A stretch of DNA of 37,395 bases from Rodentibacter trehalosifermentans (GTDB taxonomy: Bacteria; Pseudomonadota; Gammaproteobacteria; Enterobacterales; Pasteurellaceae): the NCBI RefSeq assembly GCF_002000545.1, contig NZ_MLHL01000057.1, positions 1-37,395 of the forward strand. The letters are read 5' to 3'. The notes beneath the pieces were generated by a model, which made no database searches, was not told where the DNA came from, and saw only the letters and a program-made list of their open reading frames with translations. The translations under genes and the position numbers were made by a program. Positions 1 to 37,395 of the stretch are shown in pieces (position 1 is the stretch's first letter; every line of letters starts with the position of its first letter).

Positions 1-532
1 TATTTTTTATTTTCTGAGGGATACAATCAATTAAACGACAGCGTTCAACTTTGCCTATATTTAAATAATCAAGCATATTTTGTTCTATCTCTTCTTTGGA
101 AAACATAATTTCATCATTTTCTTGATAATAATGACTTTTTTTAGAAATGTTTTTTAAATAAAGATCATATGATTTAATTGAATTATATAAATTTTGACAA
201 ACTTCAACGCTATTTTCAACTTTAGGAAAGTTCCTTAGCTGCAACTCGGATTGTTCAAACTCAGAATAAATCTGATTAAGCACATATTCTTTAATTAATC
301 TAGAGAGAGGATAAAGTCCATTATAAAGATAGGTATATTCCGTAAAAAACAATTTATTCTTTCTATCCCCAATTCTATTATCCAGACATTTTAATATTCC
401 AAGATATTTAAATTGCTCAAAAGCTATTTTATCATTTTCAAACTTAAACATTACACTGGATAAAATATCATTTCCTAATGCAATTTGAGTGGTTGCAATA
501 AATAACAGGGTTATTTTATTTATTAAATTCAT
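1..532 (-). CDS. Exported protein of unknown function, 3' end outside the window
   Basis: An open frame starts with ATG at 532-530 on the minus strand and runs without a stop to the window edge, giving 177 codons. The first about 20 residues (MNLINKITLLFIATTQIALG) look like a Sec signal peptide: two basic or polar residues, then a hydrophobic stretch and a small residue at the likely cleavage site. The rest is rich in Lys, Asn, Tyr, Ile and Leu, as expected from its low GC content, and has three cysteines after the signal (near residues 50, 113 and 167). I do not recognise the family. The coding base composition is more AT-rich than the housekeeping genes that follow, so it may be accessory. 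It diverges from the CYTH gene, with 185 bp between them. Function is unknown; exported location is inferred from the signal peptide only. Confidence 0.6.
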   Translation of the reverse strand, partial: MNLINKITLLFIATTQIALGNDILSSVMFKFENDKIAFEQFKYLGILKCLDNRIGDRKNKLFFTEYTYLYNGLYPLSRLIKEYVLNQIYSEFEQSELQLRNFPKVENSVEVCQNLYNSIKSYDLYLKNISKKSHYYQENDEIMFSKEEIEQNMLDYLNIGKVERCRLIDCIPQKIKN

Positions 533-659
533 TATTTTAATTCTTAAAAAATAGGGCTGGAAAGCAAAAAAAGTCTCAGAAGAGTGTATATGGCGTAAGT
601 ATATCTCTCTTCAATTTTTTTGAATAGAAAAAATTTCTCCTCATAACTTTCGCCCCCCC

Positions 660-687
660 TTGATTTATTTCTATTTACTTGTATATT
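660..687 (+). promoter_or_regulatory. Sigma-70 promoter for the CYTH gene
   Basis: TTGATT at 660-665 and TATATT at 682-687 are separated by 16 bp. Transcription would start near 694, giving a short leader with a ribosome binding site (AAGAAGGA) at about 702-709. A run of seven C residues (653-659) lies just upstream of the -35 hexamer. Confidence 0.5.
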
Positions 688-717
688 TAACCAGTTAATT
701 TAAGAAGGATTTACCTA

Positions 718-1788
718 ATGATCAACGAAATTGAACTCAAACTTGCCGTTACACCGGAAGCATTTAATGTTCTCGAACAACATCTCCAGCAATTTAATCC
801 GTTAGAGCGTAAAAGCATTTTTTTAGGCAACACTTATTATGACTATCCGGATCACGTCTTCGCCAAGCAAAAAATGGGGTTGCGTATTCGTCAAGAAGAT
901 CAACATTTCACTCTCACGCTAAAAACCAACGGGCAGGTTGTCGGTGGCTTGCATACGCGTCCTGAATATCATTTATTGATTGATGGAAACAATGTGCCGA
1001 CAAACGATCAGCTACGGGCCTTATATCCCTTTGAACAATTGCCGACATCGCCTCTAAAACTGATTTTCTCTACGGATTTCAACCGCACTTTTTGGTTGGT
1101 TAAATTTCGCAATAGCAAAATTGAGGTGGCTTTTGATCAAGGGGAGATTGTCAGCGGTAAGCGTTCTCAACCCATTTGTGAAATTGAGTTTGAATTAAAA
1201 GAAGGTGAGATTGAGGATCTTTTCTACTTTGTGGAAGAATTACCGATTTTGACGAACATTTATTTCAGTAGTGCTAGCAAAGCGAAACGGGGTTATCAAC
1301 TGGCTCAACCCTATGTATTAACGGATTGGTTAGATCAATGGCGGGATTTTTTACAAGCAGAACAAGAAAAAGGGACGAAGGCTCAGGCGACATTTCACCG
1401 CCTTTTAAAAATGGAGCAAGCCTTAGTGGAAGAAACCTTTGCTTTGCCAAGTTCGCTTTTTAGCCAAGATTTTATGAAAACCGTGGAGCGGGTGGGGGCG
1501 TTTTTCAATTTGTATCATTATTATGACGAGAACAAAAAATTGTTTGAGGTTATGGCGGAAAGCAAAAGTGACAATTTGAGAGAGTACGATTTGTTGCCGA
1601 AGCTGTTGAAAAGCAATCAGCATTTTTTCGATCAAATTCAGAATTTAATTCGTTTCCACAGTGAAACCAAAGACAATAAAAAAACCATTGAAAAATTGAC
1701 CGCACTTTTTAGTACGCGTTTGTACGTGGAACGAATGATTAACTTGATGCGCCTTGCGATATTGGGCGAGGCAAATCAATACCACTAA
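718..1788 (+). CDS. CYTH-domain inorganic triphosphatase-like protein (YgiF family)
   Basis: A 356-residue protein opening with MINEIELKLAV, which contains the ExExK signature of CYTH (adenylyl cyclase/thiamine triphosphatase) domains. The CYTH beta-barrel occupies roughly residues 1-205: basic and acidic residues expected inside the tunnel include the RIRQE and TLKTN stretches, a conserved EIEFELKEG segment near 160, and a SKAKRGYQL segment near 195. Family members hydrolyse inorganic triphosphate with Mg2+ in the cytoplasm. Residues 205-356 are helical and may be a reduced CHAD domain; E. coli YgiF is longer, about 430 residues, so this version has a short C-terminus. The start is supported by AAGAAGGA 8 bp upstream. 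It lies 55 bp before radA and may be co-transcribed with it. Substrate is inferred from the family. Confidence 0.85.
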   Translation: MINEIELKLAVTPEAFNVLEQHLQQFNPLERKSIFLGNTYYDYPDHVFAKQKMGLRIRQEDQHFTLTLKTNGQVVGGLHTRPEYHLLIDGNNVPTNDQLRALYPFEQLPTSPLKLIFSTDFNRTFWLVKFRNSKIEVAFDQGEIVSGKRSQPICEIEFELKEGEIEDLFYFVEELPILTNIYFSSASKAKRGYQLAQPYVLTDWLDQWRDFLQAEQEKGTKAQATFHRLLKMEQALVEETFALPSSLFSQDFMKTVERVGAFFNLYHYYDENKKLFEVMAESKSDNLREYDLLPKLLKSNQHFFDQIQNLIRFHSETKDNKKTIEKLTALFSTRLYVERMINLMRLAILGEANQYH

Positions 1789-1843
1789 ATATCACCTTGT
1801 TCGATGACATATTTTAAACAGTTTTAGTTTACGGAGAAATAGC

Positions 1844-3220
1844 ATGGCGAAAGCCCCTAAAACGGCTTATGTATGTAATGATTGTGGTGCGGAATATTCC
1901 CGTTGGCAAGGGCAATGTTCTGCCTGCAAAGCGTGGAATACCATTAGCGAAGTGCGTTTGATTTCTACTGCGAAAACGAAAAATGATCGATTCAGCGGCT
2001 ATGCCGGCGAAACGCAGGCAAAAATTCAAACACTCTCTGAAATCAGCTTGCAGGAAACTCCTCGTTTTACCAGTGGGTTTAAAGAGCTTGATCGGGTATT
2101 AGGCGGGGGGATTGTGCCGGGCAGTGCCATTTTAATTGGGGGGCACCCCGGTGCAGGAAAAAGTACCTTATTGTTACAAGTAATGTGTGGTTTGGCACAA
2201 AAAATGACGGCACTTTATGTGACCGGGGAAGAATCCCTTCAACAGGTCGCGATGCGGGCAAATCGTCTCGGTTTACCCAATGACAAACTCAATATGCTTT
2301 CCGAAACCTCGGTGGAGCAAATTTGTAATCTTGCGGATCAGTTAAAGCCACAAATTATCGTTATTGATTCTATTCAAGTGATGCATTTGGCGGACATTCA
2401 ATCTTCTCCCGGCAGCGTCGCTCAGGTGAGAGAATGTGCCTCTTTTTTAACCCGTTATGCGAAAACCCGCCAAACGGCGATTATTATGGTGGGCCATGTT
2501 ACCAAAGACGGTACACTTGCCGGCCCAAAAGTATTGGAACACGCCATTGACTGTTCCCTGCTATTGGAAGGGGAAGCGGACTCCCGCTATCGCACTCTGC
2601 GCAGCCATAAAAATCGTTTTGGTGCGGTGAATGAACTGGGTGTATTTGGTATGACGGAACAAGGTTTACGCGAAGTGAAAAATCCTTCTGCCATCTTTTT
2701 AAGCCGTGGCGATGAACAAACGCCAGGCAGTTCGGTTATGGTGTTGTGGGAGGGAACCCGTCCGCTATTGGTGGAAATTCAAGCCTTGGTAGATCATTCG
2801 ATGTTGGCAAACCCACGGCGTGTCGCCGTAGGGTTGGAACAAAACCGTTTGGCATTATTACTCGCTGTATTGCACCGCCACGGTGGGTTGCAAATGGCGG
2901 ATCAGGATGTGTTTGTCAATGTCGTAGGTGGGGTAAAAGTTACAGAAACCGGTGCAGATCTGGCTTTATTGTTGGCATTGATTTCCAGCTTTCGCAATCG
3001 GCCTTTGCCGCAAGATTTGGTGATCTTTGGTGAAGTAGGGCTTGCCGGTGAAATTCGTCCCGTACCCAGTGGGCAAGAACGTATTAGCGAGGCGGCAAAA
3101 CATGGTTTTAAACGTGCCATTGTCCCCTTTGGCAATAAACCGAAAAGTGCGGTTGAAAATATGCAAGTTTTTACGGTGAAAAAATTAGCAGACGCACTGG
3201 ATGTTTTGGATAATTTTTAG
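1844..3220 (+). CDS. radA: DNA repair protein RadA (Sms)
   Basis: A 458-residue RecA-like branch-migration ATPase that helps process recombination intermediates and stalled forks, and in competent bacteria promotes integration of incoming single-stranded DNA. Visible parts: an N-terminal four-cysteine zinc finger (C11, C14, C25, C28), Walker A GGHPGAGKST at 99-108, a Walker B segment near IIVIDSIQ, the RadA-specific KNRFG motif at 256-260, and a C-terminal Lon-protease-like domain containing the GEVGLAGEIRPV stretch. Length is normal for the family. The ATG is preceded by a GGAG site about 8 bp upstream. A Haemophilus-type uptake sequence lies inside the gene at 3145-3153. In a naturally competent lineage its role in transformation is of special interest. 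Confidence 0.97.
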   Translation: MAKAPKTAYVCNDCGAEYSRWQGQCSACKAWNTISEVRLISTAKTKNDRFSGYAGETQAKIQTLSEISLQETPRFTSGFKELDRVLGGGIVPGSAILIGGHPGAGKSTLLLQVMCGLAQKMTALYVTGEESLQQVAMRANRLGLPNDKLNMLSETSVEQICNLADQLKPQIIVIDSIQVMHLADIQSSPGSVAQVRECASFLTRYAKTRQTAIIMVGHVTKDGTLAGPKVLEHAIDCSLLLEGEADSRYRTLRSHKNRFGAVNELGVFGMTEQGLREVKNPSAIFLSRGDEQTPGSSVMVLWEGTRPLLVEIQALVDHSMLANPRRVAVGLEQNRLALLLAVLHRHGGLQMADQDVFVNVVGGVKVTETGADLALLLALISSFRNRPLPQDLVIFGEVGLAGEIRPVPSGQERISEAAKHGFKRAIVPFGNKPKSAVENMQVFTVKKLADALDVLDNF

Positions 3221-3235
3221 AAATTTTTTGTCATA

Positions 3236-3264
3236 CTGAAAACTTGAGCAAAATCCGCTAAAAT
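3236..3264 (+). promoter_or_regulatory. Probable lrp promoter
   Basis: CTGAAA (3236-3241) and TAAAAT (3259-3264) are 17 bp apart. The start of transcription would be near 3271, which is downstream of the in-frame GTG at 3268 and so favours the ATG at 3292 as the lrp start. Confidence 0.4.
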
Positions 3265-3291
3265 ATCGTGCAAAAACGGAATAGGGACGAT

Positions 3292-3765
3292 ATGGAAAAG
3301 AAAAAACCATTAGATGCCATTGATATAAAAATTCTGAATGAACTCCAACGCAACGGCAAAATTTCAAATATTGATCTTTCCAAAAAAGTCGGATTATCGC
3401 CCACACCTTGTTTGGAACGGGTAAAACGATTGGAAAAACAAGGGGTGATTGCGGGCTATCGTGCCTTGCTTAATCCTGAATTGCTTGATGCACCGCTATT
3501 AGTGATTGTGGAAATTACCCTGGTTCGGGGCAAGCCGGATGTGTTTGAGGAATTTAATGCCGCTATCCAATCCCTTGATGAAATTCAAGAATGCCATCTT
3601 GTTTCCGGTGATTTTGATTATTTATTAAAAACCCGAGTGGCAGATATGGCGGCTTATCGGAAACTCTTAGGGACAACTTTGCTACGTTTGCCCGGCGTAA
3701 ATGATACGCGCACTTATGTGGTGATGGAAGAAGTCAAACAAACCAATTATCTTGTTTTAAAATAA
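3292..3765 (+). CDS. lrp: Leucine-responsive regulatory protein Lrp
   Basis: A 157-residue global regulator of amino acid metabolism that binds DNA as octamers or hexadecamers and senses leucine. Residues 10-60 form the winged helix-turn-helix (ILNELQRNGKISN, then VGLSPTPCLERVKRLEKQG), and the C-terminal half is the ligand-sensing RAM/AsnC domain containing the near-invariant IQECHLVSGDFDYLLKTR and LPGVNDTRTYVVMEEVK stretches, almost identical to E. coli Lrp. An in-frame GTG at 3268 would add eight residues but has no ribosome binding site and lies ahead of the likely transcript start; the ATG at 3292 follows an AGGGA site at a normal distance. The gene ends 3 bp before ftsK, so the two are probably co-transcribed, as is usual in the gamma-proteobacteria. 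Confidence 0.96.
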   Translation: MEKKKPLDAIDIKILNELQRNGKISNIDLSKKVGLSPTPCLERVKRLEKQGVIAGYRALLNPELLDAPLLVIVEITLVRGKPDVFEEFNAAIQSLDEIQECHLVSGDFDYLLKTRVADMAAYRKLLGTTLLRLPGVNDTRTYVVMEEVKQTNYLVLK

Positions 3766-3768
3766 AAA

Positions 3769-6594
3769 ATGATTAAACGCATTACTGAACGATTTACGCC
3801 GAAGCAATATCTTGGTGAATTAATTTTAGGATTAACTGTACTTTTCGGTTTATATCTAATTGTAGCTTGGTCAAGCTACACTCCTTTAGACAACTCTTGG
3901 TCAACCGCCAGTTTTCAACGTGAGACAATCAATAAAGCCGGTGCCTTTGGTGCATGGGTGATGGATGCCTTCTTTGTCTTTTTCGGCTATGTGGGCAATG
4001 TTCTTCCTTTCTTAATTTTTTTTGTGCCCGCTTTTTTATTAAAAACAAAAGCGGTTCGTTATTTTTCTGTGACTAAAATTGCCTTACGAAGTTTTGGTTT
4101 TATCTCTTTGCTGATTGGTTTAACCATGATGGCAACCTTGTTGCTTTCCAACACTAATTATTATTTATCCGGCGGAGTGTTAGGCGGAAGTCTTGTGCTT
4201 TCTCTTTATCCCACACTCGGAAAATTCGGTTGTATTATCACGGGTTTAGCGCTGACAATTATTGGTTTTATCTTTTGCTCGGGGGCTTCATTAATTCATT
4301 TTCTCGTGCGTTTCTATAACTGGTTGACGATGAAAAATGACAACTCACAGGATGTGGAACAATCTGAAGAATCTGTTGAAGAATTAGAACAAATCGTGAT
4401 TCAGAAACCCGATTCTTTAATGGTGAATGCCGAAAATTCAGCAACAAAATCATTAGATAAAAATGAAGAAGTAGATTTAGCAGAAAATTCGGGAAAAGAG
4501 ACAAAAAGTCCACTTATTCAACCTGAAACTCTAATTAATATTAGTGGTTTACCGCCATCGGTGGTGATTTCTTCCGAAACGCAAAAAACAACGGAGGAAT
4601 TTAATGAAAAGCTTGAGCCTTTTAAAACCGAAACTTTAGACGAATTACCGAAGGTAAGCATTTCTGCCTACGGAGATACGCCAAGTCAAACAATGGCACC
4701 AAATTGGGAATGTGCAAGCCAACAACGTCATTCCATAGAGGATCAAAGTGCGGTTGATTTTTCATCTATTTCTACGCTGAATGAACAAGCAATGCCAACT
4801 GTAACTTTGGCAACGTCAGTAGAAAATTCATCGTCAAAATCAACCGCACTTTCTGGTGAAGTTGATGATGAAAATGATGATTTGGCACGTCAATTTGCTG
4901 CACAAGAGCAACAGCGTTTGGCTGAAATGGAAGCCCGAGCGAAGGCGTTGAATGCCGAAGATGCCTTAAAAGTGATTTTGAACGAGCCGCCAAGCGCAGT
5001 TCAAACACCGCAACAAGAGCAAGAAAAAGAAACAGCGCCGGTTTATAAACCGTACGGCGATTCTCTGATTCATCCGGCATTCCAACAACCGACGACAAAA
5101 CGTGAGAAACCAAGCACACCATTACCAAGTTTGGATTTATTGGAATACCGCCCAACTCAGGCACAAGATATTACCCGAGAGGAAATCCATGAAACCTCAC
5201 AGCGGATTGAACAACAACTGAGTAATTTTGGCGTTAAAGCGATAGTAAAAGATGTGCTTGTGGGGCCGGTGGTTACCCGTTATGAATTAGAATTACAACC
5301 GGGGGTAAAAGCCTCAAAAGTCACCAATATTGATACAGATTTGGCTCGAGCCTTAATGTTCCGCTCTATTCGTGTGGCGGAAGTGATTCCGGGAAAACCT
5401 TATATTGGTATCGAAACTCCAAATGCCCATCGTCAAATTGTGCCGTTACGTGATGTGTTGGACAGCAGTGAATTTCGTGATTCGAAAGCCCTTTTACCGA
5501 TGGCATTGGGAAAAGATATTAGCGGCAAACCGGTTGTGGTGGATTTGGCAAAAATGCCTCATTTATTGGTGGCGGGTTCAACAGGTTCCGGTAAATCTGT
5601 GGGTGTGAATACCATGATTTTAAGTTTACTTTTCCGCGTTCAACCGGAAGAAGTAAAATTTATTATGATCGACCCGAAAGTGGTGGAGCTTTCTGTTTAT
5701 AACGATATTCCGCATTTGCTCACCCCGGTGGTGACCGATATGAAAAAAGCGGCCAATGCATTACGCTGGTGTGTGGATGAAATGGAACGCCGCTATCAAT
5801 TACTTTCTGCGCTTCGTGTGCGTAATATTGAAGGGTTTAACGAAAAAATTGATGAGTATGAAAAAATGGGTATGCCGATTCCAAACCCAATTTGGAAACC
5901 GGGTGATACCATGGATCAAATGCCGCCGGCATTACAAAAATTAAGCTATATTGTGGTGATTGTGGATGAGTTTGCCGATCTGATGATGGTGGCAGGGAAA
6001 CAAATCGAAGAATTTATCGCCCGTCTTGCTCAAAAAGCCCGTGCGATTGGGATTCATTTGATCTTGGCAACCCAACGTCCATCCGTTGATGTGATTACTG
6101 GGCTTATCAAAGCCAATGTACCAAGCCGCATTGCCTTTACGGTGGCAAGTAAAATTGATTCACGCACGATTTTAGACCAAGGGGGGGCGGAAGCCCTATT
6201 GGGGCGTGGTGATATGCTTTACTACGGGCAGGGATCCTCTGATCTCATCCGTGTTCATGGTGCATTTATGAGCGATGATGAAGTGGTGAGAATTGCCGAT
6301 GATTGGCGTGCTCGTGGAAAACCGGATTACATTGACAGCATTTTAGAAAGCGCCGATGAAGAAGAGGGCGTGGAAAAATCAGCCGGAAGTAGCGGAGAAT
6401 TGGACCCATTATTTGATGAAGTGATGGAATTTGTGTTAACCACAGGGACAACCTCTGTTTCTGCGCTGCAACGCAAATTTAGCGTCGGCTTTAACCGTGC
6501 AGCCCGAATTATGGATCAGATGGAAGAGCAAGGGGTGGTGAGCCCGATGCAAAACGGTAAACGTGAAATTCTTGCACGCAGACCGGATTATTAA
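3769..6594 (+). CDS. ftsK: DNA translocase FtsK
   Basis: A 941-residue septal DNA pump that clears chromosome dimers at division by activating XerCD at dif. Order of parts: about four N-terminal membrane helices in residues 15-180; an acidic, low-complexity linker from about 185 to 440 rich in Glu, Ser and Gln; the alpha/beta motor (from about 450) with Walker A GSTGSGKS at 603-610 and Walker B with D733-E734 (DEFADLMM); and the C-terminal winged-helix gamma domain (about 880-941) that reads the KOPS polarity sites and touches XerD. The length is normal for a short-linker Pasteurellaceae FtsK. Two oppositely oriented uptake sequences (4746-4754 and 4844-4852) sit in the linker-coding part, where sequence constraint is weak. 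Confidence 0.97.
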
Positions 6595-6619
6595 TTTCTC
6601 TTTTAAAAAGGAAAGGAAA

Positions 6620-7252
6620 ATGAAAAAAACAACGTTTTTTGTAACCGCACTTGGTCTAATGGGATTAGGGTTAATTGGGATGAGTAATATCGCATATGCC
6701 GATGCGACAAGTGAATTACAATCCCGTTTAAGTCAAGTGAGTGTATTAAGTGCCGATTTTTCTCAAACCGTAACTTCAGCCGGTGGTAAAAATGTGCAAC
6801 AGGGCAGTGGGAAAATTCAAATTAAACGCCCGAATTTGTTTAGAATGGACACCAAATCGCCACAAGAAACCCAGATTATTGCTGATGGTAAAACCCTTTG
6901 GTATTACGATCCTTTTGTGCAACAAGTCACGGCACAATGGGTAAAAGAGGCAGTAAATAATACGCCTTTTGTCTTGCTGACGAGCGATGATAAAAGCCAT
7001 TGGAATCAATATACGGTGGCACAACAGGCGGATACTTTCGTATTAAAACCGAAATCGACGAAAAGTAATATTAAACAATTTGATATTCGGGTCGATGCCA
7101 ATGGGGTATTGAAAAATTTCAGTACCACAGAGAAAGACGGGCAAACCAACCTTTATGTACTGCGTAATATTACCAACCAAAGTTTGCCGGACAGTTTGTT
7201 CCAATTTAAACCACCGAAAGGTGTAGAGTTGGACGATCAACGTAAAAAATAA
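6620..7252 (+). CDS. lolA: Outer-membrane lipoprotein carrier protein LolA
   Basis: A 210-residue periplasmic chaperone that takes lipoproteins from LolCDE and passes them to LolB. Residues 1-27 are a typical Sec signal peptide ([12 protein letters not shown] to IAYA, cleaved before DATSELQ). The mature part has the family pattern: SADFSQTV, a [15 protein letters not shown] strand pair, the [13 protein letters not shown] segment and the C-terminal [17 protein letters not shown]. The frame is open further upstream to 6563, overlapping ftsK, but the ATG at 6620 follows a strong GGAAAGG-type site and begins the signal peptide. It is 25 bp behind ftsK, in the usual ftsK-lolA-rarA order. An uptake sequence lies in the signal-peptide-coding region (6644-6652). 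Confidence 0.95.
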
Positions 7253-7257
7253 TGCTT

Positions 7258-7286
7258 GGGGCGTGTTGATTACGCCCTCAATTTTT
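7258..7286 (+). terminator. Intrinsic terminator after lolA
   Basis: GGGCGT (7259-7264) pairs with ACGCCC (7272-7277) around a 7-nt loop and is followed by a T-rich tail ending in TTTTT at 7282-7286. It separates lolA from rarA, although read-through is possible because rarA starts only 26 bp later. Confidence 0.65.
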
Positions 7287-7311
7287 ATTTCAAATGCTTT
7301 AATGGGAAAAA

Positions 7312-8655
7312 ATGATGGCGAATCTTGATTTTGATTTCTCGGAAAATGATTTCCGTCCCCTTGCTGCCAGAATGCGTCCGACGAATCTCGATCAATATTT
7401 TGGTCAATCCCATCTTATCGGTGAAGGTAAACCACTTCGCAGGGCTATTGAATCGGGGCATATCCATTCGATGATTTTTTGGGGTCCACCCGGCACCGGA
7501 AAAACCACATTAGCCGAAATTATCGCTAATCAAATCAATGCTGATGTTGAACGTATTTCAGCGGTGACAGGGGGGATAAAAGAAATTCGTGAAGCCATTG
7601 AGCGTGCCAAACAAAATCGATTGACCTCCCGAAAAACCATTTTATTTGTCGATGAAGTGCATCGTTTTAATAAAAGTCAGCAAGATGCTTTTCTCCCTCA
7701 TATTGAAGATGGCACCGTTATTTTTATTGGCGCAACAACGGAAAATCCTTCTTTTGAGCTCAATAACGCCCTGCTTTCCCGGGCGAGAGTGTATGTATTG
7801 AAATCTTTAACCGTTGATGAAATTGTAGCCGTGCTTAAGCAAGCATTACAAGATCCGGTGCGAGGACTGGCAAAAGAGCGGTTAATTTTAGAAGAGAATT
7901 TATTACAAGTTCTTGCTGAATATGCCAATGGTGATGCCCGTTTGGCTTTAAATTGCCTTGAAATGATGGTGGATATGGCAGATGAAACGGAAAAAGGCAA
8001 AAAAATTGACCGCACTTTACTCAAAACCGTATTAGGTGAGCGCCAAGCCCGTTTTGATAAGCAAGGCGATCGCTTTTATGATCTGATTTCCGCCTTGCAT
8101 AAATCCGTTAGAGGATCTGCACCGGATGCCGCATTATATTGGTATGCCCGCATTTTAACGGCAGGTGGCGATCCACTTTATGTGGCAAGACGGCTTTTGG
8201 CGATTGCTTCAGAAGATATTGGAAATGCAGATCCCCGAGCCATGCAAGTGGCACTTGCCGCCTGGGATTGTTTCACCCGTGTCGGGGCTTATGAAGGGGA
8301 GCGGGCCATTGCACAGGCCATTATTTATCTTGCGGTTGCCCCCAAAAGTAATGCTGTTTATACCGCATTTAACAGTGCAAAAGCGCAAGCTAAGAATTTA
8401 CCTGATTACGATGTGCCACCTCACTTACGCAATGCGCCGACGAATCTGATGAAAGAGCTTGGCTTTGGTGAGGAGTATCGTTATGCCCATGATGAACCCA
8501 ATGCTTATGCGGCGGGGGAAAATTATTTCCCTGAAGAATTGAAGGATACGCAGTATTATTTCCCAACCAATCGTGGAATGGAAATTCAAATTAAGGAAAA
8601 ATTAGAAAGATTGCGTGAGGCAGATAAAAGTGCGGTGAAAAAACGCTACAAATAA
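7312..8655 (+). CDS. rarA: Replication-associated recombination protein A (RarA/MgsA)
   Basis: A 447-residue AAA+ ATPase related to clamp-loader subunits, acting at blocked replication forks. Walker A is GPPGTGKT at 58-65, Walker B is FVDEVHRF around D114-E115, and the sensor region has the [12 protein letters not shown] stretch. The C-terminal part includes the tetramerisation domain and the conserved YLPEEL-like [10 protein letters not shown] segment. Length is normal. The start could be either of two tandem ATGs (7312 or 7315); both lie behind a weak purine-rich site. Two uptake sequences fall inside the gene (8009-8017 and 8628-8636). It ends just before a bidirectional terminator shared with the convergent pseudogene. 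Confidence 0.95.
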
Positions 8656-8686
8656 AAAATGCGTGGTTGGGTTTCCACGCATTTTT
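8655..8686. terminator. Bidirectional terminator between rarA and the SnoaL-like pseudogene
   Basis: A 12-bp perfect stem, AAAAATGCGTGG (8655-8666) with CCACGCATTTTT (8675-8686), around an 8-nt loop. The T run on one side and the A run on the other allow termination in both directions. Confidence 0.85.
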
Positions 8687-8687
8687 C

Positions 8688-9127
8688 TTAGAACATACTC
8701 CGTCCGCTTTCGGTTTTTCAGGAACTGCTTGAATCACATCCCAGTGCTCGACGATTTTGCCTTCTTTATCAAAACGGAAAATATCCACCACAGTCTCGCC
8801 ACGATCTTCATCATTTAATTGACTGTGAACATGCAACGCCACCAAATCGCCGTCAGCCAATACACGTTTTACCGTTGCTTTTTATTTTGGGTGTTCTTTT
8901 AAAAAAGGCGCAAAAGCATCAATAAAAGCTTGTTTACCGTCTGCCACCGTTGGATTGTGTTGTAAATATTCCTTGCCGATATATTTATCACTGGCTTCTT
9001 GTAATTTATGTTGGTTGAATACCATTTCATAAAAATCAAGCGCTGCGGCTTTATTTTGTTCCGGTGTTGAAGCTAATAATCCGGTTGAGAAAGCCAAAAG
9101 GGCGGTGGCTAAAAGTGTTTTTTTCAT
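8688..9127 (-). pseudogene. SnoaL-like (NTF2-fold) secreted protein, inactivated by an in-frame stop and a 1-nt deletion
   Basis: The minus-strand frame opens with a good signal peptide (MKKTLLATALLAFSTGLLA) and continues into a SnoaL/NTF2-like domain: KAAALDFYEMVFNQHKL, YIGKEYLQHNPTVADGK, FIDAFAPFLKEHP. A TAA at 8884-8882 then interrupts it. The same frame resumes directly with KATVKRVLADGDLVALHVH, then DIFRFDKEGKIVEHWDVIQ, which is the rest of the domain, so the stop is a nonsense change and not a gene end. Near the C-terminus the frame runs past VPEKPKAD into unrelated sequence; adding one base there would give the ending Ser-Met-Phe and a TAA at 8690-8688. Homologues usually end in a similar short tail. 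Family members are small ligand-binding or enzyme-like proteins of unclear function. The ATG has an AAAGGAT site upstream. Confidence 0.8.
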
Positions 9128-9247
9128 AAAAGATCCTTTGTATTTGAGGAAAAGGAAAGGGATTATAATGAAATTATCGCTTAAGACTAGCCTGTTATTT
9201 GGAAATAGACTTTTTCTTATTATGAAATAATAAAGGGTAAAAATGGA

Positions 9248-9275
9248 TTGAAAGGAAAAGCGGGATTTGTATAAT
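9248..9275 (+). promoter_or_regulatory. Sigma-70 promoter for the Bcr/CflA exporter
   Basis: TTGAAA (9248-9253) and a perfect TATAAT (9270-9275) are 16 bp apart, 28 bp upstream of the exporter start. On the other strand a TATAAT (9167-9162) could serve the pseudogene, but I see no matching -35. Confidence 0.65.
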
Positions 9276-9303
9276 CAGCATTTTTTATTTTTCGGAAACC
9301 TGT

Positions 9304-10479
9304 ATGACAAAAGCCAATTCAAAAGCCTTTTTAGTGATTTTACTCGGTGTGCTTTCAGCATTCGGCCCTTTTGTGGTGGATCTTTATCTTCCTTCACTCC
9401 CTCAACTGGCTCATTTTTTTGATACCTCCCCCTCTATGACACAGCTTACATTGACGACAGCGATGATAGGGCTTGCTTTGGGGCAATTACTTCTAGGGCC
9501 TATCAGTGATAAATTTGGGCGTAAAAAGCCGCTGATGATGTCATTAATTATTTATATTATCAGTACTGTTTTGATTATATTTTCTCCAAATATTGAAAGT
9601 ATGATTATATTGCGTGTAATACAGGGGCTCTCTTCTGCCGGTAGTGTGGTGATTTCCCGTGCAGTGGCGACGGATCTTTATCGAGGCCGTGAAATGACCC
9701 GCTTTTTCGGTTTATTGATGACGATTAATGGAATGGCACCGATTATTTCCCCGATTTTAGGCAGTCTTTTATTGGACTATGTGAGTTGGAAAGGGGTTTT
9801 TGTTTTTCTTGCTTTCATCGGCATATTGGTTTTTGCTTTTTGTTTCCGATTAAAAGAAAGTTTAAAGCCTGAAAATCGTCTGCAAGGCCCGTTGCTTTCC
9901 ACTTTTTCTACATTCGGTGTGATTGTAAAAAACCGATTGTTTATGAGCTATGTGGGAATTGAAAGTTTCTTGCTGGGTGCGATGTTTGCTTATATCGCCG
10001 CTTCGCCTTTTATTTTGCAAAGTTTTTACGGATTAAGTGCCTTTGTGTTTAGCCTGTGTTTTGGGGCAAATGGGGCGGCATTAGTCATCGGCGCGAATAT
10101 CGGCGGAAAATTACCAAATCGAACCGCACTTTCTGTGGGTGTTTGGGGTTTTCTCATTGCTGCGGCTTATACTATCGCCACTTTATTGCTTCAGCCCTAT
10201 TGGCTATTTGTAGAGATCGGTTTCTTTTTTATGTTGCTTTTAATGGGAACCACATTCCCTGCCATCTCTTCATTAGCCATGGAAAGCGAACGCCAATATG
10301 CCGGCAGTGCCTCAGCCTTATTAGGTTTCGCCCCTTTCTTTTTAGGTGGCGTAGTCTCCCCCCTCGTAGGCATTGGCGATATTTTTTATGCCACATCAGG
10401 GGTGATTTTGGTTTGTGGTTTGTTAGGAGTGGGGATTTATTTGGCGATTAGAGATCAAATTGTTGAAGCGACAGAATAA
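9304..10479 (+). CDS. Bcr/CflA family drug-resistance MFS transporter
   Basis: A 391-residue inner-membrane protein with about 12 hydrophobic segments, predicted to export drugs or small metabolites by proton antiport. The N-terminal FGPFVVDLYLPSLPQL segment is the hallmark of the Bcr/CflA subgroup, and MFS motif A is seen as GPISDKFGRKKPLM in the loop after helix 2. The RVIQGLSSAGSVVISRA stretch corresponds to helix 4 motif B. The length is normal and the frame is intact, in contrast to its neighbours. A GGAAA site lies upstream of the ATG. It is transcribed away from the SnoaL-like pseudogene from its own promoter. Relatives in E. coli export bicyclomycin, sulfonamide or cysteine; the substrate here cannot be told from sequence. 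An uptake sequence is at 10124-10132. Confidence 0.92.
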   Translation: MTKANSKAFLVILLGVLSAFGPFVVDLYLPSLPQLAHFFDTSPSMTQLTLTTAMIGLALGQLLLGPISDKFGRKKPLMMSLIIYIISTVLIIFSPNIESMIILRVIQGLSSAGSVVISRAVATDLYRGREMTRFFGLLMTINGMAPIISPILGSLLLDYVSWKGVFVFLAFIGILVFAFCFRLKESLKPENRLQGPLLSTFSTFGVIVKNRLFMSYVGIESFLLGAMFAYIAASPFILQSFYGLSAFVFSLCFGANGAALVIGANIGGKLPNRTALSVGVWGFLIAAAYTIATLLLQPYWLFVEIGFFFMLLLMGTTFPAISSLAMESERQYAGSASALLGFAPFFLGGVVSPLVGIGDIFYATSGVILVCGLLGVGIYLAIRDQIVEATE

Positions 10480-10591
10480 TCACTGTTTTATACAAAGTGC
10501 GGTCAAAATTCTTGGTATTATGTAGAAAATGTCGAAAATCTTGGGGAAATTTGACTGCTCTTTTGCCGGTATAATCTCAATACGGAATCCT

Positions 10592-10789
10592 ATGTTATTG
10601 AATACCTATCTTAATCTTATCCGCCAACATTGCCCTGAACTCACTGAACCACAGCTCGCCCGGCTGGCGGAAGGTTTGCAGGTGAAAACACTTGTGTCAC
10701 GAGAAGCCTTTATTGCTACGGGCGAAGTGCCGAAATATCTCGCTTTTATCGCTAAAGGTTTGCTGAAAGGTGTTTATGCAATTCTGTGA
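10592..10789 (+). pseudogene. 5' remnant of a Crp/Fnr-type regulator
   Basis: From the ATG at 10592 the frame reads MLLNTYLNLIRQHCPELT, then LARLAEGLQVKTLVSREAFIATGEVPKYLAFIAKGLLKGVY. This is the start of a cyclic-nucleotide-binding-like domain as in Crp/Fnr-family regulators (the fixed FIAKGLLKGVY strand before the effector pocket). It then breaks off at about 10778 and meets a stop at 10787. The rest of the sensor domain and the whole helix-turn-helix are missing; the sequence that follows codes for an unrelated hydrolase. A longer start at 10529 is possible but the residues before Met-22 do not resemble the family. The likely cause is a deletion that joined two formerly separate genes. Confidence 0.7.
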
Positions 10790-11394
10790 ACGCCGTAGTG
10801 TGAAACCTGAAGAGGAAGTGGGTGCATTGCTCAAGGCAAAAGGGTTCGACCCGTTGGCGGTGAAATCGGTGGTAATGACCCATATGCACGGTGACCATGC
10901 AGGCGGTATCCCGAATTTTCCTAATAGCGAATTTGTGTTGAGCGAAGCGGAATTTGATGCCGTACAAGCGAAAGATGCGGTGTTTAACGGTTATTTAAAG
11001 ATGCACTATCCTGACTTCTTCTTCCTCAACATCCGCACTGTCAAATACGAAGACGGTGTTTTTGAAAACTTTGCCCAAAGCACTACATTAACGGCAGACG
11101 GCAAAATCCGTCTTGTGCCAACCGCCAACCCCGGGGCATACACTTGGACATCAATCCGTGGTGGTGGATATGGACGACCATTATGTTCTCATCGGTGGCG
11201 ATGCTTCATATAGCGAAGAATATATGCTGAACGGCGACATTGATGGCGTGTGCATTGACGGTGAAAAACACAAAGCATCCACGGCTAAAATACGGGAATT
11301 TTGCAAGCGTAAACCAACCATTACCCAATTTGCTCACGATTTTGATAGTGAAAAACGTTTGAAAAGAAAGATTTTCACTGAGGTTAAGGAGTAG
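10779..11394 (+). pseudogene. 3' remnant of a metallo-beta-lactamase-fold hydrolase (N-acyl-homoserine lactonase-like), frameshifted
   Basis: Starting at about 10779 the frame reads QFCERRSVKPEEEVGALLKAKGFDP, then VVMTHMHGDHAGG, which has the metal-binding HxHxDH motif (CAT 10881, CAC 10887, GAC-CAT 10893-10898). The N-terminal part expected before this motif, roughly 80-100 residues, is missing, consistent with a deletion fused to the regulator remnant. The frame then shifts at 11117-11130 because of a 7-bp tandem duplication; in the corrected frame it reads LVPTPGHTLGHQSVVV, the conserved motif with the next metal-binding His, and goes on to DDHYVLIGGDASY and a TAG at 11392. Two independent lesions make this a clear pseudogene. 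Intact relatives hydrolyse lactones or similar esters; the original substrate is unknown. Confidence 0.8.
11117..11130 (+). repeat. 7-bp tandem duplication causing the frameshift
   Basis: GCCAACC occurs twice head to tail (11117-11123 and 11124-11130). Removing one copy restores the reading frame and regenerates the PTPGHTLGH motif exactly, so this is almost certainly the inactivating event. Confidence 0.85.
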
Positions 11395-11411
11395 TAGTTT
11401 ACCCAATTTAT

Positions 11412-11444
11412 AAAAACAGTCATTTCAACGAAATGACTGTTTTT
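11412..11444 (+). terminator. Strong intrinsic terminator after the hydrolase remnant
   Basis: A 14-bp perfect stem, AAAAACAGTCATTT (11412-11425) with AAATGACTGTTTTT (11431-11444), around a CAACG loop. The AT-rich ends make it usable in both directions. Confidence 0.85.
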
Positions 11445-11497
11445 GTATATTTGATATAGTATCTGAAATTCTCGTTATTTTTTAACCGCACTTCTCT

Positions 11498-13248
11498 CTA
11501 CACAATACACACCTCCAATTTCAATTGTTGACTGTGGAATTGTTGAAGGGTATTACGATGTCCGATGCTGAGGATAATCATATTCGGTAGCTGCTCTTTA
11601 ATGATTTTATAGAGCTGATATTCGGTTTCTTCATCAAGTGCCGAAGTGGTTTCATCTAAAAACACGACATCCGGTTTGGTGAGTAAAATACGAATGAACG
11701 CTACCCGTTGTAATTCACCCGGAGATAAAATTGCTTGCCAATCGTTTTCGATATCCAAAGCATTGATGTATTTTTCTAGGCAGCAATCACGCATGGTTGA
11801 AATCAGATCCGCATGATGCGGATTAATATCCGGATAGCAAATGGCTTCACGCAGTGTGCCTTGCGGCATATAAGGTCGCTGTGGTAGGAATAAACTGCCC
11901 ATACAAGGGTGTTCTGCAATACCAATGGTTTCAAAAGGATAGATGCCCGCAATGGCTTTAAGTAATGTGGTTTTCCCTGTGCCCGAGGCGCCTTGAATCA
12001 GTAAGGCATCGCCATTTTTGAGGGTGATATTAATATTATTGAGTAAAATTCGCCCTTGTTCGTCTTTCACCCCAAAATCTTTCAGTGCCACATAACTTGA
12101 GCATTTATAGGGTTGGCTGATTTCGCTGTGATCCAATTCATCCAGTTTCGTGATAAAACCGTACAAACGATTAAGGCGGGCTTGATAGAGCGTAAAAACA
12201 GACGGAAGAAGGACAGGGCAGTCATTAGCCGATTAAAAGCTTGAACGGTTTGGTGCATATCGCCCAGTTTAATTTGTCCGGTAAAAAAACGGGGGGCTTG
12301 CAACATTAAAGGGAAAAGTTTGGCAAAACGGGTCACTCCGTTATTAAAGCCGTCTAACCCCAACATTTTTAATACAATGGCCCAGCGGTTTTGAATAATT
12401 TGAGCAAATTTATTTTTGAGCAAAATTTGTTCTTTGGATTCGCCATGATAAAAGGCAATGCTTTCTGCATTATCACGCACACGGATTAAGGAATAGCGAT
12501 AATCACCGTTGAGTTTTTCTTTATTAAAGTTAAGTTTTATCAATGGGTAGCCAATCCAAACAGACATCAGGGTAGCGAAAATGATAAAGGCATAAATAAA
12601 GAACACCACACCTTTTTCAATATTCAAACCAAAGAGATTCAGCACACCGGAAAGCAACCAAAGAATAAGGGTAAATTCAATGGTGGTGAGCACAGAATTA
12701 ATCATTCCACGCACAATTTGTACGGTGCTGGTGATAAATTCTCGTGCATCTTGTTCAATACGCTGATCGATATTATCAGGAAGATCCCGTTCATATTTGA
12801 GGCGATAATAGTTTTTATTTTTCAGCCAACCTTTTATCAAAATGCCATTAAGGCTTTCTAACCAACGGATTTCAAAAACTTGGCGTAGAAAATAATCAAT
12901 AATGGCGTGTAATACTTGAATAAGCACTAAAAGGGCATTGAGTTTTGCAAAGAACCAAAATTTATCGGCATTCAGTTCTTGCATTGAGCTGTATAAGCCA
13001 TTGTAAAAAAAGGAATTAAGGACACTAAAACGCACTTCAAGCAAAATCATTAGGAAAAGCAGCAATAACATGGTAAGAAGTTGAAGGCGATTTTTCTTTG
13101 TAACAGAGGGCGCGGTAATTCGCCAAAATTTCTTGCCGAAAGCGGTTTGTTTGAGCGCTGCAATAGAGAGAATAAAACCGATCACTACCCAGAAAAGTGC
13201 GGTCAAAATCCAATTTAAACTATTATTGAGTTCGGTTTGCCAGTTCAT
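11498..13248 (-). pseudogene. SbmA/YddA-type ABC transporter (fused permease-ATPase), frameshifted
   Basis: The minus strand codes for a half-transporter with an N-terminal ABC_membrane_2 domain followed by an ATPase. The first frame (13248 down to about 12190) has the membrane part with about five or six hydrophobic helices and conserved ERDLPDNIDQRIEQDAREF and DNAESIAFYHGE motifs, ending in TALSFFRLF. The second frame resumes with TLYQARLNRLYGFITKLDELD and carries the ATPase: Walker A GASGTGKTT, signature LSPGELQR, Walker B VVFLDE and a SIGHR switch histidine region. Family members have a few residues between FFRLF and TLYQARL; the gap here is consistent with a loss of about 10 nt near 12190-12200. 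Relatives transport peptides, cobalamin or other solutes. It lies behind the siderophore receptor but a terminator separates them. An uptake sequence is at 13195-13203. Confidence 0.8.
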
Positions 13249-13263
13249 AAATTTCCATAAACG

Positions 13264-13288
13264 AAAAAAGGGCGAAATGCTTTCGCCC
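13264..13288 (-). terminator. Terminator after the siderophore receptor
   Basis: Read on the minus strand, GGGCGAAA and TTTCGCCC pair around a GCA loop (13288-13270) and are followed by six T residues (13269-13264). It lies between the receptor stop and the ABC gene start. Confidence 0.8.
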
Positions 13289-13305
13289 TGAGGTTAATGC
13301 GCTGA

Positions 13306-15540
13306 TTAAAATTCCACTTTGGCATTAAGCACCACTTCACGGCCATAGCCCAATGCAACAGGAATGAGCGCCTTGCTTGCATTACCCGAAGTGGAAGGGT
13401 AGTAAACTTTGTCAGATAAGTTTTTACCATTGAGTTGGAATGACACTTTTTTACCGGAAATTTTCGTATCATAAGCAATGAACGCATCATAGACAACGGC
13501 ATGAGGTAATTTATAAGCCTTCTCATATGCATTGTTATAAGCATACCAAGAGCCTAAATAACGCGCGCCGCCGCCAACACGGATATTACCGAAATCAAAT
13601 TCGCCTACATTATAAGCGAGGAAAAGGGAGGTTTGATGTTTTGGTACACTGGATAATTGTTTGCCTACTGCATTAGGATAGTGTTCATTTTCTAAGGATT
13701 TCACTTTGGTGTAAGTGTAGTTTGCGGCAATGCTGAGGTTATCGGTCAGCTGCCCGTTTAAATCAAACTCCACACCACGGGAACGTTGTTTTCCCACAAT
13801 ATTTAATTCCGCATTAGCGCCAGTCCCGACGGCTTCTGCCACATTGCGTTTGTTAATATCAAAGAGGGAAAGTGTTGCATTGAAATCGGTGTTTTCATAT
13901 TTTGCGCCCACCTCAAATGATTTTCCTTGTTCCGGTTTGAGATCGCCATTGATAGGGGTTGCCACGCTGGTTTGTGGACGGAAGGATTCCGAATAGTTGG
14001 CAAAGGTGGCAAAGTTTGGGGTGAATTTATAAACTGCGCCTAATTGGTAGAGCAATTTTCCATCATGTTGATCCGTATTGCCTGTTTTCGTGAGGTTTTG
14101 CCCCGCTCTACAGTTTGCCGCATCTAAACAATGACGGCCGGCAAATTGATCAAAATACTCATAACGCATACCGCCGGTCACAATAAAATTATCGGTGAAA
14201 TAAGCCGTATCCTGAACATATACCCCGATTGTTTTCAGATAATTATATTGGTAGGCATTGCCGTTACCATTTTTATGTAATGCGATTGGATTCGTGTAAA
14301 TCGGATGATCAATATTGAGATCTGATGCTGTGATGCCTTTATTATAAATCGGACCCAGTTCACGGATATTTCTCATGGCGTCAACGCCCACCACAAGGCG
14401 GTTGGCGATATCTCCAATGCCAAATTCGCCGACTAAATTTACCGTACCGCTGTGAACCCGTTGATCGCCTTGTTGCTGTTCAATTTCTCGGCGGGCATGA
14501 TGCGCATCTAGTCTAGGAGATGTGACAACACCACGCTTATTTCTTTCTTCAGGAATCGCTGTGTCAGTGTCATTTATATTGGTAATCCGTGCTTGGTTGT
14601 AGAAATATTTATAGCGCGCATAGCTATAAGCGGTATTTAATTTCCACTGATCGTTTAATTTATGTTCAATTTTTACATCAATATTATCGGTTTTTGCGGT
14701 GGTTTCGTTATTCGGTTCATCTAAACGACGGGTAACAGGAATATCAGGGGCTGAATTGGTGGCGGTTAATAAATTTGTGCCACGATCAAAGGGTTCAAGA
14801 ATATCTTTATGTTCATAAGAGAGGAGCACTTTGGTTGTGTCATTTTCCCAAGAAAGTGATGGGGCATAAGTGGTATTTTTGATTTTGCCGAAATTACGCC
14901 AATAATCTTTTTCTTGTTTATCGTAGATAAAGCGATAGGCAAAGCCATTGCCTAAACCACCGGTAAAGTCTAATTGGGTTCCCCAAGTATTATGGGTTCC
15001 AAGGGTGCCACCAATAATATATTGAGGCGTTTGTTGCGGTTTTTTAGTAATGATATTCACAACGCCGCCGGGATCTTGAATGCCATAAAGCACCGATGCC
15101 GGCCCTTTTAATACTTCAACGGTTTCGGTGGTCGCACTAAAGTTTTTCGCAGGGCCTGCTTGCAAGCCATTACGCATAATGGAATTATCACGGTTTCCCC
15201 CGAAGCCCCGTTTTTGGATGGCATCAAACATACCACCGAGGGTGTTGGCTTGGCTGACACCGCTGACATTATAGAGGGCATCAATAAGGGAATCCGGTTT
15301 GCTATCTTCTAAGAGTTGTGTGGATAAAATATTGACGGTATTTGGGGTATCAAAAACAGGGACTTCCGCTTTTGATACGACTGAGGTACCGGTTGTTTGA
15401 TAACCGTTTTGTTTAATTCCGGTATCTTGGACAGTAATTTGATCTAATACGATTTCAGCATCAGACTGCTGCTGTGTTTCTGCTAAGGCAGAAACACCAG
15501 TAAAAAGTGCGGTGTAAATAATGCTATATTTAAAATTTAT
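13306..15540 (-). CDS. TonB-dependent siderophore receptor with apparent ATA start codon
   Basis: An outer-membrane gated channel of about 744 residues for a ferric siderophore. The natural N-terminus begins at an ATA codon (15540-15538): (M)[19 protein letters not shown] is a good signal peptide, cleaved before ETQQQ, and AAGGAAAG lies 5 bp upstream at 15553-15546. No ATG, GTG or TTG is usable nearby; the next in-frame ATG is at 15774, beyond the likely promoter and inside the opposite-strand riboswitch. The TonB box is probably EIVLDQITV at 29-37. The plug domain follows ([15 protein letters not shown], then [37 protein letters not shown]). The rest is a 22-strand barrel ending in an aromatic residue (LNAKVEF). 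The SLYGI/GGVVN pattern resembles ferrichrome and hydroxamate or catecholate siderophore receptors. An uptake sequence falls in the signal-peptide codons (15505-15513). Confidence 0.8.
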
Positions 15541-15588
15541 CGTTGCTTTCCTTAAGGTTATTAATGTCTTAAAAAAAAGAGGTGGCAG

Positions 15589-15618
15589 AGTATAACCGAA
15601 AATAATTGTTTGGCTCAA
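15589..15618 (-). promoter_or_regulatory. Probable promoter of the siderophore receptor
   Basis: On the minus strand TTGAGC (15618-15613) and TATACT (15594-15589) are 18 bp apart. The transcript would start near 15582, 42 nt before the ATA codon, and would exclude the upstream ATG at 15774. Confidence 0.5.
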
Positions 15619-15642
15619 TAGGAATAATTTGTATTTGCTATT
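15617..15642. promoter_or_regulatory. Imperfect inverted repeat next to the receptor promoter, possible operator
   Basis: AATAG at 15617-15621 is mirrored by CTATT at 15638-15642, and the inner AATAA/TATT parts also match. It abuts the -35 region of an iron-uptake gene, where a Fur site would be expected, but its match to the GATAAT-array Fur consensus is weak. Confidence 0.3.
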
Positions 15643-15716
15643 AAATAAAATTTGGCGAAAAATAACCGCACTTTTGCTTGTTTTTTCTTCGAGAGCAGTA
15701 TAGACTCTCATCAAAT

Positions 15717-15790
15717 TTAGTCGGGGTGCCATATGTGGCTGAGATGATACCCGTGAACCTGAAACAGTTAGCACTGACGTAGGAAACTAA
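15717..15790 (+). ncRNA. TPP (THI-box) riboswitch controlling the thiamin salvage operon
   Basis: The conserved blocks are present in order: CGGGGTGCC (15722-15730), GGCTGAGA at 15737-15744, ATACCCGTGAACCTGA at 15747-15762, and ACGTAGGAAACTA at 15777-15789. TTAGT (15717-15721) pairs with ACTAA (15786-15790) to close P1. Thiamin pyrophosphate binding should reduce expression of thiZ and the genes behind it. No clear intrinsic terminator follows, so control is more likely at translation initiation. A TATAGA at 15699-15704 may be the -10 of the promoter. Confidence 0.92.
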
Positions 15791-15852
15791 TATGACCATA
15801 TTCCCTTTCATTTCTCATTTCATTTTTTATTTTTCATTTTTACCTATTAAAG

Positions 15853-15874
15853 CCTCTTGTTAATAACGGAGAGG
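15853..15874 (+). promoter_or_regulatory. Small hairpin that could hide the thiZ ribosome binding site
   Basis: CCTCT (15853-15857) can pair with AGAGG (15870-15874), which overlaps the GGAGAGG ribosome binding site of thiZ. It is a short stem with a 12-nt loop, so a role as the riboswitch expression platform is only a suggestion. Confidence 0.35.
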
Positions 15875-15877
15875 TTA

Positions 15878-16618
15878 ATGATGGTCTATGTCCGGAATTT
15901 AAGCCTTAAGTTCGGTGATCAGACACTTTTTGAAGAGATTAATTTATCACTTTCTCGAAAAGATTGGGTTAGCATGCTTGGCACATCGGGAGTGGGGAAA
16001 TCAACCCTATTACGGCTCATTGCAGGTATTGAAACACAAGGCGTAATACAGGGAAGCATCACTTTTGAGCCGAATATCCGCCTTGCGTGGTTGCCACAAA
16101 AAGATACGCTCTATCCGTGGCTTTCATTGGTGGATAACGTGCAATTGCAAGCGGTCTTATTGGGGCAGAAATCTGCAAAAACGACCGAACAGGCGAAAAT
16201 GTTGCTTGAAAAAGTGGGAATGGCAGAGCATTTACACAAAAACTGTTCGCAACTTTCAGGCGGGCAACGCCAGCGTGTCGCTTTGGCTCGTACGTTAATG
16301 CAAAATGCAGATCTTATTTTGCTTGATGAACCTTTTTCCGCCCTTGATGCCATTAGCCGTTATGAGTTGCAAAATTTGGCGTATGAATTATTAAAGGAAA
16401 AATCGGTACTACTCGTTACCCACGATCCGCAAGAAGCCTTGCGATTAAGCCAGCGCATTTTTGTGATGCGTGCTGAACCATCGCAGCCTGCCACACTTTC
16501 TGCCCCAATTATCCCTACAGGCAATGCCCCTCGTGAGTTTAACCATACCGATTATGCCGATTTGTGGGCGTTGCAACAGCAATTAGTGCAAGCATTATCT
16601 GCGGAGGGGAGGTTATGA
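15878..16618 (+). CDS. thiZ: ABC transporter ATPase for thiamin precursor, ThiZ
   Basis: A 246-residue cytoplasmic ATPase of the nitrate/taurine/HMP-precursor importer class. Walker A is GTSGVGKST, the Q-loop falls at LPQKDTLYPWLS, the signature is LSGGQRQR, Walker B is LILLDEPFSALD and the switch His is in LLVTHDPQEAL. It pairs with the permease ThiX and the binding protein ThiY encoded next. The frame is open from 15857, but the ATG at 15878 (or 15881) follows GGAGAGG at 15868-15874. Its stop overlaps the thiX start (ATGA), indicating translational coupling. Expression should be controlled by the upstream TPP riboswitch. It contains a near match (GCAAGCGGT, 16147-16155) to the A. pleuropneumoniae-type uptake sequence. 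Confidence 0.9.
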   Translation: MMVYVRNLSLKFGDQTLFEEINLSLSRKDWVSMLGTSGVGKSTLLRLIAGIETQGVIQGSITFEPNIRLAWLPQKDTLYPWLSLVDNVQLQAVLLGQKSAKTTEQAKMLLEKVGMAEHLHKNCSQLSGGQRQRVALARTLMQNADLILLDEPFSALDAISRYELQNLAYELLKEKSVLLVTHDPQEALRLSQRIFVMRAEPSQPATLSAPIIPTGNAPREFNHTDYADLWALQQQLVQALSAEGRL

Positions 16619-17367
16619 TCCGATTGTTCAAACCCGTGCTGATATGCCTTGTGATGTTGCTACTGTGGCAATTGATTATTCTGGTTGGCAGTTTTCCACA
16701 CTACATTTTGCCCACTCCACAAGCGGTATGGAAACAGCTTATTTCTCACCCTGATTTGCTTTGGCAACATAGCCGTATCACCTTGTTGGAAATTGGATTA
16801 GGGCTGTTTTTCGGTTTCTTGTTCGGTTTATTTTCTGCTCTGTTACTCTCATTTTCGAAAAAAATTTCGGCATTGCTATTGCCCATTTTGGTCATTTCCC
16901 AAGCCATTCCCGTATTTGCTATCGCACCGTTATTGGTGCTCTGGTTTGGCTATGGAATGGCATCGAAAATTGTGATGTCGATTTTAATTATCTACTTCCC
17001 CGTTACTGCCGCTTGCTTTGATGGCTTGCGTAATACCCCCCAAGCGTGGCTTGATTTGGCAAATACTTTCAAAATTTCACCGTTTCGTTTATTACTGAAA
17101 GTCCGCTTGCCTGCGGCATTACCTGCTTTTGCCTCAGGGCTTCGTATCGCTATATCCGTTGCCCCTATTGGGGCGGTGGTGGGAGAATGGGTTGGATCGT
17201 CAGAAGGTTTGGGCTATTTGATGATCCACGCTAACGCCCGAATGCAGGTGGATTTAATGTTCGCCGCATTGCTGATTTTAATCGCCATTTCCCTTTGCCT
17301 TTATTTTGGAATGGATTGGCTATTACGCCGATTTATCCCTTGGGGGAACAGGGTTTATTCATCATAA
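16615..17367 (+). CDS. thiX: ABC transporter permease for thiamin precursor, ThiX
   Basis: A 250-residue inner-membrane permease with about six hydrophobic segments. The cytoplasmic coupling loop (EAA motif) is visible as DLANTFKISPFRLLLKVRLPAALPAFASGLRIA, with the usual LP pair; the family's GEWVGSSEGLGYL segment follows. The ATG at 16615 overlaps the thiZ stop by 4 nt and has a strong GGAGGGGAGG upstream; the open frame extends earlier into thiZ, which is not used. It ends 12 bp before thiY. The gene carries one exact A. pleuropneumoniae-type uptake sequence at 16719-16727. Confidence 0.9.
   Translation: MIRLFKPVLICLVMLLLWQLIILVGSFPHYILPTPQAVWKQLISHPDLLWQHSRITLLEIGLGLFFGFLFGLFSALLLSFSKKISALLLPILVISQAIPVFAIAPLLVLWFGYGMASKIVMSILIIYFPVTAACFDGLRNTPQAWLDLANTFKISPFRLLLKVRLPAALPAFASGLRIAISVAPIGAVVGEWVGSSEGLGYLMIHANARMQVDLMFAALLILIAISLCLYFGMDWLLRRFIPWGNRVYSS
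16719..16727 (+). repeat. ACAAGCGGT, A. pleuropneumoniae-type DNA uptake sequence in thiX
   Basis: Exact copy of the 9-mer core used by the Actinobacillus pleuropneumoniae clade, inside a genome whose own uptake sequence is AAGTGCGGT. Its flank does not match the extended consensus. Confidence 0.5.
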
Positions 17368-17379
17368 AAGGAGACAAAA

Positions 17380-18324
17380 ATGAAAAAAATCGTTCATTAT
17401 TTTGCTGTGATTATTGGGCTAATGGGGAGCTTTTCCGCCCTTGCAAAAGAGAAGGTCAGTTTGTTGTTAGATTGGTATGTGAACCCCGATCACGCCGCCA
17501 TTATTGTGGCACAGCAAAAGGGCTTTTTTGAGAAAAATGGTTTGGAGGTCGACATTATTGAGCCTGCCGACCCCTCTCTTCCGCCCAAATTGGTCGCCGC
17601 AGGGCAAGTGGATTTAGCCATTGGCTATCAGCCTCAACTTTATCAACAAGTGGAAGAAAAATTACCGCTTGTGAGAGTAGGCACGTTGGTTTCAACGCCA
17701 TTAAATAGTGTGGTAGTGCTAAAGAAAAGTGGCATTAACACGCTGGCAGATTTGAAAGGCAAAAAAGTGGGCTATTCCATCAGTGGTTTTGAAGATGTGT
17801 TACTAGACACAATGCTCAATTCCGTACAATTAAGCAAAAACGATGTAGAGCTGGTGAATGTGAATTGGTCGCTAACCCCTTCTCTTTTAACGGGGCAAGT
17901 TGATGCGGTGATTGGGGCGTTTCGCAATTTTGAACTCAATCAAATACATTTAAAAAAGCAAGAGGGCTTGGCATTTTACCCTGAAGAGTTTGGCGTGCCA
18001 GCCTATGATGAGCTGATTTTGCTCGCCAACAAAGAAAAAGCCAATTCTGCAAAATATTCTGCATTTTTGACCGCTCTTGAGCAAGCCACCGTCTATTTAA
18101 TAAACCATCAAGATGAGGCGTGGCAAGCCTTTGTGAGCTATAAACCGAATGAGTTAAATACGGCACTTAATCAGTTAGCGTGGAAGGATACCTTGCCTCG
18201 TTTGGCCTTGCGTCCGAGAGCATTAGACCCTCATCGCTATCAGAAAATGGCACAATTTTTACAGCAAAAAGGGCTGGTAAAAACCTTACCAGATTTGAAA
18301 GATTATGCGGTGGAATTGAAATAG
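17380..18324 (+). CDS. thiY: Thiamin pyrimidine precursor-binding protein ThiY
   Basis: A 314-residue periplasmic protein of the NMT1/THI5-like family, which binds N-formyl-4-amino-5-aminomethyl-2-methylpyrimidine or a related pyrimidine and delivers it to ThiX-ThiZ. Residues 1-22 are a signal peptide (MKKIVHYFAVIIGLMGSFSALA) without a lipobox. The mature protein begins KEKVSLLLDWYVNPDHAAIIVAQQKGFF, which contains the family's LDWxxNPxH signature, followed by PADPSLPPKLVAAGQVDLAIGYQPQL and a GYSISGFEDVLLD hinge. An AAAGGAGA site precedes the ATG. It sits between thiX and tenA, as in other salvage operons. Ligand is inferred from the family. Confidence 0.9.
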   Translation: MKKIVHYFAVIIGLMGSFSALAKEKVSLLLDWYVNPDHAAIIVAQQKGFFEKNGLEVDIIEPADPSLPPKLVAAGQVDLAIGYQPQLYQQVEEKLPLVRVGTLVSTPLNSVVVLKKSGINTLADLKGKKVGYSISGFEDVLLDTMLNSVQLSKNDVELVNVNWSLTPSLLTGQVDAVIGAFRNFELNQIHLKKQEGLAFYPEEFGVPAYDELILLANKEKANSAKYSAFLTALEQATVYLINHQDEAWQAFVSYKPNELNTALNQLAWKDTLPRLALRPRALDPHRYQKMAQFLQQKGLVKTLPDLKDYAVELK

Positions 18325-18332
18325 GAGGCAAT

Positions 18333-18980
18333 ATGATTATTCAATTTATTGAAAAGGCACAACCTTATTGGAAACACTATGTCGAGCATCCATTTGTGCA
18401 ACAACTGGCACAAGGCACATTGCCGAAACACTGTTTTCAACACTATTTGAAACAAGATTATCTCTATCTTTTCCATTACAGCCGAGCTTTTGCATTGGGG
18501 ATTTTCAAGGCTAAAAACTTTGCCGAAATGGACTATCCTCGCAAAACATTAGAGGTATTACACCACGAAATTCAACTGCATCTGGCATATTGTAAACAGT
18601 GGGGAATTAGCGAAGCGGAGCTTTTTAATACGCAGGAAAGTGCGGCGTGCGTTGCTTATACTCGCTATGTTTTGGATTGCGGTATAACAGGCGGCTTGTC
18701 TGAACTTTACGCAGCGATTACACCTTGTATAGTGGGCTATGTGGAGGCGGCACGTTACATTACCATCCATTATCCCCGCTTGTCAGACAACCCGTATCAA
18801 TCGTGGATTGATACCTATGCGAGCGAAGAGTTTCAACAAGCGGCAAAAGAAACGGCACATGTGCTGACGGCATTTTGCCAAGAATGTACGCCAACGCAAC
18901 TCACTCAGTTACAGCAGATTTTCACTACAGCCACCAGAATGGAAATTAATTTCTGGCAAATGGGGCTAGATTTAGCTTAA
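18333..18980 (+). CDS. tenA: Aminopyrimidine aminohydrolase TenA
   Basis: A 215-residue all-helical cytoplasmic enzyme that hydrolyses 4-amino-5-aminomethyl-2-methylpyrimidine to HMP in thiamin salvage. It is of the cysteine-containing (TenA_C) class: D42 in the KQDYLYL helix, the active-site C132 in TPCIVGYVE, Y136, and a C-terminal Glu in RMEINFW correspond to the known catalytic residues. The frame is open from 18180 inside thiY, but the ATG at 18333 follows AGGAGG and gives a standard-length protein. It starts 8 bp after thiY. No YlmB-type deformylase is encoded in this operon, so either an unlinked enzyme provides that step or the imported substrate is already deformylated. Confidence 0.9.
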   Translation: MIIQFIEKAQPYWKHYVEHPFVQQLAQGTLPKHCFQHYLKQDYLYLFHYSRAFALGIFKAKNFAEMDYPRKTLEVLHHEIQLHLAYCKQWGISEAELFNTQESAACVAYTRYVLDCGITGGLSELYAAITPCIVGYVEAARYITIHYPRLSDNPYQSWIDTYASEEFQQAAKETAHVLTAFCQECTPTQLTQLQQIFTTATRMEINFWQMGLDLA

Positions 18981-19011
18981 CCAAACATCTTAACCAAACA
19001 AGGAGATCATT

Positions 19012-19803
19012 ATGAAATCAATCTATCTTTCAAAAATTCGTGAGCAAAACCCACTTATTCACAATATTACCAACATTGTTGCAGCGAATTTCAGTGCTAA
19101 TGGGCTATTGGCTTTGGGGGCTTCTCCTATAATGTCGGATAGCTTGGAGGAAATGGTAGAGATGCCAAATTTAAGCCAAGCCTTTGTCATCAATATTGGT
19201 ACATTAAACGGCAAAGAGCAAAAATCAATGTTGTTGGCAGGAAAAACGGCAAATGAAAAAGGCATTCCTGTGGTGCTTGATCCTGTGGGCGTGGGGGCGA
19301 CAAGCTATCGCCGAGAAACAATTCGTCAGCTCTTATCAGAAATTAAATTTACCTTAATTCGTGGTAATGCAGGTGAGATAGCAACCATTGCAGGTGAAGT
19401 TTGGGAAGCGAAAGGGGTTGATGCAGGCAAAGGGAATGTGGATTTAAAATCCGTTGCACAACGTGTAGCAAAAGAGTATGGCTGTGTGGTGCTGATTAGC
19501 GGAGAAGTTGATGTTATCAGCGATGGCACACAAACGGCTACGGTGCATAATGGATCGCCACTCTTTCCTAAAGTGACGGCATCGGGTTGCTTATTTAGTG
19601 CAATATGTGGTGCGTTTTTAGCGGTGGATTCTGGCGATCATTTTGCTGCTACCCTTGAAGCGTGCGTGGCTTATACCGTTGCAGGTGAAATTGCTGCTGA
19701 GGGCTTAACCACCCAAGTGGGGCAATTCCAAATCCGTCTATTGGACGAACTTTCTGCCTTAAATGTTGAAAAAATCGCACAGAAGGGGCGTATCAATGAA
19801 TAA
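19012..19803 (+). CDS. thiM: Hydroxyethylthiazole kinase ThiM
   Basis: A 263-residue ribokinase-fold kinase that phosphorylates 4-methyl-5-(2-hydroxyethyl)thiazole to feed thiamin phosphate synthesis. The N-terminal [29 protein letters not shown] stretch is typical; LDPVGVGAT at 89-97 and the IRGNAGEI loop near 116 follow. The catalytic cysteine is C193 in [10 protein letters not shown]; many homologues have GTGC here, so the ASGC is a mild variation. AAGGAGATC precedes the start. Its last 8 nt overlap the thiD start, which indicates coupled translation. Confidence 0.94.
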
Positions 19804-20608
19804 TGTTGCTCAAGTGCTTACCATTGCAGGATCGGACAGTGGCGGTGGGGCTGGTATTCAAGCGGATTTGAAAACCTTTCAAATGCGAGGCGTGTTTGGC
19901 ACATCGGTGCTTACTGCGGTAACCGCCCAAAATACGCTAGGCGTATTTGATATTCATACCATTCCGCTTACCACCATTCAGGCACAGCTACAAGCGGTCA
20001 AAAATGATTTCCAGATTGCCAGTGCCAAAATCGGTATGCTTGGTACGGCGGATATTATCGAATGTGTAGCGGATTTTTTGAAAACTCGCCCTTTCGGTAC
20101 GCTAATACTTGACCCTGTAATGATTGCTAAAGGTGGTGCACCTTTGTTACAACAGCAAGCGATTTTTGCCTTAACAAATTATCTCTTACCTTTGGCGGAC
20201 GTGATTACCCCAAATTTACCCGAAGCGGAAGCCTTAACCAGCATTCACATTCATAATGAAGCCACTATTCAGCAAGCCGCCCACGCTTTGCAAAAACAAG
20301 GGGCGAAGAATGTGATTATTAAAGGTGGACATTCGCATAATTCCGAAAGTGAGCAGTGCCAAGATTGGGTTTTCCTCGCTGATGGTAGCCATTTTGTGCT
20401 GGAAAGCCCACGCTTTCACACACCGCATACGCACGGCACAGGTTGCACCTTTTCTGCCTGTTTAACGGCGGAATTAGGGAAAGGGGAGACGTTGCAAAGT
20501 GCGGTTAAAACTGCCAAAGATTTTATTACGGCGGCGATTAGCCACCCACTCAATATCGGGCATGGACACGGGCCGACCAACCATTGGGCGTATAGTCAAT
20601 TTAAGTAA
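19796..20608 (+). CDS. thiD: Hydroxymethylpyrimidine/phosphomethylpyrimidine kinase ThiD
   Basis: A 270-residue ribokinase-family enzyme that converts HMP to HMP-phosphate and then HMP-diphosphate. The N-terminus shows [21 protein letters not shown], the phosphate/substrate loop; [10 protein letters not shown] near 105 and the C-terminal [14 protein letters not shown] anion-hole with the catalytic Cys are clear. The ATG at 19796 overlaps the end of thiM by 8 nt and follows an AAGGGGC site; an open frame reaches back to 19763 but that start is inside thiM and without a site. This gene contains both uptake-sequence types: ACAAGCGGT at 19990-19998 and the genome's own AAGTGCGGT at 20497-20505. 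Confidence 0.94.
19990..19998 (+). repeat. ACAAGCGGT, A. pleuropneumoniae-type DNA uptake sequence in thiD
   Basis: Exact core followed by CAAAAAT, which also agrees with the AT-rich flank (CAAATTT) of the extended A. pleuropneumoniae-type consensus. Confidence 0.65.
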
Positions 20609-20658
20609 GGTGTGTGAGCCTTTGGTTCACCACCTAATACGAACATTAAGGAAAAAAT

Positions 20659-21339
20659 ATGCAAAAAATTCAAGAAATCCTACCGCTCTATTTTGTGGCT
20701 GGCACGCAAGATTGTCGTCATTTGGGCGAGAATAAGGCACAAAATTTACTCTCTGTGTTGAAACAAGCATTGGAGGGAGGCATTACTTGTTTCCAATTTC
20801 GGGATAAAGGCAAATTTTCCCTTGAGCATTCACCAGAGGAGCAAAAAGCCTTAGCGATTGCTTGTCGGGATATGTGCCGTGAATATGGCGTCCCCTTTAT
20901 CGTGAATGATAATGTGGATTTAGCCTTTGAGCTTGAGGCGGACGGCGTTCACGTTGGGCAGACGGATATGGCGGTGGAGGTTATTCGAGCAAAAGCGAAG
21001 AAAGAGATGATCGTGGGGTGGTCGGTAACAACGTTGGAAGAGGGCAAAATAGGCGAAGCGATGACTGAGATTGACTATTTTGGCATTGGACCGATTTTCC
21101 CTACCAAATCCAAAGAAAATGCGAAACCAGCTCGTGGTATGGCGTTTGTGCAAGAATTACGAAATGCCGGTATCACCAAGCCCTTTGTGGCGATTGGTGG
21201 GGTGAAGTGGGAACACGTTCGCACTTTACGAGAATTGGGGGCGGATGGTGTGGCGTTGATTTCTGCGATCTGTCAGGCTGAAAATGTTGAAACGATGACC
21301 AAAGCGTTGAGGGTGGCAAGCTTAGGAGAAAATACCTAA
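20659..21339 (+). CDS. thiE: Thiamin-phosphate synthase ThiE
   Basis: A 226-residue TIM-barrel enzyme that joins HMP-diphosphate and thiazole phosphate to thiamin phosphate. Signature stretches are TCFQFRDKG near 40, VNDNVDLAFELEADGVHVGQTD (Mg2+ and phosphate binding) near 90-110, VGWSVTT, and YFGIGPIFPTKSKENA. The C-terminal AIGGVKWEHV and LGADGVALISAI segments bind phosphate. AAGGAAA lies 6 bp before the ATG. It is the last gene of the operon, 50 bp behind thiD and followed by a terminator. The same order is known from other Pasteurellaceae salvage clusters. Confidence 0.95.
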   Translation: MQKIQEILPLYFVAGTQDCRHLGENKAQNLLSVLKQALEGGITCFQFRDKGKFSLEHSPEEQKALAIACRDMCREYGVPFIVNDNVDLAFELEADGVHVGQTDMAVEVIRAKAKKEMIVGWSVTTLEEGKIGEAMTEIDYFGIGPIFPTKSKENAKPARGMAFVQELRNAGITKPFVAIGGVKWEHVRTLRELGADGVALISAICQAENVETMTKALRVASLGENT

Positions 21340-21371
21340 AATTTTATTCCCTTCATTTAGGACGTGAATTG

Positions 21372-21415
21372 AAGGGCGGTTGTAAAAACTCAATGAAAAA
21401 TGACCGCCCTTTTTG
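21372..21415 (+). terminator. Terminator of the thi operon
   Basis: AAGGGCGGT (21372-21380) pairs with ACCGCCCTT (21403-21411) around a 22-nt loop, followed by a T run. It is not built from uptake sequences, unlike several terminators elsewhere in the window. Confidence 0.75.
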
Positions 21416-21462
21416 TTTAATCCTCTCTATGTTTAACTATAAACGGAAGGCAAAGCCATTAC

Positions 21463-22857
21463 CTATTTCAGTTTTTCTAATCGAGCCATTAACACATCAT
21501 GATTCAAACTTTGTATTTTTCTCATTCGATAGAATAGTAAAACCGCAGCAAAGGTCAGGGATACCACAAAAGCGATCCAAAAACCTTGAGCGCCAATATT
21601 TGGGATAAGCAAATTGGTTCGTGCAAGCGTATAGCCTAATGGTACGCCAATGATCCAATAAGCAAAAAGGGTGATATAGAGAATGACTTGGGTATCTTTA
21701 TAACCCCGTAGCACACCGCTTACCACCACTTGAATGGTATCGGAAAATTGGTAAATGGCAGCAAGTAAGAGCAAGCCTGTCGCCATACTAATGACGATTT
21801 CATCTGTCACAAAAATAGCGGCAATTTCATAGCGGAAGAAGATCGTGATAAATGCGGTAATAAGCGTGATAGTTAAACCAAGAATTAAGGCAGCATAGGC
21901 GATATTTTTAGCTTTTTCAGGAGAACCTGAGCCTAGGGCTTGCCCCACGAGGATCGTGGTTGCCATACCGATGGACATTGGAAACATAAAAATAAAGGAA
22001 CTGGTGTTTAAGGCAATTTGATGGCTCGCCACAATGGTTGCCCCAAGTGGGGAAAGCAATAGTGCGGTAAGGGCAAAAAGTGCCACTTCACAACAAAGCG
22101 CGATAGCAATGGGTAAGCCAAGTTGTAAGAGTTTCTTTAATGTTGTGAGATTAGGCTTTTCAATCAGTTGGCTGAACACTTTTAATTGACGTTCTTGGCG
22201 ATTAAAGTAGGAATAACCTATCATCATTAAACACATCGACCAGTTTACGATAGCGGTTGCCACACCACATCCCACCGCACCAAGTGCCGGTATGCCGAGT
22301 TTACCGTAAATAAAAATATAGTTGAGAGGAATGTTAAGCATTAGCCCGATAAAAGTGATTACCATTGCCGGTTTGGTTTTGGCAATGCCGTCATTTAAGC
22401 AACGGAAATTAACGAGTAATAAATAAGCCGGTAATCCCCAAAGCATGGCGTGTAAATAATCCCGAGAAATTTGCGCCATGTGGGATTCCATTTGCATAAA
22501 TTGCAAAACAAAATCGCTGTAATAAATCAATAAGCCAAGAGGAATACTGCTTGCTAGTGCGATCCAAATACCCTGACGAACTTGATGTGCGATGCGATGG
22601 CGTTGTCCGGAACCGTTTAAATAGGAAATAGTTGGAGGTAAGGCAAGTAATAAACCATGCCCGAAGAGAACCAATGGTAACCAAATGGAAGCGCCGACAG
22701 AAATGGCCGCCATATCCGTGGAGCTCACCCGCCCTGCCATAATGGTATCCACAAGCCCCATTGAGTTTTGTGCAATTTGAGCGAACAAAATGGGTGTGGC
22801 AATTTTAATTAATTTCTTAATATTAATATGATATTGAGATAAAAGACGAAAATTCAT
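21463..22857 (-). CDS. norM: MATE family multidrug efflux pump NorM/HmrM
   Basis: A 464-residue inner-membrane cation/drug antiporter with about 12 hydrophobic helices in two homologous halves. Typical family features include [38 protein letters not shown] in helix 1-2 and the matching [34 protein letters not shown] in the second half. The acidic residue in helix 1 (VDTIMAG) is the expected cation-coupling position. The length equals that of the H. influenzae protein. It diverges from ribE with 41 bp between the starts, an arrangement also found in E. coli (mdtK and ribE), so the shared promoter region is compact. The downstream side faces the thi terminator. Confidence 0.94.
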
Positions 22858-22898
22858 AAATTTGATATACTACGTAAAATTTTTATTGAGGAAAACTT

Positions 22899-23510
22899 AT
22901 GTTTACAGGAATAGTACAGGGCATTGCCCCGATTCATTCAATTACAGAAAAGGCGCATTTTAGAACACAGGTCGTAAAATTACCACCTGAAATGAGAAAA
23001 GATTTAGAAATTGGCGCCTCGGTATCTAATAATGGTGTATGTTTAACGGTGACTGAGATTAATGATGATTTAGTCAGTTTTGATTTAATGCAGGAAACCT
23101 TACGGATTACAAATTTAGGTACATTAAAAGCCGGTGATTTCGTTAATATTGAACGTGCCATGCAAATGGGAGCGGAAATTGGCGGTCATATTTTATCGGG
23201 ACACGTTTATTGCACAGCCCACATTTCCGACATTATTTCCACAGAAAATAATCGTCAAATTTGGTTTGAGCTGCCGAATGCGGAGGTGATGAAGTATATT
23301 CTCACTAAAGGTTTCGTGGCAGTAGACGGCATTAGTCTGACGATTGGTGAAGTGAAAGGCAATCAGTTTTGTGTGAATTTAATTCCGGAAACGTTGCAAA
23401 GAACCTTGATGGGACAACGCAAAATAGGTGATGTGGTAAATATTGAAATCGATTCGCAAACCCAAGCTATTGTGGATACGGTAGAACGTTATTTAGCGGC
23501 TCGTTCTTAA
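22899..23510 (+). CDS. ribE: Riboflavin synthase alpha subunit
   Basis: A 203-residue enzyme that dismutates two molecules of 6,7-dimethyl-8-ribityllumazine to riboflavin. The N-terminus MFTGIVQG is diagnostic. It is built from two repeated lumazine-binding barrels, residues 1-97 (SNNGVCLTV) and 98-195 (VDGISLTI), each with the [11 protein letters not shown] or similar segment, and a short C-terminal trimerisation helix. TGAGGA lies 9 bp before the ATG. No FMN riboswitch is visible in the 41-bp region shared with norM. An uptake sequence (23516-23524) follows the stop directly. Confidence 0.95.
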
Positions 23511-23618
23511 CTGAAAAGTGCGGTTAAAAATCTTGGTAAATTGCACAAACTTGGTGTTGTTTATCAGGTAGGATTCCATACAGATAAGATATGCGATAAA
23601 GATTATTTGCTTAATGAG

Positions 23619-23656
23619 AAAAAGGTGGTGTTTCTAAATAGTATACTCACCTTTTT
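23619..23656. terminator. Bidirectional terminator between ribE and the TPR gene
   Basis: AAAAAGGTG (23619-23627) pairs with CACCTTTTT (23648-23656) around a 20-nt loop; both genes converge on it. The rest of this 175-bp gap holds an uptake sequence and nothing else recognised. Confidence 0.65.
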
Positions 23657-23685
23657 GAAGTAAAAAACGATAAGAGCATTTTTAT

Positions 23686-25161
23686 TTATTTAATAAAAAA
23701 ATCACATAATTCTAAATAAACACGCTTTATAACAGAATCCCATTCCAAATCTTCATTTTGTCGGAACAATCTTACTTTTTCATACCAAACACTATTTTCT
23801 CTATCCAATAACCAGCGGAAATCTGGATTATAGGTAATCATTATCCACGTTAATTTTCCCATTGCGGCAGATAAATGGGCGACTGAAGTATCAACACTAA
23901 TCACTAAGTCCATTTCTTCAACTAAAGCGGCAGTATCAGAAAAATCAACAATATCATCATGCCAAGCCGTTAAATTATGTTGTTTTTGAATAAAGTCTAA
24001 ATCTTTTTGTGATACCACTTTTTGTAAACAATGAAATTCAGCATCTAAATTAAATAAGGAAGTCAATTTTTCAAGCGGAATACTTCTTTCTAGATCCCTT
24101 CCATTCGTCAAAGAACCTTGCCAAGCCAAACCTATTTTTAATTTATTGTTAATCGGGAATTTATTTTTCCATTTTTCTATAAATTCAGGTTCCGCTTGTA
24201 AATAAGCCTTTTTTAGAGGGATATTATCTAATGTTGCATTTAAATAATAGGGTAAGCTCATCATTGAAACTTGATATTTTGCATCAAGATCTATTGTGCT
24301 ATTATTTTTAACAATATCAATACCGAATCTTTTCAAGTTATAACTTAATAAATCCTCTAATGGTAGAAAATTTCCAACAATAACATCAAAACCTAATTCT
24401 TTTGCCATTACAGCGTAGCGTACAAACTGTATATTATCGCCTAATCCTTGCTCGGCAAGGACTAATAATTTACTTTTTTGAATATTTTCTCCACGCCATA
24501 TTGGTAATTGGAGACTTGTTTTTACCGCACTAAGGTTTAATTTTTTTCTTTCTTCGTAAAGAGCAAATCCCTCTTTAAATTTCCCTTTTCTGAGCAAGGA
24601 TGTCGCTTTTAAGAATAAAATATTAGCATTATTAGGATAATGACTTAAAACTTCATTAAAATCCGTTAAAGCAAGATCATATAATCCCATTCTTTCCAGC
24701 AGTAAGCTACGATAAAAATAAGCCTGCCATATTTCTGAATACTGAGAAATAAACTCATTAAACAACTGTAATGTTGCTTCACATTCTTCTCTTGTTTTAG
24801 AGGCAAGACGTTTTACGTTAATAAAAGTAAGATGACGATCTATTGTTTTTTCCAGTAAAAAGGCTTTTTCATAATGAATAAGACTTATATCCGCTTGCCT
24901 TTTTTCTAAATATAGTCGTCCCAGTTGGTAATGTGCATCAGCACTATTTGGATATAATTTGATTGCTTTTTTTAAAGACTTCTCTGCCAATTCAATTTGA
25001 CCAAGATTAATAAATACATATCCTTGAAAAAGCAAAAATGAAAGATCGTTAGGTTTAACTTCTAATACTTCATTAATAATTTCAAGTGCTTCATTATATT
25101 TCTTATTTAAAATATGATAATGGGCATTTTTATATTTTTCTTGTAATTCTTTGATATTCAT
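23686..25161 (-). CDS. TPR protein with glycosyltransferase-like C-terminal domain
   Basis: A 491-residue protein with no signal peptide. Residues about 1-230 hold four to six tetratricopeptide repeats (for example PNSADAHYQLGRLYLEKR and PNNANILFLKATSLLRKGKF). Residues 250-491 resemble the glycosyltransferase-9/41-like domain often fused to TPRs: EQGLGDNIQFVRY at about 244-256, GLAWQGS near 345, RSIPLEKL, then MDLVISVDTSVAHLSAAMGK and DFRWLLDRENSVWYEKVRLFRQ. In related proteins these residues bind a nucleotide-sugar, and some members glycosylate adhesins or other proteins; activity here is inferred. The gene is clearly more AT-rich than its neighbours and has no exact uptake sequence, only an 8-of-9 match near 24527, so it may be accessory or acquired. 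It is monocistronic between two terminators. Confidence 0.85.
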   Translation of the reverse strand: MNIKELQEKYKNAHYHILNKKYNEALEIINEVLEVKPNDLSFLLFQGYVFINLGQIELAEKSLKKAIKLYPNSADAHYQLGRLYLEKRQADISLIHYEKAFLLEKTIDRHLTFINVKRLASKTREECEATLQLFNEFISQYSEIWQAYFYRSLLLERMGLYDLALTDFNEVLSHYPNNANILFLKATSLLRKGKFKEGFALYEERKKLNLSAVKTSLQLPIWRGENIQKSKLLVLAEQGLGDNIQFVRYAVMAKELGFDVIVGNFLPLEDLLSYNLKRFGIDIVKNNSTIDLDAKYQVSMMSLPYYLNATLDNIPLKKAYLQAEPEFIEKWKNKFPINNKLKIGLAWQGSLTNGRDLERSIPLEKLTSLFNLDAEFHCLQKVVSQKDLDFIQKQHNLTAWHDDIVDFSDTAALVEEMDLVISVDTSVAHLSAAMGKLTWIMITYNPDFRWLLDRENSVWYEKVRLFRQNEDLEWDSVIKRVYLELCDFFIK

Positions 25162-25264
25162 AATTTACAGTATTATTTTTAATCTTTTTACAAAATACTT
25201 CTTGAGCAGGCATCTATTAAAGAGGGGGGAGGTGGAACGCTATTTGTATACCTGTAGCTAAAAC

Positions 25265-25306
25265 AAAGTGCGGTCAAAAATTCATTCAATTTTTTGACCG
25301 CACTTT
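25265..25306. terminator. Terminator built from two inverted uptake sequences, after the DedA gene
   Basis: AAAGTGCGGTCAAAAA (25265-25280) pairs perfectly over 16 bp with TTTTTGACCGCACTTT (25291-25306) around a 10-nt loop. Both arms carry the full AAGTGCGGT core with the AT-rich flank. Confidence 0.9.
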
Positions 25307-25314
25307 TTGATGGA

Positions 25315-25920
25315 TTAATTATTTTGTTTTTTCGATTTTTTCCATTTCCAAATCACAAATAGGGCAACGGCGGCAACCAAGACATAAATAACCATTTGAC
25401 CTTTCTGAATTTGCTCGTGCAACCAATCTAAATTTTTCGCTCCAAATTCGCCAAGATACACCCAAATCGGCACGGAAATAATTGCTGCACAGAAATCAAT
25501 GAACACAAAACGGGCGTAGGTCACACGGCGCGTAATTCCGGAAACCATATAAATCGGTGCACGTAAACCGGGGAGAAAACGGGCAATAAATAACACCCGA
25601 TTACCATATTGGGTGAATTTTTCACGCACCATTTTCAGGCGTTTTAAGGTAACGATTTTTCGCATTGGGCGAAAACGTAAAATTTTTGTGCCATAAATGC
25701 GACCGAGCCAATACATACAGGAATCACCGGCAAGTACGCCAAACATACTGACCAATAGCATCACATGGGAATTAATGCTTTCGGGATAAAGTCCGGCAAT
25801 GACTCCGCCTGAAACAAGGGTTATATCTTCAGGAATTGGCACGCCAAAACCACAGATAATTAAAACGAAAAGTACCGCCCAATAACCGTAATCGGTAAAA
25901 AAACTAATAAGAAATTCCAT
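25315..25920 (-). CDS. DedA family membrane protein
   Basis: A 201-residue polytopic inner-membrane protein of the DedA/VTT family, whose members flip polyprenyl phosphate or phospholipid and support envelope stability and proton motive force. The N-terminal ICGFGVPIPEDITLVSGGVIAG segment carries the conserved re-entrant acidic/proline motif; the middle has the YWLGRIYG and FIARFLPGLRAPIYMVSG motifs with the essential arginines (R in ARFLPG and LRAP). The C-terminal WKWKKSKKQNN tail is basic and cytoplasmic. Length is normal. The lipid substrate is not determined by sequence. Confidence 0.9.
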   Translation of the reverse strand: MEFLISFFTDYGYWAVLFVLIICGFGVPIPEDITLVSGGVIAGLYPESINSHVMLLVSMFGVLAGDSCMYWLGRIYGTKILRFRPMRKIVTLKRLKMVREKFTQYGNRVLFIARFLPGLRAPIYMVSGITRRVTYARFVFIDFCAAIISVPIWVYLGEFGAKNLDWLHEQIQKGQMVIYVLVAAVALFVIWKWKKSKKQNN

Positions 25921-26000
25921 TTGCGCCTGCTATTTTAATTTTCTCAATGGGAAAATGGCGGGTATTCTAATCTTTTCCGCTTGAATATCCTAGAAAAAGT

Positions 26001-26029
26001 TTGCTTTGATGAAACGAATCTTCTATAAT
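26001..26029 (+). promoter_or_regulatory. rplY promoter
   Basis: TTGCTT (26001-26006) and a perfect TATAAT (26024-26029) are 17 bp apart. The start of transcription would be at about 26035, where the first leader hairpin begins. Confidence 0.75.
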
Positions 26030-26034
26030 TCGCA

Positions 26035-26090
26035 CGTCTCTCAGAGAGGCGTTATGAGGAAAATTGCTGGGTCGCCTGCAATTTTTTGTT
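26035..26090 (+). promoter_or_regulatory. Structured rplY leader with a terminator-like hairpin (candidate L25 autoregulatory RNA)
   Basis: Hairpin I pairs CGTCTCT (26035-26041) with AGAGGCG (26045-26051). Hairpin II pairs AAAATTGC (26060-26067) with GCAATTTT (26078-26085), with an inner GG/CC pair capped by GTCG, and runs into a T-rich stretch (TTGTTTTTTT). It looks like an intrinsic terminator placed 36 nt before the rplY start codon. Leader control of rplY by L25 is known in enteric bacteria; that this leader does the same is inferred. Confidence 0.55.
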
Positions 26091-26121
26091 TTTTTAATCT
26101 TATTTTAAAGAGAACACTAAA

Positions 26122-26409
26122 ATGGCATTTAAATTTAAAGCTGAAGTTCGTACAGCGCAAGGTACGGGTGCGAGCCGCCGTCTGCGTCATAACGGTCAAA
26201 TTCCTGCGATTGTTTATGGTGGTAACGAAGCACCGGTTTCAATTATCTTAAACCACGATGAATTAAACAACGCACAAGTTCACGATTCTTTCTACACTGA
26301 TGTGATCACTTTGGTTATTGATGGCAAAGAAGTGGCGGTAAAAGTGCAAGCAATGCAACGTCACCCATTCAAACCAAAATTGGTTCACATTGATTTCAAA
26401 AGAGCATAA
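26122..26409 (+). CDS. rplY: 50S ribosomal protein L25
   Basis: A 95-residue 5S-rRNA-binding ribosomal protein of the short, single-domain type found in the gamma-proteobacteria. Diagnostic stretches are [48 protein letters not shown] at the C-terminus. The ATG follows AAAGAGAAC. An overlapping frame beginning at 26006 lies in another phase and covers the leader; it is not real. The gene has its own promoter and leader and ends before a terminator. Confidence 0.96.
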
Positions 26410-26516
26410 TTCAATATTATGTGACATTGTAAGTCGGTTTTTCTAAGTTTATATTAGTGTCTATACATATAAAGTGTAATAGAAACAATAATATGAAAAT
26501 TGAATTACTATGCAGT

Positions 26517-26541
26517 AAGCCCGCTGTTTTAGCGGGCTTTT
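26517..26541 (+). terminator. Terminator after rplY
   Basis: AAGCCCGCT (26517-26525) pairs with AGCGGGCTT (26531-26539) around a GTTTT loop, followed by T residues. It lies about 107 bp after the rplY stop. Confidence 0.8.
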
Positions 26542-26742
26542 CCTTTTTTAAAAAGGGGAATAAATTGATATGTTTTTCGCTTCTTTTAGAATTTTTTACA
26601 TATAGTAAAAACACGATTATTTCAGAATGAAAAATAGTCAGCCCCCTTAAAAAACGGGATTTATGAAATTTTCCATAAAAAGTTAGGGCTTGATGTGAGA
26701 GTTAAAGTACAATGTGCCACTTTAAATGAGAGGAGATGATTT
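26542..26742. other. Intergenic region before sohB
   Basis: The 333-bp gap between rplY and sohB holds the rplY terminator and then AT-rich DNA. I see a weak TTTATG/CATAAA hairpin (about 26660-26679), a possible -10 (TACAAT, 26708-26713) without a good -35, and the sohB ribosome binding site GAGGAGA. No gene or uptake sequence is seen. Confidence 0.4.
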
Positions 26743-27801
26743 ATGTGGTCGGATATTTTGGTTGGTTACAGCATTTTTATTTTGGAGATTTTAACCATTT
26801 TACTGGTCATTGCGGCGATCGCGGCTTTTATTATTTCTGCACGTCAGCAACGTGCCGGTGTGCAAGGAGAGTTAGTAATTACGGATCTATCGGAAAATTT
26901 TGAAAACACTGTAAAGCATTTGCGTAATTTCCATTTGTCGGAAGAAGAGTTAAAACAATTGGAAAAAGCAGAAAAGAAAGCAGAGAAGCAAAAAACAAAG
27001 GCTGTGAAGGCAAAATTAAAAAAAGGTGAGGTTGCGGAAACAGCAAAACCTTGTATTTATGTGTTGGATTTTAAGGGAGATATTTCTGCCTCACAAACGA
27101 CCGCACTTCGTGAGGAAATTTCAGCCATTCTTAATGTGGCGAAACCTGAAGATGAGGTGTTATTACGTTTAGAAAGCCCGGGTGGCGTAGTTCATGGCTA
27201 TGGTTTGGCAGCCTCTCAATTGAGCCGTTTAACACAAAAAGGGATTAAGCTCACTGTGGCGGTTGATAAAATGGCGGCAAGCGGTGGTTATATGATGGCG
27301 TGTGTAGCGGATAAAATTGTGGCAGCCCCTTTTGCTATTGTGGGATCGATTGGTGTAGTAGCTCAAATACCAAATATTCACCGATTATTGAAAAAACACG
27401 ATGTTGATGTGGATGTGATGACTGCGGGAGAATTTAAGCGAACGATGACCGTTTTAGGTGAAAATACGGAAAAAGGAAAGCAAAAATTTCAGCAAGAATT
27501 AGAAGAAACCCATCAATTATTTAAGCAATTTGTCCAGCAAAATCGACCGCACTTAGATGTAGATAAGGTGGCGACCGGGGAGCATTGGTTTGGTTCGCAG
27601 GCATTGGAATTACAACTGGTTGATGCAATTTCTACCAGCGATGATCTTTTACTTGAAGCGATGAAAGAAAAATCGGTGGTGGGTATCACCTATAAAGTGA
27701 AAAAACCATTATTGCAGAAGTTAGGGCAACAAGCGGAAGAACGAATGGATAGTCTGATTCAGCGTTATATACATAAAAATGCTCAAGATTTTATTCACTA
27801 A
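26743..27801 (+). CDS. sohB: Inner-membrane serine protease SohB (S49 family)
   Basis: A 352-residue signal-peptide-peptidase-like protease with one N-terminal membrane helix (about residues 8-30) and a periplasmic or cytoplasmic-face catalytic domain. A Lys/Glu/Ala-rich segment (residues 65-100) links the two. The Ser/Lys dyad is visible as S180 in KMAASGGYMMACVAD and K232 in GEFKRTMT; LRLESPGGVVHGYG precedes them. Its biological substrates are not known; in E. coli extra SohB compensates for loss of the protease DegP. GAGGAGATG precedes the start. Two uptake sequences occur inside (27100-27108 and 27546-27554). Confidence 0.94.
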   Translation: MWSDILVGYSIFILEILTILLVIAAIAAFIISARQQRAGVQGELVITDLSENFENTVKHLRNFHLSEEELKQLEKAEKKAEKQKTKAVKAKLKKGEVAETAKPCIYVLDFKGDISASQTTALREEISAILNVAKPEDEVLLRLESPGGVVHGYGLAASQLSRLTQKGIKLTVAVDKMAASGGYMMACVADKIVAAPFAIVGSIGVVAQIPNIHRLLKKHDVDVDVMTAGEFKRTMTVLGENTEKGKQKFQQELEETHQLFKQFVQQNRPHLDVDKVATGEHWFGSQALELQLVDAISTSDDLLLEAMKEKSVVGITYKVKKPLLQKLGQQAEERMDSLIQRYIHKNAQDFIH

Positions 27802-27865
27802 ATTTTTTATTTACATTTCTTTACAAAAAAATATTGAAAATTGAGGACGTTAGAAGTGTTTGATA

Positions 27866-27894
27866 TTTACAAAAGCACCTTTTGAGATTAGTAT
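27866..27894 (+). promoter_or_regulatory. Probable promoter of the OmpA-like lipoprotein
   Basis: TTTACA (27866-27871) and TAGTAT (27889-27894) are 17 bp apart, leaving a leader of about 98 nt before the start codon. The leader is longer than usual, a common feature of outer-membrane protein mRNAs that are controlled by small RNAs. Confidence 0.45.
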
Positions 27895-27998
27895 TAGCGC
27901 CTGAAACTTTAGTAGTTTTCCAATGTAAGATTTGTAGAGTTTAGTTATGTGTTTTCCCGATAAGTAAGGGGAATTTTAACAGTTAAAAGGTAAAAAAC

Positions 27999-28859
27999 AT
28001 GAAATTATCTCGTATTTTATTATCAACAGTTGCTGTTGCTACGGTTGCCGCCTGTGGTAATTTAAGTAAAGTTACACCGGAAGGTATGCCTGAATATAAA
28101 GATGTTGATGGTGTTCAAGTTCCACAACTGGTATGGCCTAAAATTGATCGTTCCAGTTTTAACCACGATGGTAGTCAATTTGGTTCATGGCCAAATTGGG
28201 ATAACGTTCGTATGATCGAACGTGGTATGAATAAAGATCAATTATATAATTTGATTGGTCGTCCACATTTCTCTGAAGGCTTATTTGGTGTAGAAGAGTG
28301 GGATTACGCATTTAACTATCGTGAAAACGGCGTACATAAAATTTGCCAATACAAAATTTTATTCGATAAAAACCACAATGCACAAAGCTTCTTTTGGTAT
28401 CCAAACGGATGTAATGGCAACTTTGCTTACACATTAAGTGGTGATTTCTTATTTGATTTCGATAAAGATGTTCTCACACCTCGTGGTAAAGAAGTCGTCG
28501 ATAATGTGGCTGCTCAGTTAAAATCATCCGGTGCGAAAGAGGTTAAAGTCGCAGGTTATACTGACCGTTTAGGTTCAGATGCGTATAATATGAACCTTTC
28601 TCAACGTCGTGCAAACCGTGTTAAAGCCCGTTTAATTGAAGATGGCGTAGTGGCTCAAATTACAGCAATTGGTTACGGTAAAAACCCTCAAGTGAAAGCT
28701 TGTGAAGGTTTCCGTCATGCAAGTAAAGAAGAGAAAGATTGTTTACGTCCTAATCGTCGTGTTGAGATCACTGCTTCCGGTTCAGTATTAAAATTACATC
28801 AAGAAGCAGGTCAAACAAACGGCGGCACGCAAGGTCCAACACCGCTTTATCAAAAATAG
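27999..28859 (+). CDS. Outer-membrane lipoprotein with BamE-like and OmpA-like domains
   Basis: A 286-residue lipoprotein. Residues 1-18 are a signal peptide and VAAC at 16-19 a lipobox, so Cys19 would be lipidated; the following residue (Gly) does not signal inner-membrane retention. Residues about 65-130 look like a BamE/SmpA domain (IERGMNKDQLYNLIGRPHFSEGLFGVEEWDYAF, then CQYKILFDKNHNAQSFFW). Residues about 148-260 are an OmpA peptidoglycan-binding domain (FLFDFDKDVLTPRGKEVVDNVA, VAGYTDRLGSDAYNMNLSQRRANRVKARL, RPNRRVEI), with the conserved Asp and Arg that bind diaminopimelate. The protein should tether the outer membrane to peptidoglycan. Codon use looks like that of a highly expressed gene. 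It is monocistronic. Confidence 0.88.
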   Translation: MKLSRILLSTVAVATVAACGNLSKVTPEGMPEYKDVDGVQVPQLVWPKIDRSSFNHDGSQFGSWPNWDNVRMIERGMNKDQLYNLIGRPHFSEGLFGVEEWDYAFNYRENGVHKICQYKILFDKNHNAQSFFWYPNGCNGNFAYTLSGDFLFDFDKDVLTPRGKEVVDNVAAQLKSSGAKEVKVAGYTDRLGSDAYNMNLSQRRANRVKARLIEDGVVAQITAIGYGKNPQVKACEGFRHASKEEKDCLRPNRRVEITASGSVLKLHQEAGQTNGGTQGPTPLYQK

Positions 28860-28879
28860 TTTTTTGGTTGAATAAAATG

Positions 28880-28913
28880 AAAAATAGCATAACGAATAGT
28901 TATGCTATTTTTT
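28880..28913. terminator. Bidirectional terminator between the lipoprotein and kinase genes
   Basis: A 14-bp perfect stem, AAAAATAGCATAAC (28880-28893) with GTTATGCTATTTTT (28899-28912), around a GAATA loop. Confidence 0.88.
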
Positions 28914-28923
28914 TATCATTAAG

Positions 28924-29787
28924 TTAGTTTTCTATAATTTGGGACAATATTTTTTGCGTAAGATGAATATAATTACCCAAGAAACGATGGCTGAAATTTA
29001 ATAGATAATAAAGTTGATAGATCGGTTTTCTTTCCTCATATTTTTCCCAATCTAATGCAAAAGTGCGGTCATAATTCTCATAGAATTTTTGGGGAAAGGG
29101 CTCAAAAAGCTCGGTAAATGCAAGATCACATTCTCTATCACCCCAATAACTGGCGGGATCATAAGTAAAGGTTTGATCATTCGCAAGACAAACATTTTCA
29201 ATCCACAGGTTGCCATGTAGAAGAGAAGGCTTTGGATTATGTTTTGCCAGTTTTTGTGAAATAATTTGAACAATCTGATTAATATCACCAAAATCTAATC
29301 CTTTGTCTTTACATAACTGTAATTGCCAACCTATGCGTTGCTCGCTAAAGAATGTTGCCCAATTGGCGTGCCATTTATTCGGCTGATGTACTGGTCCGAG
29401 CCACGTATCAAAATCCAATCCGTAATATTTTGTTCCGGAAATTTGATGCAAACGAGCCAATTGATTACCAAATTCCTCGGTCAGTGAAGATTGTTGTGTG
29501 ATATTGAGTGATTCTAAAAGTAAAAAGCTCTGGTTTTGTGAACAGCCAACCCCATAAACCATAGGGAGGTTAAGTGCGGTGGTTTTTCGTAACATTTCAA
29601 GTTGATCCGCTTCAGCCCGAAACATTGAACGGTAGGATTTTTCATTGGCTTTGACAAAAACAGGTTGAATTCCATCATTAATAACCCAAGCTTCGTGCAT
29701 TTCTCCACGGTGGACACATTCTTTTTGCTTAATGGAATAATAAGCGCCAAATTGATCTGCCAACACTTGGGAAACGGATTTCCACAT
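28924..29787 (-). CDS. Fructosamine kinase family protein with altered catalytic motif
   Basis: A 287-residue protein of the aminoglycoside-phosphotransferase fold, YniA/FN3K branch. These enzymes phosphorylate sugar-amine adducts on proteins or amino acids so that they fall off (deglycation). Family marks: VFVKANEKS (ATP-binding Lys), RAEADQLEML, and DPASYWGDRECDLAF with the Mg2+-binding Asp. The catalytic loop, normally HGDLWxxN, reads HGNLWIEN, with Asn at residue 193 where the catalytic base Asp is expected. The rest of the frame is intact, so it may be a divergent enzyme, a binding protein or an early step of decay. The ATG at 29787 follows AGGAGG; a GTG six bases upstream is also possible but overlaps that site. 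Two uptake sequences lie inside (29061-29069 and 29572-29580). Confidence 0.88.
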   Translation of the reverse strand: MWKSVSQVLADQFGAYYSIKQKECVHRGEMHEAWVINDGIQPVFVKANEKSYRSMFRAEADQLEMLRKTTALNLPMVYGVGCSQNQSFLLLESLNITQQSSLTEEFGNQLARLHQISGTKYYGLDFDTWLGPVHQPNKWHANWATFFSEQRIGWQLQLCKDKGLDFGDINQIVQIISQKLAKHNPKPSLLHGNLWIENVCLANDQTFTYDPASYWGDRECDLAFTELFEPFPQKFYENYDRTFALDWEKYEERKPIYQLYYLLNFSHRFLGNYIHLTQKILSQIIEN

Positions 29788-29934
29788 AATCACCTCCTAG
29801 AGACAACAAGTTTATTGTTATTCTAAAAGATTTTTCTAAGATTACTGTGATATATCTCAAGTTTTTAGAGATTTTATTCCTATGATAAATGTAAATAAAA
29901 AGATGATTTTTTAGTGCGTTGGTATTATCATTAA

Positions 29935-30963
<1,029 letters not shown>

Positions 30964-31011
30964 TGATTTTCCAATAGCGATAAAACAACGAATTTTAAAG
31001 GATAAAGCATA

Positions 31012-33399
31012 ATGAAATTTAGTGAACAGTGGGTAAGAGAATGGGTTAATCCAAGCATTTCAACAGCACAATTGAGTGAGCAAATCACAATGCTTGGGTT
31101 AGAAGTCGATAGCATCGAAAATGTGGCCGGTGATTTTACTGGTGTTGTGGTTGGGGAAGTGGTGGAATGCGCCCAGCACCCTGATGCCGATAAATTACGG
31201 GTGACGAAAGTCAATGTGGGCGGTGAGCGATTATTAGATATCGTCTGTGGTGCACCAAATTGTCGCCAAGGATTAAAAGTGGCTTGTGCAACGGAAGGGG
31301 CTGTGTTACCGGGTAATTTTAAAATTAAGAAAACCAAACTCCGTGGACAGCCCTCTGAAGGCATGCTTTGTTCATTTTCTGAATTAGGCATAGCGGTTGA
31401 AGCAGAAGGGATTATTGAATTACCGCTTGATGCGCCTATTGGCAAAAATTTACGGGATTATTTAAATTTAGATGACCAAAGCATTGAAATTAGTCTCACG
31501 CCCAATCGTGCAGATTGTTTAAGTATTGCAGGTATTGCCCGTGAAATCGGCGTGGTAAACAAACTTCCGGTAAATCAACCGCACTTTGAGGCTGTCCCTG
31601 CGACGATTTCGGATAGAATTGAGATTGATGTGGTGGCACAAGAAGCCTGTCCTCGTTATTTATTACGCGTGATAAAAAATGTCGATATCAATGTGACCTC
31701 ACCAATTTGGTTACAAGAAAAATTACGCCGTTGCGGTATTCGATCTATTGATCCGATTGTGGATATTACGAATTATATTTTGCTTGAGATGGGTCAGCCA
31801 ATGCATGCCTTTGATGCCGAGAAAGTAAAACAGCCGGTACAGGTTCGTTTTGCCAAAGAAGGGGAAGAATTGGTATTGTTGGATGGAACAACGGCAAAAT
31901 TACAGCCTAATACCTTACTGATTGCAGACCAAAATGGTCCACTTGCGATGGCAGGCATCTTTGGCGGACAAGCAAGTGGTGTGACCACTGAAACGAAAGA
32001 CGTCATTTTAGAAGCCGCCTTTTTTGCCCCACTCGCCATTGCCGGTCGGGCAAGACAATATGGCTTACATACCGATGCTTCACACCGTTTTGAGCGGGGC
32101 GTTGATTTTGAATTAGCCCGTCATGCGATGGAGCGGGCAACGGCATTGTTACTTGAAATTTGTGGGGGGCAAGCCGGGGAAATCTGTGAAGCGGTGAATG
32201 AGGAATATTTGCCGAAATTAAAAACCATTCAACTTCGTCGCGAGAAACTAGATAGCTTACTTGGACACCCTATTGAAACCGAAACGGTAACCGATATTTT
32301 TAGTCGTCTTGGTTTTTCGGTACAATATGCTAATGATGTATGGACCGTAACCTCTACAAGCTGGCGTTTTGATATTGAAATTGAAGAAGATTTAATCGAA
32401 GAAGTGGCGCGTATCTACGGTTATAACAGTATTCCAAATCATGCGCCATTAGCCTATTTGCGTATGCGTGAACACAAGGAAGCGGATTTAGATTTAGCAC
32501 GAATTAAAACCGCACTTGTGGATGCCGATTATCAAGAGGCGATCACTTATAGTTTTGTTGATCCTAAAATTCAAGGCTTGCTCCATCCCCATCAAGAAGC
32601 CTTAGTCTTACCAAACCCGATTTCAACTGAAATGTCGGCAATGCGGGTCTCATTATTAAGCGGATTATTAAGTGCAGTCTTATATAATCAAAACCGTCAG
32701 CAAAATCGGGTTCGTTTGTTTGAAACGGGATTACGTTTTATTCCTGATAGCCATGCTGAATTTGCTGTGCGTCAAGAATTTGTACTCAGTGCAGTGATAA
32801 CAGGTTCGGCGAAAAATGAAAGTTGGAATACAAAAGCAGAAACCGTTGATTTCTTTGATTTAAAAGGTGATTTAGAGAGTCTTCTTTCTCTAACCGGCAT
32901 CGCAAGTAAGGTACGTTTTGTGGCAAAAACCTTTGATGCCTTACACCCGGGACAATCTGCAGCTATTGAATTAGAAGGAAAAGAAATTGGTTTTATTGGT
33001 ACGCTTCACCCTTCTATTGCTCAAAAATTAGGCTTAAATGGCAATGTTGTGGTTTTTGAAATTTTATGGAATGCCGTAGCAAATCGCACGGTTGTACAAG
33101 CAAAAGAAATTTCAAAATTCCCGGCTAATCGTCGTGATTTAGCCTTGGTGGTTTCCGATGATATTGCCGCTGGAGAGATTATTGAGGCCTGCAAACAAGC
33201 GGGGGGGGATAAACTCATTCAAGTGAATTTGTTTGATGTATATAAAGGTATTGGTGTGCCAAGCGGTGCAAAAAGCCTTGCTATCAGCCTAATTATTCAA
33301 GACAATGAGAAAACCTTAGAAGATGATGAAGTCAATAAAGTTATCTCTGCAATATTAGATGAGGTTAAACAACGTTTTAACGCTGAATTAAGGGAATAA
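31012..33399 (+). CDS. pheT: Phenylalanyl-tRNA synthetase beta subunit
   Basis: A 795-residue subunit. Domains in order: the EMAP-like tRNA-binding OB fold (about 39-150; [26 protein letters not shown]), the B3/B4 editing domain that removes Tyr (about 210-380), B5 domain (about 400-470), a catalytic-like core without activity, and the C-terminal ferredoxin-fold anticodon-binding domain (about 700-795; [16 protein letters not shown]). Length is normal. AAAGGA precedes the ATG. It is followed 4 bp later by ihfA, so the pheS-pheT-ihfA operon is conserved as in E. coli. Uptake sequences are at 31578-31586 and 32509-32517. Confidence 0.97.
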
Positions 33400-33403
33400 A
33401 GTT

Positions 33404-33700
33404 ATGACACTGACGAAAATTGATATTACCGAATTTTTAATTGCAAAATATCATTTGCAAAAACAAGAGGCTAAGAGTTTGGTGGATAATTTCTTTGAAG
33501 AAATCCGCCTCTCTCTTGAATCCGGTAATGATGTCAAATTATCCGGATTCGGGAATTTTGAATTGCGTGATAAGGCGTCTCGCCCCGGACGTAATCCCAA
33601 AACGGGAGAAAGCATCCCCGTTTCAGCCCGTCGTGTTGTTGCTTTTAAGCCGGGACAAAAATTACGTGCAAGAGTAGAGAAAGCGAAATTGACAAAATAA
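33404..33700 (+). CDS. ihfA: Integration host factor alpha subunit
   Basis: A 98-residue nucleoid protein that pairs with IhfB, bends DNA sharply and helps recombination, replication and transcription. Conserved stretches: [60 protein letters not shown]. The beta-arm [10 protein letters not shown] inserts Pro into the minor groove and is complete. It starts 4 bp after the pheT stop and ends just before an uptake-sequence hairpin. Confidence 0.97.
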
Positions 33701-33705
33701 TAAAT

Positions 33706-33737
33706 AAAAAGTGCGGTTATTTTTAAGCGCACTTTTT
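33706..33737 (+). terminator. Terminator after ihfA, containing an uptake sequence
   Basis: AAAAAGTGCG (33706-33715) pairs with CGCACTTTTT (33728-33737) around a 12-nt loop. The left arm carries a full AAGTGCGGT; the right arm has GCGCACTT, a degraded copy. Confidence 0.78.
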
Positions 33738-33755
33738 GTTCGTTAGAGATGTAGA

Positions 33756-34247
33756 ATGAAATCTATTAATAAATTATTCCTTGCCGTTACCACAATATCG
33801 CTGTTTGCTTGTTCATCGGGAAATCCGGGGCGGGAAGATTATGCTATTAATTATAAAGGGAAAATTAATGATCCTATCATGGCGATTACCTTGTTAAGTG
33901 AACAGCAATATGAATGGGGCGGTACACCTTATATTTTAGGCGGACAATCCCGTCAAGGAATTGATTGTTCTGGTTTTGTACAAAAGACCTTTTTTGATCG
34001 CTTTAATATTTCTTTGCCTAGAACGACAAAAGAGCAAGCCAAATACGGAAAACTTGTTCGTAAAGAAGAAATTCAAACCGGCGATTTGATCTTTTTTAAA
34101 ACGGGACGTGGCCCAAACGGGTATCACGTGGGAATTTATGTGAAGGACGATAAATTTCTCCATGCCTCTACAAAAGGCGGCGTGATTTACACTTCCATGA
34201 ATACCCCATACTGGACAAAAACCTTCTGGCAGGTTCGGCGGATTTAA
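33756..34247 (+). CDS. NlpC/P60 family lipoprotein, cell-wall endopeptidase
   Basis: A 163-residue lipoprotein. Residues 1-18 are a signal peptide with lipobox LFAC ending at Cys19. The NlpC/P60 domain fills the rest: the catalytic Cys71 in GIDCSGFVQ, His124 in GYHVGIYV and His136 in KFLHAST form the expected triad. Such enzymes cut peptidoglycan stem peptides, here at the outer-membrane periplasmic face. The gene follows ihfA by 55 bp with a hairpin between them, and I see no separate strong promoter, so some transcription may read through. The start has only a weak AGAGA site. The pheS-pheT-ihfA-nlpC order is also found in H. influenzae, as I recall it. Confidence 0.93.
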   Translation: MKSINKLFLAVTTISLFACSSGNPGREDYAINYKGKINDPIMAITLLSEQQYEWGGTPYILGGQSRQGIDCSGFVQKTFFDRFNISLPRTTKEQAKYGKLVRKEEIQTGDLIFFKTGRGPNGYHVGIYVKDDKFLHASTKGGVIYTSMNTPYWTKTFWQVRRI

Positions 34248-34250
34248 AGA

Positions 34251-34282
34251 AAAAAATGCGGTTAAATTTAACCGCACTTTTT
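34251..34282. terminator. Bidirectional terminator with inverted uptake sequences, between nlpC-like gene and trpA
   Basis: TGCGGTTAAATTTAACCGCA (34257-34276) is a perfect 20-bp palindrome, flanked by A and T runs. The right arm has an exact ACCGCACTT (34271-34279); the left arm lacks one base of the core (AATGCGGT). Confidence 0.85.
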
Positions 34283-34296
34283 TATAAAAATCGAAC

Positions 34297-35112
34297 CTAA
34301 TCACTTGACCTTGTAGCAGCTTTCATTGTCTTTACAAATTCAGCTAATTCTGCGAGGCATTTTGCGTGATTATCTAAATTTGAGGCGATAATTTTCACAG
34401 TAGCAGATCCGGAAATTGCACCGGCAGCCCCCAGTTGTAATGCTTCTTTCACTTGGCTTGGTTGAGCGATACCGAAGCCTTGCAAAATAGGGGGGGCATT
34501 GTGGGCTTTTAATTGTTCTACTAAAGAATCCAGATTTTTGGCATGTGCTTGGTTCTCTGCACTGGTGACCCCGGCACGAGAAACCAAATAAGTATAACCT
34601 TCGCTGTTTTCTGCCACACCTTGGATGGTTTTGGCATCGGCATTTGGTGGGCAGATGAAAACAGGTTGAATACCGTATTTTTTCGCTGCATCGATATAAT
34701 CATCTTTCGCCAGTAATGGAATATCCGCTACCAATACGGCATCGACACCTACTTCAGCACAGCGTTGATAAAATTCATCCAGACCTTTGGCAAAAATAAG
34801 ATTGGCGCAAAGCAGTAAACTGATAGGAATCTCAGGGTATTTTGACCGCACTTTTTCCAGCAATTTAAAGCTATCTTCCGTGCTATGACCTGCGGTTAAT
34901 GCTCGATTATTTGCCGCTTGAATGACGGGGCCGTCTAAAAGCGGATCAGAGAAAGGAAAACCTAACTCAAGGGCATCGGCACCATTCTCAACAAGCGTGC
35001 AAATAATCTCAAAAGAGCGGTCAAATGTTGGATCACATAGGGTGACAAAAGGAACAAATGCCCCCTCATTTTTAGCGTTGAGTACAGCAAATTGGTGATT
35101 AAAACGGTTCAT
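34297..35112 (-). CDS. trpA: Tryptophan synthase alpha subunit
   Basis: A 271-residue TIM-barrel subunit that splits indole-3-glycerol phosphate to indole and glyceraldehyde-3-phosphate and passes indole to TrpB by a tunnel. Catalytic E49 and D60 are in place ([15 protein letters not shown]). Other family stretches: [21 protein letters not shown] (active-site loop), [10 protein letters not shown] and [10 protein letters not shown], which bind phosphate. Its start codon shares one base with the trpB stop (TAATG at 35114-35110), so translation is coupled. An uptake sequence lies at 34845-34853. Confidence 0.97.
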
Positions 35113-36308
35113 TATTTCATTCCTTTTTCAGTTAAAATTTTGTCCACGGTGAAAATATCTTTATCACCACGACCGGATAAATTCACCACAAGAATCTGTG
35201 CCTTATCAGGCTCTTGATGAATCATTTTGAGTGCTTGCGCAAGGGCGTGTGAGCTTTCTAACGCCGGAATGATACCCTCATGCTTGGCGAGCTCTTGGAA
35301 GGCATTTAAAGCTTCGTCATCGGTAATGGAGGGGTATTCCGCCCGCCCGATACTTTGCAAATAAGCGTGTTGCGGGCCGACAGAAGGGAAGTCTAACCCT
35401 GCGGAAATAGAGTAAGATTCTTCTACTTGACCATCTTCCGTTTGCATTAAAGGAGATTTCATACCGAAATAAATACCGACTCTGGCATGTCCTAACGGTG
35501 CACCGTGTTCACCTGTTTCAATGCCTTTTCCTGCCGGTTCTACACCGATCAAACGCACATTCGGTTCATCAATAAAATCGGTAAACATTCCTATTGCATT
35601 AGAACCACCTCCAACAGCGGCAATCACCGCATCCGGTAGGCGACCTTCTTTTTCCATAATTTGGCGTTTCGTTTCTTCGCCAATCATTTTTTGGAATTCA
35701 CGGACAATAGTAGGGAAAGGGTGAGGGCCGGCAGCCGTGCCAAGTAAGTAGTGGGTGGTCTCATAGTTTGCAGACCAATCACGCATGGCTTCGCAACAAG
35801 CATCTTTTAAAGAGCAAGAGCCTTTTTGTACAGGAATCACTTCTGCACCCATTAAACGCATACGAAATACATTCGGTGATTGGCGTTCTACATCTTTTGC
35901 ACCCATATAAACACGGCAGGGCATATCGAGCATTGCACAGGCGAGAGCAGTTGCTACACCGTGCTGACCGGCACCGGTTTCGGCAATGATACGGGTTTTC
36001 CCCATACGTTTTGCAAGTAAAATTTGACCGAGGACTTGGTTGGTTTTATGTGCACCGCCATGTAAAAGATCTTCACGTTTAAGATAAATTTTGGCTTTTG
36101 TGCCTTTTGTCAAATTACGACAAAGCGTTAATGCAGTGGGTCTGCCCGCATAATTTTTAAGTAAATCTTGGAATTCCTGCTGAAATTTAGGGTCATCTTT
36201 GGCTTCAACAAAAGCTTTTTCCAATTGTTGAAGCACCGGTACGAGAATTTCCGGTACATACATACCGCCAAATTCACCGAAGTAGGGATTTAATAAGGTC
36301 TCTGACAT
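35112..36308 (-). CDS. trpB: Tryptophan synthase beta subunit
   Basis: A 398-residue pyridoxal-phosphate enzyme that condenses indole with serine. It begins [20 protein letters not shown]; the PLP-binding lysine is K88 in [10 protein letters not shown] and the glycine-rich phosphate loop is [11 protein letters not shown] in [10 protein letters not shown] is the conserved catalytic glutamate. An upstream in-frame start at 36347 adds 13 residues but would overlap ydfG; the ATG at 36308 has an AAGGAAA site and matches homologues. It lies 16 bp behind ydfG and overlaps trpA by one base. Confidence 0.97.
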
Positions 36309-36324
36309 TGTGTTTCCTTTTTTA

Positions 36325-37083
36325 TTAATTTGAATTTTTTGTGACATTCAAGGGGGCAAAGGTTTGGGCGGTTGGCATCACTTCAATGCGGTTAATATTG
36401 ACATATTCAGGTTGTTGGTTGAGCCATAACACGATATTGGCAATATCTTGTGGTGTCACATATTGAACGTTTTCATAGAGTTTTTCAGCCCGTTTATCAT
36501 CACCTTTAAAACGAACGTTAGAAAATTCCGTACCGCCACAAAGCCCCGGTTCTACATTGGTTACACGGATATTTTTACCGGCGAGATCAGCACGTAAATT
36601 TAAGCTGAATTGTTTGACGAATGCTTTTGTGCCGCCATACACGTTACCACCCGGGTAAGGATAATTGCCGGCAATGGAGCCCAAATTAATGATATGCCCT
36701 TTGTTGCGCTCCACCATTTGCGGTAAAACAAAATGGGTGATATTGACTAGCCCTTTGATGTTGGTGTCGATCATGGTTTCCCAATCATCCAAATTGGCTT
36801 GATCCGCAGTTTCCAAACCCAGCGCAAGACCGGCATTATTCACAAGTAAATCAATATGTTGCCATTCAGGTGGTAAGGATTGGAGGGCTTGTTGCGTTTT
36901 TTCGCGATCAGAAATATCAAAAGCAAGAGGAAGAAATTGTTCGCCAAGTTCTGCGTGGAGAAGCGTTAACCTTTCGGTTCGGCGACCGGTACCAATGACA
37001 CGATAACCTGCGTCAATTAAGGTTCGGCAAATCGCTGTACCAAATCCGGCAGTTGCGCCGGTGATTAATGCAATTCTAGACAT
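36325..37083 (-). CDS. ydfG: Short-chain dehydrogenase YdfG (NADP-dependent serine/3-hydroxy acid dehydrogenase)
   Basis: A 252-residue classical SDR. The Rossmann motif is TGATAGFG at 8-15, the NNAG motif at 82-85, and the catalytic triad is S136 (NLGSIAG), Y149 and K153 (YGGTK). The arginine-rich GRRTERL stretch after the second strand indicates NADP preference. Relatives oxidise L-allo-threonine, L-serine and 3-hydroxypropionate. It leads the trpBA operon on the minus strand; in H. influenzae the same arrangement is known to me (HI1430-HI1432). Its link to tryptophan synthesis may be through serine, the second substrate of TrpB. GAGGAAATT precedes the ATG. Confidence 0.93.
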
Positions 37084-37118
37084 ATTAATTTCCTCATTGA
37101 AATACCAAAACGGTTTTT

Positions 37119-37136
37119 ATACTACTACGCTAGTAC
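37119..37136 (-). promoter_or_regulatory. Candidate TrpR operator
   Basis: On the minus strand GTACTAGCGTAGTAGTAT agrees at 13 of 18 positions with the symmetric TrpR operator (GTACTAGTT and its complement). It lies across the predicted transcription start of ydfG-trpB-trpA, the right place for repression. Assignment rests on pattern and context. Confidence 0.6.
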
Positions 37137-37141
37137 AGGAA

Positions 37142-37170
37142 AGTATAGATTCCTAAGAAAATTTTTTGAA
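37142..37170 (-). promoter_or_regulatory. Promoter of ydfG-trpB-trpA
   Basis: On the minus strand TTCAAA (37170-37165) and TATACT (37147-37142) are 17 bp apart. Transcription would start near 37135, inside the TrpR-operator candidate, about 50 nt before the ydfG ATG. Confidence 0.6.
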
Positions 37171-37328
37171 CGAATAAACAACATAAAAATAGAATCAATT
37201 TCAACCGTATTTCGATATCACTTTAATTTTATGAAATTTTTTGTATCTCCTTGAATTTTCTTCTTTATAGAATACTCTAGCAATCATTAAAAAATACCTA
37301 TTCTAATATAAAAGAAACAATATTTTCT

Positions 37329-37395
37329 ATGAAATTCTCATTTTCTTATTTAAGTTTAAGTACCGTTTTTCTTCTTACCTCTTTTGTTCAAGCCG
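37329..37395 (+). CDS. Start of an exported protein, 3' end outside the window
   Basis: The ATG at 37329 opens 22 codons up to the window edge: MKFSFSYLSLSTVFLLTSFV then Gln-Ala, a clear Sec signal peptide with cleavage likely after Ala. The mature part lies outside the window, so the function cannot be told. An AAAGAAAC stretch 9-16 nt upstream could serve as a weak ribosome binding site. The 245-bp region before it is AT-rich and holds the divergent ydfG promoter and nothing else I recognise. Confidence 0.5.
   Translation, partial: MKFSFSYLSLSTVFLLTSFVQA

Follow-up and report, generated by a model that had tools for sequence, protein, structure and literature searches.

Conserved GGUCGC hairpins before rplY: a probable L25 operator in a Rodentibacter-like species and candidate L25 sites across Gammaproteobacteria

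The leader of rplY in the 37,395-nucleotide stretch of DNA analysed here (the window) is very probably an autogenous translational operator for ribosomal protein bL25, of the Rfam family RF03131. The window would thus hold a known regulatory RNA, the L25 operator, in a further, Rodentibacter-like species, and the second hairpin of the leader would not be a new attenuator. The most interesting outcome is the breadth of conserved rplY leaders, which, judged from their sequences, are candidate sites for L25.

The rplY leader of the window and its match to the L25 operator

Reading of the sequence confirmed the order promoter, hairpin, hairpin, T-tract and ribosome-binding site at the positions originally predicted (Table 1). 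The promoter had been called good, which holds in part: TTGCTT-17-TATAAT is present and TATAAT is the -10 hexamer in 65 of 82 distinct Pasteurellaceae leaders, but the -35 hexamer is identical to TTGACA at 3 of 6 positions and a consensus scan of the window listed neither this promoter nor hairpin II as a terminator. Likewise, the hairpin described as a 7-bp stem at the predicted start is found at 26035-26051, but its full extent is the 8 bp given in Table 1. The minimum-energy fold of positions 26035-26135 contains both hairpins (-22.8 kcal/mol, z -1.90) and 11 of 200 shuffles were equally stable; the folding energy by itself is therefore only mildly unusual, and it is conservation that makes the leader more than chance. 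A divergent gene encoding a VTT-domain protein lies upstream of rplY, and a terminator-like hairpin and a gene for a peptidase S49 lie downstream, so that rplY looks like a unit of its own. In a protein search of named genomes, the closest bL25 proteins were those of Avibacterium and Rodentibacter species, the nearest being mostly from Rodentibacter.

Table 1. Elements of the rplY region, in positions of the window.
Feature	Position	Strand	Sequence or structure	Basis or remark
Promoter	26001-26029	+	TTGCTT 26001-26006, 17-nt spacer, TATAAT 26024-26029	sequence reading
Hairpin I	26034-26052	+	ACGTCTCT-CAG-AGAGGCGT, 8 bp, -8.8 kcal/mol	predicted mRNA 5' end
Hairpin II, putative L25 operator (RF03131)	26060-26085	+	AAAATTGC-T-GG-GTCG-CC-T-GCAATTTT	
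T-tract	26082-26095	+	T6 26082-26087, G, T7 26089-26095	overlaps 3' arm of hairpin II
Weak Shine-Dalgarno GAGA	26110-26113	+		sequence; role after PMC10931766 (excerpt)
rplY, short bL25	26122-26409	+	95 aa, ATG at 26122	PF01386; NF004612 above cut-off
Terminator-like hairpin 3' of rplY	26517-26539	+	T-rich tail after the hairpin	consensus scan

The comparison with Rfam leader families, proposed together with the original prediction, identified hairpin II as a member of RF03131, the L25-Gammaproteobacteria leader: the match covers model positions 1-26 of 26 and scores 35.0 bits, with a margin of 0.9 bits over the curated cut-off of 34.1. No other Rfam regulatory family reached its cut-off in the window rplY leader. 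The short bL25 gene follows directly downstream of the match, and the GAGA starts 25 nt after hairpin II. Together with the conserved stems described below, the family match and the short bL25 downstream bear out the claim that this is a regulatory leader of rplY. According to section 3.8 of the review PMC10931766, which cites Aseev, Bylinkina and Boni (RNA 2015), rplY is autogenously repressed in E. coli and those of its relatives whose bL25 is short, and the repression acts on translation. According to the same section, control needs an irregular hairpin ahead of the ribosome-binding site as well as a weak GAGA, both of them conserved; replacement of GAGA by a classic GGAGG abolishes autogenous control, and these features are confined to short bL25. 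PMC7247131 reports further homologues of the Enterobacteria L25 leader, which are aligned in its supplement.

The window leader shares with the E. coli operator of RF03131 the GGGUCGCC tip (the same hairpin tip precedes rplY in E. coli K-12), the U.U mismatch, the weak GAGA and the short bL25, as well as a 5' hairpin upstream of the operator. The two differ in that the window stem is A-U-rich, whereas that of E. coli is G-C-rich, and in that a T-tract follows the stem in the window but not in E. coli. The anatomy of the window leader, its family match, its conservation and its covariation are observed here; repression by L25, at translation and in competition with the ribosome, is described for E. 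coli and its relatives, and by analogy the same would hold in the window species, L25 being the likely ligand. Free bL25 that is not taken up by 5S rRNA would then bind hairpin II, the irregular hairpin with the GGGUCGCC tip, and keep the 30S subunit off the weak GAGA site, so that an excess of L25 would lower rplY translation. Protection of the messenger would be the most likely role of hairpin I, which sits at its predicted 5' end.

Mimicry of 5S rRNA by the window operator was considered and rejected: it shares no stretch longer than 4 nt with a 5S rRNA of the same genome. The 5S rRNA used was that of locus L384, none being detected by the script in L381 and L382. A separate observation concerns L380, a locus outside the class, where the 5S rRNA contains GGUCGCC; this was treated as chance.

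Conservation of the leader in Pasteurellaceae

Leaders of rplY were gathered through RF03131, through the protein in named genomes, through a search of the family, from genomes that RF03131 had missed and from E. coli K-12. The collection holds 168 loci, 117 of them distinct over the last 100 nt. The original prediction had called for an alignment of the leader across Pasteurellaceae with a test for covariation, and had named lack of conservation of the two stems as the finding that would speak against it. Both stems proved conserved: the operator is present in 82/82 distinct Pasteurellaceae leaders, in one of them (L105) as the variant GGATCGCC, and GAGA stands between operator and start in 81 of the 82. 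Two loci, L039 and L121, fall outside this set, being just below the identity cut, and both have GGTCGC. In 41 distinct operators, 323 of 328 stem cells are paired, while 500 arm swaps averaged 277.6 paired cells and never exceeded 291; the U.U mismatch is kept in 39 of the 41. These data demonstrate that the operator stem covaries in Pasteurellaceae.

For hairpin I, position is better conserved than sequence. In 77 of the 82 family leaders (46% of shuffled segments), a hairpin with an energy of at most -3 kcal/mol begins no more than 14 nt after the -10 hexamer; in 41 of these leaders the distance is 7 nt, and the sequence of the hairpin differs between genera. Such conservation of place would fit protection of the 5' end of the mRNA.

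RF03131 was rejected as a census of the leader. With strict filters, 27 of 61 relatives matched the model at E 0.001 and 15 passed the cut-off; however, all 12 of the same-family genomes that were missed carry a GGTCGC hairpin before rplY, so the search undercounts.

Transcription termination at the operator

The leader had originally been read, first of all, as having the layout of an attenuator. As the main reading this is not supported: hairpin II corresponds to the published translational operator, and conservation in relatives covers the GGGUCGCC tip, the U.U mismatch and GAGA but not the U-tract, which is absent from E. coli and from most of the relatives examined. The accompanying remark was that L25 controls its own mRNA in enteric bacteria, mainly at translation, and that a transcriptional form here would be a different or a coupled mechanism; its first half fits the putative translational operator, and attenuation is left as a minor possibility.

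The T-tract, the sole element of the leader that resembles a terminator, is superfluous for a translational operator. It is enriched in the genus of the window, where 11 of 14 leaders have a run of at least 5 T in the 12 nt that follow the operator, as against 2.6% of the 12-nt stretches further along these leaders and 0/14 before the operator; these 14 leaders come from one genus and are not independent. Over the family the run is found in 24 of 81 leaders (2/81 before the operator and 6.0% of the 12-nt stretches farther downstream in them; L105, the variant, was left out), and it is absent from the other 57 as it is from E. coli; among other short-bL25 leaders it occurs in 2 of 18. A U-rich stretch ahead of a weak ribosome-binding site may instead be of use to the ribosome. 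It is conceivable, if unlikely, that in the genus of the window, where an A/U-rich operator stem has U-tracts after it, the operator acts as a terminator too, binding of L25 stabilising a weak intrinsic terminator and reducing transcription into rplY, so that attenuation is coupled to translational repression. A terminator score gives 5.6 for 26060-26085 and 23.9 for the core stem (19.6 for the hairpin after rplY), but -8.8 with the longest stem, and the consensus scan, as noted above, did not list hairpin II as a terminator. A coupled termination effect is thinkable in view of E. coli Term-seq data: according to PMC7815308, 3' ends lie in the 5' UTRs of ribosomal-protein operons for which translational control alone was known. 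Attenuation at rplY itself was not reported in the open-licence literature found, including the excerpted parts of PMC8297930, PMC7815308 and PMC2965389.

A classical attenuator, with hairpin I or some competing fold as the antiterminator of hairpin II, is highly improbable in spite of the order of promoter, hairpin, hairpin with T-tract and ribosome-binding site, because the two hairpins have no bases in common and coexist in the minimum-energy and centroid folds of the leader, neither of which contains a competing antiterminator, because conservation falls on the operator tip and GAGA and on no switching region, and because RF03131 is the sole Rfam regulatory family at cut-off there. The B. 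subtilis rplJL attenuator (PMC4538822) is like the window leader by analogy, a ribosomal protein acting on its own leader; the window leader differs from it, no conserved U-tract having been found in it and no antiterminator in its minimum-energy and centroid folds.

A U-tract acting as a terminator throughout the class was also considered. A first look had shown more T after the class hairpins (described below) than A before them, with runs of at least 5 in 12/103 versus 0, and the terminator score was above 0 in 26 of these 103 hairpins (of 105, two without an enclosing stem in the fold being left out). This candidate was dropped for long-bL25 leaders, because in these T-runs of at least 5 show no excess behind the hairpin (16/117) over those in front of it (23/117).

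In six loci of the collection (L024, L025, L026, L033, L035 and L039), the stretch from the L25 operator to the ribosome-binding site contains an extra small hairpin with a T-run after it. This extra hairpin of Pasteurellaceae leaders looks more terminator-like than hairpin II of the window.

GGUCGC hairpins before long and short bL25 genes

Hairpins with the GGUCGC loop of the window's putative operator occur well beyond its family. In a first set of long bL25 genes (198-222 aa), a GGTCGC hairpin precedes the gene in 14/14 cases, among them metagenome-assembled genomes (MAGs) of Oxalobacter sp. (L136), Burkholderiaceae (L137) and Cardiobacteriaceae (L134). The long bL25 of L137, the one long protein scanned whole, has an L25 domain and a TL5 C-terminal domain. 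This protein served as query against 151 genomes, each of a different listed family, from the class (Gammaproteobacteria defined broadly enough to take in Betaproteobacteria), and 144 matched; after leaving out the genome of the window and G187, in which the match began at residue 52, 142 leaders were surveyed (loci L169-L198 and L199-L309). GGTCGC lies within 220 nt of the rplY start in 105 of the 142 and within 110 nt in 104 (mean of dinucleotide shuffles, 5.8), and is absent from 37. In 104 of the 105 it stands 30-92 nt before the start, the remaining one (L180) having it at 136 nt. Overlapping frames of the motif aside, each permutation of its letters is found in at most 10 of the 142 leaders. 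In a later draw from the class, four of whose genomes were already in the first draw and two others of which belong to one genus, GGTCGC was present in 16 of 16 leaders.

The 104 hairpins, L180 being left out for its distance, were aligned without gaps. In this alignment (i) 82.3% of the cells are paired, compared to 59.2% in shuffles and at most 53.9% in slid alignments, and (ii) 302 cells are changed on both sides, compared to 112 in shuffles and at most 181 in slid alignments. The number of position pairs with a two-sided change is 8, the same as in shuffles, and the number of pair types was equalled by 23 of 500 shuffles. Support for covariation thus lies in how many cells pair, in how many change on both sides and in the covariation score, the counts of changed pairs and of pair types being neutral. 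Rfam searches at cut-offs of 20 loci, 14 of them with a long bL25, returned tRNAs alone and no leader family.

The class hairpin and the window operator have in common the invariant GGUCGC, a covarying hairpin and the place before rplY. They differ at the closing pair: of the 104 class hairpins, 79 have U.G there and 16 have U-A (95 together), whereas the window operator has a G-C pair and a U.U mismatch; they differ also in that the class hairpin mostly precedes a long two-domain bL25, in Betaproteobacteria too and often with prs upstream, whereas that of the window precedes a short one. The stop of a prs-like gene upstream of rplY was recognised in 97 of the 142 leaders, 76 with the motif (L204, one of these, is doubtful) and 21 without, and the median gap from prs to rplY is 104 nt in the former and 56 nt in the latter. 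The loop is independent of the length of the protein, since Ferrimonas, Aliivibrio and an Aeromonadaceae MAG, all with a short bL25, carry the plain GGTCGC hairpin, in which the enteric tip is absent.

A covariance model of the GGUCGC hairpin (R1) was rejected as unspecific for searching whole genomes: among the matches listed, with at most 150 candidates scored per genome, its best match was at rplY in 5 of 22 genomes outside the training set. The class hairpin is significant by its place and its conservation, not as a stand-alone search match.

As far as a hairpin can, the same loop before long bL25 genes would contradict the restriction of the control features to short bL25 stated in the excerpt of PMC10931766. 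Taken together, these results make it probable that the L25 leader has a longer history and a broader distribution than has been described: a GGUCGC hairpin would precede long and short bL25 genes in most of the sampled families of the class, often between prs and rplY, the operator of enteric bacteria and Pasteurellaceae would be a specialised descendant of it, two other hairpins would take its place outside the class, and autoregulation by L25 would be general in the phylum. The same loop and the strong covariation before long bL25 suggest an old autoregulatory circuit for a protein that binds 5S rRNA; if true, this circuit is open to test in many laboratory species.

Leaders outside the class

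Outside the class, the leaders of 52 of 68 genomes were read, which we take to be Alphaproteobacteria and members of another class. GGTCGC lies within 110 nt of rplY in 3 of these 52. Two other elements were found, one or the other being present in 40 leaders. The first, A(C/T)CC(C/T)TGGAGG, occurs in 28 of the 52 (0.0 in shuffles) and is flanked by short complementary arms in a hairpin-like manner, for example in L332, L343, L352, L353, L366 and L375. Its arms have 85 of 112 cells paired, whereas 1000 swaps gave a mean of 68.2 and at most 80, which indicates a modest covariation. The second, ACGGG-N3-ACCCG, is located 36-65 nt before rplY in 12 of the 52 leaders (L326, L327, L330, L331, L333-L337, L344, L351 and L377). 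Rfam searches at cut-offs of 20 loci, 17 of them from outside the class, yielded no leader family, the matches being tRNAs and one RtT RNA that lies apart from the leader; in 9 loci scanned permissively a single match arose, taken as chance. These elements raise the question of how one protein, L25, would be served by several different-looking hairpins.

Additional observations

Two records of the leader collection call for a remark. L089 (CABDVE010000001.1) carries the title Pseudomonas stutzeri NCTC11607; its bL25 is short, its leader is identical over 100 nt to those of two genomes of the window's genus, and the record is probably mislabelled. L066 and L069 (both in LVZA01000001.1) are two rplY loci that share one leader and lie close to opposite ends of the contig, probably the untrimmed overlap of a circular assembly. 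Elsewhere in the window, a TPP riboswitch (RF00059, 65.1 bits) is located at 15712-15802 on the + strand.
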